A DNA stretch of 64,000 nucleotides from NCBI RefSeq assembly GCF_947496995.1, contig NZ_CANMFD010000001.1:1422692-1486691 (forward strand), written 5' to 3'. The notes under the pieces are model-generated. The model had not been told where the DNA came from and made no database searches. It saw only the letters and a list, made by a program, of their open reading frames with translations. Each line of letters begins with the position of its first letter. Position 1 is the first letter of the stretch. Made by a program: the position numbers and the translations under genes. This document shows, in pieces, positions 1-64,000 of this stretch. Source of the stretch: an uncultured Roseibium sp. (lineage in GTDB: Bacteria > Pseudomonadota > Alphaproteobacteria > Rhizobiales > Stappiaceae).

Positions 1-2618
1 GTATCCAGACGCGAGATGTCGAGCACGGCTCCCAGAATGTCCTCGACCGATTCCAGCGCCGATTCCACATTGCTTGCCAGGCTGCCGTCGTCGCCTTCCT
101 TGAGCTTGTCGACCAGGACGGACGCATAAAGGCGCGCTGCGTTCAGCGGCTGCAGGATGTCGTGGCCGGCAGCAGCCAGGAAGCGGGTCTTGCCGATATT
201 GGCTTCTTCCGCGGCTCTGGTAGCCTCCACGAGGCGCTCATTGACGTGGGTAAGCTCTTCGGTCCGCTCCCGCACCCGCCGCTCCAGCGTCTCGTTCGCC
301 CGGGCGAGAGCTTCCTCGGCCATGACCCGCTCCGTGATGTCGGTGTAGGTCGTCACGATGCCGCCATCGGGCATCGGGCTGATCCGCACTTCAAACACCG
401 ATCCGCTCGAGGTCAGTTTCTCCTGGAAGGTCTCCTGGATCAGGACGAGTTTCTCCAGCCTGTCCGCGACAATCGCTTCCACCGGGCCGGGGCCATGCTC
501 GCCGCGTTCCGCATTGAAGCGCAGGATCGCGTCGAGCGTGGTGCCGACCTGACCGTATTCTGCGGGCAGACCGAGCAGATCGCGGAACTGGCGGTTCCAG
601 CAGATCAGCCGCAGATCCTGGTCGAAAACACCGATGCCCTGCCGCACCTGGTTGAGCGCGGTCTGAAGCAGGTCCCGGTTGTACTGAATGGCGATGGAGG
701 CATCGTCCAGCAGCTTGACTGCCCCCTTGGTCGACGGATCGTGCCGCTTCAGCATCAACGTCAGCACCAGGCGCGAGGATGCCGCGCCGATTGCGCTCGC
801 CAGAAGCTGTTCGGAAAAGCGCAGGAGGTTGGCGTCCGCCAGCATGTTGGGATCGAGCTGGATTCCCCTTTCGCTGGCGAACCGCTGAAAAGACCGCTCT
901 GTCCGCTCCTCACCGAGGTAGCGGGCCACTGTGGCCTGTAGATCGCCTGCGGTAACGGATGTCCGCCAGTAGCGCAGGTTGGGCGAAGGCGTCAGTTCCG
1001 CCGGTACGAAGACATTCGCCTGAAGGGTTTCGGCCGGAAGCGGTTTTCTCAGGAAGGACGCGCCGATGAACAGCACGATGTTGACGAACAGGCTCCAGAG
1101 CGTGCCGTGTATGAACGGATCCAGCTCAAGTCCGAGAAGAGACTGGGGGTTCAACATGCTGATACCGAACGGACCTGTCTGCAGGAAGCCGTCGGAAATC
1201 AGGCCGCTCTGAGCGAAGGTCGGCAGCAAAAGCGTATAGGCCCAGAAGAAAAATCCACCGCTGAGCCCGGCAATGGCGCCAAGGGATGTCGCCCGGCGCC
1301 AGAAAAGCGCGCCGACAAAGGCAGGCGCGAATTGCGCGATCGCCGCAAAGGACAGCAGTCCGATGGACACCAGGGCGGCGGTGTCGCCGGCCGCCTTGTA
1401 GTAGGCGTAGGCCAGCAGCAGGATCGCGAAAATCGCCAGGCGCCGGATCGTGAGAAGCTGGCTGCTCATGTCCTTGCCGCCGGAACGGATGATCTCCTCC
1501 TCGCCGTGCCGCCGCAGCAGCAGCGGGACAACGATGTCGTTGGAAATCATGATGGCCAGGGCAACGGTCGCCACGATCACCATGGCGGTGGCGGCAGAAA
1601 GGCCGCCGATAAAGGCGAACAGGGCTATCCAGTGCTGGTTGGCATCAATTGGCAGGGCAAGAACGAAGGTGTCCGGATTCACGTCCTGGCCAAATCGCAA
1701 CAGGCCCGCGGCGGCGATGGGGATCACGAACAGGTTGATCAGCACCAGATAGACGGGGAACATCCAGACCGCGCGGCGCAGTTCGGCATCGGAATTGTTT
1801 TCCGTCACCGTGACATGAAACTGGCGCGGCAGCAGCAGGACCGCAAAGGACGAGAGGACCGTCATCACCAGCCAGTTGCCGGGATTAGGAGGCTTTTCGA
1901 ATATTTCGGCGACTTCCGGGGCTTCGGCTATCGCCTGAAACAGGTGAAGTGGGCCGTCGAACAGGGCGAAGGTGACCCAGATGCCCACCGCCAGAAAGGC
2001 GATCAGCTTGACGACCGCTTCGGCGGCAATCGCCAGCATCAGGCCTTCCTGGTGCTCGGTCGCGTCGATATGGCGGGTGCCGAAAGCCCAGCTGAAGATG
2101 GCCATGCCGAGCGCGATCAGCAGCGTGATGTCGTCGAAGACTGGGGTGAATATATCGCTGGGAGAAATCAGCGGCCCGATCATGGTGGTGATCGACAAGG
2201 ACACCGCCTTGAGCTGAAGGGCGATGTAGGGGATGACGCCGATCACAGCGATCAGGGTCGCCACCGCCGCGACAGACTGGCTCTTGCCGTATCGGGAACC
2301 GATGAAATCCGCGATCGAGGTGATGCTCTCGGCCTTGGAGATCTGGATGATCCGGTTGAGCAGCGGGTAACCGAGCGCAAAGACGATCAGGGGCCCGATA
2401 TAGATAGTCAGGAACTCGGCGCCGTTGCGGGTGGCATTGCCGACCGAGCCGAAAAAGGTCCAGGACGTGCAGTAGACGGAAAGCGACAGGGCATAGATGA
2501 ACGGCCGCCCGCCGGTTCTCGACGAATAGCGGCGGGGCATGCGGTCGCCATAGCTTGCAATGGCGAACAGCAGCAGGATGTAGGCCGTTGCGGCCAATAT
2601 CACGATCCATCCGTGCAT
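1..2618 (-). CDS. Na+/solute symporter-fused PAS sensor histidine kinase (partial, runs off left edge)
   Basis: Translating the minus strand from the ATG at 2616-2618 gives an uninterrupted frame of 872 codons to the window edge. The first ~500 residues are a multi-spanning membrane domain of the sodium:solute symporter (SSS) type. A PAS-like segment follows (around FDQDLRLICWNRQFRDLLG), then a coiled coil, then a HisKA H-box (GHDILQPLNAARL, His about residue 819). The ATPase domain lies beyond the window. SSS-kinase fusions such as CbrA couple a transporter-like receptor to nutrient signalling; a C-terminal receiver is common but cannot be seen here. The ligand is unknown. It is transcribed away from the aminotransferase gene. 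Confidence in the family is high, in the role low. Confidence 0.9.
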   Translation of the reverse strand, partial: MHGWIVILAATAYILLLFAIASYGDRMPRRYSSRTGGRPFIYALSLSVYCTSWTFFGSVGNATRNGAEFLTIYIGPLIVFALGYPLLNRIIQISKAESITSIADFIGSRYGKSQSVAAVATLIAVIGVIPYIALQLKAVSLSITTMIGPLISPSDIFTPVFDDITLLIALGMAIFSWAFGTRHIDATEHQEGLMLAIAAEAVVKLIAFLAVGIWVTFALFDGPLHLFQAIAEAPEVAEIFEKPPNPGNWLVMTVLSSFAVLLLPRQFHVTVTENNSDAELRRAVWMFPVYLVLINLFVIPIAAAGLLRFGQDVNPDTFVLALPIDANQHWIALFAFIGGLSAATAMVIVATVALAIMISNDIVVPLLLRRHGEEEIIRSGGKDMSSQLLTIRRLAIFAILLLAYAYYKAAGDTAALVSIGLLSFAAIAQFAPAFVGALFWRRATSLGAIAGLSGGFFFWAYTLLLPTFAQSGLISDGFLQTGPFGISMLNPQSLLGLELDPFIHGTLWSLFVNIVLFIGASFLRKPLPAETLQANVFVPAELTPSPNLRYWRTSVTAGDLQATVARYLGEERTERSFQRFASERGIQLDPNMLADANLLRFSEQLLASAIGAASSRLVLTLMLKRHDPSTKGAVKLLDDASIAIQYNRDLLQTALNQVRQGIGVFDQDLRLICWNRQFRDLLGLPAEYGQVGTTLDAILRFNAERGEHGPGPVEAIVADRLEKLVLIQETFQEKLTSSGSVFEVRISPMPDGGIVTTYTDITERVMAEEALARANETLERRVRERTEELTHVNERLVEATRAAEEANIGKTRFLAAAGHDILQPLNAARLYASVLVDKLKEGDDGSLASNVESALESVEDILGAVLDISRLD

Positions 2619-2976
2619 ACTGATACGGTGTCCCGTCCTCCCGACCGGAATGATATGTCCCGCGCGTCTCTTTCGGACCCGCTGGTGGCTTCCGGCGCGT
2701 GGGTTCCGACCGGAGGCTTTTACAATCCGATCATAGCTTTCGCATCCTGTCTATCCACCATGCGATCAAGAGGGAACGTGGCGCGGCCACAACTGACCGT
2801 CCTCCGGGGCTCCGAAATGATCATCACCGTTGATGTCTTGTTCACATCCTTTGATAAATCCTCGCGCGGCAAACCGGGTATGCTGCGTCCAGGCCCGTCA
2901 TTCAACGGCCGGCCGGCAAACTCTTGTTCCGTTCTTCCGGTCTGTCCCCGGCCCTGATTTTGGCCGGCAGCGGAAA
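2619..2976. other. Divergent intergenic region, no gene seen
   Basis: About 360 bases separate the symporter-kinase from the aminotransferase. Both promoters must lie here. I found no FNR box, no good hairpin and no convincing short gene. The in-frame codons upstream of 2977, back to a TTG at 2830, encode a stretch unlike the aminotransferase family and are treated as non-coding. Confidence 0.5.
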
Positions 2977-4182
2977 TTGCCTGTTGTAAACCTGAAAGGT
3001 CCCAGCCAGTTGACCAGCCTGATCGAACGCCTCAGCCCGGAAGCCAGACTTGCTCCGGAAAGCGGAATAGTCGAAGTTTTCAATGCCGGTTGGGGCAGGG
3101 ACGATCTGATCCCCCTCTGGGCGGGAGAAGGCGACCTGCCCACACCGGATTTCATCTGCAAGGCGGCCAGCAGCTCCCTTGAGCGGGGCGAAACCTTCTA
3201 CACCTATCAGCGCGGCATCCCGCCATTACGCGAGGCGTTGGCCGCCTATCACAAGGATACCTACGGCAAGGACTTCTCACCGGAGCGGTTCTTTGTGACG
3301 GGATCGGGCATGCAAGCCATCCAGCTTGCCGTCCAGGCGGTTGCCGGTGCCGGCAGCGAAGTGATTGTGCCGACGCCGGCCTGGCCGAATATCTCCGCCG
3401 CCGTAGGATTGCGCGGCGCTCGCGCGGTTTCCGTGCCCATGCGCGTGGAGGACGACGGCTGGCGGCTGTACATCGAGGATGTCGAGGCGGCGATTACGCC
3501 GCGCACAACTGCGCTTTTCCTCAATTCCCCCTGCAACCCGACCGGCTGGGTCGCGGGCGAAGCCTTGCTGCAAGAGTTTCTCGATCTTGCCCGCAGGCAT
3601 GGTCTGTGGATCATCGCGGACGAGATTTATGCATTTTTTCATTATGGCGAAGGCCGGCGGGCGCCGTCCTTCTATGACATTTGCGACGAGGACGACCAGA
3701 TCCTCTTCGTCAATTCGATGTCGAAGAACTGGGCGATGACCGGCTGGCGTGTGGGCTGGATTTCGGCGCCGGCCGTTCTCGGGCAGGTGATCGAAAACCT
3801 GATTCAATACTCCACCTCCGGCGTGCCGTCCTTCTCCCAGTGGGGCGCGGTGGCCGCATTGACCGAGGGGAGAGACTTCCTCGGGGAACAGGTGGTGCGC
3901 GCCGCAAGGGGGCGGGAGTGCGTGATCAAAGGTCTGCAAGGCCTGAACCGGGTGAAGGTTCTGCCGCCGGACGGTGCGTTTTACCTCTTCTTTTCAATCG
4001 ATGGTGTCACCGATACGCGCCGTTTCGCTTTGGATCTGGTGCGCCAGACCGGGGTCGGTCTTGCTCCGGGCACGGCATTCGGTGCGGGCGGTGAACACTA
4101 TCTGCGGCTTTGCTTTGCCCGGCGCGAAGATCACCTTGAGGAAGCTGTGAGACGAATAAGTGCTTGGTTGCCAGAGTTTTAG
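2977..4182 (+). CDS. PLP-dependent aminotransferase, class I/II
   Basis: Soluble fold-type I aminotransferase, 401 residues from this start. Visible signatures are NSPCNPTGW, the ADEIY segment and the PLP-lysine motif SMSKNWAMTGWRVGW (Lys about residue 250), plus the C-terminal RLCFARRED arginine motif that binds the substrate carboxylate. This places it with aspartate/aromatic aminotransferases; the substrate cannot be read from sequence. The start is uncertain: TTG 2977 begins just before the conserved domain, while the frame stays open to TTG 2830 and ATG 2833. It lies about 75 bases upstream of fixL on the same strand, but nothing links it to oxygen control. Confidence 0.85.
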   Translation: MPVVNLKGPSQLTSLIERLSPEARLAPESGIVEVFNAGWGRDDLIPLWAGEGDLPTPDFICKAASSSLERGETFYTYQRGIPPLREALAAYHKDTYGKDFSPERFFVTGSGMQAIQLAVQAVAGAGSEVIVPTPAWPNISAAVGLRGARAVSVPMRVEDDGWRLYIEDVEAAITPRTTALFLNSPCNPTGWVAGEALLQEFLDLARRHGLWIIADEIYAFFHYGEGRRAPSFYDICDEDDQILFVNSMSKNWAMTGWRVGWISAPAVLGQVIENLIQYSTSGVPSFSQWGAVAALTEGRDFLGEQVVRAARGRECVIKGLQGLNRVKVLPPDGAFYLFFSIDGVTDTRRFALDLVRQTGVGLAPGTAFGAGGEHYLRLCFARREDHLEEAVRRISAWLPEF

Positions 4183-4256
4183 AAGTTTGGTGGGTTGCTG
4201 GTATACGTGAAACCCCTTAAACCTTGGATGGACGTGACTGCCACCAGGGTGACCGG

Positions 4257-5456
4257 ATGCCGCGCGACAGCGTTATTGATCACGATGAGGAGACTGCGGG
4301 CGAGTCGGACGCACGCCTGACAAGTGTGTTCGATACCGCCGCGGACGGCATTGTGGTGATCAACGACCGCGGACAGGTTCTGGCCTTCAACAAGGCCTGT
4401 GAAAGCCTGTTCGGGTATGAGGCGGCGGATCTGCTCGGACGCAATGTCAACCGGATCATGCCGACCGAATATGCGGCCGCGCACGACCAGTATCTGACCA
4501 ACTATCTCGAAACGGGTGAAAAGAAGATCATCGGCATCGGCCGGGAAGTGCAGGGCCGCCACAAGGACGGGACGGTTTTTCCAATCGAGCTTTCCGTCGG
4601 TGAAGCGTCCACGCCCGTGGGGCGCCAGTTTATCGGTATCTTGCGCGACTTGCGGTCCCGCAAGCAGATTGAAGACAGGCTTGCCAGGGCACAGGCGCAG
4701 TTGCTCCACATGACGCGGATCAGCGCTCTTGACGAAATGGGGGCGGCAATCGCCCATGAGCTCAATCAGCCTCTGACGGCCGTGCTCCTTTACCTGCAAT
4801 CGGTGTCACGCAAGGCCAAGGCCGACAGCTCCCTTGATCCCTTTATTCTCGAAGTGATCGGCAAGGCCGTCCGGGAAGCCGAGCGGGCGAGCGAAATCAT
4901 CCAGCGCATGCGTCAACTGGTCGAGAAAAAGGCGCCTGAGCGCCAGACCATAGATGTGGTGGAGCTGGCCAGGAACTGTCTGGAAATGGCCGAGCTGGGC
5001 AGCGGCGAGGGACCATCCTTTCTTCACTCCGACTTTGAACCCGACTTGCCGCCGCTTCAGGCCGATCCCGTGCAGATCCGCCAGATTCTCATCAACCTTC
5101 TGCGCAATGCGCGCGAAGCGGTTGCGGACCTGCCGGAAAGAAAAGTGATCTTGTCCGTCGGCAAGAACGAGGACCGGATCGAGTTCCGTGTGAAAGACAA
5201 CGGTCCGGGAGTACCGGATGACCTTGTCGATACCCTGTTTCGAGCCTTCACCGGTGTGAAACAGAAAGGCGTCGGACTGGGGTTGGCCATTTCCCGCTCG
5301 ATCGCGCAAAATCACGGCGGCGATTTGAGGCTTGAGAACGTGCCGAAAGGGTGCGGGGCGTCGTTCTTGCTGACGTTGCCTGTCGACCCGCCGGCCGACC
5401 TTTCAGACAAGCCGTTGAACGCATTTTCAACTGACGACCACATGGGTGAGGATTAG
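4257..5456 (+). CDS. fixL: FixL oxygen-sensing haem PAS histidine kinase
   Basis: Soluble 399-residue kinase with one PAS domain (about 20-135) and HisKA/HATPase domains. The PAS domain keeps the haem FixL signature: a His in AAAHDQYL (His76, matching the proximal haem ligand) and IIGIGR (Arg96, matching the distal Arg that contacts bound O2). The phospho-acceptor is His167 in IAHELNQPLTAV; DNGPGVPDD and GVGLGLAISRSI are the ATP-binding boxes. There is no membrane segment, as in Bradyrhizobium FixL. ATG 4257 has an AGGGTGA ribosome site; a TTG at 4224 is an alternative. It should autophosphorylate when deoxygenated and pass phosphate to FixJ, encoded 6 bases downstream. Confidence 0.95.
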   Translation: MPRDSVIDHDEETAGESDARLTSVFDTAADGIVVINDRGQVLAFNKACESLFGYEAADLLGRNVNRIMPTEYAAAHDQYLTNYLETGEKKIIGIGREVQGRHKDGTVFPIELSVGEASTPVGRQFIGILRDLRSRKQIEDRLARAQAQLLHMTRISALDEMGAAIAHELNQPLTAVLLYLQSVSRKAKADSSLDPFILEVIGKAVREAERASEIIQRMRQLVEKKAPERQTIDVVELARNCLEMAELGSGEGPSFLHSDFEPDLPPLQADPVQIRQILINLLRNAREAVADLPERKVILSVGKNEDRIEFRVKDNGPGVPDDLVDTLFRAFTGVKQKGVGLGLAISRSIAQNHGGDLRLENVPKGCGASFLLTLPVDPPADLSDKPLNAFSTDDHMGED

Positions 5457-5462
5457 ACACAA

Positions 5463-6074
5463 ATGGAAGCTGACGCCGAGGCCATTTATATTGTTGACGA
5501 CGATCCTGCGGTACGCGATGCGCTGTCGGTCCTGTTCAACATGGAAGGGTACGTGGTGGAAACCTTTTCGGACGGCGACACGTTCATAAAATCGGCGAGC
5601 AAGGCCGTGCCCGCCTGCGTCATGCTGGACGTCCACATGCCCGGCCGATCCGGCATCGAAATCCTCAAGGCTCTGAACGCAGAAAACTATCCCGCACCGA
5701 TCTTCATCATCTCCGGGCAAGGCGATATCCCAATGGCTGTCGAAGCCATCCGCAACGGTGCCTTTGACTTCGTCGAGAAACCCTTTTCTGCCGAAACGGT
5801 GCTTGAGCGGGTGAAGGAAAGCATCGCGGCGATGAAGCAGCGTCAACCGCAGGACACGACGCTCTCGTTCCACGGTGCGGAAATGCTGACACGCCGGGAG
5901 CTGGAGGTCCTGAAGGAAATCACCAACGGCGCCTCCAACAAGGAAGCCGGCAGAACGCTGGGTATCAGCCCGCGAACCGTCGAGGTGCATCGGGCGCGCA
6001 TCATGGAAAAACTCGGCGCGCGAAATGCCGCGGATCTCGTTCGGATCGTTTTAGGCGGACAGGCGGGAGGGTGA
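5463..6074 (+). CDS. fixJ: FixJ response regulator
   Basis: 203 residues: an N-terminal receiver (acidic pocket VDDD at 11-14, phospho-acceptor Asp56 in MLDVHMPGRSG, Lys in VEKPFS) and a C-terminal LuxR/NarL helix-turn-helix (LTRRELEVLKEI ... GISPRTVEVHRARIMEKL). This is the FixJ pattern. It follows fixL with a 6-base gap, so the two are co-transcribed. Phosphorylated FixJ activates fixK-type promoters in rhizobia and Caulobacter. Candidate FixJ sites lie before the next two genes. Confidence 0.95.
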   Translation: MEADAEAIYIVDDDPAVRDALSVLFNMEGYVVETFSDGDTFIKSASKAVPACVMLDVHMPGRSGIEILKALNAENYPAPIFIISGQGDIPMAVEAIRNGAFDFVEKPFSAETVLERVKESIAAMKQRQPQDTTLSFHGAEMLTRRELEVLKEITNGASNKEAGRTLGISPRTVEVHRARIMEKLGARNAADLVRIVLGGQAGG

Positions 6075-6097
6075 TTCGCCCGCTCTGCATGCCTTAT

Positions 6098-6128
6098 ACG
6101 TAATAATGCGAATAGGCATTTTTACGTA
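6098..6128 (+). promoter_or_regulatory. Paired TACGTA sites, putative FixJ operator
   Basis: Two identical TACGTA hexamers, at 6098-6103 and 6123-6128, are 25 bases apart start to start, between fixJ and the FixT-like gene. The published FixJ consensus in Sinorhizobium is close to GTAMGTAG. Spacing and position suit activation of the receiver gene at 6174. This is inference from motif only. Confidence 0.5.
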
Positions 6129-6173
6129 CAGCAGTTGACCTCCTCCTCGCTTAGGCTGTCCTTTCGGATCGGT

Positions 6174-6545
6174 ATGTCACCGGAACGAAAGGGTTTTGGT
6201 CCGTTGATAGTTCATATCGTTGAAGATGATAGCGCCGTTGCCGACGCGCTTGCCCTGGCGCTCGAAGGCATGGATCGTCGTTCCAGGACCTATCCGGACG
6301 GCGAAGCCTTTCTGGCGGGCGCTACGCTTTCGTCTGAAGACTGGGTCATTGTCGACCTCGGCCTGCCTGGAGTCGGCGGAACGGAAATCGTTCGTATGCT
6401 CTCGCTCATGCCGGACGCGCCGAAGGTTCTGGCGATCTCCGGAAAGACGCAGGCGACCCTGACGCAGCATTTGCGGGAATTGCCCGACATGAAGGTTCTC
6501 AGAAAACCCCTGTCGATCGAGGCGATCTCCGCGGCTTTCGCCTAA
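6174..6545 (+). CDS. Stand-alone receiver-domain protein, FixT-like position
   Basis: 123 residues, a single CheY-like receiver with no output domain: acidic pocket VEDD (17-19), phospho-acceptor Asp61 in IVDLGLPG and Lys in LRKPLS. It lies between fixJ and fixK. In Sinorhizobium and Caulobacter the receiver-fold protein FixT inhibits FixL, and this gene is in the matching place with FixJ-like sites in front. Unlike Caulobacter FixT there is no cysteine cluster. The start is uncertain: ATG 6174 is chosen; TTG 6204 immediately before the first strand is possible. The feedback role is inferred from context and fold, not from a proven FixT signature. Confidence 0.8.
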   Translation: MSPERKGFGPLIVHIVEDDSAVADALALALEGMDRRSRTYPDGEAFLAGATLSSEDWVIVDLGLPGVGGTEIVRMLSLMPDAPKVLAISGKTQATLTQHLRELPDMKVLRKPLSIEAISAAFA

Positions 6546-6568
6546 AGCCCCTGCGTCATTACAACCCA

Positions 6569-6589
6569 TATGTAGTTTTTCTTACGCAG
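6569..6589 (+). promoter_or_regulatory. Putative FixJ sites upstream of fixK
   Basis: TATGTAG at 6569-6575 and TTACGCAG at 6582-6589 resemble the GTAMGTAG FixJ consensus, spaced about one helical turn apart. They lie about 190 bases before the fixK start, leaving room for a promoter and a long leader. Motif evidence only. Confidence 0.4.
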
Positions 6590-6774
6590 TCGCCCGCATT
6601 TCTCCAAAAAATTAAAGGAGTTAGAGTTCGGGTTGCAAGTTGCTGGTGTCGGACGGGACACCACGCAAACACGGTCGGATTCCATCGCTTGCGGTGCATT
6701 CCAGCACCTTCAAAAGATGCAGCCGTTGTCATTGCAAATCTGAGACCGTGCAATTCTGTACGAAGGAGGGACAC

Positions 6775-7488
6775 ATGGCATATCTTGAAGTTGGTACCCG
6801 GGGACAGGGCGCAGCAGGCGCACATGGCGGAACGCCTGTGCCAATGGCCGCGACGACATCCTTTTCCGATTTTGGCGGCAAGGCGGTCCATTATGACACC
6901 CATGCGGTCATCTACTACGAAGGGGATCCTGCCAAGCGTCTTTACGAATTGCTCAGCGGCTCGGTGATGCTTTACAAGCTTCTTCCCGACGGGCGGCGCC
7001 AGGTTGTGGAAGTGCTGCGGCCAGGCGACATTTTCGGTCTGGCGAACGGCGATGAAAACGACTGCACAGCGGAAACGCTGATGGATGCAACGGTTCAGGA
7101 AGTCGATCTGAGACACGTCGAGCAGTCGAATGATCTTCAGCGGACCTTGGCAAGATGCCTGTCCAGCCAGATGCGCGGTCTTCACGAACACGCCGTTCTT
7201 CTGGGACGTAAATCGGCGGTGGAACGGGTCGCGAGTTTCCTGATGCACCTTGTTCCCGATCGCGGCGGCGTAAGCTGCATCGGGCCGGTCGATCCGGATA
7301 ACGACAGTTTCGATCTGCGGCTGCATATGACCCGGCAGGAAATTGCCGACTATCTCGGCCTGACCATCGAAACAGTCAGCCGCGTCATCTCCGACCTGAA
7401 GCGCCGCGGCGTGATCCGCGTGGACAAGGCCGACAGGATCCACCTGAACAGGGTCTGCAGCCTGTGCCGGATGACCGGAATGCATTGA
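6775..7488 (+). CDS. fixK: FixK/FNR-type CRP-family regulator
   Basis: 237 residues with a cyclic-nucleotide-binding-like domain (about 30-140) and a C-terminal HTH_CRP containing MTRQEIADYLGLTIETVSR. The ETVSR recognition helix is the FNR/FixK type, which reads TTGAT-N4-ATCAA. ATG 6775 has a strong AAGGAGGG ribosome site. From this start there is no N-terminal cysteine cluster, so it fits FixK rather than FNR; a CSLC motif sits at the C terminus. The frame is open upstream to TTG 6640 and there encodes four clustered cysteines (see findings). It should relay FixLJ output to the boxes at 9182 and 21401. Confidence 0.9.
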   Translation: MAYLEVGTRGQGAAGAHGGTPVPMAATTSFSDFGGKAVHYDTHAVIYYEGDPAKRLYELLSGSVMLYKLLPDGRRQVVEVLRPGDIFGLANGDENDCTAETLMDATVQEVDLRHVEQSNDLQRTLARCLSSQMRGLHEHAVLLGRKSAVERVASFLMHLVPDRGGVSCIGPVDPDNDSFDLRLHMTRQEIADYLGLTIETVSRVISDLKRRGVIRVDKADRIHLNRVCSLCRMTGMH

Positions 7489-7510
7489 GGCGGAACCTGC
7501 CTGATTTCAT

Positions 7511-7532
7511 GAGCCGCGATAACTCGCGGCTC
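7511..7532 (+). terminator. Hairpin after fixK (copy 1)
   Basis: GAGCCGCGA and TCGCGGCTC form a 9-bp perfect stem with a TAAC loop, 22 bases after the fixK stop. Only TT follows, so it is a weak terminator on its own. The same hairpin recurs at 7719-7740. Confidence 0.55.
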
Positions 7533-7564
7533 TTGGACTGCTGAAAAAGCCTGGCTTTCCCGCT

Positions 7565-7600
7565 GTCATCCCGGCCAAGCGAAGCGCGAGCCGGGACCGG
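7565..7600 (+). repeat. REP-like palindromic repeat, copy A
   Basis: Begins GTCATCCCGG, has an AAGCGAAGCGCGAG core and ends CCGGGACCGG. The same pattern occurs inverted at 7655-7692 and again at 33306-33343, so it is a short interspersed repeat rather than a local accident. Confidence 0.65.
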
Positions 7601-7654
7601 AGAGCCACAAGCCCTGTTGCAGCTGACACTTTCCAATAGAAAACCCTCGGCTCA

Positions 7655-7692
7655 CCGATCCCGGATCTTCGCTACGCTGCGTCCGGGATGAC
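7655..7692 (-). repeat. REP-like palindromic repeat, copy B (inverted)
   Basis: On the minus strand it reads GTCATCCCGG, then a GCAGCGTAGCGAAG core, then CCGGGATCGG. With copy A, 54 bases away in opposite orientation, it forms a BIME-like pair between fixK and hemN. Confidence 0.65.
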
Positions 7693-7718
7693 GAATTGAA
7701 GGTGTGTCATAAGGCTGC

Positions 7719-7746
7719 GAGCCGCGATAATTCGCGGCTTTTTTGT
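7719..7746 (+). terminator. Intrinsic terminator (hairpin copy 2)
   Basis: AGCCGCGA and TCGCGGCT form the stem, followed directly by a run of T (TTTTTTG), a good rho-independent terminator for plus-strand transcripts such as fixK. It nearly repeats the hairpin at 7511-7532; the REP pair lies between them. Confidence 0.75.
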
Positions 7747-7771
7747 TTTCTGCATCAGCTTGAGAAAGCGC

Positions 7772-9148
7772 TCATACAGCTGACGAATGCCGTGCCTTGC
7801 CCGTTTCCTGACTGTCTGCCAGGTAGACGTCGAAAGCGGCGGCCGCCAGCCGCACATAGGGCCGGCCTGCTTCGGTCACCTCCACCTTCGCGTTGTCGTT
7901 TGCGCCGCGATCAAGCCGGACAAGGCCGTCTGCGGCAAGGCTTTCCAAAGCCCTGAAAGCATCCGCGAGGTCCTGCATCGAGTTGCCGTATTCCCGGCAC
8001 ACCGAGGCCAGGTCGCAGGCATAGTTGGTCATCAGTTCCTCGATGATGCGGCCGCGCATGCGGTCGTCGGCCGTGAGGGCAAGCCCCTTGGCAACGGGCA
8101 ACTGCCCGGCTTCGATGCTCCGCTGCCAGTTGCCGACATCGGTCCGGTTCTGGACAAATCCCGCCGACAGCCGTCCGATGGACGACACGCCGAAACCGAT
8201 CAGCTGTTCGCCCTGGTCCGTGGTGTAGCCCTGGAAATTGCGCTTCAGGGACCCGTCGGCCAGCGCGATGGCCATACTGTCATCGGGACGCGAGAAATGA
8301 TCGAGCCCGACGGCGATATAGCCGGCCTTCTGCAGTTCGTCGCGGGCAAGCTCCGCGAGCGCCAGCCGCTCGGCCGGGCCGGGGAGCGCTGCCTCGTCGA
8401 TCAGCCGTTGGTGCTTGCGCATCCAGGGAACATGAGCGTAACCGAACAGGGCGATACGGCCCGGTGCAAGCGACAAGGTTTTTTCAACCGAATCGGCGAT
8501 CGTCGCCGGCGTCTGGCCGGGCAGTCCGTACATCAGGTCGAAATTGAGTTCGCCGATGCCGGCGGCGCGCAGGTCGGCCGTCGCCCGGGCGACAACTTCG
8601 AAGGGTTGGACACGCCCGATGGCCTTCTGCACTCCGGGATCGAAATCCTGAACGCCCAGGCTGGCGCGGTTGACACCGATTGTGGCAAGGGTGTCGGCCA
8701 GCTCGGACGTCACCAGCCGCGGATCCAGTTCAATGGCGTGTTCGATGTCCGGAGCGAAATCGAACAGCACCCGCATGAGCCCGGTCAGTTCGATCAGACT
8801 TTCCCTCGGCAGCAGGCTGGGTGTGCCGCCACCCCAGTGAATATGCCGGACAGGCCCCGCCTCGTTCAGATGCTCCCCGACGAGCATGATTTCCCGCGAC
8901 AGAGTTGCTGCGTATGCCTTTAACGGTGCCTCGCGCAGCGTCGCCTTGGTGTGACAGCCGCAGTAGTGACAGAGCTCCCGGCAATAGGGGACATGCAGGT
9001 AAAGCGAGAGCGAGTCGGCGGGGGGCAGCTTTGCAAGCCAGTCGGCATAGGTTTCGCCGGTCACACCTGCATGAAAATGCGGTGCGGTCGGATAGCTCGT
9101 GTAGCGCGGGACGTTGCGCATGGCGAGGGGGAGCGGATCTTTCATCAT
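7772..9148 (-). CDS. hemN: Oxygen-independent coproporphyrinogen III oxidase (HemN)
   Basis: Radical-SAM enzyme of about 458 residues that decarboxylates coproporphyrinogen III to protoporphyrinogen IX without oxygen. The [4Fe-4S] motif is CRELCHYCGC (CX3CX2C plus the extra HemN Cys). PRYTSYPTAPHF near the N terminus and HIHWGGGTPSLL-like residues are HemN hallmarks, and the length separates it from shorter HemW. ATG 9148 is chosen; TTG 9166 and ATG 9121 are in frame. An FNR/FixK-type box lies just upstream, matching its use at low oxygen beside the fixLJK genes and the cbb3 oxidase, a haem enzyme. Confidence 0.95.
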   Translation of the reverse strand: MMKDPLPLAMRNVPRYTSYPTAPHFHAGVTGETYADWLAKLPPADSLSLYLHVPYCRELCHYCGCHTKATLREAPLKAYAATLSREIMLVGEHLNEAGPVRHIHWGGGTPSLLPRESLIELTGLMRVLFDFAPDIEHAIELDPRLVTSELADTLATIGVNRASLGVQDFDPGVQKAIGRVQPFEVVARATADLRAAGIGELNFDLMYGLPGQTPATIADSVEKTLSLAPGRIALFGYAHVPWMRKHQRLIDEAALPGPAERLALAELARDELQKAGYIAVGLDHFSRPDDSMAIALADGSLKRNFQGYTTDQGEQLIGFGVSSIGRLSAGFVQNRTDVGNWQRSIEAGQLPVAKGLALTADDRMRGRIIEELMTNYACDLASVCREYGNSMQDLADAFRALESLAADGLVRLDRGANDNAKVEVTEAGRPYVRLAAAAFDVYLADSQETGKARHSSAV

Positions 9149-9181
9149 GAGCGTATTTTCCGGCAATCGGCATTTCCCGCC

Positions 9182-9195
9182 TTGATCTTACTCAA
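9182..9195 (-). promoter_or_regulatory. FNR/FixK box (anaerobox) upstream of hemN
   Basis: TTGAT-CTTA-CTCAA matches the TTGAT-N4-ATCAA consensus at 9 of 10 positions. Its centre is about 40 bases before the chosen hemN ATG. If used as a class II activator site, transcription would start almost at that ATG, so a short leader or a start further in is implied. Confidence 0.7.
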
Positions 9196-9239
9196 GTCTG
9201 CCGGCCGTGGGAGCGCAAGGAGAGCTCTGGCATGTTCAA

Positions 9240-9258
9240 GTTGATTGGTGCAATCAAC
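9240..9258. promoter_or_regulatory. 19-bp perfect inverted repeat between hemN and the AbrB-type gene
   Basis: GTTGATTG-GTG-CAATCAAC is a perfect dyad. It contains TTGAT and ATCAA half-sites but seven bases apart instead of four, so it is not a canonical FNR site. It could be an operator for either divergent gene. Confidence 0.45.
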
Positions 9259-9275
9259 CATGCAAATGATGATCA

Positions 9276-10376
9276 ATGAGTCTAGGGTCGGACCTTGAAG
9301 GGTCAAAACCCTGCATCATTCGATGGTTCCTGATGATCTTTTCCCTGCTTGAAACCTCCACCGGTCGCCTGGTGGTCACAGTGCTGATTGCTGTTCTCGG
9401 TGCAGCGGTGTTTTCCTACATGGATCTGCCGGCGGCCTGGCTTTCCGGCGCGATGGTGTTCGTTTCCATCGCCACGCTCAGTGGTGTCCGGACCCACATT
9501 CCTGTCCGGCTGCGGGACGCGATGTTCGTCCTGCTCGGTATTTCCATGGGGGCAGGTGTCAATCCGGATGTGGTGGACCGGGTCAGCGAGTGGCCCGTTT
9601 CCATGGGCTTGTTGATTCCGGTCATGATCTGCGTGACCTATGCCGGGTACGCGGTTCTGCATTTCAGCGCCAAATGGTCGAAGGAAACGGCCTATTTCGG
9701 CGCGTTGCCGGGAGCGCTTTCCTACGTCATGGGCCTTGCCACGGAGCGCGGGGCGGACCTGCCGCGCATCGCCTCAAGCCAGTCCCTGCGGCTGTTCATA
9801 CTGGTGGCGGTCGTGCCCTTCGCGGTCGTTGCCTCCAATGGTGAGGTGGCGGGCGGCGCCGGCCCGGCGGTCGTGTCCGATCCGGTCGATTTTCTGTTCG
9901 GCCTGCCGCTCTGTCTGGCCGCAAGCTGGCTAGCCGTGAAACTGCGTGTTCCCGGAGGCTGCATGACCGGCGCATTCTTCATGAGCGCCGGGCTCAATGC
10001 CAGTGGCGTGCTGCTCCTGGTCCTGCCGGATTATATCGCGCTTCCCTGTTTCATGATGATGGGCGCCTTTATCGGCTGCCGGTTCGGTACCATGACCCTG
10101 CGCCAGTTCGTCAGCGTACTCGGTGCTTCTCTGGGGGCGTTTGTTGCCGCTTTCGTGACATCGCTTCTGGGCGCATGGCTTGTTGCCGAACTGGTGCATA
10201 TTCCCTTCGGCCAGGCCTTGCTCGCCTACGCGCCGGGAGGCCTGGAGGTCATGACGATCCTCGCCTACATGCTCGACCTCGACCCGGCCTTCGTCGCTGC
10301 CCACCAGATAGCGAGATTTACCGGCATGGTACTGGTGCTGCCGTTCATCACAGCGCTGGTTCTGGGCAAAAAATGA
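9276..10376 (+). CDS. AbrB-family (COG3180) integral membrane protein
   Basis: 366 residues, almost wholly hydrophobic, with two similar halves each starting near a LPAAWLSGAMVF / VPGGCMTGAFFM-like segment, the pattern of the AbrB duplication family. These are often mislabelled as ammonia monooxygenase; the E. coli member affects aidB expression and the true function is unknown. Ten or so membrane helices are apparent. Start is uncertain: ATG 9276, or ATG 9333 (MIFSLLETSTG), which begins closer to the first helix. Neither has a strong ribosome site. Confidence 0.85.
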   Translation: MSLGSDLEGSKPCIIRWFLMIFSLLETSTGRLVVTVLIAVLGAAVFSYMDLPAAWLSGAMVFVSIATLSGVRTHIPVRLRDAMFVLLGISMGAGVNPDVVDRVSEWPVSMGLLIPVMICVTYAGYAVLHFSAKWSKETAYFGALPGALSYVMGLATERGADLPRIASSQSLRLFILVAVVPFAVVASNGEVAGGAGPAVVSDPVDFLFGLPLCLAASWLAVKLRVPGGCMTGAFFMSAGLNASGVLLLVLPDYIALPCFMMMGAFIGCRFGTMTLRQFVSVLGASLGAFVAAFVTSLLGAWLVAELVHIPFGQALLAYAPGGLEVMTILAYMLDLDPAFVAAHQIARFTGMVLVLPFITALVLGKK

Positions 10377-10412
10377 GGCAGCCTGCTTTCCGCTCCCGCT
10401 GCGCCAGATCGG

Positions 10413-11735
10413 CTATGCGTTGATGTAATGCAGCGTGTCGAAGCTTCGACGCCATTCGGCCACCCGTCCGGCCATGGCCTCCGGGTCGTTGGACCGCAAC
10501 GCCTCGGCGATCAGCTTCGCCAGTTCAGGCATGTCTTCCTGCGTCATGCCCCAGCGGACCAGTTCAGGCGTGCCAAAGCGCAGGCCATTCATGTCTCCGT
10601 CGACAGGCGCAATCGGAAGGCCTATGCCGCAAGCCAGGAAGCCTGCCTTGCGCAGCTTCTTTGACGCTGTCTGCCCGCCGCCGAAAGCCGCTGCCTCCAG
10701 CGCGAACTGGTGGGACGCGGTTATGCCCTTGGAGGTGGAAAAGACAGGCAGACCGTCGGCTGCCAGCGCTTCGGCCAGCGCCGCGGCCGTGGCCGCCATT
10801 TCGGTTGCGTAAGCCTTGCCATGGTCCCGCCAGTCCAGCAGCGTGATCGCCAGCGCCGCCGACTTGGCAACGTCGAAATTTGCCGTCAGCCCGGGAAAGG
10901 CGATCGCATCGAGTTTCTGCGACAGGTCCCGGTCATTGGTGACGATCAATCCGCCGGCGGGGCCGCCAAGGCTCTTGTAGGTGCTCATGGTCATGAGGTG
11001 CGCGCCCTCCGCCAGCGGATCGGAAAAGACACCGCCGGCGATCATGCCGCACTGGTGGGCGGCGTCGAACAGCACCTTGGCTCCGGTCTCGTCGGCAATG
11101 GCGCGGATGTCCGCAACCGGATGCGGATGAAGATTGAGGCTCATGCCGATGGTGATGAGTTTGGGGTGCACCTTGAGGGCAAGTTCCCGCAGCCCGTCCA
11201 GATCGATGGTGTAGCCGTCCGGGTCGACCGGTGCTTCGTGGATCTCAAGTCCGTAAAGACCGGCGCAGCCCGGAGCGTGGTGGGTCACATGCCCGCCGAC
11301 CGAAGCCGGCGGCGCGATGATCGCATCGCCCGGTTTTGTCGTTGCCATGAACGCATAGAGATTGGCCAGTGCCCCCGACGAAACCCGGATTTCAGCGTAT
11401 TTGGCGTTGAAGACTTCGCCCGCAAGCTGCGCTGCGATCACTTCGATCTCTTCGATGGCTTCCAGCCCCATCTCGTATTTGTCACCCGGATAACCCAGCG
11501 ACGGGCGGGAGCCCAGACCGCTTGCGAGCAGAGCCTCTGCCCTCGGGTTCATCACGTTTGTCGCAGGGTTGAGGTTGAAGCAGTCCCGCTCGTGGATCTG
11601 ACGGTTCTCCTGCGCCAGCGCTTCGATGCGCAAGGCGATCTGCGCAGATGACAATGCTTGCGTGCGGCCGGTGATGTCATCGATACGCGCTGCCGCAACG
11701 GCTGGCAGCCAGGGGCGTAGATCACGAACGGTCAT
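10413..11735 (-). CDS. Serine hydroxymethyltransferase-like PLP enzyme
   Basis: 440 residues of the glycine/serine hydroxymethyltransferase fold. NLNPATNVMNPRAEALLASG, GYPGDKYEMG and the PLP-lysine segment STYKSLGGPAGG (Lys about residue 254) can be aligned with SHMT. The usual HKT before the lysine is YKS here, and the conserved GPRGG is GPAGG. This suggests a paralogue acting on another hydroxy- or methyl-amino acid rather than the housekeeping GlyA. A GcvA-type LysR regulator is transcribed divergently 101 bases away. Substrate unknown. Confidence 0.8.
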   Translation of the reverse strand: MTVRDLRPWLPAVAAARIDDITGRTQALSSAQIALRIEALAQENRQIHERDCFNLNPATNVMNPRAEALLASGLGSRPSLGYPGDKYEMGLEAIEEIEVIAAQLAGEVFNAKYAEIRVSSGALANLYAFMATTKPGDAIIAPPASVGGHVTHHAPGCAGLYGLEIHEAPVDPDGYTIDLDGLRELALKVHPKLITIGMSLNLHPHPVADIRAIADETGAKVLFDAAHQCGMIAGGVFSDPLAEGAHLMTMSTYKSLGGPAGGLIVTNDRDLSQKLDAIAFPGLTANFDVAKSAALAITLLDWRDHGKAYATEMAATAAALAEALAADGLPVFSTSKGITASHQFALEAAAFGGGQTASKKLRKAGFLACGIGLPIAPVDGDMNGLRFGTPELVRWGMTQEDMPELAKLIAEALRSNDPEAMAGRVAEWRRSFDTLHYINA

Positions 11736-11836
11736 GGTTCAACTCCAGTGAAAACGTGTCCAGAGACTGAATGAGCGGTTGCCTGATCGCAAATCAGATT
11801 TTAGAAATAAAAGGCCTAGAAAAATTAGGGCTTACC

Positions 11837-12733
11837 ATGTCGGTTGAACCGCCAGTCCCCCGGTTTCCATCTCTCAACGCGCTGAAGGCTTTCGAAGCCG
11901 CTGCGCGTCTGGGCGGCTTTGCACCCGCTGCCGAGGAACTTCATGTAACGGCAGGGGCGGTTGCCGCACAGATCAAGTCTCTGGAACAGGAAATCGGTGC
12001 GGCGCTTTTCGTGCGTCAGGCGCGCGGCGTCCACCTGACGCCTCTCGGACAACGGGCCTTGCATGGGTTCATAACCGCATTCGACGTCCTGGGAGAAGCC
12101 GTCCGGGACCTCAGGCGCGATGCCGCGCCGCAAAAGGTGCATATCGCCGCGCTGCCGGCCCTGGCCCAGCTCTGGCTGGCGCCGAGACTGCCCGCCGTCC
12201 GCGAACATCTGGACGGCATCGATATTTCTGTGACGGCGCTGGAACGACCGCCGAACCTGAAACGGGTCCCGTTCGATCTCTGTCTCTTTTACGGATCGCG
12301 ATCACCCGATGGCAGTATTCGCTTTGCGGAGGATGAACTTCTTCCGGTCTGCACGCCGGAAGTGGCAAAGGGTTTGAGAAAGCCTCAGGACCTGAAGGAT
12401 GCCGTGTGCCTGACGGACACGGCCTGGGCAGGGGACTGGGCCGCCTGGGCGGAAAAGGTCATGCCGGGTCAAGGCTTCGCACCGCGCGGTCCGGTGTTTT
12501 CCCTCTATGCGCTCGCCCTTCAGGAAGCCCTCAGCGGCGTCGGTGTGCTGATGTCGCGCCGGGCACTGGTCGCTCCTCATCTGGCGTCCGGAGCCCTTGT
12601 CGCGCCATTTTCGGAAACAGTGCCGGCGGGGGAGGCCATCTCCCTCTGGCTCCTGCCAACCAGTCGCCGTGGCAGTGCGGCGGAGCAGGTCATGGAGGCC
12701 TTGCAGGTTATTGCGGGCGACACCGCCAGCTGA
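11837..12733 (+). CDS. LysR-family regulator, GcvA-like
   Basis: 298 residues from ATG 11837 (TAGGG ribosome site); the frame is open back to 11771. N-terminal wHTH: PSLNALKAFEAAARLGGFAPAAEELHVTAGAVAAQIKSLE-type sequence, the GcvA subgroup hallmark, followed by a periplasmic-binding-like effector domain. It is divergent from the SHMT-like gene and therefore probably its regulator, possibly responding to a glycine or serine analogue. The 3' end meets the hydroxylase gene tail to tail with a 2-base gap. Confidence 0.88.
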   Translation: MSVEPPVPRFPSLNALKAFEAAARLGGFAPAAEELHVTAGAVAAQIKSLEQEIGAALFVRQARGVHLTPLGQRALHGFITAFDVLGEAVRDLRRDAAPQKVHIAALPALAQLWLAPRLPAVREHLDGIDISVTALERPPNLKRVPFDLCLFYGSRSPDGSIRFAEDELLPVCTPEVAKGLRKPQDLKDAVCLTDTAWAGDWAAWAEKVMPGQGFAPRGPVFSLYALALQEALSGVGVLMSRRALVAPHLASGALVAPFSETVPAGEAISLWLLPTSRRGSAAEQVMEALQVIAGDTAS

Positions 12734-12735
12734 TC

Positions 12736-14661
12736 CTAATTCACTTCAGCCAGCAGAACCCTGTCGAAAAACGCGGCAAGGTCCGCATGGGCATCCAGGG
12801 GAAGGACCAGTGAGACATACTGGTCCGGACGGACGACCACCATGCAGCCCGAGGCGCGGTCGATGCCGCGCATATCGAAAATGTCGCTCTCCGCGTCCGG
12901 ACAGAACATCTTTTCATAGTCCTTCAGTCCATAACGGCCTTTCGCGGGCAGCAGGAAGTCCGGCAGGCGGCTCAGGTAGAGGTCGCGATGGCTCTGCTGA
13001 AAGACCGCCCGCACGTCGAGGACCGCATCGATGTCCTCACTTTCCGAGGTGTATTTTCTGACCGGCGAGGCCGGTGCGGTTTCGAGAAACGTGCACAGGC
13101 GGTGGATCATGGCGTTTTCCACCATCGGATCTTCCGAGCCCGCGAAGGCAAAGAGACGCCAGCGCCCGTCCGCCTTGACTGTGTGTCCGAGATGGACCGG
13201 CTTGGCGTCGGCCAGGCGGATCACCGGGGCGGAGTGAAAGCGCATGCCGACCGGAAAACCGGTCGCCAGGTGCTGATGATCTGATCCGCCGGTAAGGACG
13301 GAAGGCCTGTATCGCGTTGCCGTACCGGCGGTATAGCGTCCATGCTCGACGAAGTGCCTGCGCACGTCTTCCGGATCGACGCCGCCCGGGTTGCGCTCCG
13401 ATTTCAACGGGGCGCTCAGCATGCGTGACCACTCACGGTCAAATTCGATCAGCGTCCGTGCAGTCTCCTGACGCTCTTCGGAATAGCTGTGCAGCAGAGC
13501 CGGGGAGCTTCGCCCGAGGAGCACGTGAGCGAGTTTCCAGCCCAGATTGAATGTGTCCTGCATGGAGACATTCATGCCCTGACCGGCTTTCGGACTGTGG
13601 GTGTGACAGGCATCGCCGGCTATGAAGACATGCGGGGGGCGGTCTTCCCCGTCCGCAACATCGTCGAACCGGTCGCACAGCCTCTGGCCGATCTCGTAGA
13701 CCGACCACCAGGCAACGTCCTTCACATCCAGTGCATAGGGATGAAGAATTCTCTGTGCGGCGGCAATCAGCTGATCGATGCTGATGTTGCGTCCCGCGAC
13801 GCGCTCGTTTTCGTTGAGCTTGTCGAGTTCCACATAAATGCGCACCAGGTAACCACCCTCGCGAGGAATGATCAGGATGCTGCCTTCGGACTTCGACTGG
13901 ACCAGCGCCTTGAACCGGATGTCGGGAAAATCGGTGACGGCGAGCACGTCCATCACGCCCCAGGCCTGATTGGCCGAATCTCCGGCAAGCTCGCGCCCGA
14001 GGGCCCTGCGAACCGTGCTGCGCGCACCGTCGCAGCCGACGACGTATTTCGCTCTGACGGTCTCCGTCTTTCCTTCATGTCCCGCATCGGTCCGCTCCAG
14101 ATGAACCGTGACCGGGTATCCATCTTCAGGCTCGGAAGGGTCGACCTCAAGACCGGCCATGCGCCGCGAATAATTCGGTTCCAGCCGGTTCGCGGATTTG
14201 TGCATGACATCGAGATAGAAGTCGTGCACCCGGGCCTGGTTGAGGATCACATGCGGGAACTCGGAAAGCCCGTCCTCCACGTCCTGAACCCGGCCGCTGC
14301 GGGTGATGGTCTCCGGCCGGTCCGGATCCGGTTTCCAGAAGGTTGTCTCGTTGACCCAGTAAGCCTCCTTCATCAGTTTTTCGCTGAAGCCGAAGGCGTG
14401 GAACATCTCCATCGTCCGGCAGGCGACACCGTCGGCCTGTCCAAGCTCGAGCGGCCCCGCTTTCTGCTCGACGATCCGCGTGCGGATGGCAGGAAAGGCT
14501 GAAAGCTGTGCGGCAAGGGTCAGTCCGGCCGGGCCGCAGCCGACAATCAGGACATCGACGGTCTCCGGAAGATCATCGGTATTCGCCAGCATGCCGGGGA
14601 TGTCTGTCTGCGCGCAGGTTTCCGGATCACCGGTCTTGAAGCCGTTCAGATGAAATTGCAT
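12736..14661 (-). CDS. FAD-dependent aromatic hydroxylase (MobA / phenol 2-monooxygenase family)
   Basis: 641 residues from ATG 14661 (GGAGGAAC ribosome site). N-terminal Rossmann motif VDVLIVGCGPAGLTLAAQL, the second FAD motif GDACHTHSPKAGQGMN (mid-protein) and a C-terminal thioredoxin-like domain are the phenol hydroxylase layout. Length and divergent MarR gene match 3-hydroxybenzoate 4-monooxygenase MobA with MobR of Comamonas. It would insert a hydroxyl ortho to a phenol group using NADPH and O2. The exact aromatic substrate is not proven. The gene stands alone; no ring-cleavage gene is next to it. Confidence 0.85.
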   Translation of the reverse strand: MQFHLNGFKTGDPETCAQTDIPGMLANTDDLPETVDVLIVGCGPAGLTLAAQLSAFPAIRTRIVEQKAGPLELGQADGVACRTMEMFHAFGFSEKLMKEAYWVNETTFWKPDPDRPETITRSGRVQDVEDGLSEFPHVILNQARVHDFYLDVMHKSANRLEPNYSRRMAGLEVDPSEPEDGYPVTVHLERTDAGHEGKTETVRAKYVVGCDGARSTVRRALGRELAGDSANQAWGVMDVLAVTDFPDIRFKALVQSKSEGSILIIPREGGYLVRIYVELDKLNENERVAGRNISIDQLIAAAQRILHPYALDVKDVAWWSVYEIGQRLCDRFDDVADGEDRPPHVFIAGDACHTHSPKAGQGMNVSMQDTFNLGWKLAHVLLGRSSPALLHSYSEERQETARTLIEFDREWSRMLSAPLKSERNPGGVDPEDVRRHFVEHGRYTAGTATRYRPSVLTGGSDHQHLATGFPVGMRFHSAPVIRLADAKPVHLGHTVKADGRWRLFAFAGSEDPMVENAMIHRLCTFLETAPASPVRKYTSESEDIDAVLDVRAVFQQSHRDLYLSRLPDFLLPAKGRYGLKDYEKMFCPDAESDIFDMRGIDRASGCMVVVRPDQYVSLVLPLDAHADLAAFFDRVLLAEVN

Positions 14662-14771
14662 GGGACCGTTCCTCCGCCCGTCGTGTTCCGCCGTCTCTGC
14701 CGGAGGCGGCCTCCCGTTTTGACAATCCTTCCGCGATGCTGACACTGGCCTCGACAGATGCGATATTTACT

Positions 14772-14796
14772 CAGTATACTGATGATCAGCATACTG
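14772..14796. promoter_or_regulatory. 25-bp near-perfect palindrome, probable MarR operator
   Basis: Left arm CAGTATACTGAT (14772-14783), central G, right arm ATCAGCATACTG (14785-14796): the arms differ at one position. It sits between the divergent hydroxylase and MarR genes, 32 bases before the MarR start, where a MobR-type repressor would bind and control both. Confidence 0.8.
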
Positions 14797-14827
14797 TCAA
14801 TTCGAGTGGAGAGGTTCGGAGACGGCC

Positions 14828-15310
14828 GTGAAAGACATCAATGACATGCCCGGCCACCTGGTGCGCCGCCTTCAGCAGATCGCGGTTGCCGTGTTCCATG
14901 CACAGGTTGAAAGCGCCGGTTTCGACCTCACACCGGTTCAGTACGCGGCGCTCGTACGTGTCCGCACCCATCCCGGCATCGATCAGGCGACGCTGGCGGG
15001 TCTGATCGCCTATGATCGCACGACCATTGCAGGCGTGGTCGACCGGCTGGTGCAGAAGGGGTTTTTGACACGTGAGGTCAGCGGCACGGACCGCCGGGCC
15101 CGCGTTCTGCGCATGACGGAGACCGGCGAAGCCGCTCTGGACAGGATTGAGCCGGCGGTGGAGACCGCGCAGAAGCTCATACTGAGCGGTCTCGACGAGG
15201 CTGAGGCGACGGAATTCATGCGCCTGTTGCGCAAGGCGACGGACGCCGCGAACGACTTCAGCCGCGCACCGTTGCGCCAGGTGTCAGGCGACCCTGGGAA
15301 CGCGAAGTAG
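14828..15310 (+). CDS. MarR-family transcriptional regulator
   Basis: 160 residues with a winged helix (LTPVQYAALVRV ... LIAYDRTTIAGVVDRLVQKG) and the RRARVLRMTETG wing. GTG 14828 is preceded by GGAG; ATG 14843 is a possible later start. It is divergent from the aromatic hydroxylase with an excellent palindrome between them. By analogy with MobR/MobA it should repress the hydroxylase until the aromatic substrate binds. Confidence 0.92.
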   Translation: MKDINDMPGHLVRRLQQIAVAVFHAQVESAGFDLTPVQYAALVRVRTHPGIDQATLAGLIAYDRTTIAGVVDRLVQKGFLTREVSGTDRRARVLRMTETGEAALDRIEPAVETAQKLILSGLDEAEATEFMRLLRKATDAANDFSRAPLRQVSGDPGNAK

Positions 15311-15333
15311 CGATTTGCCGTGGGCTGTCGCCG

Positions 15334-15606
15334 TCAGTTGTTTTCCGGGTCCGTTTCGGCGTGAAAAGCCAGCACGGCGACGGCAACACAGGCCCAGACT
15401 GTCGGCAGCCCAACCGTCAGGGTCAGGATGGCGAACGGTATGAGGGAAAGCATCAGGTAGCCTCCCACCGACCAGATGATCAGGCAGGAGAAGACGAGTA
15501 TCAGACTGTCGATCAGGACAGTGGCCGATACGACGCTAAGCAGGCTGCTGGCCGTAAGCACGCGATGCCTGCCGCGTGCGTCGTCTTCTTCGAAATTCAG
15601 GGACAT
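15334..15606 (-). CDS. Small membrane protein, unknown function
   Basis: 90 residues from ATG 15606 (GGAG about 12 bases before). An acidic, basic N terminus (NFEEDDARGRHR) is followed by two hydrophobic stretches (about 25-50 and 52-78) ending HAETDPENN. No family recognised. It is convergent with the MarR gene (stop codons 23 bases apart). Confidence 0.6.
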   Translation of the reverse strand: MSLNFEEDDARGRHRVLTASSLLSVVSATVLIDSLILVFSCLIIWSVGGYLMLSLIPFAILTLTVGLPTVWACVAVAVLAFHAETDPENN

Positions 15607-16069
15607 CAATCCGCACTCCAACGCCTTTCGGAAGTTTCCTCGAAAGGCACGAACCGGCTGGATCCGCCAGGGTATGGATTGGTGAAATCACCCTTCCGGC
15701 GCATCCCGGTCCTGAATGGATGTTGCTGTTCCGGCATCGGCACGCAATTAGACGAAAAATATATTTTCCGCCGACTTTCATGCCGTGATTTTGCCCGGAT
15801 TATAGATAGCGGTGTCTGGATTACGGCTTTTTTCGGACTTCTCCCCCTCAAGAAAAAGGGCGCCTGAGCCAGACGTCGTTCGGCGTCCGACAGGGCCCGG
15901 TAAACGCGAAACACCTCCGGCTGAAAATTCAATTTTCCGCATCGCGATCCACTTGCAAAGCTTTCGTCACCATCCCACGTGATTTCCGCTCGCAGATGAG
16001 TTCCCCGCACGACCAGCCAGCCCTGTCATGTGCCCGGTGTTGAAGAATGGCGCTGGTGGAACCTTTGAC

Positions 16070-17110
16070 ATGACCCTGTTGCTCGTTGAGGTGATGGGCG
16101 AACCCGTGTGGATGTGGGCTGTGTTTCTCACGTTCGTGCTCGGCTTGCTGGCTTTCGATCTGGGCGTCCTCCACCGTCACCCGCATGAAATCGGCACACG
16201 GGAAAGCCTTCTCCTGTCGATGTTCTATATAGGCCTCGGCCTTCTGTTCGGCCTCTGGATCTGGCTGATGCTCGGCACGCAGGCCGCGGTCCTTTACGTC
16301 ACCGGCTTCGTCGTCGAAAAGAGCCTGGCGCTGGACAATGTGTTCGTCATCGCGGTCATCTTCTCCTACTTCGCCATTCCGAAGGAGCTTCAGCACCGGG
16401 TTCTGATCTACGGAATTCTCGGTGTCATCGTGCTGCGCGGTCTGATGATAGGGGCGGGCACGGCCATCGTCTCGCAGTTCGAGTGGGTGCTCTACGGTTT
16501 TGCCGCCTTCCTCGTCTTTTCCGGCATCAGGATGCTTGTTGCCCGTGAGCAGGAATACGATGTCGCATCGAACCCGATACTGCGTTTGTCATGCAAATGG
16601 CTGCCGCTGACCCCGACCTTGCACGGACACAGGTTTTTCGTGCGCTCCGGGTCGAAATGGCTCGCTACACCGCTGTTTCTGACCCTGATCATGATCGAGA
16701 CTGCGGATGTCATTTTCGCGATCGACTCCATACCGGCCATATTCGCGATCACCACCGAGCCGTATCTCGTCTATACGTCCAACATTTTCGCGATTCTCGG
16801 CCTGCGCGCGCTCTACTTCGTGCTGGTCGTGATGATCGACCGCTTTACCTATCTGAAGCCGGCGCTTTCGCTGGTGCTCATCTTCATCGGCAGCAAGATC
16901 TTTCTGTCCGACCTGTTCGGGTTGGAAAAATTCCCGCCGATGCTGTCCCTGTCCATCACGATCGCCCTCCTTGCAGGCGGGGTCTTGCTGTCCTTGCTGA
17001 TGCCCGGATCCCGGGTGCCGACAATGGATGAGACCGGATCCGCCGGGAAGAAACCCGCCGGAGCCCTCGGCGTGGATCCCTGCGGCGCCTCTTCCGATGC
17101 GCGTCAATAA
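16070..17110 (+). CDS. TerC-family integral membrane protein
   Basis: 346 residues from ATG 16070. Nine or so membrane helices with the TerC/Alx signatures FDLGVLHR near the N terminus, FVVEKSLALDNVFVIAVIF, and IETADVIFAIDSIPAIFAIT, which carry the conserved acidic residues in the membrane. Members are implicated in manganese/calcium export and metal loading of exported enzymes, and in tellurite resistance plasmids. No yybP-ykoY manganese riboswitch was recognised upstream. Confidence 0.93.
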   Translation: MTLLLVEVMGEPVWMWAVFLTFVLGLLAFDLGVLHRHPHEIGTRESLLLSMFYIGLGLLFGLWIWLMLGTQAAVLYVTGFVVEKSLALDNVFVIAVIFSYFAIPKELQHRVLIYGILGVIVLRGLMIGAGTAIVSQFEWVLYGFAAFLVFSGIRMLVAREQEYDVASNPILRLSCKWLPLTPTLHGHRFFVRSGSKWLATPLFLTLIMIETADVIFAIDSIPAIFAITTEPYLVYTSNIFAILGLRALYFVLVVMIDRFTYLKPALSLVLIFIGSKIFLSDLFGLEKFPPMLSLSITIALLAGGVLLSLLMPGSRVPTMDETGSAGKKPAGALGVDPCGASSDARQ

Positions 17111-17275
17111 GGTCCGAAGTCAGCAGGCCCGCAGAGCCACGCGCCGCGTCATGCTGTCCGGGTGACCCAGCGTTTTCCTGATTCTTTTTTGAACCGATCG
17201 GTTGCCAATGCGTTCTTGCTCTGAGAACAGTCCTATGGAGAAACCATGCTACGCCCGAAACACAAGGAAGACGGA

Positions 17276-17563
17276 ATGAAGCTGGTGCCGGTCAGTTTCG
17301 CGACCCTTGTTGCGCTGCTCGCGCTTCTCACGCCTCCGGTCCTGGCCGACGAGCCGGAAAACTGCGAGGTCGATCCCGAGAACGAGGAAACCGAAACCCT
17401 GACTGCGGAAGATGAGGCAAATGCCGGCAAGCTGACCGACTGCGACGGCATCCTTCAACCGGCCCCGGTCGGCGACATGGACCTCGTCCAGCCCGCGCCG
17501 GACACCGGCGAGACGCCTGTCATTGCACCGCAGGAGTTGCCGGATCAACCAGGCAAGGAATAG
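17276..17563 (+). CDS. Small secreted acidic protein, unknown
   Basis: 95 residues from ATG 17276, with AAGGAAG 8 bases before. A clear signal peptide (KLVPVSFATLVALLALL, cleavage near VLADEP) is followed by an acidic, proline-rich mature part with two cysteines (ENCEVD, LTDCDG). No family recognised. It stands alone behind the TerC gene. Confidence 0.7.
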   Translation: MKLVPVSFATLVALLALLTPPVLADEPENCEVDPENEETETLTAEDEANAGKLTDCDGILQPAPVGDMDLVQPAPDTGETPVIAPQELPDQPGKE

Positions 17564-18269
17564 AGAAGAGCCTCCTCTTTATCCTGACAGAGGAGATTGC
17601 CGGTTTCGATGGGTTTTCGCACCGAATTTCCGTCGAAGTCCGGATATCTGCCGCTTCCACACCAACACCGTGATCGATCCTGTCAAGGTTGGCCTCTCCA
17701 TTCCAGCCTTCTGACAGAATGTTTCGCGCCCAAGGCGTGGAGACGATCGCGGCGGGTACGAACCGGCACACTGTCCATCGGGTCCTCGACCGCGGTCCGG
17801 GATTGGAATATCTGCGTCTCTTCAGCAAATTCCTGGGCCGGGCAGGGCGAAATCCGGCACGTTTGACGGATGTCTCGTGGGTGATTCTACACGGCATGGT
17901 GGAGCGGCTTTCAATAGCAATCCGCCTGGTGACATGATGATTTTTACAATTGGCGTTGTACATTCCCCGCCAAATGGCGCATGATGGCGATGTTACCGGA
18001 TCGTTTTGGGCGCATGGGCCCTTCCTGACGCATTCCTGGACCGCGGTGCCGGTGGCCTGCGTTGTCCTTCGATCCGTTTGATCATGCACATCCCCTGAAT
18101 ACGAACGCGCGCGGCACATCGATCCAGCGCGAAGAAGTCGTTGTCGGGCGGATACCAGCTTGAAACTTAATCAATTTCTTCCTCCGCGCGCCCGCTTGCC
18201 GGGCGCGGAGGCGGCCGTCCTCGCGTGCCTGTCCGGCCATGCGCCGGCGTTTACTCCCAAGGAGCCTTT
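17564..18269. other. Intergenic stretch without a recognised gene
   Basis: About 700 bases. Short open frames occur on both strands (for example 17689-17937 plus and 17520-18119 minus), but none has a ribosome site, a family resemblance or codon use like the neighbours. A GC-rich hairpin lies at 18181-18211. It may hold a decayed gene; nothing firm can be said. Confidence 0.5.
18181..18211. repeat. GC-rich hairpin before the DUF1611 operon
   Basis: CCTCCGCGCGCCCG and CGGGCGCGGAGG pair with a CTTG loop and a 2-base bulge. No T-tract follows on either strand. It could end an upstream transcript or lie in the leader of the DUF1611 operon. Confidence 0.45.
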
Positions 18270-19469
18270 ATGACCGTAATTCCCTTCGCGAACACAGTGA
18301 AAGCAAGACCTGTCCTGCATCTGTCATTCGCCAGGAATGCCCCGGTTCCACCTGTTGCACCGATTGCAAAACCGGCTGAAGCCGCGATTGCGACTGCGGT
18401 GGTCTATTGCGAAGGCAATTTCGGCAAGATCGACGGCAAGACGGCCAACGGTCTCGTGCGCCACTCCGAAAAATATGAAGTTCTCTCGATCATCGACAGC
18501 ACGCAAGCAGGCAGCGATGCCGGCGAGGTGCTGGACGGGAAGGCGAACGAAATTCCCGTCTTCGCCAGTCTAGACCAGGCGCTGGCCGGTTCGCGCCGCA
18601 AGCCTGACTATTTCATCTATGGCATGGCGCCGGCGACGGGAATGCTGTCGCCGCAAGAGCGCAAGATCGTTCTTGCCGCTCTGGGCCACGGCATGAATGT
18701 GGTCAACGGGTTGCACGAGTTTCTCGGCGACGACCCGGAGTTTGCGGCGGCAGCAGTTGCCAACAAAGCTGTGATCATCGATGTCAGAAAACCGCGCCCC
18801 AAGAACGACCTGAGATTGTTCAGCGGCGCCATTCATGACGTGACCTGTCCGCGGATCGCGGTCCTGGGGACCGACTGCGCCATCGGCAAGCGCACCACCG
18901 CCAGCATCCTGACCAGGGCACTGGTCGCACGCGGCGTGCGCGCCGTCATGGTGTCCACCGGTCAGACCGGGTTGATGCAGGGCGGACGCTACGGCGTTGC
19001 TCTGGACGCCGTGCCCTCGCAGTTCTGTTGCGGCGAACTGGAGGCGACGATTGTCGATGCCTGGAAGGGCGACCAGCCGGACGTCATCATTATCGAAGGG
19101 CAGGGGGCGCTGAGCCATCCTGCCTTCTGTACGTCGGCCTTCATCCTGCGTGGCAGCGCTCCGCAGGGCGTCATCCTGCAGCATGCGCCACACCGCGAGA
19201 ACCGCTGCGATTTCGAGCATATGAAGATGCCCGAACCGAAATCCGAGATCGCGCTTATCGAGGCCTTCTCGGATACCAAGGTAATCGGCCTGACGATCAA
19301 TCATGAGGACATGACGGACGCCGAGATCGGCGCGGCCATGTCCGCCTATGAGAATGAACTTGAAATTCCGGTCACGGATGCGCTGGCGCGCCCGGAAGAC
19401 CGGCTGGTGGACATGGTCTTTTCGTCCTTTCCGGAACTTGAGAGGAAGCACGCCGCTTTGATCCAATGA
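18270..19469 (+). CDS. DUF1611 / COG3367 (DgcN-like) P-loop protein
   Basis: 399 residues from ATG 18270 (AAGGAG ribosome site). An N-terminal Rossmann-like half (VVYCEGNFGKIDGKTANGLV) precedes a P-loop NTPase half with GTDCAIGKRTT and IIEGQGALSHPAF. This is the DUF1611 family, of which Pseudoalteromonas DgcN acts in D-glutamate use as an N-acetyltransferase. Here the partner is not the dipeptide epimerase DgcA but a PLP racemase whose ATG overlaps this stop codon (ATGA), so the two proteins are translationally coupled and likely work on one amino acid. Confidence 0.88.
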   Translation: MTVIPFANTVKARPVLHLSFARNAPVPPVAPIAKPAEAAIATAVVYCEGNFGKIDGKTANGLVRHSEKYEVLSIIDSTQAGSDAGEVLDGKANEIPVFASLDQALAGSRRKPDYFIYGMAPATGMLSPQERKIVLAALGHGMNVVNGLHEFLGDDPEFAAAAVANKAVIIDVRKPRPKNDLRLFSGAIHDVTCPRIAVLGTDCAIGKRTTASILTRALVARGVRAVMVSTGQTGLMQGGRYGVALDAVPSQFCCGELEATIVDAWKGDQPDVIIIEGQGALSHPAFCTSAFILRGSAPQGVILQHAPHRENRCDFEHMKMPEPKSEIALIEAFSDTKVIGLTINHEDMTDAEIGAAMSAYENELEIPVTDALARPEDRLVDMVFSSFPELERKHAALIQ

Positions 19470-20602
19470 GCGCACCGCGCCTGGAAGTCGATCTTGAGAA
19501 GATACGCCACAATGCCTCCGCCCTGGTTTCGCAGCTGCGCGGTCGCGGCATTTCCGTGACCGGCGTCACCAAGGCCTGCCTCGGGGAGCCGCGCTTTGCA
19601 AATGCATTGCTTGGGGCCGGTATAAAGGGGCTCGGCGACTCCCGTATCGAAAATATCGAGGCCATGCGCCGGGCGGGCATCAAGGCGCCCATGACCCTCA
19701 TACGGTCGCCCATGCCAAGCCAGGCCGATCGCGTGGTTGCCCATGCGGACATCAGTTTCAACACGGAGCTTGACGTCATCGGCGCCCTGTCGGCTGCGGC
19801 CCGCAGGGCCGGCAGGCGTCATGGCGTGGTGCTGATGGTGGAAATGGGCGACCTGCGTGAGGGCATCATGCCGGGGGACCTTCAGGAAACCGTGCGGGCG
19901 GCGCTGCGTTTTCCCAATATCGACCTGAAAGGCATCGGCACCAATCTGGCGTGCCAGAGCGGTGTGTCTCCCGATGCCGGGAACATGTCCGACCTGTCGC
20001 GCCTGGCGGATGTGCTGGACGAAGCCTTCGGCCTTGTCATCCGGGTCGTGTCGGGCGGCAATTCCAGCAATCTCGAATGGGCGCTCTCCGGAGAAAAAGC
20101 AGGCCGCATCAACAACCTCCGGCTTGGCGAGTCGATCCTTCTGGGACTGAACCCCCTCGACCGGCAACCGATTGAAGGTCTTTACACCAACGCGATCTCT
20201 CTGGTCGCGGAAGTCATCGAGGCCAAGACCAAACCCTCCCGGCCCTGGGGAAAGATCGCGCAGACAGCCTTTGGCGCGATGCCGCCATCCGGGCAGGACG
20301 GCAGCGCCTTCCGCACGATACTGGCGCTGGGCCGGCAGGACATAGATCCTCTCGGCCTGACAGCCGCACCTGGCATCGAGGTTCTGGGGGCCAGCAGCGA
20401 CCACCTGATGGTGGACACCGGAAAATCCTATGTGAGTGCGGGGTCCGAAATGACCTTCCAGCTCAATTACAGCGCGCTGCTGCGCGCCATGACATCGCCT
20501 TTCGTCACCAAGACCTACAGCTTGCCTGCCGGACAGGGGGCATTTGAGGCCCGAATGGCGCCCGGACCGCGATCATCGGAGGAATTGCATCAATGGCATT
20601 GA
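19466..20602 (+). CDS. Alanine/ornithine racemase-family PLP enzyme (fold type III)
   Basis: 378 residues. N-terminal alanine racemase barrel: LEVDLEKIRHNA and TGVTKACLGEPR, where the Lys is the PLP Schiff-base residue, then VSGGNSSNLEWA and the RLGESILLG strand. It matches the YhfX/ornithine racemase group rather than Alr. It should interconvert L- and D-forms of an amino acid, substrate unknown. It overlaps the DUF1611 gene by 4 bases and DUF1488 by 10, a tight three-gene operon. Confidence 0.9.
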   Translation: MSAPRLEVDLEKIRHNASALVSQLRGRGISVTGVTKACLGEPRFANALLGAGIKGLGDSRIENIEAMRRAGIKAPMTLIRSPMPSQADRVVAHADISFNTELDVIGALSAAARRAGRRHGVVLMVEMGDLREGIMPGDLQETVRAALRFPNIDLKGIGTNLACQSGVSPDAGNMSDLSRLADVLDEAFGLVIRVVSGGNSSNLEWALSGEKAGRINNLRLGESILLGLNPLDRQPIEGLYTNAISLVAEVIEAKTKPSRPWGKIAQTAFGAMPPSGQDGSAFRTILALGRQDIDPLGLTAAPGIEVLGASSDHLMVDTGKSYVSAGSEMTFQLNYSALLRAMTSPFVTKTYSLPAGQGAFEARMAPGPRSSEELHQWH

Positions 20603-20859
20603 ACTTTCCCAATCAGAGCCGAAGCTTCGACCCGGGACGGCAGTCCGTGCGGTTCACGGGATATGACGGTGTCTTCGAGATCTCGATCTTCGTGCAGGTC
20701 GACGCACTCAGGACGATGACCGAAAAGCCGATGTCAGACGAGACGCTGTTTCTGGCGGCCTTCGATGGCATGCGTGACACGGTCGAGGGACATGCCCGTA
20801 AGGCCTATTCCCGGCGCCGGGGCGCGACCCTCATTCTGACCGCCGCCGATATCAGCTAG
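20593..20859 (+). CDS. DUF1488 protein
   Basis: 88 residues resembling the short DUF1488 family (N-terminal FPNQSRSFDPGRQSVRFTGYD, a mid-region FLAAFDGMRD). It starts inside the end of the racemase gene and is the last gene of the operon. Function unknown; in this context perhaps a regulatory or structural partner of the two enzymes. Confidence 0.75.
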   Translation: MALNFPNQSRSFDPGRQSVRFTGYDGVFEISIFVQVDALRTMTEKPMSDETLFLAAFDGMRDTVEGHARKAYSRRRGATLILTAADIS

Positions 20860-20978
20860 TCGCGCCGCAGGGAAAACGGACAGTCGCAAGAGTGTCCATT
20901 CGCATCCTTTTCGGAAGGGCAGGAGCCGGCCTCACCGCATGACGTCAACAAATGCGGCTCCCACTACAGGAGACAACC

Positions 20979-21119
20979 ATGGCCAAATCACAGAAGCGCA
21001 GCAATCGCGAGATCAGAAAACCGAAGAAGGCGCCGAAAGCGGCCGAACCGGCCCAGACGTCATCGTCCTTCCTGAACAAGGGCCTTTCCGCGTTTGCCGG
21101 TGGAAGCAAGAAGAAATGA
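20979..21119 (+). CDS. Small basic protein, 46 residues, unknown
   Basis: ATG 20979 with an AGGAGA ribosome site 6 bases before; ends TGA 21117. Lysine/arginine-rich first half (MAKSQKRSNREIRKPKKAPK) and a C terminus FLNKGLSAFAGGSKKK. Strongly charged, no membrane segment. A good ribosome site, biased composition and a following hairpin at 21124 support a real gene. Confidence 0.65.
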   Translation: MAKSQKRSNREIRKPKKAPKAAEPAQTSSSFLNKGLSAFAGGSKKK

Positions 21120-21123
21120 CTTC

Positions 21124-21139
21124 GGGGCAGCGGTGCCCC
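21124..21139 (+). terminator. Hairpin after the small basic gene
   Basis: GGGGCA-GCGG-TGCCCC, a 6-bp perfect GC stem 4 bases after the stop codon at 21119. No T-run follows, so termination may be weak. Confidence 0.5.
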
Positions 21140-21207
21140 GCTTAAGCGCCGTTGCCTTCAGAATGTTTCCGGGACCGGACCGTCCGGCTCCGCGGACGCC
21201 GGTGTTT

Positions 21208-21229
21208 CCGGCCTCGATATCGAGGCCGG
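21208..21229. repeat. 22-bp perfect palindrome
   Basis: CCGGCCTCGAT followed by ATCGAGGCCGG, fully symmetric with no loop. As RNA it would be a strong hairpin, perhaps a backup terminator; as DNA it could be a dimer-binding site. No T-run follows. Confidence 0.5.
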
Positions 21230-21400
21230 CCGGTCATGACATTGCAAAGATGACGACGGTCAGGCAAAGAGTTTCGATCTCCACCTGACACCTCCAGCCG
21301 GCATCTCCATCGGCCGGATTGCAGACCTTCCTGCGACACAATGCACCCGCCATGCGGCAGTTTGTGCAAGCGCCATCCCGCGCACCGCCTCCTAAGCGTC

Positions 21401-21414
21401 TTGATATGAATCAA
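21401..21414 (+). promoter_or_regulatory. Perfect FNR/FixK box upstream of ccoN
   Basis: TTGAT-ATGA-ATCAA, an exact match to the FNR/FixK consensus. Class II activation would start transcription near 21449 and leave a leader of about 45 bases before the ccoN ATG. It ties the oxidase operon to FixK at 6775. Confidence 0.9.
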
Positions 21415-21493
21415 CGCGGCTCAAAGCGAGTCGTGCGAATGCTCGTGCCATCGTTGGCACCTTGTAACGATATCAAAGACTGGGGCGCTAAAA

Positions 21494-23149
21494 ATGGCAC
21501 AAAACAAGGCCAAAATGGTTTCGCTCGAGGAAGGCGGATTCGCCATCTTCCTCGTGCTGCTTGCATTCGCCTGCCTGATTGTGGCGGGCAAAACCTTCGA
21601 TCAGGTCATGGCATTTCATGCGGGCATCGGCGCACTTATCGCCGCTGTCAGCGTGTTTTGGATCTTCAAGAATTACTTCGATGATGGCGGGGAACCGATC
21701 CCGCAGGAAATCGGCGGTAAACCCAATTACAACATGGGTCCGGTCAAGTTCGGCTCGGTCGCGGCGATGGTCTGGGGCCTCGCCGGCTTCACCGTCGGAC
21801 TGGTGATCGCCCTACAGCTTGCCTTCCCGGCGCTGAATTTCGATCTGCCCTGGACAAATTTCGGCCGCATGCGCCCCTTGCACACCTCCGCGGTGATCTT
21901 CGCCTTTGGCGGCAACGTGCTGCTGGCGACGTCGATGTATGTGGTCCAGCGCACCAGCCGGGCGCGCATGCCCGGCAAGATCCTGCCCTGGTTCGTGATC
22001 GTCGGCTACAACGTCTTCATCGTGATCGCCGGCACCGGCTATCTCCTCGGTGCGACGCAGAGCAAGGAATACGCCGAGCCGGAATGGTACGCCGACCTGT
22101 GGCTGACCGTCGTCTGGGTCGCCTACCTGCTCCTGTTCCTCGGCACGCTGTGGAAGCGCAAGGAACCGCACATCTACGTGGCCAACTGGTTCTACCTGGC
22201 GTTCATCGTCACCATCGCCATGCTGCACATCGTCAACAACCTGACGATCCCGGTCTCGGCCTATTCGACCAAGTCCTACATTGTCTGGTCTGGCGTGCAG
22301 GATGCCATGGTGCAGTGGTGGTACGGCCATAACGCGGTGGGCTTCTTCCTGACCGCCGGCTTTCTGGCCATCATGTATTACTTCATCCCCAAGCGCGCCG
22401 ACCGGCCGGTCTATTCCTACCGCCTGTCCATCGTGCACTTCTGGGCACTGATCTTCATCTACATCTGGGCCGGTCCGCACCACCTGCATTATACGGCGCT
22501 GCCGCAATGGGCTTCGACGCTGGGTGCGACCTTCTCGATCATCCTGTGGATGCCCTCCTGGGGCGGCATGATCAACGGCCTGATGACGCTGTCGGGCGCC
22601 TGGGACAAACTCAGGACCGATCCGGTGCTGCGCATGATGGTGGTCTCCGTCGCCTTCTACGGCATGTCGACCTTCGAAGGCCCGCTGATGAGCCTGCGTT
22701 CCGTCAACTCCCTGTCGCATTATACCGACTGGACCATCGGCCACGTGCATTCCGGTGCGCTCGGCTGGGTGGGGTATATCTCCTTCGGCGCGCTCTACTG
22801 CCTCATTCCGTGGCTGTGGAACAGGAAGGGCCTCTATTCGCTGAAACTGGTGAACTGGCATTTCTGGCTGTCGACGCTCGGGATCGTTCTCTACATCACC
22901 TCCATGTGGGTGTCCGGCATCATGCAGGGCCTGATGTGGCGTGCCTACGATCAGCTCGGTTTCCTGGAGTACTCCTTCGTGGAAACCGTCGAGGCGATGC
23001 ATCCCTTCTACATAATCCGGGCCCTGGGTGGCGCGCTCTTCCTGCTGGGCGCCGTGATCATGGCCTATAATCTCTGGATGACTGTCCGTCATGGTGAGGC
23101 TGAGGAAGCCGAAGCCACGCCGGCCGGCTCCCTGGCTCCGGCCGAATAA
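21494..23149 (+). CDS. ccoN: Cytochrome cbb3 oxidase subunit I (CcoN/FixN)
   Basis: 551 residues, about 12-13 membrane helices, the catalytic haem-copper subunit with haem b and haem b3-CuB. Histidine-bearing segments typical of CcoN are visible: [14 protein letters not shown] (low-spin haem ligand), [27 protein letters not shown] (CuB) and [16 protein letters not shown]. First gene of ccoNOQP, 80 bases after a perfect anaerobox, so expressed at low oxygen. Start ATG 21494 is the first in-frame ATG before the first helix. Confidence 0.98.
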
Positions 23150-23162
23150 GGGAGGGACGAAA

Positions 23163-23897
23163 ATGTCAGCTTGGAAAAAACACGAAGTCTTTGAAAAGAA
23201 CTCCTTCGTCCTCCTGATCGGGATCCTGGTCGTGGTCGCCATCGGCGGCCTGGTCGAGATCGCACCGCTCTTCTACCTGAAGAGCACGATCGAGAAGACC
23301 GAGGGCATGCGGCCCTATACGCCGCTGGAGCTCACCGGGCGCAACATCTTCATCCGCGAGGGCTGCTACACCTGCCACTCGCAGATGATCCGCCCGATGC
23401 GCGACGAACTGGAGCGCTACGGCCATTATTCGCTGGCCGCCGAAAGCATGTACGACCATCCCTTCCAGTGGGGCTCCAAACGCACTGGACCGGATCTTGC
23501 CCGCGTCGGCGGAAAATATTCCGACGACTGGCATGTGGAGCACCTGAAGGATCCCCGCTCCCTGGTCCCGGCCTCGATCATGCCCGGATATCCGTTTCTG
23601 GCGGAAAACCGGCTGAGCAGCCGCGACATCCAGGCGGATCTCTCGGTGAACGCCTTCCTGGGGACGCCCTATACGCAGGAGCAGATCGACAACGCCGCAG
23701 CTGACCTCATGGGTCAGGCAAGGCCGGACACCGATGCGGCCTACGAGTTCGAGGAACGCTGGCCGACGGCAAAGGTCCGCTCCTTCGACGGCAACCTGAA
23801 GGACGTCACCGAAATGGACGCGCTGGTCGCCTATCTTCAGGTGCTGGGCACCATGGTCGACTTCTCCATCTATGACGACAAGGCAAACGCGAGGTAA
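23163..23897 (+). CDS. ccoO: Cytochrome cbb3 oxidase subunit II (CcoO/FixO)
   Basis: 244 residues. One N-terminal membrane anchor (about 17-40) and a periplasmic mono-haem cytochrome c domain with C68-Y-T-C71-H72 and axial-ligand candidates in the following Met-rich segment ([10 protein letters not shown]). ATG 23163 has a GGGAGG ribosome site. It passes electrons from CcoP to CcoN. Second gene of the operon. Confidence 0.98.
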
Positions 23898-23901
23898 GGC
23901 G

Positions 23902-24057
23902 ATGAACGAGACATATACCGCTGTTGCGGCCTTCGCGCAGACCTGGGGCCTCATCTATTTCATGATCCTGTTCGGCGTGGTTCTGGCCTACGCCCTGTGG
24001 CCGAAGAACCGCAAGAAGTTCGATGACGCCGCCAAAATCCCGTTCCGGGAGGACTGA
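23902..24057 (+). CDS. ccoQ: Cbb3 oxidase small subunit CcoQ/FixQ
   Basis: 51 residues with one membrane helix (WGLIYFMILFGVVLAYALWP) and a charged C terminus (KNRKKFDD). The helix and the downstream WP are typical of CcoQ, which stabilises the oxidase against oxygen. It starts 4 bases after ccoO ends and ends 3 bases before ccoP. Confidence 0.93.
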   Translation: MNETYTAVAAFAQTWGLIYFMILFGVVLAYALWPKNRKKFDDAAKIPFRED

Positions 24058-24060
24058 ACC

Positions 24061-24939
24061 ATGGCAGACACGCACGACAAAGAAATCGACCGGATCTCCG
24101 GCGTTGAGACGACCGGCCACGAGTGGGACGGACTGAAGGAACTGAACAACCCGCTGCCGAGATGGTGGCTGTACAGTTTCTATGCCTGCATCGTCTGGGC
24201 GGCGGTCTACTGGGTGCTCTACCCGTCCTGGCCGCTGATCTCCAGCTACACCACCGGTGTGCTGGGCGCCAATCAGCGGACCGAAGCGATTGCCGCCTTT
24301 GACGAGGGGGTCGCCGGGCGTTCCGAGTTCGCTGACAAGATCATCGCCACGTCCCTGGAAGATATCTCCCACGATCAGGAACTGCTGCAGTTCGCCCAGG
24401 CGAACGGGCAGGCCGCCTTCGGCGACAATTGCGCGCCGTGCCACGGCTCAGGTGCAACGGGAGCCGAAGGCTATCCGAACCTGCAGGACGATACCTGGCT
24501 GTGGGGCGGTACGCTGGACGACATCCATACCACGCTGCTCTACGGCATCCGCTCGGACCATGACGAGGCGCGCATCGGCGAGATGCCGGCCTTCGGCCGC
24601 GACGAACTGCTGACCCGTAAGGAAGTCGCCGAGGTTGCCAATTTCGTGGCCTCCAAGGCCGGTGTGGAGACCGAGGACGGCGTCGATCTGGCCGCCGGAC
24701 AGGTGCTCTACGACGACAATTGCGCGGCCTGCCACGGCGAAAACCTGGAAGGCATTCAGGAAGTCGGCGCACCGAGCCTGATGTCGGCCAATTACCTCTA
24801 TGGCAACTCCCTGGACGACATCAAGGCGCAGATCCATGCGCCGCGTAACGGTGTCATGCCTGCCTGGGTCGACCGGCTGGACCCGGCGACGATCAAGTCG
24901 CTCACGGTCTATGTCCACTCCTTCGGGGGCGGTCAATAA
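24061..24939 (+). CDS. ccoP: Cbb3 oxidase di-haem subunit III (CcoP/FixP)
   Basis: 292 residues. N-terminal membrane segment (about 38-58, WWLYSFYACIVWAAVYWVLY) and two cytochrome c domains: C124-A-P-C127-H128 and C221-A-A-C224-H225. ELNNPLPRWW before the helix is a CcoP hallmark. It takes electrons from soluble cytochrome c and feeds CcoO. Last gene of ccoNOQP; an inverted repeat at 24982-25014 follows. Confidence 0.98.
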   Translation: MADTHDKEIDRISGVETTGHEWDGLKELNNPLPRWWLYSFYACIVWAAVYWVLYPSWPLISSYTTGVLGANQRTEAIAAFDEGVAGRSEFADKIIATSLEDISHDQELLQFAQANGQAAFGDNCAPCHGSGATGAEGYPNLQDDTWLWGGTLDDIHTTLLYGIRSDHDEARIGEMPAFGRDELLTRKEVAEVANFVASKAGVETEDGVDLAAGQVLYDDNCAACHGENLEGIQEVGAPSLMSANYLYGNSLDDIKAQIHAPRNGVMPAWVDRLDPATIKSLTVYVHSFGGGQ

Positions 24940-24981
24940 GCCGCGGCACTGCGGCAAGGCGCGCAATGGGCGCATGAATTG

Positions 24982-25014
24982 ATCCGGCGCAAAGTCAGTC
25001 CGCTTGCGCCGGAT
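24982..25014. terminator. Hairpin between ccoP and ccoG
   Basis: ATCCGGCGCAA and TTGCGCCGGAT form a perfect 11-bp stem with an 11-base loop. No T-run follows, so it may attenuate rather than end transcription. TTGAT-CCGG-CGCAA at 24979-24992 overlaps it and is only a half-match to the FNR consensus. Confidence 0.6.
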
Positions 25015-25104
25015 TAGTATTTCAAGTGCGATGGACCCTGCGGTCCGCCGTTATCTACCCGATCCTGGTGGGGCAGGATTCTTGTCGACAGAAGGACGGA
25101 CGGA

Positions 25105-26568
25105 ATGTCCACGGACACGGAAAGCCATGACGACGCACACACTGAAGAGTGGTTCGCGTCGGCCAAGAAGATCTATCCCATGGCGACCCACGGCCTGTTC
25201 CGCAGGATCAAATGGACGCTGCTCTTCATCACGCTTGGCATCTATTATTTCCTGCCGTTCATCCGCTTCGACCGTGGACCGAACGCGCCCGACCAGGCCG
25301 TTCTGGTCGACATGGTGCACAAGCGGGCCTACTTCTTCTTCATCGAGATCTGGCCGCAGGAGGTTTATTATCTCACCGGCCTTCTGATCCTTGCCGCAGT
25401 GGCGCTGTTCCTGATGAACGCGGTCGCCGGCCGGATCTGGTGCGGCTATCTGTGCCCGCAGACCGTCTGGACGGACATGTTCCTGTGGATCGAACGCAAG
25501 ATCGAGGGCGACCGGCGGGACCGCATCAATCTGGACAAGGAACCCTGGACCTTCGGCAAGGTCCGCAAGCGGGTCACCAAGCATTTCTTCTGGCTGATGA
25601 TCGCCTGGTGGACCGGGGGTGCCTGGGTCCTCTATTTCAACGACGCGCCGACGCTTGTCTGGCAGCTTCTCACGTTTGAGGCGCCGCTCGTCGCCTATGT
25701 CTGGATCGCGATCCTGACGGCGACCACCTATCTTCTGGCCGGCTTCATGCGCGAACAGGTCTGCATCTACATGTGCCCCTGGCCGCGCATTCAGGCGGCG
25801 TTGACGGATGAAAAGGCCCTCAACGTCACCTATCGCTGGGACCGGGGCGAGCCGCGCGGCTCCCTGAAACAGAACAAAAAGCTGATGGAGCAGGGGCTCC
25901 CGGCGGGGGACTGCGTCGACTGCTACCAGTGTTTCCAGGTCTGCCCGACCGGGGTCGATATCCGCAAGGGCATGCAGCTCGACTGTATCCAGTGCGGGCT
26001 CTGCATTGATGCCTGCGACAACATCATGACCAAGGTAGGCAAACCGACAGGTCTGATCGCCTACGATACCGACGAAAACATCCAGCGCAGGATCGAGGGC
26101 AAGGAACCGGTCTATGAGATCGTCCGGCCCCGGACGGTGATCTATGCCGGTCTCATCGTCCTTGTCAGCGCTATCATGATGTTCGCGCTGCTGACCCGCG
26201 ATTTTGCCGACATCAGCGTTCTGCATGACCGCAATCCGGTCTTCGTGGAACAGTCCGACGGCACGGTCCGCAACGGCTATACGGTGCGCCTGTCCAACAA
26301 GCGCCAGCATCCCCGCAGTTTCATGCTGAATATCGAGGGCATGCCGCCCAACACCAGAATGGAAGCCGTCGGCGTGGAAACCACCTTCGCCGGACGGCCG
26401 ATCATCGAGGTCGGGCCGGACACCACGCGGGAAGTCCGCATTCTGGTGACTTCGCCGCCCTGGGAAAAGATGCCCGCTTCAACACCCGTGACCTTCCGCA
26501 TCACCGACAGCGTGATGGGTGAGGTGGTGACCGCAAAAGACAATTTCAAAGCGCCCGAAAAGCCTTGA
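25105..26568 (+). CDS. ccoG: Cbb3 oxidase assembly ferredoxin CcoG/FixG (RdxA)
   Basis: 487 residues. Five or so membrane helices and two [4Fe-4S] ferredoxin motifs, CVDCYQCFQVCP and CIQCGLCIDACD, then a C-terminal Ig-like FixG domain (NIEGMPPNTRMEAVG region). CcoG is a Cu(II) reductase in cbb3 assembly. An ATG 25105 start is 26 bases after an AAGGA-like stretch (GAAGGACGGACGGA). It heads ccoGHIS, directly after ccoNOQP. Confidence 0.97.
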   Translation: MSTDTESHDDAHTEEWFASAKKIYPMATHGLFRRIKWTLLFITLGIYYFLPFIRFDRGPNAPDQAVLVDMVHKRAYFFFIEIWPQEVYYLTGLLILAAVALFLMNAVAGRIWCGYLCPQTVWTDMFLWIERKIEGDRRDRINLDKEPWTFGKVRKRVTKHFFWLMIAWWTGGAWVLYFNDAPTLVWQLLTFEAPLVAYVWIAILTATTYLLAGFMREQVCIYMCPWPRIQAALTDEKALNVTYRWDRGEPRGSLKQNKKLMEQGLPAGDCVDCYQCFQVCPTGVDIRKGMQLDCIQCGLCIDACDNIMTKVGKPTGLIAYDTDENIQRRIEGKEPVYEIVRPRTVIYAGLIVLVSAIMMFALLTRDFADISVLHDRNPVFVEQSDGTVRNGYTVRLSNKRQHPRSFMLNIEGMPPNTRMEAVGVETTFAGRPIIEVGPDTTREVRILVTSPPWEKMPASTPVTFRITDSVMGEVVTAKDNFKAPEKP

Positions 26569-26578
26569 GGAGGATTAA

Positions 26579-27091
26579 ATGTCGATGGTTCAATCCAGCA
26601 TGAAGGATCCCAAGGCAATCACCGGGAAGACGGTCCTTGTCTGGCTGTTCGCCTTCTTCGGCGTGATCTTCGCGGCGAACGGCATCTTCATCTACCTCGC
26701 GCTCGGATCGTTCCCGGGCGTGGTCGAGGATCGCCCGTATGAAGCCGGTCAGGCATACAACGAGGAAATTGCCGCAGCCAGGACACAGGCGGCTCTGAAC
26801 TGGCAGGTGTCGGGTGAAGTCGTTCAGGCCGCCGAAGGCACCGGCCGGTTGGTCGTGACCGCGGCAGACGCCGACGAAACGCCTCTCTACGGGGTCGAAG
26901 TGCACGCCCTTTTGCGGCATCCGGCCCGCGAAACGTCGGATATCGAAGCTTTTCTGACCGCCGATGGCGGCGGACGCTATACTGCGGATCTGGAGAAGGT
27001 TCCGGCAGGCAACTGGACGCTTATTCTTGAGATCGAAGAGGACGGGGTGCGGAAATTCAAATCCGAAAACCGGATCTTCCTGAAGGAATAG
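26579..27091 (+). CDS. ccoH: Cbb3 oxidase assembly protein FixH/CcoH
   Basis: 170 residues; ATG 26579 behind an excellent GAGGAGGA ribosome site. One N-terminal helix (TVLVWLFAFFGVIFAANGIFIYLA) and a periplasmic beta-rich FixH domain. Needed for assembly of the oxidase, acting with CcoI. Gene spacing: 10 bases from ccoG, 10 to ccoI. Confidence 0.93.
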   Translation: MSMVQSSMKDPKAITGKTVLVWLFAFFGVIFAANGIFIYLALGSFPGVVEDRPYEAGQAYNEEIAAARTQAALNWQVSGEVVQAAEGTGRLVVTAADADETPLYGVEVHALLRHPARETSDIEAFLTADGGGRYTADLEKVPAGNWTLILEIEEDGVRKFKSENRIFLKE

Positions 27092-27101
27092 AGCAATCGA
27101 C

Positions 27102-29303
27102 GTGACCGTTCATCAGCGCGACTGGCAGTCATTCGTAACCCCCGGCAAGGACGGTGCTGTCCACATGGACCTTGCCGTCGACGGCATTACCTGCGCTGCC
27201 TGCATGGGAGATATCGAGCGCGGGCTGAAACGCCTGCCCGGTATCCGCACTGCCCGTGTCAATCTGACCAGTCAGCGTCTTGCCGTCGACTGGGTGGAGG
27301 ACCAGACCGGCGCGGACGAAATCGTCGCCGAGCTGTCCCGGCTTGGCTACACCGCCCATCCGTTCGACCCGGCAAGCCAGAAAGACCGTCAGGACCGTAC
27401 CGGCAAGGAGCTGCTGCGCTGTCTCGCCGTCGCGGGCTTCGCCGGCATGAACATCATGCTTCTTTCGGTCTCCGTCTGGTCGGGCAACGCAACCGGGATC
27501 GACACGGAGACACGGGACTTCTTCCACTGGCTGTCTGCCCTGATAGCCCTGCCGACGGTGGCCTATGCCGGACGGCCATTCTTCAAAAGCGCCTTCAAGG
27601 CACTGGCGTCCGGGCGATTGAACATGGATGTGCCGATCATGATCGGTGTGGTTCTGGCTGTGGCGCTGTCCGTGGTGCAGACGGTGCAGCACCAGCATCA
27701 CGCCTATTTTGAATCGGCCGTCATGCTGCTGTTCTTCCTGCTGGTCGGCCGGTATCTCGATCACAACATGCGCGGGCGCACCCGCTCCTTTGCCGAAAAC
27801 ATCGCCGCCCTCAAGGCGGAAGTCGCCGCCCGGATCCTGCCCGGCGGCGATGTGCGCGAAGTCCCGCTCTCCAGGATCGCGACAGGCGATCTCGTGCTGG
27901 TGTCGGCGGGCGAGCGGGTTCCGGTCGATGGCGTGGTGGAAACGGGAACCTCGGAGATCGATCAGAGCCTCGTCACCGGCGAAAGCGGTCTTGTACCCGT
28001 GGAGTGCGGTCAGCGCGTCTATGCGGGAACGCTCAACGGTTCCGGTGCCCTTCAGGTGCGCGTTGAAGCTGCCTCCGGTGCAACGCTGCTTGATGAGGTC
28101 AACAGACTTCTGGAAGCCGCCTCGCAGGCGAAATCGAAATATGTCCGCATCGCCGACAGGGCTGCGCGGCTCTACGCACCGCTCGTCCACGGCGCTGCCG
28201 GGCTGACCTTTCTGGGCTGGCTGCTTGCGGGCATGGAGTGGCAGCCGGCGCTGGTGATCGCCATCTCGGTTCTGATCATCACATGCCCCTGCGCGCTTGG
28301 CCTTGCCGTACCCGCTGTTCAGGTGGTCGCCTCGGGGCAGCTTTTCCGCCGTGGCGTGCTGCTCAATTCCGGCGATGCCATCGAGCGCCTCGCCGACATC
28401 GACACCATCCTTTTCGACAAGACCGGCACGCTGACCCTTGCCGAACCGGAACTCTGTGGTCCGTTCGACGCGAATGATCATCTGGTCGCACTGGCGGGGC
28501 GTCTGGCGCTTGCCAGCCGTCACCCGTTATCGACAGCCCTTGTCAGGGCAACGCACGCCATCATCCCCTTGCCTGAGGTGAAGGAAGTCCCCGGTGCCGG
28601 CCTGGAGACCCTCGTGGAAGGCGACCGCCTGCGGCTCGGTAGCCCGCAGTTCTGCGGCGCAAGGGCACAGCAGGTCGAGGACGCGTTGAAGAAAGTTCCC
28701 GGCGCCTCGCTTCTCGCGATCAGGTTAGGTGACGGGCCGGTGCGGCTTCTGCCTTTCCGCCAGAGCCTGCGGCCCGATGCCCGTGCGGTGATCGATCATC
28801 TGAAGGCTGCGGGATACGCGCTGGAGATCGTTTCAGGCGACACGGAGCCGGCGGTGGCCGGTTGCGCGGAGGCGCTTGGCATCGCCGACTGGCAGGCCGG
28901 AATGAAGCCTGCGCGGAAGATTGCCCGTCTCGAATCGCTGCAGCAGACCGGCCGCAAGGTGTTGATGGTGGGCGACGGCCTTAACGATGCGCCAGCGCTC
29001 GCAGGGGCCCATGTCTCCCTGTCGCCCGTCTCGGCGGTTCATCTCAGCCAGGCGGCCGCGGACGCAGTGTTCCTGGGCGACAGACTGCAGCCCGTAGCCG
29101 ATGCGCTGCGTCTGTCGAAAAGAGCCCGCGCGGCCATCGAACAGAACCTTTGGATCTCCACCCTTTACAACCTGATTGCAGTTCCCGTGGCTGTCGCCGG
29201 CTTCGTGACGCCGCTGATGGCGGCCGTTGCCATGTCCGCCTCCTCGCTGGCTGTCACGGCCAATGCTCTCAAGCTGCGCTGGGGCGAAAAGGTTCAAGGA
29301 TGA
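27102..29303 (+). CDS. ccoI: Copper-transporting P1B ATPase CcoI/FixI
   Basis: 733 residues. An N-terminal heavy-metal-associated domain with ITCAAC (C31, C34), eight membrane helices, actuator TGES, the ion-pore motif C395-P-C397 and phosphorylation loop DKTGT (Asp439), then GDGLNDAPAL. The low-affinity CcoI/FixI type exports copper for the oxidase copper site rather than for tolerance. GTG 27102 is used; ATG 27165 is possible but would cut into the domain edge. Ends 7 bases before ccoS. Confidence 0.95.
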   Translation: MTVHQRDWQSFVTPGKDGAVHMDLAVDGITCAACMGDIERGLKRLPGIRTARVNLTSQRLAVDWVEDQTGADEIVAELSRLGYTAHPFDPASQKDRQDRTGKELLRCLAVAGFAGMNIMLLSVSVWSGNATGIDTETRDFFHWLSALIALPTVAYAGRPFFKSAFKALASGRLNMDVPIMIGVVLAVALSVVQTVQHQHHAYFESAVMLLFFLLVGRYLDHNMRGRTRSFAENIAALKAEVAARILPGGDVREVPLSRIATGDLVLVSAGERVPVDGVVETGTSEIDQSLVTGESGLVPVECGQRVYAGTLNGSGALQVRVEAASGATLLDEVNRLLEAASQAKSKYVRIADRAARLYAPLVHGAAGLTFLGWLLAGMEWQPALVIAISVLIITCPCALGLAVPAVQVVASGQLFRRGVLLNSGDAIERLADIDTILFDKTGTLTLAEPELCGPFDANDHLVALAGRLALASRHPLSTALVRATHAIIPLPEVKEVPGAGLETLVEGDRLRLGSPQFCGARAQQVEDALKKVPGASLLAIRLGDGPVRLLPFRQSLRPDARAVIDHLKAAGYALEIVSGDTEPAVAGCAEALGIADWQAGMKPARKIARLESLQQTGRKVLMVGDGLNDAPALAGAHVSLSPVSAVHLSQAAADAVFLGDRLQPVADALRLSKRARAAIEQNLWISTLYNLIAVPVAVAGFVTPLMAAVAMSASSLAVTANALKLRWGEKVQG

Positions 29304-29310
29304 CGCTGCC

Positions 29311-29463
29311 ATGGACGTCCTGATCTACCTGATCCCGATTGCGCTTTTGCTCGGAGCTCTTGGGCTGGGCGCTTTCCTGTGGTCCCTGAAAAGCGGCCAG
29401 TATGACGATCTGGAGGGCGCCAAGTGGCGCATTCTGGAGGATGACGACCTTCCGGACGATTGA
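29311..29463 (+). CDS. ccoS: Cbb3 oxidase assembly protein CcoS/FixS
   Basis: 50 residues: one helix (VLIYLIPIALLLGALGLGAFLW), then GQYDDLEGAKWRILEDDD, the CcoS hallmark. Required for cofactor insertion in CcoN. Last gene of ccoGHIS; AAGGA precedes the ATG. Ends where the methyltransferase frame opens. Confidence 0.94.
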   Translation: MDVLIYLIPIALLLGALGLGAFLWSLKSGQYDDLEGAKWRILEDDDLPDD

Positions 29464-29541
29464 ACCAACGAGCGCTTCTTGACAACCTCTCTGCGCGGAA
29501 TTAGCGCTGTGCGCCTTGGTAATTTCGACGAGGCAAATGGT

Positions 29542-30210
29542 ATGGAGCACTTTCCGGACGCGCACAGGGCAGGCTACGCGGTTTATTCAAAGACATCGCT
29601 GGCCGTCTATGACGCTTTGGTGCTCGGGGTCTCCAACCGGCTCATCTGGCGCTGCCCGAGCCGCCATATGATCGATCTCTATAACCGCCACCTCTCCGCC
29701 GACCACCTGGATATCGGCGTCGGTACCGGATATTTTCTGGACAGGGCGAAGTTTCCTGCTTCCGGCCCGAATGTGACCCTGCTTGATCCGAACGAGCACT
29801 GCCTCGAAAAGGCGGCCGACCGAATAGAGCGCTACAGTCCCCGTTTGGTCCAGGCGGACGCCCTGGTGCCCTGGCCGGCATCGCTTGGCAGCTTCGGCTC
29901 CATTGCGCTGAACTATGTGCTGCACTGTCTGCCGGGAACCATGCCCGAAAAGGCAGTGATCTTCGATCACCTGCTGCCGCATCTTGCCGAAGACGGGACC
30001 GTTTTCGGCGCGACGATCCTGCAGGGTGACGTGCCCCGCTCTGCCGCTGCCCGCCAGCTCATGCGTATCTACAATCGCAAGGGTGTCTTTTCCAATGAGC
30101 ACGACACGTTGGAAGCTCTGGAGGCCGAATTGTCGCGCAGGTTTGCTGTGGTCGAGATTAAGCTGATCGGTTGTGTGGCGCTGTTTTCCGGCAAATCACC
30201 GAAAACCTGA
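29542..30210 (+). CDS. Class I SAM-dependent methyltransferase
   Basis: 222 residues from ATG 29542 (GAGG nearby); the frame is open to TTG 29479. SAM-binding motif HLDIGVGTGYFLDR and motif II TLLDPNEHCLEKA identify the Rossmann fold; ALNYVLHCLPG is the following strand. No substrate signature. It follows ccoS by 78 bases on the same strand and may be read through, but no cbb3 role is known. Confidence 0.85.
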   Translation: MEHFPDAHRAGYAVYSKTSLAVYDALVLGVSNRLIWRCPSRHMIDLYNRHLSADHLDIGVGTGYFLDRAKFPASGPNVTLLDPNEHCLEKAADRIERYSPRLVQADALVPWPASLGSFGSIALNYVLHCLPGTMPEKAVIFDHLLPHLAEDGTVFGATILQGDVPRSAAARQLMRIYNRKGVFSNEHDTLEALEAELSRRFAVVEIKLIGCVALFSGKSPKT

Positions 30211-30222
30211 GGGCGTCGCGCC

Positions 30223-30390
30223 TCAGGAGAGAATGTTGGAAAGCACCATGCCGGAGGCCAGCAGCAAAAGGCCGATGCCGGAGAGAAGCAACAGATTTTC
30301 CCGGATCTTTTCACCGGACACAGGTTCACTCTGCTTGCGCTGACGCGAAAGCGGTTCGTCCTGTTCTGATGTTTCCGGATCCCGGGACAT
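30223..30390 (-). CDS. Small single-helix membrane protein, hypothetical
   Basis: 55 residues from ATG 30390; a TTG at 30411 would add seven. The first half is charged (SRDPETSEQDEPLSRQRKQSEP) and the end is a hydrophobic helix (NLLLLSGIGLLLLASGMVLSNIL), like a tail-anchored protein. No strong ribosome site. Convergent with the methyltransferase. The composition supports coding. Confidence 0.45.
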   Translation of the reverse strand: MSRDPETSEQDEPLSRQRKQSEPVSGEKIRENLLLLSGIGLLLLASGMVLSNILS

Positions 30391-30689
30391 GGTTCGTACA
30401 ATCGTTGACAAAGGTCTCTCGCCTGTTGCTGTGCCCTGGCTCAGGATGGTGCCGCAGGCTTGAAAGACCCGTTAACACCGCTTCGGCAAAAGGATTAATT
30501 CCGCGCAAGATTACCGGGCTGTGAATACCGGTGTGTCGTTTGAAAATGTTCCGTAAAGCCCTGATCAGCAATGGCCGGGTGCGGCCGCGATATCACGTTC
30601 ACCGGGCGGCTCTTTCATCGGGAATCTCGAGGCTAACCCATTGTTCAGACTTTCATGACAAGACTTGCCTTGAAACTTAGGAGGATTTG

Positions 30690-31211
30690 GTGAGCCTGGA
30701 CCTTGCCTCACTGACATTCCTGCTGGTCGAGGACAGTGCCTACATGCGCACCATCCTGCGGACCATGTTGCAGGGCTTCGGCGCACGCCGCATCGTGGAA
30801 GCCGAGGACGGAGCCTCCGGCCTCGAAGCGATGGACCGTGCCAATCCGGATATCCTGATTCTGGACTGGGTCATGCCCATTCTGGACGGGGCCGATATGG
30901 TTCGCATGATCCGCAGCCCGAACAATCCTTTCGCCTATATTCCGATCATCATGGTCACGGCCCATACCGAGCGAAGCCGGATTGTGGAAGCACGGCGCCT
31001 GGGGGTTCATGAACTCCTGTCCAAGCCGATCTCGGCCAAGTCCCTGTATCAGCGTGTGTCGAGCGTGATCCTGCATCCGCGCGATTTTATCAAGACCGCG
31101 ACCTATTTCGGACCGGCGCCCCGGGAAATCCGCAACCGCCAGAAAATCTGGCAGGCAGGTCAAGGACCTGAACCGGCTGAGAACGAGCAAAACGCCGCGT
31201 CTATCGGATAA
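30690..31211 (+). CDS. CheY-like response regulator
   Basis: 173 residues from GTG 30690 (TAGGAGGA ribosome site; TTG 30687 alternative). An N-terminal receiver: VEDSAYMRTILR, Asp in LILDWVMPILDG, and Lys in LLSKPIS. The ~45-residue charged tail (EIRNRQKIWQAGQGPEPAENE) has no known output domain. Such stand-alone regulators act by protein contact. No kinase is adjacent. Confidence 0.9.
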   Translation: MSLDLASLTFLLVEDSAYMRTILRTMLQGFGARRIVEAEDGASGLEAMDRANPDILILDWVMPILDGADMVRMIRSPNNPFAYIPIIMVTAHTERSRIVEARRLGVHELLSKPISAKSLYQRVSSVILHPRDFIKTATYFGPAPREIRNRQKIWQAGQGPEPAENEQNAASIG

Positions 31212-31243
31212 TTTCGGAATTTGGAGAAGGTGTTGGCTGCTGC

Positions 31244-31465
31244 TCAGGCTGCGGATTGCGCGTTTGATGCCGCCGCGTAGGCGGTGTTCAGCGCATTTCC
31301 GGACCTTGCTTCCATCTCATCGGCGAATTGCGCCAGCACATCCAGATCCACCGTATAATGGTCAAGCAGAAATTGGGAGAGGACATCCAGCGGCAAGTTC
31401 TGATAGCCTTCGATCGCCGCCATCAGTGCTTCAAGAGTGTCCAGCCGTTCGCGCAACTTGATCAT
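31244..31465 (-). CDS. Small acidic hypothetical protein
   Basis: 73 residues, ATG 31465 with GGAATG before it. Amphipathic and leucine-rich (LRERLDTLEALMAAIEG; LDVLSQFLLDHYTVDLDVLAQFADEM), ending alanine-rich. It reads like a small helical protein rather than noise, but no family is recognised. An AT-rich palindrome with TACGTA lies upstream at 31501-31521. Confidence 0.5.
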   Translation of the reverse strand: MIKLRERLDTLEALMAAIEGYQNLPLDVLSQFLLDHYTVDLDVLAQFADEMEARSGNALNTAYAAASNAQSAA

Positions 31466-31500
31466 GACATTCCGTTGATCTGTTTCATTTCAAACTGGAA

Positions 31501-31521
31501 TATTATTGTTAATAATACGTA
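31501..31521. promoter_or_regulatory. AT-rich inverted repeat with TACGTA
   Basis: TATTATT-GTT-AATAATA (31501-31517) is a perfect dyad, overlapping a TACGTA hexamer (31516-31521). It lies in the divergent space between the small acidic gene and aroQ. TACGTA also marks the FixJ-type sites near 6100, so regulation by a LuxR/FixJ-type protein is conceivable. Confidence 0.35.
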
Positions 31522-31664
31522 AACCATGTTTAGGCAAGTCGAGGTTGAAGTTTTTGCGTTGTGTTGGTGGTCCGTCCACAATCTTTTCGCGAAAAAGCGC
31601 GGGTTTGACAGGAACAAATCGCCGTTGAACGCCATACTTTCAAGGTAGGAAAAGGGAATTACCT

Positions 31665-32108
31665 ATGGTCAAGGTCATCTATGTTCTGAACGGACCGAAT
31701 CTCAACCTTCTCGGCAAGCGGGAACCTGAGATCTACGGATTCCAGACGCTGGATGACGTTCGTGCGATGTGCGAGATCGAGGCCGGAAAATCCGGACTGC
31801 AGGTCGTCTTCCATCAGAGCAACGCGGAACATGAACTGATCGGCTGGGTTCACGAAGCCCGCGAAACCGCGCTGGGGCTGATCATAAATCCTGCCGCCTA
31901 TACCCATACGTCCATCGCCTTGCTGGATGCTCTTTCCGCCTGCAGCTTTCCGGTGATCGAGGTGCATATCTCGAACATCCACAAACGGGAGAGCTTCCGC
32001 CATCATTCCTACGTATCCGCAAGAGCGGACGCGGTGATCGCAGGCTGCGGTGTGGATGGATATCAGCTCGCCATGCAGCACATGGCGACTTTGGTTGCGA
32101 CTGAATAA
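31665..32108 (+). CDS. aroQ: Type II 3-dehydroquinate dehydratase
   Basis: 147 residues of the flavodoxin-like type II family, which dehydrates 3-dehydroquinate to 3-dehydroshikimate in aromatic amino acid synthesis. [38 protein letters not shown] and [17 protein letters not shown] are the catalytic and substrate-binding motifs. Length typical. No other shikimate gene is adjacent. Confidence 0.97.
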
Positions 32109-32177
32109 CTTGGTCCCGGGACCGATCGGCGCGCAGTCAATTCCGCGCGAATATGTGCGGGTCGGCTACCGTTTCCG

Positions 32178-32945
32178 TCAGTAACCGCTGCCTTTGAAAA
32201 ACTCCTGGACGACCGTGTCGGCGAGGATCTTCACGTCGAGCAGGAACGACTGGTTTTCGATGTATTTGAGATCGTGTTCCAGACGCATGCGGGCGGCATG
32301 CCTGTCTTTGGTTTCGCCTCTGAAACCGTTGACCTGGGCAAGGCCGGTCAGACCCGGGCGGACCTGATGGCGGCTCATGTACCGGGGGTCGAATATCTCG
32401 TATGGCACCCCTGCGGCAAACATGCCGGGAACATGGGGACGCGGTCCCACCAGGGACATGTCACCCTTCAGAACGTTGAACAGTTGCGGCAGCTCGTCGA
32501 AATTGCTGCTGCGGAGAAATCTGCCGACCCAGGTCACCCGCGGGTCGTTTGCGACCGTCTGTGAAATGCCGGATTTGTCGCACATATGCATGTGCATCGT
32601 GCGGAACTTGATGACGGTGAAGAGCGCGCCGTTCAGGCCATGTCTTTGCTGCAGGAAAAAGACCGGGCCGCGGCTGGTCGATTTGATGGCAATCGCGATG
32701 AGCGCGAAGAGCGGTAGCAACAACACCAGTCCTGCCGAGGCCCCGGCCAGATCGAGACTTCTTTTAAGAACGTTTCCGGCGACCCGGCGCAATTTCCAAC
32801 GACGTATAAAAGCCGGGTTGTAGCCGTCCGGACGCTTTTTGAGCGGGAAGCCAAGAACCTCGTAACCGGCAAAATCGATTGCCTGCCGATGGCCGTCTTT
32901 CCGGTCATATGAAACAGTTTCGTCAACCAACTTCGACAGCCTCAA
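32178..32945 (-). CDS. Exopolysaccharide sugar-1-phosphate transferase (ExoY/WcaJ type)
   Basis: 255 residues of the bacterial sugar transferase family (priming glycosyltransferase to undecaprenyl phosphate). One membrane segment (LAGASAGLVLLLPLFALIAIAI), the catalytic region with KFRTMHM, GRFLRSSNFDELPQLFNVLKG, SLVGPRPH and RPGLTGLAQVNG. Length is that of the short, ExoY type rather than the full WbaP topology. The UDP-glucose dehydrogenase gene lies upstream on the same strand, but after a 540-base gap, so the link is loose. Confidence 0.93.
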   Translation of the reverse strand: MRLSKLVDETVSYDRKDGHRQAIDFAGYEVLGFPLKKRPDGYNPAFIRRWKLRRVAGNVLKRSLDLAGASAGLVLLLPLFALIAIAIKSTSRGPVFFLQQRHGLNGALFTVIKFRTMHMHMCDKSGISQTVANDPRVTWVGRFLRSSNFDELPQLFNVLKGDMSLVGPRPHVPGMFAAGVPYEIFDPRYMSRHQVRPGLTGLAQVNGFRGETKDRHAARMRLEHDLKYIENQSFLLDVKILADTVVQEFFKGSGY

Positions 32946-33130
32946 CCTATTGCCTGGGGACCAAAACGTTTCTGAAAACCAACATATCCGGTTGCTTCAG
33001 CTCACGCCACGGCATCGTTACCAAATGGTTAACAAGTCTTGGAAAAATTTAATCCATTAAAGGTTTGGTTACCATGCGGCAGACGGCAGGACAACATTGC
33101 GAAAGCGATTCCGTCATGAAATATTGGTAA

Positions 33131-33158
33131 CATTTCGCGCGCGAATACACGCGAAATG
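33131..33158. repeat. Inverted repeat CATTTCGCG...CGCGAAATG
   Basis: Nine-base arms at 33131-33139 and 33150-33158 with a 10-base loop. About 190 bases before the sugar transferase start; possibly an operator or a leader structure. Confidence 0.4.
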
Positions 33159-33305
33159 CAATCCCGCGTTTAAGGCAGGGGTGCAGTCGCGAGATGAAGA
33201 CTGGACGGAAGGCGTTCGCTGCGGCCTTCAGACGGCAGCCAAATCCCCGACGCGCCCTTCCGGACGGTTACGTTCTTGATTTGGCATCGCTCCCTTGCAC
33301 CGGAT

Positions 33306-33343
33306 GTCACTCCGGGCGCAGCGAAGCGCTGAGCCGGGGTGAC
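33306..33343 (+). repeat. REP-like palindromic repeat, copy C
   Basis: Starts GTCACTCCGG, core GCGCAGCGAAGCGCTGAG, ends CCGGGGTGAC. The same family as the pair at 7565-7692, in another intergenic region. Confidence 0.6.
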
Positions 33344-33487
33344 AGCCGAGGGTGGTATTCAGCTTCTCTGCTCACTCAACAGAGTTGATGACGCGCTGAG
33401 GGTCTGGCTGCCGTCCGAGGGCCGCAAAAGCGACCCTTCGGGTCTCATGGGGTCCGGCGTTCGTGAGGCAATATCAGTCAGGCGGCG

Positions 33488-34795
33488 TCAGTAGCTCCGG
33501 CCGACGCTGGTATATTCGAACCCGTGCGCGGCCATGTAGTCCTGCGTGTAGATATTGCGCAGATCGACTACTTTCGGAGCCTTCAAAAGCGACTTGACCC
33601 GTTCCAGGTCCAGTGCGCGGAACTGGTCCCACTCGGTGACGATCACCACCACATCCGCGTTTTCGATGGCATGGTAGGGACCGTCGCAGAAAAACACGTC
33701 GGTCATCATGTGGCCGGCTTCTTCCATGCTGGCCGGATCGTAGGCGCGTATCTTCGCACCTGCGGCCTGCAGTTTCTCGACGATATCGATGCTCGGGGCT
33801 TCCCGCATGTCGTCGGTGTTGGGTTTGAAGGCGAGGCCGAGCAGCGCCACGGTCTTGCCGTTGACGTCGCCGCCCATGAAGTCAATGACCTTGTCGGCCA
33901 TCTTCTTCTTCCGGGCCGCGTTCACTTCGATAACCGAGTCGACGATCTTCAGGTCGCTGTTGGCGTCTGCCGCGATCCTGGAAAGCGCCAGCGTGTCCTT
34001 TGGAAAGCACGAACCGCCATAGCCCGGCCCGGCATGCAGGAATTTGGAGCCGATGCGGTTGTCGAGCCCGATTCCCTTGGAAACTTCCTGAACGTTGGCG
34101 CCGACTTTCTCGCACAGATCCGCGATTTCATTGATGAACGTGATCTTGACGGCCAGAAACGCGTTTGCTGCGTATTTGATGAGTTCGGAGGTCCGGCGCC
34201 TTGTGACGATGATCGGTGTTTCGTTGAGATAGAGAGGACGGTAAAGCTCTCTCATCACGCCAACGGCATCTTCGCTGTCCGTTCCCACCACGACACGGTC
34301 CGGCCGTTTGAAATCGTTGATCGCCGCGCCTTCGCGCAGGAACTCCGGATTGGAAACAACCGCAAAATTGGCGTCCGGATTTGTCTTGCGGATGATGGCT
34401 TCGACTTCGTCGCCGGTTCCGACGGGCACGGTCGACTTTGTAACGATCACCGTGAAACCGTCGATCAGACCGGCGATCTCCTCGGCCGCCGCATAAACGT
34501 AGGAAAGATCCGCATGCCCGTCGCCCCGGCGGGTCGGCGTGCCGACGGCGATGAACACCGCATCCGCGTCCTTTATGGCGTCTTCCGCCTTAGTGGTGAA
34601 AAACAGCCGCTCTTCGGCGACGTTTTTCGCAACCAGATCTTGAAGCCCCGGTTCGAAGATCGGGATCGTGCCGGCGTTAAGGGCGTCGATCTTGCCGGCG
34701 TCCTTGTCGATACAGGTCACCACATGGCCAAAATCGGCAAAACATGTCCCGGAAACCAGACCGACGTAACCGGTCCCAATCATTGCAACGCGCAT
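33488..34795 (-). CDS. ugd: UDP-glucose 6-dehydrogenase
   Basis: 435 residues from ATG 34795 (AGGA 8 bases before). N-terminal NAD fold MRVAMIGTGYVGLVSGTCFA, the catalytic Cys in GPGYGGSCFPKDTLAL, and a C-terminal UDP-binding half. It oxidises UDP-glucose to UDP-glucuronate for polysaccharides. The frame extends upstream to 34900 with no family resemblance. Confidence 0.96.
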   Translation of the reverse strand: MRVAMIGTGYVGLVSGTCFADFGHVVTCIDKDAGKIDALNAGTIPIFEPGLQDLVAKNVAEERLFFTTKAEDAIKDADAVFIAVGTPTRRGDGHADLSYVYAAAEEIAGLIDGFTVIVTKSTVPVGTGDEVEAIIRKTNPDANFAVVSNPEFLREGAAINDFKRPDRVVVGTDSEDAVGVMRELYRPLYLNETPIIVTRRRTSELIKYAANAFLAVKITFINEIADLCEKVGANVQEVSKGIGLDNRIGSKFLHAGPGYGGSCFPKDTLALSRIAADANSDLKIVDSVIEVNAARKKKMADKVIDFMGGDVNGKTVALLGLAFKPNTDDMREAPSIDIVEKLQAAGAKIRAYDPASMEEAGHMMTDVFFCDGPYHAIENADVVVIVTEWDQFRALDLERVKSLLKAPKVVDLRNIYTQDYMAAHGFEYTSVGRSY

Positions 34796-34986
34796 GGCAA
34801 GTCCTAAAGCTTTTTCAGTGTCGGTGTTATCCGGTGCACACTGCATCCATGCCGGATGGCACGGGTTCAGCGATATCCGGAAGGCCGGACGGACCATCAC
34901 TGGGCCGCCGAGGCCGAAAACTCAATTCGAGCGCGTTGGTACCGGCTTTCGCCGCAGCAATCAATCGGCTTGCATTGAGATCAATG

Positions 34987-36285
34987 TCAAAGCCCGGATT
35001 TTGGCGAAATGCCGCACCATTGGGCGGTAAACAGCGCAATCGTCCGGGTCACGCGTTTCAGCGAAGGCAGGTTCACGCATTCGTCGATCCCATGAATGTT
35101 GCGGGTGAGCGGACCGTAGGTGAGGGAAGGGATGCCGCAATGGTTCATGTAGAGCGCTGCATCCAGGTAGCAGGCCATGATCGATCTGCGCAGCGGCGTG
35201 CCGGTCACGCATTCATGGGCTGCGGAAAGCGCCGCTTCTGCTGCCGACCCTTCTTCCAGCCGATATCCCGCCTGACAGGTTCCGATCCATTCCAGCTCAG
35301 GCTTCGCCCTGGCCAGGCGCGGGTCTTCACTGCACAGGCTTTCCAGGGCCTTTTCAAAGTCCGCCATCCTGTGTGCGGGCGTATCTCCCGGATAAAACCC
35401 GATGCGGCCCTCCAGCTTGCATTCGAAGGGGATCGAGGCCGGCCATTCTCCGCCGTGAATGGTGCCGATATTGAGGCTGGCCGGATTGCTCAGCTTGTCA
35501 AATCCGGAATGCTGATGTTTCTCGTCGTTCCAGCGCTTTTCAATGGTCTTCAAGCCGCCGATGACGAGAAACGCTGCTTCAATGGCGCTCAGGCCGGAAG
35601 CCGGCTCGCGGGGATGCGCCGGCACGCCCTGAACCGAGATCCGGAATTTGATGACCCCCGAATTGGCGAAGATGACATCTTCATCCGTCGGTTCGGGAAT
35701 AAGGACGGCATCGGCCGAAGCGCCGCGAAGGATGGCCGCGGCCGTGCCGTTGCCGGTGACCTCCTCATCGATGACGGACTGGAATTCCAGCGGCGCCTGA
35801 AGCTGGAAACCCGCAGCCTCGATCGCATCGACCGCAAAGAGATTGGCCGCGAGCCCGGCCTTCATGTCGCCGGCGCCGCGCCCGTAAAGCCAGTCGCCCT
35901 CGCGGATCGCGGCAAATGGCGGATGGGTCCAGTGATCCGGATTGGCCGTCGGCACCACATCAACATGGGCGTTCAGGATCAGCGACCGGCCCTGCGTGCT
36001 TTGCGGCTGTTTCCGTCCGCTGACATTGTATGTGCCTGCGTAATCGATTGTTGCCGGGGAATAGGCCGGATGGTCTTTCAGCGCTTCGGTGTCTATCGGA
36101 TAGGTCTCGACCTGATAGCCTCTTGAATTCAGCGCGCCGGCGACAATTTCCTGCACGCCCGCTTCCTCCCCGCGCAGGGAAGGGGAGCGGACGATCTCCT
36201 GCAGAAAGGCTATTTCTTTTTCGAAGCTCGCGTCTACCGCATCTGTAATGGCAGAGATGGCGTTTTCAGGAAGCAAGGAGGGCAT
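34987..36285 (-). CDS. M20 metallopeptidase, ArgE/DapE family deacylase
   Basis: 432 residues from ATG 36285 (in-frame start at 36336 also open). Zinc-binding motifs NAHVDVVP, GAGDMKAGLAAN and VIDEEVTGNGTAA are clear, with a dimerisation domain between. ArgE/DapE relatives hydrolyse N-acyl amino acids; the acyl group cannot be told. It lies behind ugd on the same strand, 191 bases apart, and before the urt operon. Confidence 0.9.
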   Translation of the reverse strand: MPSLLPENAISAITDAVDASFEKEIAFLQEIVRSPSLRGEEAGVQEIVAGALNSRGYQVETYPIDTEALKDHPAYSPATIDYAGTYNVSGRKQPQSTQGRSLILNAHVDVVPTANPDHWTHPPFAAIREGDWLYGRGAGDMKAGLAANLFAVDAIEAAGFQLQAPLEFQSVIDEEVTGNGTAAAILRGASADAVLIPEPTDEDVIFANSGVIKFRISVQGVPAHPREPASGLSAIEAAFLVIGGLKTIEKRWNDEKHQHSGFDKLSNPASLNIGTIHGGEWPASIPFECKLEGRIGFYPGDTPAHRMADFEKALESLCSEDPRLARAKPELEWIGTCQAGYRLEEGSAAEAALSAAHECVTGTPLRRSIMACYLDAALYMNHCGIPSLTYGPLTRNIHGIDECVNLPSLKRVTRTIALFTAQWCGISPKSGL

Positions 36286-36422
36286 GCATGGCAGTCCATA
36301 TGGGAAGGGGGAGGCGGGCTGAATGTTTGCCCGCACCCTATCAATTCGGTCTGCTTCGTCAAATCCCGCGGTGAAGAGACGGAGACTTCAACACATCCGG
36401 TCGCGTGCTCGGCTGGTCCCCG

Positions 36423-37118
36423 TCACACCGTCAGAAAGCGTCTGACTTCGGTTTCCGACAGATCCGCGCCGGTCCCCGACAGAACGATCTCGCCCCTGTC
36501 CATAACCGCATAGTCGTCCGCGAGGTCCCGGGCGAATTCGAAATACTGTTCCACCAGCACGATCGCCATGGTGCCCTGGTCACGCAGCCAGGAAATCGCC
36601 CTGCCGATATCCTTGATGATCGAGGGTTGAATGCCTTCTGTCGGTTCGTCCAGCACAAGCAGTTTCGGCCGGGTCACCAGCGCCCTGGCGATGGCGAGCT
36701 GCTGCTGCTGTCCGCCGGAAAGATCGCCACCCCGGCGGCCCAGCATATCCTTCAGCACCGGGAAGAGCTCGAAGATGGTCTCGGGGATGAACCGGTCCCG
36801 GCGGGCGATCGGCGCATAGCCGGTCTCGAGGTTCTCCTTTACCGACAGCAGCGGGAAGACTTCCCGGCCCTGCGGAACAATGGCGATGCCCTTTCGGGCA
36901 CGGGCATGGGCGGGCAGGGAGGAGATGTCTTCCCCGTTCCAGACGATCCTGCCGGACGAGATACCGTGCTGACCGGCGACGGCACGCAAGGTGGACGTCT
37001 TGCCGACGCCGTTGCGGCCCATCAGGCAGGTGACCTTGCCGGTCTCGGCAGTGAGGGACACGCTTTTGAGAGCCTGGGCAGCGCCGTAGAAGAGATCGAT
37101 ATTGTCAACTTGCAACAT
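36423..37118 (-). CDS. urtE: Urea ABC transporter ATPase UrtE
   Basis: 231 residues from ATG 37118. ABC motifs: Walker A GRNGVGKTS, signature LSGGQQQQLAIARAL, Walker B LLVLDEPTEGIQP. The LivF-like type with QGREVFPLLSVKENLETG is UrtE. It drives urea import with UrtD through UrtBC. Fifth gene of urtABCDE. Confidence 0.95.
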   Translation of the reverse strand: MLQVDNIDLFYGAAQALKSVSLTAETGKVTCLMGRNGVGKTSTLRAVAGQHGISSGRIVWNGEDISSLPAHARARKGIAIVPQGREVFPLLSVKENLETGYAPIARRDRFIPETIFELFPVLKDMLGRRGGDLSGGQQQQLAIARALVTRPKLLVLDEPTEGIQPSIIKDIGRAISWLRDQGTMAIVLVEQYFEFARDLADDYAVMDRGEIVLSGTGADLSETEVRRFLTV

Positions 37119-37218
37119 GGGTTCTGACCTAACGGACACAATATCCTGGAAGGAGTTCCGGACTCTGTGTTTCAATTCGTTTTCGGGGAGGAAGGTGGGC
37201 GGAATTCATGCCTGACAG

Positions 37219-37965
37219 TCACCGTCCCAGATAAACTTCGACGACCCGATCATTGGCTGAGACGTGGTCGAGGGATCCTTCGGCAAGGACGGAGCCTTCG
37301 TGGAGGACCGTGACCTTGACGCCCAGGGAACGCACAAACACCATGTCGTGCTCGACCACGACGACTGAGTGATCATTGGCAATATCCTTCAACAATTCTG
37401 CTGTTTCCGCGGTTTCGGCATCGGTCATGCCGGCTGCCGGTTCGTCGACAAGAAGCAGTTTCGGGTCCTGCGCCAGCAGCATGCCGATTTCCAGCCACTG
37501 CTTTTGACCGTGGCTGAGATTGGCGGCAAGCTCGCCGCGTTTGCCGCCAAGGCGAATAAGCTCAAGCAGATACTCGATCCGCTTCTTTTCGGCGCCGGAA
37601 ATGACATGGAAGAGGGTCGCGAATGGCCCGCGCGGGGCCTTCAACGCCAATTCCAGGTTGTCCCAGACCGTGTGGCTCTCGAAGACTGTCGGTTTCTGGA
37701 ACTTTCGGCCGATGCCCAGTTCCGCGATGGAGGCTTCGTCCTCGCCGGTAAGATCGACGGTGCCGTTGAAAAACACCTCGCCGCTGTCCGGCCGCGTCTT
37801 GCCGGTGATGACGTCCATCATGGTGGTTTTTCCGGCGCCGTTCGGACCGATGATGGCGCGCATTTCGCCGGGCCCGATGGTCAGCGACAGCTCGTTCAGC
37901 GCCTTGAAGCCGTCGAAGGAGACCGACACGCCATCGAGATAAAGAAGACTGCTTGATCTGGCCAT
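37219..37965 (-). CDS. urtD: Urea ABC transporter ATPase UrtD
   Basis: 248 residues. Walker A GPNGAGKTTMMDVITG, signature LSHGQKQWLEIGMLL (as in LivG/UrtD), Walker B LLLVDEPAAGMTD. Fourth gene; the urtE start lies 101 bases beyond its stop. The ATG is 5 bases after urtC ends. Confidence 0.96.
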   Translation of the reverse strand: MARSSSLLYLDGVSVSFDGFKALNELSLTIGPGEMRAIIGPNGAGKTTMMDVITGKTRPDSGEVFFNGTVDLTGEDEASIAELGIGRKFQKPTVFESHTVWDNLELALKAPRGPFATLFHVISGAEKKRIEYLLELIRLGGKRGELAANLSHGQKQWLEIGMLLAQDPKLLLVDEPAAGMTDAETAETAELLKDIANDHSVVVVEHDMVFVRSLGVKVTVLHEGSVLAEGSLDHVSANDRVVEVYLGR

Positions 37966-37969
37966 GGGT

Positions 37970-39199
37970 CTACTCCGCTGGCTGGGGTTCGGCCGCGCCC
38001 GGCGCCCGCTTCGAATGAGTCACATTGGCAGGTGCGCCGGGCGAATGCGGGGGTGCGGAAGGCGGCTCGTCCGATCCCTCTTCATAGGCGGCGGACACCT
38101 TGCGCTGCCGGAGAGCCGTCCAGCCCTGGCTGACCGTGCCGACGATGCCCTTGGGCAGGAACAGCGTGACGAACACGAAGAGGCCTCCGAGGGCAAAGAG
38201 CCAGATATCGGGCAGGGCACCGGTGAACCATGTCTTGGCGAAATTCACCAGAACCGCGCCGAGCACCGCACCCACCAGCGTGCCGCGTCCACCGACGGCG
38301 ACCCAGATCACCACTTCGATGGAATTGGCCGGGGCGAATTCGCCCGGATTGATGATGCCGACCTGCGGCACGTAAAGCGCGCCGGCTATTCCCGCCATCA
38401 TGGCGGACAGCGTCCACACGAACAGCTTGTAGTGTTCGACCCGGTAGCCGAGAAAGCGGGTCCGGCTTTCTGCGTCGCGCACGGCGACCAGAACCTTGCC
38501 GAGCTTGGAGCGGGTCAGCGCCCGGCAGACGATGAAACACAGGACCAGCGCCACACCCGAGGCTGCGAACAGGCCGGCGCGGGTCGTGTCGGCCTGAATG
38601 TCGAAGCCGAGGATGTCCTTGAAATCGGTCAGGCCGTTGTTGCCGCCAAAACCCATGTCATTGCGGAAGAAGGCAAGCAGGAGCGCATAGGTGAGCGCCT
38701 GGGTGATGATCGACAGATAAACGCCGGTGACCCGAGAGCGGAAGGCGAACCAGCCGAAGACGAAGGCCAGAAAGCCGGGCACCAGCAGCACCATCAGGGC
38801 GGCGAACCAGAACATGTCGAAGCCGTACCAGTACCACGGCAGTTCCTGCCAGTTCAGGAACACCATGAAATCCGGCAGGTTCGGATCGCCATAGACGCCG
38901 CGCGTGCCGATCTGGCGCATCAGGTACATGCCCATGGCATAGCCGCCGAGGGCGAAGAAGGCGGCATGACCGAGCGAGAGGATGCCGCAATAGCCCCAGA
39001 CGAGATCCACCGCGAGCGCCAGCAGGGCATAGGTCAGATATTTGCCCATCAGGGTGACGGCGTAGTTCGGCACATGGAAGGCGGAGCCTTCCGGAGCCAG
39101 GAGGTTTCCGGCCGGAACCAGGATGATCACCGCGGCCATGATCGCCAGGAAGATCCCTGCACGGGTGTCCATGGCGCGGAAGAGAAAGGAAGTCATCAT
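37970..39199 (-). CDS. urtC: Urea ABC transporter permease UrtC
   Basis: 409 residues, branched-chain/LivM-type permease with ten or so helices, a YLTYALLALAVDLVWGYCG start motif and a C-terminal hydrophilic tail (APANVTHSKRAPGAAEPQPAE). It overlaps the urtB stop by 4 bases (ATGA). Confidence 0.96.
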   Translation of the reverse strand: MMTSFLFRAMDTRAGIFLAIMAAVIILVPAGNLLAPEGSAFHVPNYAVTLMGKYLTYALLALAVDLVWGYCGILSLGHAAFFALGGYAMGMYLMRQIGTRGVYGDPNLPDFMVFLNWQELPWYWYGFDMFWFAALMVLLVPGFLAFVFGWFAFRSRVTGVYLSIITQALTYALLLAFFRNDMGFGGNNGLTDFKDILGFDIQADTTRAGLFAASGVALVLCFIVCRALTRSKLGKVLVAVRDAESRTRFLGYRVEHYKLFVWTLSAMMAGIAGALYVPQVGIINPGEFAPANSIEVVIWVAVGGRGTLVGAVLGAVLVNFAKTWFTGALPDIWLFALGGLFVFVTLFLPKGIVGTVSQGWTALRQRKVSAAYEEGSDEPPSAPPHSPGAPANVTHSKRAPGAAEPQPAE

Positions 39200-40818
39200 G
39201 CTTCAACTGCCCGGCCCTTGAGGGCGAACAGCCCCCGCGGACGCTTTTGAATAAAGAGAATGATGATCACGAGCACGAAGATCTTGCCGAGCACGGCGCC
39301 TGCGTAAGGCTCGAGGAACTTGTTGACGATGCCCAGTGTCATGGCGCCCACAAGTGTGCCCCAAAGATTGCCGACACCGCCAAAGACCACGACCATGAAA
39401 CTGTCGATGATGTAGCCCTGGCCGAGGTTCGGCGAAACGTTGTCGATCTGCGACAGCGCGACACCGGCGATCCCGGCGATGCCCGACCCGAGGCCGAATG
39501 TCATCGCATCGACCCAGGGCGTGCGGATGCCCATGGAGGCGGCCATGCGCCGGTTCTGTGTCACGGCACGGGTGTAAAGCCCGAACGGTGTCTTCTTCAG
39601 CACCAGCATCAGCCCGGCGAAGACCAGCATCGCAAAGACGATGATCCACATGCGGTTATAGGTGATGGTCATCTGGCCAAGTTCGAAAGCCCCGGACATC
39701 CAGTCCGGATTGCCTACTTCCCGGTTGGTCGGCCCGAAGATCGAGCGCACCGCCTGCTGCAGGATCAGGGAAATCCCCCAGGTGGCGAGCAGGGTTTCCA
39801 GCGGGCGTCCGTAGAGCCAGCGGATGACGCCGCGCTCAATGGCGACGCCGATGAGCCCGGACGTCAGGAAGGCCAGCGGCAGGGCGATCAGGAGGGAGTA
39901 GTCGAAAAGCCCCGGAGCCGAGGTGCGGATCAGTTCCTGCACCACGAAGGTCACATAGGCGCCGATCATCACCATCTCGCCATGGGCCATGTTGATGACC
40001 CCCATGACGCCGAAGGTGATCGCCAGGCCGATGGCTGCCAGCAACAGCACCGAGCCGAGGGACAGTCCGTACCAGATGTTCTGGGCCGCATCCCATGCGG
40101 CGATGGATTTCTGGATCTTGGTAACGGCCTGCGTTGCCGCATCGCGCACCGCGCCGCCGGCACTCGACTGGACGCCGATCAGGAGAGACAGGGCATCCCG
40201 GTTGCCCATCACCGAAAGCGTCTCGATCGCCTCCAGTTTCCGGGCGTCGTCCAGATCGGAGTTCAGGACGGCTGCCGCCCTGGCTTCCTCCATCACCTTG
40301 CGCACGCCGTCATCGGTTTCCGCCGCAAGCGCCGCATCCAGCGCTTCGATGCCCTCCGGATCCCGCGCCTTGAAGATTGCCTCAGCGGCAGTCATCCGCA
40401 CCTGCGGATCCGCCGCCATCAGTGTGAGCGAACCCAGCGCCGAGCGCAGCACACGCCGCAGCTTGTTGTTGACCTTGATCTTGGACACTTCGCGGCGGCC
40501 AGCCTCTCCAGCCGGTTCCAGCGTCAGCGGATCGGTGAGCGCGTAGCCCTTGCCGGCTTTTTTGGCGATGAACACCGCCCCGTCCGACTTGCGGGCATAA
40601 AGATCCCCCTCGCCAAGCGCTTCAAGCGCCGGGGCAACCGCAGGATCCCCGGTGGCGACCAATGCGCCGATCTGCTTCTCGGTTTCGGCGTATTTGCCTT
40701 CGGCCAGCCCGTTGATCAGCGGCCGCAGGGCCTCCGGATCTGACTGGGCGAAGGACGGCCCGCTTAAAGTGCAGATCATCAGGCCGATAAGCAGGAAGAA
40801 TGACTTCAGAAGGGACAT
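39196..40818 (-). CDS. urtB: Urea ABC transporter permease UrtB
   Basis: 540 residues from ATG 40818 (AAGGCGGA ribosome site). A signal peptide, then about 250 residues of alpha-helical repeat (LINGLAEGKYAETEKQIGAL and later repeats), then a LivH-type permease (GVMGVINMAHGEMVMIGAY). The long periplasmic N-terminal part is the UrtB hallmark compared with LivH. It lies behind the 37-bp inverted repeat at 40871-41030. Confidence 0.96.
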   Translation of the reverse strand: MSLLKSFFLLIGLMICTLSGPSFAQSDPEALRPLINGLAEGKYAETEKQIGALVATGDPAVAPALEALGEGDLYARKSDGAVFIAKKAGKGYALTDPLTLEPAGEAGRREVSKIKVNNKLRRVLRSALGSLTLMAADPQVRMTAAEAIFKARDPEGIEALDAALAAETDDGVRKVMEEARAAAVLNSDLDDARKLEAIETLSVMGNRDALSLLIGVQSSAGGAVRDAATQAVTKIQKSIAAWDAAQNIWYGLSLGSVLLLAAIGLAITFGVMGVINMAHGEMVMIGAYVTFVVQELIRTSAPGLFDYSLLIALPLAFLTSGLIGVAIERGVIRWLYGRPLETLLATWGISLILQQAVRSIFGPTNREVGNPDWMSGAFELGQMTITYNRMWIIVFAMLVFAGLMLVLKKTPFGLYTRAVTQNRRMAASMGIRTPWVDAMTFGLGSGIAGIAGVALSQIDNVSPNLGQGYIIDSFMVVVFGGVGNLWGTLVGAMTLGIVNKFLEPYAGAVLGKIFVLVIIILFIQKRPRGLFALKGRAVEA

Positions 40819-40870
40819 CGTGTCCGCCTTGCGAGGGTTTGTTTGCATGTTGCTCGAGGGGTTCGAAGGA

Positions 40871-41030
40871 ACCCCCACCCCTAACCCCTCCCCACAAGGG
40901 GGAGGGGGATCTGGCCTTGCCTGTTGAGACCGTCCTACCCGACCAGCCTCGCTATTAGAAAAGCAGGAGGCAGTTGGCGGCTTCAGCCTGGTTCCCCTCC
41001 CCCTTGTGGGGAGGGGTTAGGGGTGGGGGT
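40871..41030. repeat. 37-bp perfect inverted repeat between urtA and urtB
   Basis: Left arm 40871-40907 begins ACCCCCACCCCTAACCCC and ends AGGGGGAGGGG; right arm 40994-41030 is its exact reverse complement, with an 86-base spacer. Each arm also folds on itself (CCCCTCCCC and GGGGGAGGGG around ACAA). It would form a large stem after urtA and reduce read-through to urtB. Similar C-rich repeats occur in several alphaproteobacteria. Confidence 0.8.
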
Positions 41031-41095
41031 ATTCTCGTGGACGAAACCCGGAAAAGGGGTGGACCCGACAAGGCCCACCCCGATCCTGGTTCGGC

Positions 41096-42382
41096 TTAGG
41101 AGCCGGAACCGCCGCACTTGCCGGTTGCGGTGTTGAAGTTTCCGCAGGAGAGCGGTGCGCGCCAGTCGGAGATCAGATCCTTGGAGCCGTCCAGATAATC
41201 GGACCACGCATCGCCGACAACGAGGCCGGAGGTTTCCCAGACGGTTTCGAACTGGCCGTCATCCTGGATCTCGCCGATCAGCACCGGCTTGGTGATGTGG
41301 TGGTTCGGCATCATCGCGGAGTAGCCGCCGGTCAGGTTCGGAACGCTGACGCCGACGATGGCATCGATTACCGCGTCCGGATCGGTGGTACCGGCCTTCT
41401 CGACCGCTTCGACCCACATGTTGAAGCCGATGAAGTGGGCTTCCATCGGGTCATTGGTCACCCGGTTGTCGTCACCGACATAGGCCTGCCAGGTTTCGAT
41501 GAATTCGGCATTGGCATCGGTGTCGGCGGACTGGAAGTAGTTCCAGGCGGCCAGGTGGCCGACCAGCGGCGCGGTGTCGAGACCGGCGAGTTCTTCTTCA
41601 CCGACGGAGAAGGCAACGACCGGAATGTCTTCGGCCTTGATGCCGGCGTTGCCGAGTTCCTTGTAGAACGGAACGTTGGCGTCGCCGTTGATGGTGGAGA
41701 CGACGGCGGTCTTCTTGCCGGCGGACCCGAAGGTCTTGATGTCGGACACGATCGTCTGCCAGTCGGAATGACCGAACGGCGTGTAGTTGATCATGATGTC
41801 TTCTTCAGCCACGCCCTTGGACTTCAGGTAGGCTTCGAGGATCTTGTTGGTCGTGCGCGGATAGACATAGTCGGTACCGGCCAGAACCCAGCGCTCGACA
41901 CCTTCTTCGTTCATCAGGTAGTCGACGGCCGGAATGGCCTGCTGGTTCGGAGCGGCGCCTGTGTAGAAGACGTTGCGCTGGCTTTCTTCGCCTTCGTACT
42001 GGACCGGGTAGAAGAGAATGGAATTCAGCTCTTCGAAGACCGGCAGCACGGATTTGCGCGACACGGACGTCCAGCAGCCGAACACGGCATCGACGCCGTT
42101 GACTTCGATCAGCTCACGCGCCTTTTCGGCGAACAGCGGCCAGTCGGAAGCCGGATCGACCACGACAGCCTCAAGCTGCTTGCCGAGAAGGCCGCCCTTC
42201 TTGTTCTGCTCTTCGATGAGCATCAGCATGGCGTCTTTCAGCGTGGTTTCCGAAATCGCCATCGTACCGGACAGCGAATGCAGGATACCCACCTTGATGG
42301 TGTCTTCCTGGGCGGATGCGCCGCCGATGATCGTGGAGGCCAACAGGCCTGTCAGAGCGAGTTTGGTGAAGGTCTTTTTCAT
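41096..42382 (-). CDS. urtA: Urea ABC transporter substrate-binding protein UrtA
   Basis: 428 residues from ATG 42382 (AAGGGG ribosome site). Signal peptide (KLALTGLLASTIIGGASAQ) and a periplasmic binding fold: IKVGILHSLSGTMAISE, FGCWTSVSRKSVLPVFEE and FYPVQYEGEESQRNVFYTGA match UrtA. It delivers urea to UrtBC. The TACGTC/GACGTA dyad lies 110 bases upstream. Confidence 0.97.
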   Translation of the reverse strand: MKKTFTKLALTGLLASTIIGGASAQEDTIKVGILHSLSGTMAISETTLKDAMLMLIEEQNKKGGLLGKQLEAVVVDPASDWPLFAEKARELIEVNGVDAVFGCWTSVSRKSVLPVFEELNSILFYPVQYEGEESQRNVFYTGAAPNQQAIPAVDYLMNEEGVERWVLAGTDYVYPRTTNKILEAYLKSKGVAEEDIMINYTPFGHSDWQTIVSDIKTFGSAGKKTAVVSTINGDANVPFYKELGNAGIKAEDIPVVAFSVGEEELAGLDTAPLVGHLAAWNYFQSADTDANAEFIETWQAYVGDDNRVTNDPMEAHFIGFNMWVEAVEKAGTTDPDAVIDAIVGVSVPNLTGGYSAMMPNHHITKPVLIGEIQDDGQFETVWETSGLVVGDAWSDYLDGSKDLISDWRAPLSCGNFNTATGKCGGSGS

Positions 42383-42491
42383 TGAGTTCCCCTTGTGCAT
42401 GACGCCGCCGGTTCCCGTGCCGGCGGTTGGCGGCTGGAAGGAGTGCCGCTGTCGGGGAAGGATCGTGCGCCGGAACTATCGCGCTGCAACA

Positions 42492-42507
42492 TACGTCGTT
42501 TGACGTA
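42492..42507. promoter_or_regulatory. TACGTC-N4-GACGTA dyad upstream of urtA
   Basis: A perfect inverted repeat of TACGTC with a GTTT spacer, in the divergent region between urtA and the kinase at 42639. LuxR/FixJ-type regulators often bind TACGTA-like dyads; the adjacent response regulator at 48261 is of that type. TACGTG at 42585-42590 is a related half-site. Confidence 0.55.
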
Positions 42508-42638
42508 GTGGGAAAGAAGGTGCCTTCGTCGCGAAAGGCACGGTGTTTTCTCGGCACCCCTAAAACGTTTATTTGCTTTTGAGAATACGTGATATCTTTG
42601 CAATCAACGCCACGATTAGCTTCAGGAAGGCAATCGAA

Positions 42639-44567
42639 ATGACGGACGGTGATATGCGTGTGGGAGGTTCCCTGGCCCCGCAAACGCAAGCGATGCTCAA
42701 CATTCTGCCGGTCGCCATCTATGCCACCGATGTCAGCGGACTTCTGACCTACTTCAATGAGACGGCGGTCGAGTTCTGGGGGGATCGGCCTCAATTGGGG
42801 CACGCGCGATGGTGCGGCTCCTTTAGGATATACGACACGGATGGTCGGGTGGTTCCCCTGGATCAATGTCCGATGGCGCAATGTCTGACCGATGGTCGGG
42901 CGCAGAACGATATTGAACTGGTCATCGAACGGCCGGATGGCAGTTGCCGCTCCGTAATCGTCAACCCGCGCCCGATGTACGACGACGCCGGAGCGATGAT
43001 CGGCGCACTGAACACTATTGCCGATGTGACCGCGGTGCGGCAGGCGGAACAGAATCGCTCCAGGAGCGAGAGCTTCGCCCGGCAGGTGCTGGAACAGAGC
43101 CAGGATTGCATCAAGTTGCTTGATCTCGACGGCCGTCTGCAATCCATCAACCCGTGCGGCGTTGAGGCTCTGGAGATTTCCGACCCGCAATCCGCGGTCG
43201 GGCTCTCGTATTTCGATTTCTGGGAGGGAGAGGATCGCGAGGCGTCGATCGCTGCCACCCGGCAGGCGCTGGAAGAAGGGCAGGGGCGGTTTTCCGCCAC
43301 CTTCACGTCATCCACCGGACGCATGACACGGTGGGATGAGATCATTTCCCCACGCACAGACGAGCGGGGCGAGATGATCGGCTATCTTGTTGTTTCGAGA
43401 GATATCAGCGCCCGCGAACAGGCCACCAGGGAACTGGAAGAAAGGTTGCGGCAGCAAAAGGCGATTGCCGAACTGAGCGCCATGGCCCTCAGGGACGAGA
43501 CGTTGGAAACGACGCTGAACCTGATTGTCGAAAAGATCTCGGAAGTCCTGCATTGTCCGTTGGTGAAGGTCTTGAAGCTTGTTCCCGAAGCGGACGGCCT
43601 GCTTCTTTCCAACGGTGTCGGCTGGCAGGACGGGCTCGTCGGCACGGCGACCGTCGACATCGACGAGGGGTCACAGGCGGGTTTCACCCTCCTGAGCAAG
43701 GACACGGTGGTAGTGGATGACCTGCTTGCCGAAACGCGCTTCAGCGGACCTGACCTTCTCATAGCGCATGGTGTGCGCGGCGGGATCAGTGCGACGATCG
43801 CCGGTCTCGGTTCCAGACCTTACGGCGTGCTTGGCGTTCATACGACCGTATGCCGGAAATTCGGCCCGTCCGAGGTTGAGTTCGTCGCGTCGGCGGCAAA
43901 CATCATCGCAAGCAGGTTTCGTCTCGCCGAGAGCGAGGAACGCAGGCGTCTCATCATCCGGGAGATGGCTCACCGGACCGGGAACCTGATGCAGTTGGTT
44001 TCCTCGATCTTCGAGCAGACCATCCGGTCCACGACTGACATCGAAGATGCCAAGAAATCTTTCGGAAACAGATTGGGGGCCATGGCGCGGGTCAACAACA
44101 GGGTTGTCTCCGACGGTTGGAAATCCACCCGGCTGGTCGAACTCGTTTCGGAGACACTCAGTCCCTTCGAGGGCAGTTTCGATCTGAATGGCCGCGATAT
44201 CGTGTTGCCGTCCGACCTTTGTTTCGACCTCGGGCTGGTGTTGCACGAACTGGCGACCAATTCCGCCAAATATGGCGCTTTTTCCAGCCCCTCGGAGCGG
44301 GTAAAGGTGAATTGGTCAATCGCTGACGGGGAAGACGGCAAGACGCTGACAATCGACTGGGTCGATCCGGGAGGGTCAACCGCCGTGGCATCGACCGGCA
44401 CCGGATTCGGAAGCAAGCTGGTCACGTCCCTGGTCAAGATCAAGTGGCGCGGCAAGTTGTCGATCGAGCTTGGCGAAGCGTATCGGTGCACGATGGAAAT
44501 TCCGATAGCCGCACAGGACGGTCTGGAGACCGGGCAGTCCTGGGCAGTGCAGGTCGCCGCCGAATAA
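42639..44567 (+). CDS. PAS-PAS-GAF sensor kinase, HWE/HisKA_2 type
   Basis: 642 residues from ATG 42639 (AGGAAGG). Two PAS domains (about 20-145 and 155-275), a GAF domain (about 290-420), then a non-classical kinase with acceptor MAHRTGNLMQLVSSI (His445) and N-box LHELATNSAKYGAFS, the HWE/HisKA_2 style. No membrane segment, so cytosolic. Divergent from urtA and next to the permease-kinase, but no cognate regulator is obvious. Ligand unknown. Confidence 0.9.
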   Translation: MTDGDMRVGGSLAPQTQAMLNILPVAIYATDVSGLLTYFNETAVEFWGDRPQLGHARWCGSFRIYDTDGRVVPLDQCPMAQCLTDGRAQNDIELVIERPDGSCRSVIVNPRPMYDDAGAMIGALNTIADVTAVRQAEQNRSRSESFARQVLEQSQDCIKLLDLDGRLQSINPCGVEALEISDPQSAVGLSYFDFWEGEDREASIAATRQALEEGQGRFSATFTSSTGRMTRWDEIISPRTDERGEMIGYLVVSRDISAREQATRELEERLRQQKAIAELSAMALRDETLETTLNLIVEKISEVLHCPLVKVLKLVPEADGLLLSNGVGWQDGLVGTATVDIDEGSQAGFTLLSKDTVVVDDLLAETRFSGPDLLIAHGVRGGISATIAGLGSRPYGVLGVHTTVCRKFGPSEVEFVASAANIIASRFRLAESEERRRLIIREMAHRTGNLMQLVSSIFEQTIRSTTDIEDAKKSFGNRLGAMARVNNRVVSDGWKSTRLVELVSETLSPFEGSFDLNGRDIVLPSDLCFDLGLVLHELATNSAKYGAFSSPSERVKVNWSIADGEDGKTLTIDWVDPGGSTAVASTGTGFGSKLVTSLVKIKWRGKLSIELGEAYRCTMEIPIAAQDGLETGQSWAVQVAAE

Positions 44568-44881
44568 CCTGGTTGTCCAACCCCAATATGTATTGGCGGA
44601 AATAGGCTCGCCCGCTTACCGGCTGACGGGCCGTGGCCGGTTTGCGTATCGCTCCTTTTATGAGATCGCCCCCTGGTTTCGGACGCAATTCCAACGGGCG
44701 GTATCGGTGAAGGCGCGAGTCTGTGCGAGAGGCCGGATCACGCGCATCACCGGAATGGTATGAAACGTGCAAAAGAAACGGAAAATGGGGACGGCAACAG
44801 CTGCACCGGCGAGAGAATGCCGCTGCACTGGTGATATTAGTGGTGAAAAAACGGGCATATGCTTAATGTTTGGACAGATCG
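44568..44881. other. Intergenic region before the permease-kinase
   Basis: About 310 bases with no credible gene and no strong dyad. A promoter for the permease-kinase is expected here. The ATG at 44882 has only a poor ribosome site (GGACAG). Confidence 0.5.
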
Positions 44882-47800
44882 ATGACTGCCCGTCAGCGCA
44901 TTCTTCCGGTCCGCCGCCAGTACAACAAGTGGGTCAATAATCAGACCCTCGAGGACTATGCGCTCCGGTTTACCGCCAAAAGCGCGCGCCGTTTTTCCTC
45001 CCGTGCAATTTCGCAGACGGCCATCGGCGCGATCTCCTTTCTGGCCCTGGAGGCCATCGGCGGCGCGATCACGCTGTCACACGGCACCGCCAACGCGTTC
45101 ATCGCCATTCTCGTCGGCAGCCTTGTGCTGCTTATCGTCGGCCTGCCGATCAGTCGCTATGCCATGCGCTACGGCGTCGACATCGATCTTCTGACCCGCG
45201 GCGCCGGTTTCGGCTATATCGGCTCGACGGTCACGTCGCTGATCTATGCCAGCTTCACATTCATCCTCTTCGCCATCGAAGCCTCGATCATGTCGAGCGC
45301 GCTGGAATTCGCCTTCGGCGTGCCGCTCTGGCTCGGGTATATCGTCAGCGCGGTTGCCGTCATTCCGCTGGTGACTCACGGGATCACCTGGATCAGCCGG
45401 TTTCAAATCGCCACCCAGCCATTCTGGATTGTCCTGAACATTCTGCCCTTCTTCTTCATCGCCTTCACCGACTGGCATGCAGTCGGGAGCTGGCTGATGT
45501 TCACCGGCATCGATCCGCTGACGCAGGCGCCGAAAACCGGCCCCGGAGGCTGGGAAAGCGTCAATCTGGTCAGTTTCGGGGCTGCATCGGCGGTCATTCT
45601 CGCGTTGATGGCGCAAATCGGTGAGCAGGTGGACTTCCTGCGCTTTCTGCCGGCCCAGGACTTCGGCCGCCGCCGCCACCGGCTGGCGCTCTTCCTGGCG
45701 GGCCCCGGCTGGGTGGTGCTCGGCGCGCCGAAGATGATCGCCGGATCGTTTCTGGCCGTGCTGGTGCTCTCCCACGGGGTGCCTGTAGAACATGCCGACG
45801 AGCCCTCGCGCATGTATGCGGTCGCCTTCGGTTACATGATCCCCAACGAGACCCTGGTCCTGCTGCTGATGGCGGCCTTTGTCGTCGTTGCCCAGCTCAA
45901 GATCAACGTCATGAACGCCTATGCGGGCTCATTGGCCTGGTCGAATTTCTTCTCCCGTCTGACCCATTCCCATCCGGGCCGGGTGGTCTGGCTGGTGTTC
46001 AACGTCGGCATCGCGCTCCTTCTGATGGAGCTCGGGATCTATCGTCTTCTGGAGGAAACGCTCGGCGTCTTTTCCATCATCGCGATGGCCTGGCTATCCA
46101 CCATTTCGGCCGATCTTTTCATCAACAAGCCGCTCGGCCTGTCGCCGCCCGGTATCGAGTTCAAGAGGGCCCATCTTTACGACATCAATCCTGTCGGCAC
46201 CGGTGCGATGCTGCTTGCTGCGGGCATCGCGCTGGCGGCCCACTTCGGGCAATTCGGAGAGGGCGCCGCGGCGCTGGCAACCTTCCTCGCCATGGCGGTC
46301 GCCTTCATCGCCGCGCCCTTGATCGCCTTTGCCACAGGGGGCCGCTTCTACCTGGCGCGAAAGCCACGCATGAGCTGGCAGCAACTGCAGCATATCGCCT
46401 GTTCGATCTGCGAGAACCCGTTCGAGCCGGAGGACATGGCTTATTGCCCGGCCTATCAGGCGCCCATCTGTTCGCTGTGCTGCACGCTCGACGCCCGCTG
46501 TCATGATTCCTGCAAGCCGAAGGCCCGGTTCACCCATCAGCTCGGCACGGTCGCCGGCTATGTCCTTCCCGAAGCGCTGCTGGTCTATTTCCGCACCCGC
46601 CTCGGGCGCTACGCCCTGATGTCCATCCTGTCGATAGCCTCCATCGGCCTGGTGCTGTGGATCATTTATGGTCAGGCCGCCAGCCGGCTTGGCGACCCGA
46701 CAGGCATCATCGGCCAGACCGTCGCGCTGATCTTCTTCGTCTTTGCCATCGTCGCCGGCATCGCCTGCTGGTTTCTGGTTCTGGCCAACGACACGCGCAG
46801 GGTGGCGGAGGAGGAATCCGCCCGCCAGAATGCGCTTCTGCAGAAGGAAATCGATGCCCACAGCGTGACCGACGCCGCGCTCCAGAAGGCCAAGGAGGAC
46901 GCGGAAGCGGCCAATCTGGCCAAGAGCCGCTATGTGGTCGGCCTCAGCCACGAACTCAGGACGCCGCTCAATGCGGTGATGGGCTATGCCCAGGTGCTGG
47001 AGCGCGACGATACGCTGCCGGCGGCGCGCAAACCCGCCGTCAGCACCATCCGCCGCAGCGCGGAGCATCTCTCCGGCCTGATCGACGGGCTTCTGGATAT
47101 TTCCCGGATCGAGGCCGGGCGTCTGCAGATCTATTCCGACGAAATCAACATTCACGACTTTCTCGACCAGATCGTCGACATGTTCCGCATGCAGGCTGCC
47201 GCCAAGGGGCTCGGGTTCGACTACGTCCGTGCCGCCAACCTGCCGGTCTTTGTCCGTTCGGACGAAAAACGTCTGCGCCAGATCCTGGTCAACCTGCTGT
47301 CCAACGCCATCAAGTTCACACAGGAAGGCAAGGTCTCCCTCACGGTCAGCTACCGCTCGCAGGTCGCGGGCTTCGTCGTCGCCGACAGCGGTCCCGGCAT
47401 CCCGCTGGACGAACAGGCGAAAATCTTCGAGCCCTTCGGGCGCAGCAAGGCGGCCTATGGCGCGCGCACGCCCGGCCTCGGGCTGGGGCTGACAATCACC
47501 AAGCTCCTGGCCGAATCCATGGGCGGTGCAATCGCCCTGTCCAGCGAGCCGGGCGGGGGCGCGTCCTTCGAGGTGCGCCTCATGCTCTCCGCCGTCGACC
47601 GGCCGGTGGACACCGTTCGGCTTGAACGGCAGGTGCGCGGCTATGAAGGCGCACGCCGCACCATCGCGGTCATCGACGACAATTCCGATCACCGAGCGCT
47701 CGTCAGCGATATTCTCAAGCCCGTGGGGTTCGCGGTTGTGGAAGCCGAACACGGCGCGGCCTGTCTTGAACATGTCCAGGGGCTGAACCCGGATCTCTAC

Positions 47801-48271
47801 CTTGTCGACATCCTGATGCCCGGCATGAACGGCTGGGAGCTGGTGGAAACCCTGCGGGCGCGGGGGGACACCGCTCCGATTGTCATGCTTTCAGCCAACA
47901 TCGGCGATCAGGCCTTGCGGCCGGACGGTCCTGTCCACCACAATGCGACCCTCGCCAAACCCTTCACCATCGGCCAGCTTCTCGATCTTCTGCAAAAACA
48001 CCTGGGTGTCGTCTGGACGGAAAAGCCGCAGAAGGCCGATGCGGCGCCGGCCTCCGGCAGCCCGCTGCGCTCTCCGGGTGCCGATCACGTGGCGGACCTT
48101 ATATCACTGGCGGAGATCGGTTATGTGGAGGGGATCGAAGCCAAGTTGAGCGAACTTGCGCAGACACCGGGAAACGGGCCGCTGATCGACACGCTGCACG
48201 AACATCTCAACCGTTTCGACTTCGACGCCTACAGGCACGTGCTCAACGGACTGGAAACCCATGACGGATGA
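44882..48271 (+). CDS. NCS1 permease-like hybrid sensor kinase with eight-cysteine cluster and receiver
   Basis: 1,129 residues from ATG 44882. Residues ~15-480 are an NCS1 purine/cytosine-permease-like membrane domain (NQTLEDYALRFTAKSARRFS start; GSTVTSLIYASFTFILF; about 12 helices). A cysteine cluster, C-X2-C-X11-C-X7-C-X2-CC-X5-C-X3-C, lies at about 507-546. Two further helices, a coiled coil, HisKA (LSHELRTPLN, His690), HATPase (DSGPGIPLD, GLGLGLTI) and a receiver (Asp976 in LVDILMPGMNG) follow, with an ~95-residue tail. The permease is probably a receptor. Its stop overlaps the LuxR-type regulator gene by 11 bases. Urea or a purine/allantoin-type ligand is inferred from the urt neighbours. 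Confidence 0.93.
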   Translation: MTARQRILPVRRQYNKWVNNQTLEDYALRFTAKSARRFSSRAISQTAIGAISFLALEAIGGAITLSHGTANAFIAILVGSLVLLIVGLPISRYAMRYGVDIDLLTRGAGFGYIGSTVTSLIYASFTFILFAIEASIMSSALEFAFGVPLWLGYIVSAVAVIPLVTHGITWISRFQIATQPFWIVLNILPFFFIAFTDWHAVGSWLMFTGIDPLTQAPKTGPGGWESVNLVSFGAASAVILALMAQIGEQVDFLRFLPAQDFGRRRHRLALFLAGPGWVVLGAPKMIAGSFLAVLVLSHGVPVEHADEPSRMYAVAFGYMIPNETLVLLLMAAFVVVAQLKINVMNAYAGSLAWSNFFSRLTHSHPGRVVWLVFNVGIALLLMELGIYRLLEETLGVFSIIAMAWLSTISADLFINKPLGLSPPGIEFKRAHLYDINPVGTGAMLLAAGIALAAHFGQFGEGAAALATFLAMAVAFIAAPLIAFATGGRFYLARKPRMSWQQLQHIACSICENPFEPEDMAYCPAYQAPICSLCCTLDARCHDSCKPKARFTHQLGTVAGYVLPEALLVYFRTRLGRYALMSILSIASIGLVLWIIYGQAASRLGDPTGIIGQTVALIFFVFAIVAGIACWFLVLANDTRRVAEEESARQNALLQKEIDAHSVTDAALQKAKEDAEAANLAKSRYVVGLSHELRTPLNAVMGYAQVLERDDTLPAARKPAVSTIRRSAEHLSGLIDGLLDISRIEAGRLQIYSDEINIHDFLDQIVDMFRMQAAAKGLGFDYVRAANLPVFVRSDEKRLRQILVNLLSNAIKFTQEGKVSLTVSYRSQVAGFVVADSGPGIPLDEQAKIFEPFGRSKAAYGARTPGLGLGLTITKLLAESMGGAIALSSEPGGGASFEVRLMLSAVDRPVDTVRLERQVRGYEGARRTIAVIDDNSDHRALVSDILKPVGFAVVEAEHGAACLEHVQGLNPDLYLVDILMPGMNGWELVETLRARGDTAPIVMLSANIGDQALRPDGPVHHNATLAKPFTIGQLLDLLQKHLGVVWTEKPQKADAAPASGSPLRSPGADHVADLISLAEIGYVEGIEAKLSELAQTPGNGPLIDTLHEHLNRFDFDAYRHVLNGLETHDG

Positions 48272-49175
48272 TCGCCGCGATACGGTCCTGGTGGTGGACG
48301 ACAGCCCGGAGACCCTCGGGTTCGTCACCGAGGCACTGAAAAAGACCGGGATTGCAGTTCTGGTAGCCACCAGCGGCGAAGCGGCGCTCTCCGTATGCGA
48401 GAAGGTGACCCCGGACACCATCCTCATGGATGCGGTGATGCCGGGACTGGATGGCTTCGACACCTGCCGCAACATCAAGGACAATCCTGCACTCCGGCAT
48501 GTCCCGGTCATCTTCATGACCGGGCTTTCGGAAACCGAGCACATCGTGAAGGCGCTGGAATCCGGCGGCGTTGATTTTCTGACAAAGCCCATTGATGTCG
48601 ATGAACTGAAGGCGCGCATCAAGGTTCATCTGAAAAACGCCAGATCCGTTCAGAGCGCCCATGTGGCGCTTGATGCCGCCGGTCGTCACCTTGTGGCCGT
48701 TTCGGCCGATGGCGGCGTGCTGTGGTCGACGCCGCAGATCCGGAACCTTCTGGAAAGGACCGGCGACGCGGAGGCCAGCCTGTTTGCGCTCGGCCGGGCG
48801 CTCGGGGAATGGCTGGACAGCGTCGAGCTTGCGGACGACCGGCGCAAGAGCTTCATGCTCGGCCTGTCGGAGGACCTTGCAGTCCAGCTCCACCCCCTCG
48901 GCCGGGTCGGCCCGGACGAGAATCTCTTCAGGGTGACGGCGGAGGACGAAGCCGGCCAGATCCGCGCCCTGCAGCAGCGCTTCGAACTGACCCAGCGCGA
49001 AGCCGAAGTGCTGATCTGGATCGCCAAGGGCAAGGCCAACAAGGATATCGGCGAAATCCTCGGCCTCTCGCCGCGTACGGTGAACAAGCATCTGGAACAG
49101 ATCTTCGTCAAACTCGGCGTCGAAAACCGGGCCTCCGCTGCGGTCAGGGCCGCGGAAGTGATCTATGCGCTGTGA
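48261..49175 (+). CDS. LuxR/NarL-type response regulator
   Basis: 304 residues. N-terminal receiver (VVDDSPETLG; Asp57 in ILMDAVMPGLDGFD; Lys in FLTKPID), a middle PAS-like stretch (LVAVSADGGVLWSTP), and a C-terminal LuxR HTH (LTQREAEVLIWIAKGKANKD and LSPRTVNKHLEQIF). ATG 48261 overlaps the permease-kinase, so it is the likely partner and DNA-binding output. Probable control of urt or adjacent genes is inferred. Confidence 0.93.
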   Translation: MTDDRRDTVLVVDDSPETLGFVTEALKKTGIAVLVATSGEAALSVCEKVTPDTILMDAVMPGLDGFDTCRNIKDNPALRHVPVIFMTGLSETEHIVKALESGGVDFLTKPIDVDELKARIKVHLKNARSVQSAHVALDAAGRHLVAVSADGGVLWSTPQIRNLLERTGDAEASLFALGRALGEWLDSVELADDRRKSFMLGLSEDLAVQLHPLGRVGPDENLFRVTAEDEAGQIRALQQRFELTQREAEVLIWIAKGKANKDIGEILGLSPRTVNKHLEQIFVKLGVENRASAAVRAAEVIYAL

Positions 49176-49231
49176 GGGTATCCGCACTCTTGGTGGCGAC
49201 AGGTTCGACCGGCGATTGACGCCAGTCTTCT

Positions 49232-50167
49232 TCAGGGGAGGGAGAACAGATGCTCGTGTTGTCTGCGTGCGGTGTCGATTTCACGGCGAATCCAGTCTCG
49301 CAGATGGCGGTAGCCGTCCGTTTCCGAATAGGCGGCCGTCGTCACAAGCCAGTATCTCGCCTTTGAGGCGACAGGCTTGCCGACGACTTCGAGAAAACCT
49401 GCCTCGATATCGTTTTCGATCAGGAGCGTTCGTCCGAGGGCGACCCCCATGCCGCTGATGGCGGCCTGAATCGCAAGATCGGCGCGGGCAAAAGAATTGC
49501 TTATCTTCCCGGGAGCGTCCGGCCAGTTGCGCCCGCTGTAATAGGCCCTCCAGCTGAATCCCGTTCCGTCCGTCTCACCGGACCTGTCGGCCAGAAGCGG
49601 CACGCCGCCATCCCCGGAAGCCGGGGCCAGATCGCCGGAAACGAGGCCCGGACGGGCAACCGGGACAAGGTGGGCGTGAATGAGGGCATCAGCGTGAAAA
49701 CCTGGATAGGGCCCGACACCGTAGCGGATCGCCGCCTGGGCTTCGCCGCCGTGGAGATCGGCCAGTCGGTCCTCGACATCGACCACGAGGTCAAGGCCGT
49801 CCGCCTGGGCGCGTTGAAGCGCCGGCACGATCCATTTCATGGCAAGGGATGAGGACACGGAAAGGCGAAGGGTCCTGGACGTCTTCACGTCGGCGACCCG
49901 AACCAGAGTGCTGCCCCAGATTTCCTGGCAACGCTGCGCGGCCTCGCACACGATCCGGCCCGCCTCTGTCGGCACGATCCGGCGTGTCGTCCGCTCGAAC
50001 AGCTTCGTACCGAGTACCGTCTCAAGCGACTTGATGCGATGGCTGACGGCCGATTGCTCCAGACCGACCGCCAAAGCCGCCCGGGAAAAGTTACCTTCCT
50101 CGAGAATTGCATTCAAAAGGGTCGCATTCTGCATGAGGCGGTTGCGGAGAGCATCTTCGCTATTCAT
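49232..50167 (-). CDS. LysR-family transcriptional regulator
   Basis: 311 residues from ATG 50167 (GTG 50176 is an alternative). Winged-helix with LNAILEEGNFSRAALAVGLEQSAVSHRIKSLE, then an effector domain. Divergent from the PhzF-like gene with 85 bases between, so probably its regulator. Confidence 0.9.
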   Translation of the reverse strand: MNSEDALRNRLMQNATLLNAILEEGNFSRAALAVGLEQSAVSHRIKSLETVLGTKLFERTTRRIVPTEAGRIVCEAAQRCQEIWGSTLVRVADVKTSRTLRLSVSSSLAMKWIVPALQRAQADGLDLVVDVEDRLADLHGGEAQAAIRYGVGPYPGFHADALIHAHLVPVARPGLVSGDLAPASGDGGVPLLADRSGETDGTGFSWRAYYSGRNWPDAPGKISNSFARADLAIQAAISGMGVALGRTLLIENDIEAGFLEVVGKPVASKARYWLVTTAAYSETDGYRHLRDWIRREIDTARRQHEHLFSLP

Positions 50168-50252
50168 GAATTTCACTCATGTATTCAGGCATTGCGGCTT
50201 TAGTTTATCTGGATGATTGTTGTTATCAGTTAATGAGAAAAAGGTCACGGAT

Positions 50253-51167
50253 ATGAACGAAATCAGAAAAATCGCCGCCCGTATCGTCAACGGGTTCGTT
50301 ACGCGCACCAACGCAACACAGGCCCATGGCGGCAATCCGGCCGGGGTCGTGCTCGATGCCGACATGTTGTCCGAAACGGACATGCTTGCGATTGCCGGCA
50401 AGATCGGACTTTCCGAGACGGCGTTCGTGTCGAAATCCGCATCCGAAGGCTTCAGGCTGGACTTCTTCACGCCCAACCGGAGGATTGCCCATTGCGGTCA
50501 CGCCACCATCGCCACCTTCAGCTATCTGGCGGAATTGGGGCGGGTGCAGGACGGGCTCACGTCGAAGGAGACCGTCGACGGCCCGCGGAAGATCATCATC
50601 AAGGACGGCGCCGCCTACATGGAACAGCTCGCCCCGAAATACGAGCAGAGTGCGGACTGGACTGATCGCGATGTTAGCGAGGCGGATGTGCTGGCCTCCC
50701 TCGGCATCGGCGAACACGAACTCGACGGGCGCCTCCGCCCGGTGCTCGTCAACACGGGCAACAGCTTCATCGTCGTGGCTGTACGCGACGCTGGTGTTCT
50801 GAAGCGGATTGCGCCGGACCAGGCAAGGATCGAGGCCATCAGCAACAAGCTGGACCTGATCGGCTACTATGTCTTCACGACCGACCGCAGCGCCACACAG
50901 GGGGACGCCACGGCCCGCATGTTCGCGCCGCGATATGCGATTGATGAGGAATCGGCCACCGGCATGGCGGCCGGGCCTCTGGCCAGCGTGCTCCACGACC
51001 TGATGGACATCAAAAAGCCCCGTCTGGTCATCGAGCAGGGTCACTTCATGGAGCCGCCTTCGCCGAGTGTCATCACCGTCGACCTCGAGCTTGAGGACGG
51101 GAAGATCACCGGTCTGATGGCAGGTGGCTACGGATCGGTCATGGAGGAAATGACCGTCACCATATGA
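50253..51167 (+). CDS. PhzF-family isomerase/epimerase-like protein
   Basis: 304 residues from ATG 50253 (AAAAAGG ribosome site). Two-domain diaminopimelate-epimerase-like fold: NPAGVVLDAD, SETAFVSK with the catalytic Glu, RIAHCGHATIATF and later ESATGMAAGPLAS. PhzF relatives include the phenazine trans-2,3-dihydro-3-hydroxyanthranilate isomerase, but no other phenazine gene is here, so the role is open. Confidence 0.9.
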   Translation: MNEIRKIAARIVNGFVTRTNATQAHGGNPAGVVLDADMLSETDMLAIAGKIGLSETAFVSKSASEGFRLDFFTPNRRIAHCGHATIATFSYLAELGRVQDGLTSKETVDGPRKIIIKDGAAYMEQLAPKYEQSADWTDRDVSEADVLASLGIGEHELDGRLRPVLVNTGNSFIVVAVRDAGVLKRIAPDQARIEAISNKLDLIGYYVFTTDRSATQGDATARMFAPRYAIDEESATGMAAGPLASVLHDLMDIKKPRLVIEQGHFMEPPSPSVITVDLELEDGKITGLMAGGYGSVMEEMTVTI

Positions 51168-51296
51168 CGGCGAGCGGCTGCTCCTGTCAGTCGTGTCGTA
51201 GCTTCGATGGGAGTAACCGAAAGGACCTCAATCGTTCCGCATGAACCAGCCTCGTTGACCGGTCAGATTTCACAGACAATGACAGACAAGTTTTCC

Positions 51297-52625
51297 TCAA
51301 AGGAAGACGGTGGCTGCAGCGGGCATGAGGATGACGAGCACCAGAACACACAGCATCACCGCAATGAAGGGAAGCGTGGCGGCAAATATCTCCTCCACCG
51401 AGACCGTCGGATCGTTGAGGGTGTTGTGAACGGTGAAGACCGATATGCCGAAGGGGGGCGTCAGCAGTCCGATCTCCACTGCGATCACGATGACGATGCC
51501 GAAATGACTGAGGTCGATCCCCATGCTTTGCGCGATCGGCGCGGTAATCGGGACCATGATCAGCAGGATCGAAGTGCTGTCGAGGATCATTCCCATGATC
51601 AGGATGATGAGCGCGCAGAAGACCAGAAAGCCGAACGGACCAAGCCCGGTGTCGGTCACCAGTCCGGCGATGGCGTTCGGCAGCCCGGCGATTGACAGCA
51701 TTCGGGAATAGAAGCTCGCCGCGATCAGCAGCAGCAGGATCGAGACCGAGATCACGCCGGTCTGCTTCATCACCTGCCACAGCTTGTGCCGGTCGAGGGA
51801 GCGCCGTGAAAGCGCGACGAGAAACGCACCGAATGCGCCGACGCCGCCAGCCTCGGTCGGAGTGAAGAAGCCGGTATAAAGACCGCCAAGCACCAGGATG
51901 ACCAGCAGGACGATCGGGATGAGCTTGCCGATCATCTGTCCGGCGGGCATGCGTTCGATATCCCGGTCGAGGCGGCGCTCGCGTGAGGCATTCGGATCGG
52001 TCAGGACGAAGCCCGGGAACAGCGCGGTGACGGTGATCAGCATCGTCACGAAGCCGCCGGCGAGCAACAGGCCCGGCACGATGCCTGCAATGAACATGCC
52101 GCCGATGGAAACCTCGGCAAGCACCCCGTAGATGATCAGCAGCAGGCTGGGCGGGATCAGCATGCCGAGCACGGAGGACCCGGCCACCGTTCCGGCGGCG
52201 AAGGACGCGCGATAGCCGTGACGGCGCATTTCAGGCACTGCGACCCGGGTAAAGACGGCGGCGGAGGCGATGGAAACCCCCGTGACCGCTGCGAAAATGG
52301 TGTTCGCCGCAACGGTGGCGACGCCAAGCCCGCAGATCACCCGGCGCAGCAGGTCTTCGGCCACTTCGAAGGTGTCCCGGCCGACATTGGACACACTGAC
52401 GAGCAGGCCCATCAACACGAACAGGGGGATCGTGGCAAAGAGATAATCGGCGATGCCGCTATAGACCGTCAGCTCCAGCATCCGGAAGGCGAGATCGATA
52501 TTGTCGCGGATGATCCAGATCCCGGCGAAGGCCACCGTGAACAGCGCGTAGGCGATCTGCATGCCCAGAAGGACCAGGACGATCAGGGCGAAGACAAGCA
52601 GAAGCCCGATGGTGAGCGTCGTCAT
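51297..52625 (-). CDS. dctM: TRAP transporter large permease (DctM)
   Basis: 442 residues, 12 or so helices. TRAP-T large subunit motifs IFAAVTGVSIASAAVFTRVAVP, GSSVLGMLIPPSLLLIIYGV and IILIMGMILDSTSILLIMVP. Moves the ligand with sodium symport. Overlaps dctQ by 4 bases (ATGA) and is the last gene of the hydroxylase-TRAP operon. Confidence 0.95.
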   Translation of the reverse strand: MTTLTIGLLLVFALIVLVLLGMQIAYALFTVAFAGIWIIRDNIDLAFRMLELTVYSGIADYLFATIPLFVLMGLLVSVSNVGRDTFEVAEDLLRRVICGLGVATVAANTIFAAVTGVSIASAAVFTRVAVPEMRRHGYRASFAAGTVAGSSVLGMLIPPSLLLIIYGVLAEVSIGGMFIAGIVPGLLLAGGFVTMLITVTALFPGFVLTDPNASRERRLDRDIERMPAGQMIGKLIPIVLLVILVLGGLYTGFFTPTEAGGVGAFGAFLVALSRRSLDRHKLWQVMKQTGVISVSILLLLIAASFYSRMLSIAGLPNAIAGLVTDTGLGPFGFLVFCALIILIMGMILDSTSILLIMVPITAPIAQSMGIDLSHFGIVIVIAVEIGLLTPPFGISVFTVHNTLNDPTVSVEEIFAATLPFIAVMLCVLVLVILMPAAATVFL

Positions 52626-53185
52626 GCGAGCCTCCGGAACCTGCGGGCTTCATCCTGTGCCCGGTACAGCGCGGCGAGTGCGGCGACCGCCGAACCCAGG
52701 ATCGTGATCCCGCGGAACGGCCATGTGGGAATGGTGAAGACGCCCTGGACACCGAAGAACTCCGATGTCTGCCAGGCATCGGCGAACTTGGGCCAGGAGG
52801 CCCACAGGATTGCGACCAGAACGATGACGCCGGTCAGCGCGAAGATCATTTCGATCATCGCGGCTGTGCGTGGAGAGCGTCCGTTCAGTCGGCGAATGAG
52901 AAAGTCGGCCCGGGTCAGGCGCTTCTGCAGGATGGCCGCTGCGATCTGCAGGAAAACGATGGCGACAACGGTGCGCCCGGCGATCTCGGCAACGCCCGTG
53001 ATGGGCGCGTTGAAGAAGTTGCGGCCCAGCACATCGGCAACGATCAGCACCATCAGGGCGCCGATCCCCAGAGTGCCGATGGAAGACATGACGGCGGCGA
53101 CCGTGCCCAGGAGCGCTCCGAAGGGAGCCTCCGAGAACTTCGGAACGAAGGCGTCGTCGTTCTCGACCGCAATGTCGTCGCTCAT
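52622..53185 (-). CDS. dctQ: TRAP transporter small permease (DctQ)
   Basis: 187 residues from ATG 53185, four helices (VMSSIGTLGIGALMVLIVADVLGRN; EIAGRTVVAIVFLQIAAAIL), the usual DctQ layout. It pairs with DctM. 78 bases from dctP. Confidence 0.92.
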   Translation of the reverse strand: MSDDIAVENDDAFVPKFSEAPFGALLGTVAAVMSSIGTLGIGALMVLIVADVLGRNFFNAPITGVAEIAGRTVVAIVFLQIAAAILQKRLTRADFLIRRLNGRSPRTAAMIEMIFALTGVIVLVAILWASWPKFADAWQTSEFFGVQGVFTIPTWPFRGITILGSAVAALAALYRAQDEARRFRRLA

Positions 53186-53263
53186 TCTAAAACCCGCTCT
53201 GTGTTGAAAAAGGCCCGCCCGGCCATGGTGCCGGGCGGGCCCGAGGTCAGTCAATGCCTGAGA

Positions 53264-54319
53264 TCACTGGCCTTCATCCCAGGACCGCAGCGGTTCTGCG
53301 CCCCGTGCGCGCAAGGCGTCGAAATAGGCTTTCAGCACCACACGTCCGTCATCGCCGGTCTGCTCGAGCCAGGGCGCAACGATATTCGGCAGGCCATTGA
53401 CCCAGGCGGTCTTTTCAGCCTCCGGCAATTCGTGGATGGTTAGGCCGGCTTCCTGCATTTCGACCAGGGCCCGCTTGGCAAGATCCTCGACATATTGGCC
53501 ATGCGCGGCGGATGTGGCTTTCGCGGCTTCGCGGAACGCCGCCTGAACGGGCTCCGGCAGGCCGTCGAAGAACGCCTTGTTGGCCGCGATGCCGCCGAAA
53601 TACATCGACCCGATGCCCACACGGGTCAGCTCGGGAGCGACTTCATAGACGCGCGTCGGCAGGATGCCGGAGGCAAAGGACAGGGTGCCCTCGGTCACGC
53701 CGGTCTGGATGTTGGTGTAATAGGTCGTCAGCGCTCCGTCGACCGGTGTGGCGCCAGTTTCCTGGAGCCAGTTGGCCGATGTCCCCGGAGCGTTCAGCTT
53801 GCGGTTCTGCAGGTCCGCCATCGTGTTGACCGGGAAGGTGGCGTAAATGTCGTAGCTGTCGGTGATGAGCGAGGACAGATGCACCATGCCGTTGTCCGCC
53901 CAGCTGTCGCGCAGCTCGGGCAGGTTTTCGGAAAGGTCATCGAAAATCTCGATGATCATCTTGTGGTCTTCGGTCGCGAAGGGGGTGAAGTAGGTCACGT
54001 TCTGGAGCGGCATGTTGGCGCCTTCCCAGACCGTACCCACCATCCCGACATCGACGATACCGTCCATGACGGCTTCCCGCGTGTCGGTGAACTTGTAGAG
54101 CGTGCCGGCATAGGCCTCGACCCAGTCGATCTTGTAGTCGCCCGCTTGTTCAAGAATACGGTTCACCTCCGGCTGGAAGGTGTTTTTCATCGCGTAGACC
54201 CAGATGTTCTGTTCAGGGTGCGACGAACCGATGTTGACGGTGATTGTCTCTTCCGCTGCGGCCCAGCCGGCGGAGCCGGCAAGGATTGCAGTCGCTGTTG
54301 CTAGAGTTACGAGTTTCAT
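53264..54319 (-). CDS. dctP: TRAP transporter periplasmic binding protein (DctP)
   Basis: 351 residues from ATG 54319 with a strong GGGAGGA ribosome site. Signal peptide (VTLATATAILAGSAGWAAAEE) and a TRAP solute receptor fold: ITVNIGSSHPEQ, DVGMVGTVWEGANMPLQ and TDSYDIYATFPVNTMADL. The usual Arg carboxylate region (LQNRKLNAPG) is present, so an organic acid is likely. It lies directly after the hydroxylase gene. Confidence 0.95.
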   Translation of the reverse strand: MKLVTLATATAILAGSAGWAAAEETITVNIGSSHPEQNIWVYAMKNTFQPEVNRILEQAGDYKIDWVEAYAGTLYKFTDTREAVMDGIVDVGMVGTVWEGANMPLQNVTYFTPFATEDHKMIIEIFDDLSENLPELRDSWADNGMVHLSSLITDSYDIYATFPVNTMADLQNRKLNAPGTSANWLQETGATPVDGALTTYYTNIQTGVTEGTLSFASGILPTRVYEVAPELTRVGIGSMYFGGIAANKAFFDGLPEPVQAAFREAAKATSAAHGQYVEDLAKRALVEMQEAGLTIHELPEAEKTAWVNGLPNIVAPWLEQTGDDGRVVLKAYFDALRARGAEPLRSWDEGQ

Positions 54320-54366
54320 TTTTTCCTCCCTGGATGAGGGGCTCTTCCTCCAAAGCCCCCGCTGGT

Positions 54367-56748
54367 TCAGTCCTTCAATACGCCCAGTGCCCGCAGGATA
54401 CGCTCCGGTGTGAACGGCATCTCGGTGACCTGAGCGCCCCTTGGACGCAATGCATCGTTGATCGCATTCATGACCGCGGCCGGGGCGCCGGCCGTACCTG
54501 CTTCTCCCGCGCCTTTCGCGCCGAGCATGCTTTCCTTCGTCGGAGTCTCGACATGGCCCACGACCATGTCCGGCATCTCGGCCGCCATAGGCACGAGATA
54601 ATCGGCCATCGACCCGTTCAGAAGCTGGCCGTCCGCGTCGTAGTGGATCTCCTCGAACAGCGCTCCGCCGAGGCCCTGGACGATGCCGCCGCGGATCTGC
54701 TCGTCGACGAGTTGCGGATTGATGATCCGGCCGCAATCCTCGACGCACCAGTGTTTCAGCAGCTTCACGACCCCGGTTTCGATATCGACCTCCAGGTAGG
54801 AGGCCTGCACACCGTTGGTGAAGGCGAAGGGATAGTCGGAGGTGATGAAATGGCGGGTCTGCACCAGCTCCCGGGGCAGCCCTTTCGGCAGCGTGTCTCC
54901 CCGGAAATAGACGATCCGGCCCAGTTCCTCGAGGGGCATGCGGTTGTCGCCGGTGGCCGCGTCAACGACCTGCCCGTCGCGGATGTCCAGCCGGGATTGC
55001 TCAGTCTGCAGCATAGCGGCCGCGACGGTCAGGATGGATTCGCGCAACGCCCGGGCGGACTGCAGCGCGGCTTCGCCGCCGATGCCGGCCCCGCGCGAGG
55101 CCCAGGTGCCGCCGCCATAAGGCGTGACCTGCGTGTCTCCGGTGATGACGCGCACCTTGTCCGGCGATACGCCGACACCCTCGGCCACGATCTGGCTGAG
55201 CATGGCCTCGGTTCCCTGGCCCTGCTCGGTCACGCCGGACAGGGCGACGAGGGAGCCGTCCGGATCCATGCGCACGGTGCAGCCGTCCTGCGCCGAAATG
55301 CGTGCGCCGCCGATACCGTACATGAAGGGGGAGGGGTTGGTGAGCTCGATGAAGCTGGCGATGCCGATACCGCGATGGATCCCCGCCTTGCGCAGTTCCG
55401 CCTGTTCGGCGCGCAGGCCGTCGTAGTCCATGAGGGCCATGAGCTTGTCCATGGACGCATGGTGCGACAGGCCCTCGAACCGCATGTTGGCGGGGGAGGT
55501 CACGGGATAGGCGTCGTCGCGGAACATGTTGCGCCGGCGGATTTCGACCGGGTCCATGCCCAGCTCCGCCGCCGCCTGATCGACCAGGCCTTCCGTGATC
55601 GCCACGGCGATGGGATGACCGACGGCGCGATACTGACACGTCGGGGTCTTGTTCTGGAAAACGACCGTGGTCTGCGCCCGGTAGTTCTTGAAGTCGTAAG
55701 GACCGCCGCACAGGTTCACCACCTGATTGCCCTCGATCGCCGAGGTGCGCGGATAGACCGAATAGGCGCCGATTGCCGTCCAGTCGTCGATGTCCATGGC
55801 TGTGATGCTGCCGTCTTCCTCGACGGCGATCCTGGCTTCGATCTCGTGATCGCGGGCGTGGATGTCCGTGGTGAAGCTTTCCAGGCGGTCCGCCACGAAT
55901 TTCACCGGCCGTGCCATGATTTTGGCAATTGCGGCTGTTGCCACTTCGTCGGGATAGACATGAACCTTGATGCCGTAGGACCCGCCGACATCGCCGCAGA
56001 TCACCCGGACCCGGCCTTCCGGTACGCCGAGATGCTCGGCAAGCACCGTCTGTATCATGTGCGGCGCCTGGGTCGCGTGATAGGCGGTCAACTGGCCTTC
56101 TGCCGGGTTCCAGTCGGCAAGAATGGAGCGCGGCTCAAGCGTCACGCCCGTGTGCCGGGCGGTTCGGAAACGCGTCGAGACGACCTTGTGCGCGGATTTG
56201 AACGCGGCCTCGACATCGCCTGCCTCATGCAGGCGCCGGAAGGCGAGATTGTCACCCATATCCTCATGGAGGACAGGTGTGTCCGCATCCAGGGCGCTCA
56301 TCATGTCGGTCACGACCGGAAGCGGGTCATAATCGACATCGATCAGCGCTGCCCCGTCTTCGGCGGCGGCCCGAGAGGTGGCCACAACCGCAGCAACCGG
56401 TTCTCCGACCCAGCAGGCCCTGTCCACGGCGATCGGATATTCGGGCGGCGACTTCAGGCCTTTCAGATGCGCCAGAACGGCGACCCACGGCGTGCAGACC
56501 TCGGCGATATCCTTGCCTGTGAAGACCCTGAGCACGCCCTTGACGGACTTTACCTCGCCGGCATCGATGCCGGTGATACGTGCATGAGCGAAAGGCGAGC
56601 GCACGAAAGCGACGTGAACCATGCGCGGCAGCACGATATCGTCGACATATCGACCGCGGCCCTGCACCAGACGGCCGGCATTCGGGCGCGGCACGGTCTT
56701 GCCGATGTAGGAGTTTGGTCTGTCGGGATTGCCGAACTCGATGGTCAT
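54367..56748 (-). CDS. Molybdenum hydroxylase large subunit (xanthine dehydrogenase / CoxL family)
   Basis: 793 residues, the Mo-cofactor subunit of a three-part LMS hydroxylase. IGKTVPRPNAGRLVQGRGRYVDDI start, GGSYGIKVHVYPDE, and the C-terminal AKGAGEAG loop carrying the catalytic Glu. The active-site loop where form I CO dehydrogenase has AYXCSFR and form II AYRGAGR reads C371-QYRAVGHP here, so CO oxidation is excluded and the substrate unusual. Overlaps the [2Fe-2S] subunit gene by 4 bases (ATGA). Confidence 0.93.
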   Translation of the reverse strand: MTIEFGNPDRPNSYIGKTVPRPNAGRLVQGRGRYVDDIVLPRMVHVAFVRSPFAHARITGIDAGEVKSVKGVLRVFTGKDIAEVCTPWVAVLAHLKGLKSPPEYPIAVDRACWVGEPVAAVVATSRAAAEDGAALIDVDYDPLPVVTDMMSALDADTPVLHEDMGDNLAFRRLHEAGDVEAAFKSAHKVVSTRFRTARHTGVTLEPRSILADWNPAEGQLTAYHATQAPHMIQTVLAEHLGVPEGRVRVICGDVGGSYGIKVHVYPDEVATAAIAKIMARPVKFVADRLESFTTDIHARDHEIEARIAVEEDGSITAMDIDDWTAIGAYSVYPRTSAIEGNQVVNLCGGPYDFKNYRAQTTVVFQNKTPTCQYRAVGHPIAVAITEGLVDQAAAELGMDPVEIRRRNMFRDDAYPVTSPANMRFEGLSHHASMDKLMALMDYDGLRAEQAELRKAGIHRGIGIASFIELTNPSPFMYGIGGARISAQDGCTVRMDPDGSLVALSGVTEQGQGTEAMLSQIVAEGVGVSPDKVRVITGDTQVTPYGGGTWASRGAGIGGEAALQSARALRESILTVAAAMLQTEQSRLDIRDGQVVDAATGDNRMPLEELGRIVYFRGDTLPKGLPRELVQTRHFITSDYPFAFTNGVQASYLEVDIETGVVKLLKHWCVEDCGRIINPQLVDEQIRGGIVQGLGGALFEEIHYDADGQLLNGSMADYLVPMAAEMPDMVVGHVETPTKESMLGAKGAGEAGTAGAPAAVMNAINDALRPRGAQVTEMPFTPERILRALGVLKD

Positions 56749-57245
56749 GCCGCTCCCTTTCCGGCGCGCGCCTGCGCCACTGTTTCAACAGCGTCCACAA
56801 TGGCTTCATAGCCGGTGCAGCGGCAGTAGTTTCCCGACATGTGCTCGCGGATCTCCTGCCGGGAGGGGACACCGCCCCGGGAAAGAAGGTCTTTCGCCGC
56901 GACCAGCATGCCCGGTGTGCAGAAGCCGCACTGAAGTGCGTTTTTCGCCACGAACGCTTCTTGCAGATCCTTGATCGCCGCCGTGTCCGTCAGGCCCTCG
57001 ACGGTCCACACCTCGGCGCCGTCCGCCTGCGGAGCGAGCATCAGGCATCCGCGGATCGGAGCACCGTCGACCTGTACGGTGCAGGCACCGCAAACTCCGT
57101 GTTCGCAACTGGCGTGCGCGCCTGTCAGCCCGAGTTCGAGCCGCAGAAAGTCGGTGAGATGCTGACCGACTGGCACGCGTGCCTCGACGGACTCTCCGTT
57201 CACTGTCAGGGTGATGTCTATCCTGTCGCGGAAGGCTTCGCTCAT
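56745..57245 (-). CDS. Molybdenum hydroxylase [2Fe-2S] subunit
   Basis: 166 residues. Plant-type ferredoxin cluster CEHGVCGACTVQVDG...RGC and a second helical cluster CGFCTPGM...CRCTGY, typical of the small CoxS-like subunit. It passes electrons between molybdenum and FAD. Overlaps both neighbours by 4 bases. Confidence 0.97.
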   Translation of the reverse strand: MSEAFRDRIDITLTVNGESVEARVPVGQHLTDFLRLELGLTGAHASCEHGVCGACTVQVDGAPIRGCLMLAPQADGAEVWTVEGLTDTAAIKDLQEAFVAKNALQCGFCTPGMLVAAKDLLSRGGVPSRQEIREHMSGNYCRCTGYEAIVDAVETVAQARAGKGAA

Positions 57246-58075
57246 GCGTTCGCTCCCTCAATTCTTGCAACGGCGCGGCGCAGGAGAACCTGGGCGAGAT
57301 GCTGCCGGTAGGCGCCACTGGCCTGTGTGTCGGAGGGCGGGTCCATGTCGTCGCACAGGGCTTCCGCCGCGCCCTCAAGGTCACCCCGGTCGAGAGCGGC
57401 CATCGCGGACCGGGCCAGAAGCGGTCTGGGTCCGACCGAAAACAGCGCCAGACGATGACCGGCCGACCGTTTCACCAGGCACAGTCCGGCCAATGCGTAA
57501 TCGCCTGAGCGGCGGGCAACTTCCTCGATCACTTGCGCTTCGTTCGCCTCGGTCTTCGGGATGGAGATCCCGGTCAGGATCTCGCCTTCGCCGATGGCGG
57601 TCTCGAAGACGTCCTGGAAAAAGTCTTCCGCTGCAACGTCCCGTCGTCCGGTCAGTCCCTCGATGTGCAAGGTCGCGCCGAGAGCGAGGATGCAGGCCGG
57701 AAATTCGGCGGCCGGATCGGCATGGGCTAGGGCGCCGCCGATCGTTCCCCGGTTCCGGATCGCCGCGTGGGCGATGTATTGGACAGCTTGAGACAGAAGC
57801 GGCGCGTATTCGCGGATGAGGGGATTTCTGCCGATTTCGACATGTCGGGTGAGGGCGCCGATCAGAAGCCTGTCGCCCGCATCCGACACTCCCGAGAGCT
57901 CGGAAACGCGCGAGATGTCGACCAGGAGGTCGCCCGCCGACAGGCGCATGTTCATCGCGGCAATCAGGCTCTGGCCGCCGGCCAGAACCCGGCCCAGTCC
58001 GTCCGAGCCTGACAGCAGCTCAAGCGCATGCTGCAAATCGGATGCGCGGGCATATCCGCCCACCGATGCCTTCAT
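57242..58075 (-). CDS. Molybdenum hydroxylase FAD subunit
   Basis: 277 residues from ATG 58075 with GGGAGGGG before it. FAD motifs VLAGGQSLIAAMNMRL and IRNRGTIGGALAHADPAAE match the CoxM-like subunit. First gene of the operon, divergent from TetR. Confidence 0.95.
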   Translation of the reverse strand: MKASVGGYARASDLQHALELLSGSDGLGRVLAGGQSLIAAMNMRLSAGDLLVDISRVSELSGVSDAGDRLLIGALTRHVEIGRNPLIREYAPLLSQAVQYIAHAAIRNRGTIGGALAHADPAAEFPACILALGATLHIEGLTGRRDVAAEDFFQDVFETAIGEGEILTGISIPKTEANEAQVIEEVARRSGDYALAGLCLVKRSAGHRLALFSVGPRPLLARSAMAALDRGDLEGAAEALCDDMDPPSDTQASGAYRQHLAQVLLRRAVARIEGANA

Positions 58076-58118
58076 GGCCACCCCTCCCGTAATGCCCGCA
58101 ACGCCTCCTCGCGTCGCT

Positions 58119-58157
58119 TATTGAGCATTTGATCAATCTTATTGAGCAAATGATCTA
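58119..58157. promoter_or_regulatory. Tandem TetR operators between hydroxylase and TetR genes
   Basis: TTATTGAGCATTTGATCAA (58119-58137) and TTATTGAGCAAATGATCTA (58139-58157) are direct repeats 20 bases apart, each an imperfect TGAGCA-NN-TGATCA palindrome. Two helical turns apart and in the divergent promoter, they fit cooperative TetR dimers that would control both directions. Confidence 0.75.
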
Positions 58158-58214
58158 TAATTCTGACGCGAATGCAAGTAGAATATTTTTCGAAGCAAAA
58201 ACGCGGACGGAATC

Positions 58215-58856
58215 ATGGACATCAACGGACCGGTGGAAAGCACCGTCATCGAGGAAAGACCGGGGCGGCGAAGGCTGCCGCCGCAGGAGCGCCGCCAGCA
58301 GATCATCGACGGGGCGGTGGCTTTCTTTGCCGAGGTCGGTTTCGACGGCAAGACGCGGGATCTCGCCAAACGCCTGGGTGTGACCCAGTCGCTCCTGTTC
58401 AACTATTTCGCCACCAAGGACGAACTGATCGAGGCGGTCTATGAACACGTCTATCTCAACCGGCTCGCGCCCGACTGGCCCGACCGCCTGACGGACCGCT
58501 CGGTGCCGCTGCGCGACAGGTTGCTGGCGTTCTACAAGGAGTACAGCACGCTCATTTTTCAGTATGAGTGGATGCGCATCTTCATTTCCTCCGGCCTGTC
58601 CGGTGCCGAACTCAACCGCCGCTATCTCAAGCATCTCGGCGAACTGATCCTGAAGCCGGTTCTGCACGAGATCGAATTCGCCGCGCGCTCCGACGAAGTG
58701 CCGACCATGGAGGATATCTGGAACCTCCACGGCGGCATCGTCTACATCGGCATCCGCCAGCACATCTACCGCACCCCGTGCCCGGACGACCCGTCCGTGG
58801 CGATCACGCGCGCGGTGGACCGCTTTCTGCTGGCGTTCGGGGTAGAGCAGGGGTGA
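58215..58856 (+). CDS. TetR-family transcriptional regulator
   Basis: 213 residues. HTH: RQQIIDGAVAFFAEVGFDGKTRDLAKRL, then GVTQSLLFNYFATKDELIEAVYEH, and a helical ligand-binding domain. Divergent from the hydroxylase-TRAP operon with tandem operators between, hence probable substrate-sensing repressor. Confidence 0.93.
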   Translation: MDINGPVESTVIEERPGRRRLPPQERRQQIIDGAVAFFAEVGFDGKTRDLAKRLGVTQSLLFNYFATKDELIEAVYEHVYLNRLAPDWPDRLTDRSVPLRDRLLAFYKEYSTLIFQYEWMRIFISSGLSGAELNRRYLKHLGELILKPVLHEIEFAARSDEVPTMEDIWNLHGGIVYIGIRQHIYRTPCPDDPSVAITRAVDRFLLAFGVEQG

Positions 58857-59016
58857 GGGTAGTCAGAGGCTCTTGATGCTGCTGCCGGAGGGAGAAACCT
58901 CGAACACGCTCCTGAATACCCTTGAAGAGGGAAACAGTTGCCTCGAAGCCGAAAACATGGACTTCTCGAGGGCCGCTCAAATGACGGATCAGGATAGGGC
59001 GGTTTACAGCGTTGCT

Positions 59017-59045
59017 CCCCGCTCCGTAGGAGCGGGGAATTTTCT
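59017..59045. terminator. Intrinsic terminator hairpin
   Basis: CCCCGCTCC-GTA-GGAGCGGGG, a 9-bp perfect GC stem followed by AATTTTCTT, which fits a terminator on the plus strand after the TetR gene. The minus side lacks a T-run, so the kinase operon would not end here. Confidence 0.75.
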
Positions 59046-59121
59046 TCCGATTGCATCACAGCAATTCGCAAGGGAATTTACGACAAAGTCCTGCAGAAGG
59101 TCCTGTCGTTACGTCCCTCTG

Positions 59122-61074
59122 TCAGGCAGCCTCGGACCGCGTCGGTTGCGTTTCTGTCGTTGACGCGGGGTCGAGTGGGAGGCGAACGACGAATTTGCTG
59201 CCTTTGCCAACTTCCGAATGGACTGTCAGCTTGCCCTTGTGTTTGATCTCTACAATGGACTTGCAGATGGCCAGTCCCTGACCTGTGCCTTTTCCTGGCG
59301 GTTTGGTCGTAAAGAACATGTCGAAGATGCGGCGCAGGGATTTCGCTGGAATACCCGGTCCGTTATCGGCAATTGTGATTGTACAATAGGCATCGTCCTT
59401 TGTTACGCTCACCGCGATCTCGCCCATCCCGCCTGCATAGTCGCTAGACTGGGCATGTTCGGCAATGGCATCCGCCGCATTGACAATCAGATTGATAATG
59501 ACCTGAGAAACATCTCCCGGATAACAGGGGATCATGATCTCGTTTTCGTCAGCTTTAAAGTCGAGCTCCGCACTGTGGCGCCATTGCGATCTTGATACGG
59601 TTGTCGCATTTTCGACGAGTTTGATCACGTCGGTTTCAGTTGTTTCGGAATCATCCGGATGTGCGAATTCCTTGATCGATTGAACGATTTTCCCAATTGA
59701 GGCAACGCCTTGTGCCGCTTCAGACAAGGCCGCCGGTATTTCGTCCTTCAGGAAGTCCCAATCCATGGCCTCGAGTTTTTCCGCGTGTGCTTCGGCAGTT
59801 GTGCCTTTCTGGTCATCCAAAACCTCGGTCAAATCGTCAAAGGCTTCACTCAGGAACTTCAAATTGTCTCCGATGAATTGTGTCGGCGTATTGATCTCGT
59901 GAGCGACACCACTGGCCAGGGTTCCCAGCGATTCAAGTTTGTGGGTTTCCATAAGTTCCATTTCAAGCCGACGGTTCTTCTCGTTGACTTCATACATCTC
60001 CGAAATGTCAGTATCCACCAGGACGAATCCGCCGGAGATCATGGGGCGCTGTGTATGGAGGATCCTCTGGTCTCTTGCCCAACGGCTTTGCCATGTTTGC
60101 ACCAGACCCAGGTCCAGACGTCCCAGTCGGTCGTCGACGATAATCATCTGACTTTCCATATCGTCCGTAGCCGATGCCGCGTAGGCCGTATGGAGCAAGT
60201 CCTTAAGCGGGACACCCGTGAGCGGCTTGTCTTCCGGCAACTTGTAAAGGTCCAAAGCAGCCTTGTTCACAAAGCGAAGTTTCTTGTCCTCACAAACGAT
60301 GAAGATGGCCTGGGAGACGCTGTTTATTGCGTTATGAAGCAAGGTTTCCGCGAATTTCCGGCCCGCCTCCGCTTCGTCTTTTTCATTTTTCGCAATTTTT
60401 GCATATTGCGCCAACGCAGAGGACATCTTGTTGAACGACCGGGCGGTGGAAGCCAGTTCGTCGTTGCCTGTTACAGGCATATGATACCCGAACTCGCCCT
60501 TGGCCACCCGAGCTGCGCTGTCGCGCAGTTGGTTGAGCTGCCGGGTCAGGATCGTCCCGAGAAAAAATCCGAAGATCGCGACGATGATCACTTCCACGCC
60601 GGCGATCGTCAGCATGCGTTTCGTGCCCGCTGCGACCACGCTGTCAATAACGGATGTTGACAGACCGATCTGGACGGAACCAAAGGAAGTCTTTCCGACT
60701 TCGATGGGTACGCTCACGCCAAATGTGTCATCCGCCAGGCGCGCGCCGTTTACGGTGTTCCCGGAGGTCTCGGGGGCAGCTGGAACTGCTCCTCCTTCTG
60801 CCAGCACAAGTCCGGCATCATTCTTGATCTGAACATACATGAGCCCTTCGTTCGACAGTGCTTGGTCCACGAGGACATCCAGGGTCGCCAGGTCGGAAGC
60901 AACCACTGCGTCTGCTGTCATCGTCGCCAGCAGCTGGGCGGATGTGTGCGCCCGCGACTTGAGCTCTCTTTCGTTGGAAGATCTAAGGTCATGAAGACTT
61001 GTACCGACCAATATCGCCAGAACAAAAACCTCAATCAGTGCAATACCAAGTATGGTTTTCAGCTTGAATGACAT
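59122..61074 (-). CDS. Membrane sensor histidine kinase (HAMP-PAS)
   Basis: 650 residues. Helix 1 (about 8-27), a ~125-residue periplasmic loop, helix 2 (about 154-176), HAMP, coiled coil, PAS (around [21 protein letters not shown]), then a ZraS/NtrB-like kinase with His392 in [35 protein letters not shown] and [12 protein letters not shown]. The periplasmic loop is the probable docking site for the PhnD-like protein encoded just upstream, whose gene overlaps by 16 bases. Confidence 0.93.
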
Positions 61075-61955
61075 TTTTCTTCTCCTGCTGAAACAATTTC
61101 CGTTTGTCCCACTGAAAGGTTCAAGGACCTGACATCGTCCCAGTTGTCATTCGAAGCAGAAACAAAACCCGTCATGCCGAGCGACTTGAGGATGTTTTCT
61201 TCAGTCATGCCTATAAGCGCAGCTGCGACTGCGTTGCGATCGTCAGCGTGCACTTCTGCGGATGCTGCGAACGCATGCGGCGTATAATCATCTGTTTTGT
61301 AAATCACCTTTAGCTGCGCTCTGAGTTCATCAGGAATATTGTCGAATGTCCTTCCAACGCCTCCGCCCGCAGGAAAAAGTCCCAGAGCAACACTGCGATA
61401 AACCGAGTCATGCGACTTCACATAAGACGGTTCGAATGAAATATTTTTGGAAGTAAGTTCGGCCCTCGGGACCACGCTCGCACCGAACGCGGCGGGCGAA
61501 GGGAATGCCACTTTCGCGTGTTGCAACTGGTTGAGATCGTCGATGTTGCTGTCGGTACGGGCGACCAGAATGCCCTTGAGCTTCTTGTCAGCCTGATGTG
61601 CAAAAGCCTGATAACCCGCGCGCTCATGGAACACGGTGTAGTGGTAGGGGTTCATATAGGCGAAATCATAAGCCTTCGCATTCAGACAGGCTTCGAAAGT
61701 GGGAATGTCTTTGGCCGTTGCGAACTGAAACTTGTAGCCTGTCGATTTTTCCAGTTCTTCCAGGAGCGGAATCCAGACCTGAGCCAACCGACTTGCAGAC
61801 TGTTGTGGAACGACACCGAAAGTATAGACCGTTTCAGAATGAACAGGTTGATTTCCAAACAACAAAAAAGCGGCTCCACTTTGCAGCAAAAGAGCAGACA
61901 AAGCGGACAGCCGCGAGTTGTTCTGTGGTACATGGAGAATTGATGGAATGGTCAT
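61059..61955 (-). CDS. PhnD/phosphonate-binding-like periplasmic protein
   Basis: 298 residues. Signal region (SALSALLLQSGAAFLLFGNQ), then FGVVPQQSASRLAQVWIPLL, the PhnD/PtxB-type start, CLNAKAYDFAYMNPYHYTVF and a hinge. No transporter permease or ATPase is near; it sits in a kinase operon, so it probably binds a ligand and signals through the kinase instead of importing. AAGGAACG precedes the ATG. The typical phosphonate/phosphite pocket cannot be confirmed, so ligand is unknown. Confidence 0.88.
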   Translation of the reverse strand: MTIPSILHVPQNNSRLSALSALLLQSGAAFLLFGNQPVHSETVYTFGVVPQQSASRLAQVWIPLLEELEKSTGYKFQFATAKDIPTFEACLNAKAYDFAYMNPYHYTVFHERAGYQAFAHQADKKLKGILVARTDSNIDDLNQLQHAKVAFPSPAAFGASVVPRAELTSKNISFEPSYVKSHDSVYRSVALGLFPAGGGVGRTFDNIPDELRAQLKVIYKTDDYTPHAFAASAEVHADDRNAVAAALIGMTEENILKSLGMTGFVSASNDNWDDVRSLNLSVGQTEIVSAGEEKCHSS

Positions 61956-62056
61956 GGATCGTTCCTTTCGTTTTCAGCAATTTGCCGAAAAGGACTAGGA
62001 GGAACGATCCCCATATAGGGACAAAATTTACTCCTTTCTTCCTTGGTAAACACTTA

Positions 62057-62419
62057 GGGCGTAAACTCATAAATGAAGACGGAATGGCATGGGAAATGGC
62101 GAAACCCCGTTAGGAAGCGTGCGATGAGCGGGCTTCCTGCCCGGTCAAGCACGCTGACGACAAGGGGTGAAGCCATTTCCATGTCCTTCGGATTTGACCG
62201 AATTGGTCCTCCAAAGATCAACCTGCTTTCGTGTGAACACGAAAGCAGACAAGTTGATCGCATGCCAAGTGGTCGAGCATCTTGTCCGTGTTCGAGTGAA
62301 CACGGGATGCTCGAGCGTCGCAAAAGGCTTGAAAATGAACCACATTTCCTGCGCTTTCGCTCCTTGATGAAGACCAATTCGCCTCAAACCATTTCATCTT
62401 CATTCATGAGTTTACGCCC
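62057..62419. mobile_element. MITE-like element with 31-bp terminal inverted repeats
   Basis: Ends are GGGCGTAAACTCATAAATGAAGA... (62057-62087) and its inverted partner (62389-62419), 28 of 31 bases alike, flanked by TA on both sides (62055-62056 and 62420-62421). This looks like an IS5/IS427-type TIR with YTAR target. 363 bases, no transposase. Inside are two hairpins: CTGCTTTCGTG-TGAA-CACGAAAGCAG (62223-62248) and one at 62274-62313. It separates two genes of one operon. Confidence 0.82.
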
Positions 62420-63627
62420 TAGGAAACGAGGGCCGTTTGCTGCGGTTCGTCTGAAACCGGCGCGCCTTCACGCCAGACATCGATGGAGGAGTCGGCCTCT
62501 ACAAGTGTCCGCATCGAGCGAAGTCTTTTCAGCGTGATTTCGCTCAACAGACTTCCCGTTGCAAGCAACAACCTGTCATCTGTGTCGCGAATATCGGAGG
62601 CAAGGAGGTCTCCCGCCTGAAGCTGCAGAACAGGTACGGAAATACGTTGCGCATTCGGGCTTCCGGCAAAATGCTGGTCTCCGCCAAGAACTTTTCGCAT
62701 GGCCTCAAGTATGCGCGGGTCATAGCGCGGAGCGTTTTGTTTCAGCTCCTCCATACAGGCCAGATAAGATGGCGACTCGCCGGTCGAAATCTCGGCCAGA
62801 TCGATGAGTGCACACAATACCCGGGCCGCCTCAGGGATGTCTTCTCCCTTGATGTCATCCTTCGGGAACCCGCTGCCGTCAAATCCCTTGCGGCAATAGT
62901 AGATCGCATCTGCAATGCCTTCCATTCTGGGGATGTGCAACACAAGGTCGCGTGCCATGGCAGCAGATTCATTCACGACATTCTTTTCCTCAGGCGTTAG
63001 CGTAGAACCGCAGAAATATCTCTCGGCAAGGTCGTCGGCCAATGTCAGATAGCCAAGTGTGCAAAGCATCGCGGAGATACCCTGTTCGAGTGAGGGTTTA
63101 GCTTCCAGAGCCTTGTTTACCTTGCGCGCCCAACGTTGAATCATCGTTGCGCGCAAGTGAGCTCGCGGACGCGACATGGCAATGACATCGACCAACATCT
63201 TGACGCTGCCTGACAATGTCTGTTCAAGCAGCTCTCGTTCAGCTGTGACTGTCTGGTGGTGTGCTATCCCTTCTTCGATTACTTTGGTGAGCGCATCGGA
63301 ATCGCATGGTTTTGTTAAGAAGCGAAAGATGCGCCCATCATTGACGGCGTTCATCGCCGTCTTCTGGTCGTTGTTCCCAGTCAGCATTATCCGCGTGGTC
63401 GATGGGGCTTTTTTTGATATGTGACCAAGCAGTTTAATACCGTCAACACCGGGCATGTTTTGGTCGCTAACCACAACTGCAAACGGACCTACGCTCTTGA
63501 TTTTTTCCAGCGCTTCTTGCGGACCGTTGGCCGTTACAACGTCTACCGAGCGGCGCAGCACGCGTTTGGCGGCGGCGAGAACGTGAATCTCGTCGTCGAC
63601 AAGAAGAACTTTGCGGTTCTGTGTCAT
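62419..63627 (-). CDS. Response regulator with degenerate HD-GYP domain
   Basis: 402 residues. Receiver (VDDEIHVL; Asp55 in VVVSDQNMPGVDG; Lys in LTKPC), then a HD-GYP-like helical region whose later part, RKGFDGSGFPKDDIKGEDIP, mirrors the family's WDGSGYP-region. The metal-binding signatures are absent: LHDIGK is replaced by MLCTLGY and HH by YC (IYYCRKG), so it should not cleave cyclic di-GMP. The TAG stop uses the TA target duplication and the first base of the MITE, so the C terminus may be altered. The ATG overlaps the upstream gene (ATGA). Confidence 0.88.
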   Translation of the reverse strand: MTQNRKVLLVDDEIHVLAAAKRVLRRSVDVVTANGPQEALEKIKSVGPFAVVVSDQNMPGVDGIKLLGHISKKAPSTTRIMLTGNNDQKTAMNAVNDGRIFRFLTKPCDSDALTKVIEEGIAHHQTVTAERELLEQTLSGSVKMLVDVIAMSRPRAHLRATMIQRWARKVNKALEAKPSLEQGISAMLCTLGYLTLADDLAERYFCGSTLTPEEKNVVNESAAMARDLVLHIPRMEGIADAIYYCRKGFDGSGFPKDDIKGEDIPEAARVLCALIDLAEISTGESPSYLACMEELKQNAPRYDPRILEAMRKVLGGDQHFAGSPNAQRISVPVLQLQAGDLLASDIRDTDDRLLLATGSLLSEITLKRLRSMRTLVEADSSIDVWREGAPVSDEPQQTALVS

Positions 63628-64000
63628 GCTGCGGCCTCGTTGTTGTTGGTTTGGTTTCCAAACTCATTGATGGCGTTGGCTATCAGCCGCGGCCATTGTT
63701 CAAAAGGAGCTGCCGCATTGGTTGCTGCCAGGCCCAGAAGAGAGACATGCAGCACTTGGGGCAGTCCGAATAAGACAGTCAGAAACGCCGCTCGCTTGGC
63801 AACCTGAGCGAGCGAGCCTGTGGTGTCGACGGCGCCGCATCGCAGTGCCAGTCCCAACAGGTACGCTGCCGCCAATGCTTCGGGATCATTCGTGAACTCT
63901 GCGCATTGGTTTCGGCAGGCGCGTGCGAGCCAATATGCCTCTTCCGTAGCCAGCTCGCTTTCAATCGGTGCTTTGCTGTCCTGACCCAGGCGCGCCGCAT
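63624..64000 (-). CDS. Unrecognised protein, 3' part of a gene running off the right edge
   Basis: 125 codons are seen in frame without a start, from the window edge to TGA 63624. Composition is alanine- and leucine-rich, with a helix such as EALAAAYLLGLALRCGAV and a C terminus NQTNNNEAAA. No family recognised. It overlaps the response regulator start by 4 bases, so it belongs to the same signalling operon. Confidence 0.7.
   Translation of the reverse strand, partial: AARLGQDSKAPIESELATEEAYWLARACRNQCAEFTNDPEALAAAYLLGLALRCGAVDTTGSLAQVAKRAAFLTVLFGLPQVLHVSLLGLAATNAAAPFEQWPRLIANAINEFGNQTNNNEAAA

Follow-up and report, generated by a model that had tools for sequence, protein, structure and literature searches.

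We found that positions 44882-48271 of the window (the whole 64,000-nucleotide stretch of an uncultured Roseibium sp. contig that was analysed) form an uninterrupted forward-strand reading frame, the translation of which comprises 1,129 aa. The encoded hybrid histidine kinase carries a transporter-like N-terminal domain, and the urtA-E genes are transcribed in the opposite direction, from 42400. The features of the locus are as follows:

36423-37175, minus strand: urtE, 66% identical to the annotated UrtE of the Shinella locus L025
37219-37965, minus strand: urtD, 74% identical to the annotated UrtD of L025
37970-39199, minus strand: urtC
39196-40878, minus strand: urtB, over the TIGR03409 cut-off (NCBIfam)
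41096-42400, minus strand: urtA, urea ABC transporter binding protein, over the TIGR03407 cut-off (NCBIfam)
42492-42507, no strand: palindrome TACGTCGTTTGACGTA, 92 bp from the listed urtA start, probable site at which the regulator would bind
44882-48271, plus strand: NCS1-like transceptor hybrid histidine kinase, 1,129 aa (translation, domains, homologues)
44882-46366, plus strand: NCS1-type (LeuT-fold) transporter domain, residues 1-495, probable receptor (Foldseek, hhalign, bridge protein L150)
46400-46516, plus strand: eight-cysteine module, residues 507-545, treble-clef-like, probably with two zinc sites
46598-46798, plus strand: two further membrane helices, residues 573-639 (model, hydropathy)
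46922-47119, plus strand: HisKA, residues 681-746, phospho-acceptor His690 (Pfam)
47261-47587, plus strand: HATPase_c, residues 794-902 (Pfam)
47663-47992, plus strand: receiver domain Response_reg, residues 928-1037, Asp976 (Pfam)
48261-49175, plus strand: LuxR/GerE-type response regulator, probable partner, overlapping the kinase gene by 11 bp (Pfam)

HisKA, HATPase_c and the receiver are the only domains above the Pfam cut-offs in the protein. His690 and Asp976 are each present in all 107 kinase rows of the alignment; with a HisKA domain bearing its histidine, HATPase_c and a receiver bearing its aspartate, the protein is a hybrid sensor histidine kinase, as the sequence-only reading had proposed. 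The same reading's two helices between the cysteine cluster and the kinase are recognizable in the structure model and in hydropathy, spanning residues 573-603 and from about 605, the second one continuing into a helical linker toward the kinase. C-terminal to the receiver, residues 1050-1129 (window 48029-48268; ISLAEIGYVEGIEAKL) gave no Pfam match. Between urtA and the NCS1-like kinase gene lies another gene, encoding a PAS-GAF-HWE histidine kinase (42573-44567), for which no similar gene over the cut-offs was detected in the other loci scanned.

Fold of the transporter domain and its cysteine tail

The Pfam model PF02133 did not match the transporter part of the window protein at E values up to 10, a range in which the HMMER filters lose most matches above about 0.1, nor the stand-alone relatives L026, L143, L145 and L146 at E up to 10. 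Residues 1-680 were modelled on the basis of a 36-sequence alignment (mean pLDDT 78.4, pTM 0.78), and Foldseek ranks 1-4 for this model were all occupied by the NCS1 transporters Mhp1 and CodB, with E values of 6.7e-9 to 3.2e-7 (Mhp1 2jln, 6.7e-9; CodB 7qoa, 1.3e-8) and 14-21% identity; sialic acid, amino acid and other LeuT-fold transporters scored lower. Neither Mhp1 nor CodB is known to possess a kinase or a cysteine tail. Profile comparison by hhalign gave the family a probability of 96.8% (global) and 94.8% (local) against NCS1, versus 0.1% and 2.5% against an SSF control, the profiles being small (4 NCS1, 12 SSF and 21 own-family sequences). A bridge protein of 497 aa (L150) shows a 27.7% match to the window protein and hits PF02133 at E 3.6e-9, while no SSF (SLC5) domain was found in the window protein by profile search. 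As Foldseek, hhalign and L150 agree while PF02133 remains without a match, the N-terminal domain is NCS1-like by predicted fold and remote homology, yet outside the Pfam model. The earlier designation as a purine/cytosine-type permease thus holds at the level of fold and distant kinship, and not as membership in the Pfam family.

The cysteine pattern suggested for residues of about 507-546 was borne out exactly. Cysteines 507, 510, 522, 530, 533, 534, 540 and 544 form the motif C-X2-C-X11-C-X7-C-X2-CC-X5-C-X3-C, and only two others, Cys629 and Cys961, occur in the protein. In the family-wide alignment, each of the 153 distinct kinase rows has all eight, in contrast to Cys629 and Cys961, which differ from one kinase homologue to another; hence the cluster is not due to chance, and its cysteines do not vary freely. 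The 11 stand-alone permeases hold either the complete set (two proteins), four or five cysteines (six) or a single one (three), the tail around which is still recognizable. Since permeases devoid of a kinase carry the module too, it was not, as first supposed, inserted between the transporter and the kinase; it is the cytosolic C-terminal tail of an NCS1-like permease subfamily and not specific to kinases.

No Pfam family, STAC included, matched the linker of the window kinase. The predicted structure of the module resembles treble-clef zinc fingers, weakly, and together with the sequences it suggests two probable zinc sites, {507, 510, 530, 533} and {522, 534, 540, 544}. The module might also sense zinc or nickel levels, redox state or an Fe-S cluster by itself and thus give the kinase a second input, e.g., by tying urea uptake to the nickel that urease needs. 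In its favor, every kinase row retains all eight cysteines whereas nine of the 11 stand-alone proteins have lost at least three, as though the complete cluster were required in the kinase form; moreover, both permeases with all eight adjoin a kinase gene. However, these two are themselves kinase-less and still hold the whole set, and four permeases lack all four cysteines of the presumed second site at once, which, like the reduction to one in three others, is reminiscent of structural zinc sites, as is the weak treble-clef resemblance. We therefore regard a sensory role of the module as unlikely. The joint loss and the models weakly favor two structural zinc sites over a metal or redox sensor, so that zinc, of the zinc or Fe-S cluster and the metal or redox input initially envisaged, fares best, and in a structural capacity.

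Genes around the kinases and the stand-alone permeases

Homologues were searched with the transporter part as the query, and kinases without this part lie outside the reach of such searches. Gene neighbors were counted in the best 80 of 589 confirmed loci, to which all 80-locus figures given here and below refer. A UrtA homologue is encoded upstream of the kinase, on the opposite strand, in 76 of the 80, and a LuxR-type regulator downstream in 79. Among the loci lacking UrtA, L072, L080 and L106 end at a contig edge and L075 does not; the sole locus lacking the regulator, L105, also ends at an edge. Judged by the best UrtA match, 52 loci are urea-type and 24 Fmd-type, with fmdA (20 loci) and amiE (10 loci) confined to the latter. 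The permease part is also present at the same locus beside urt genes in close relatives, i.e., Labrenzia sp. 011 and two Roseibium (L043, L031, L032). The genome under study encodes a urease and, in addition to the urea-type kinase locus of the window, an Fmd-type one (L149) on another contig, in which a second kinase copy neighbors Fmd-type ABC genes and fmdA. The transporter part was further detected in 532 plasmid records (records, not distinct proteins), of which 342 are from Klebsiella; in both Klebsiella plasmid records inspected, urt and formamidase genes adjoin it.

As for the stand-alone relatives, those of Klebsiella (L141) and Acinetobacter (L026) are situated inside urease clusters, those of Moraxella (L142) and Tsukamurella (L145) adjoin fmdA, and that of Arthrobacter (L144) adjoins amiE and acs (acetate-CoA ligase). 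In Methylovirgula (L146), the permease gene occurs together with the kinase, fmdA and amiE. The Streptomyces and Arthrobacter copies of L143 and L191 have no urease, formamidase or amidase gene as a neighbor, and the records L190 and L192 carry no annotation. In L190 (Acinetobacter baumannii), a stand-alone permease and the kinase form lie within 17.6 kb. The member following the Klebsiella urease cluster (L141, 8956-10563) is annotated as "cytosine permease"; it seems more likely to be a urea permease. Kinases and stand-alone proteins share 79 positions that are invariant throughout the 11 stand-alone rows and in at least 97% of 162 kinase rows, which suits one shared class of ligand.

The fold and remote kinship with NCS1 transporters, the annotation of relatives as "allantoin permease" or "cytosine permease" and the hydantoinase-type genes some kb away in Shinella L025 would fit a receptor for an allantoin-, purine- or hydantoin-like compound, with urea arising only from its breakdown. 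Yet permeases and kinases are repeatedly found beside urease, formamidase, amidase and urt genes, and PF02133 does not match, which makes such a ligand improbable. There is even less reason to expect that the transporter-like domain binds no ligand and would monitor UrtABCDE, much as a BceS-type kinase does its ABC transporter: ABC transporter genes do lie near the kinase in 76 of the 80 loci, but polar core positions are common to kinases and stand-alone permeases, and Tistrella L029 and L075 hold the kinase with no urt genes nearby. L029 (9821) also possesses the regulator and the palindrome described below.

The palindrome before urtA

A dyad search of the urtA-kinase intergenic DNA, run against 10 shuffles, returned TACGT-N6-ACGTA in 21 of 24 urea-type stretches and ATACG-N8-CGTAT in 18 of 27 Fmd-type stretches, whereas in each of the shuffles any dyad was present in at most two stretches. 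The 80 loci, from which the pattern itself was derived, add up to 1.46 Mb and contain the common form, TACGY-N6-RCGTA, 75 times; 73 of these occurrences are within 300 bp of the start of urtA, fmdA, amiE or the kinase gene. Single-base shuffles of the same DNA contain 4.75 on average and at most 7. All 52 urea-type loci have the palindrome before urtA. In 29 of them urtA is at least 700 bp from the kinase, and so the palindrome there stays with urtA. In the window, the palindrome at 42492 sits between urtA and the start of the PAS-GAF-HWE kinase gene. A terminator-like hairpin (42520-42541) adjoins it upstream of urtA. Fmd-type loci carry the palindrome in 15 of 24 cases, and eight of the remaining nine have a copy with one mismatch no more than 400 bp from the kinase; it precedes fmdA in three of 20 loci and amiE in none of 10.

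The 400 bp upstream of another 65 kinase genes were inspected as well; some of these genes may come from species already represented among the 80 loci. The palindrome is exact in 39 (0.2% of shuffles) and has one mismatch in six (2.3% of shuffles), while the other 20, including the second copy L149 of the genome under study, have two or more. Throughout that genome the palindrome appears at three places, one of them before the window urtA, against 24 for a reversed-pattern control. In turn, urtA matches numbered 66 in 289 genomes, and the best 30 of the 66 were compared: none of 18 urtA upstream regions from kinase-less genomes has the palindrome within one mismatch, and three of 12 from kinase-bearing genomes do have it, two of these being unlinked to the kinase. 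In Methylovirgula it precedes both fmdA and amiE, and in L187 it lies between the kinase and a stand-alone permease gene.

The neighboring genes, the stand-alone relatives and the palindrome common to urt and fmd promoters all point to urea or short-chain amides as the ligand, and lend support to the earlier suggestion that the transporter part serves as the receptor. We consider urea, formamide or acetamide likelier candidates than allantoin, purines or hydantoins.

Proposed signalling route and known transceptors

We propose that the window protein is a transceptor kinase for urea or short-chain amides that controls urt/fmd genes, a reading to which we give a probability of about two in three. 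The NCS1-type domain would bind, and perhaps also carry, urea or a related short-chain amide, and binding or cycling would move the last transporter helices. The cytosolic treble-clef module, presumed to hold two zinc ions and placed between the transporter and the two extra helices, may relay this movement to HisKA/HATPase. Phosphorylated His690 would pass the signal to the built-in receiver or directly to the adjoining LuxR-type regulator. The latter would bind TACGY-N6-RCGTA before urtA and, in some relatives, before fmdA, amiE or the gene of the stand-alone permease, and turn on the uptake and use of the compound. Thus, the presence of urea or a similar small amide probably leads the kinase to switch on the adjoining urea-uptake genes. 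More speculatively, and on balance doubtfully, the widespread and so far unnamed NCS1-type transceptor kinases could be the urea/short-chain-amide sensor still missing for alpha-, beta- and gammaproteobacteria and have an operator of their own; the double-zinc treble-clef tail shared with permeases could be the moving coupler of transporter and kinase and might contribute a zinc or nickel signal.

Few transporter-kinase fusions have been described, and how their two halves are coupled is still open (PMC13022988). CbrA (PMC13022988) and CrbS resemble the window protein in combining a transporter, a cytosolic linker domain and a histidine kinase, and in targeting nutrient-use genes. They differ in that the transporter is of the SLC5 type and not NCS1, and CbrA has STAC and PAS where the window protein has the cysteine module and two extra helices; moreover, the built-in receiver and the adjoining LuxR-type regulator and urea/amide genes set the latter apart. 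Another likeness is seen in Ks-Amt5, in which a transporter for nitrogen compound uptake was likewise reused as a sensor and fused to a HisKA kinase. As excerpted, its description features the Amt fold and makes no mention of a cysteine module, and the protein binds ammonium but lost its transport (PMC5764959); its ligand is demonstrated, that of the window protein presumed. No NCS1 transporter-histidine kinase fusion was described among the papers that the literature searches listed. Hence, fusing a transporter to a kinase is already known, and the NCS1 type with a cysteine module appears to be new.

On the side of the target genes, the fmdCABDEF cluster of Methylophilus methylotrophus is induced by formamide and urea. 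It combines short-chain amide/urea uptake with formamidase genes, as do the kinase neighborhoods, and the accessible text names only a putative positive regulator (PMC10781810). Likewise, the available passages on urt/formamidase clusters (PMC13209695) do not contain the term "histidine kinase", and those on a Klebsiella urt/formamidase cluster (PMC13060141) contain neither this term nor "two-component". The NCS1-like kinase is offered as a testable candidate sensor behind the induction of urea/amide uptake genes, the regulon of which the palindrome makes searchable. With its numerous members, its defined linker module and its kinase-less relatives, the family lends itself to direct comparison. 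Short kinase forms without a receiver are encoded in L147 (5499-8156) and L148 (5663-8347), both of which carry fmdA; in these, the permease-cysteine unit of the window protein is joined to a different kinase.
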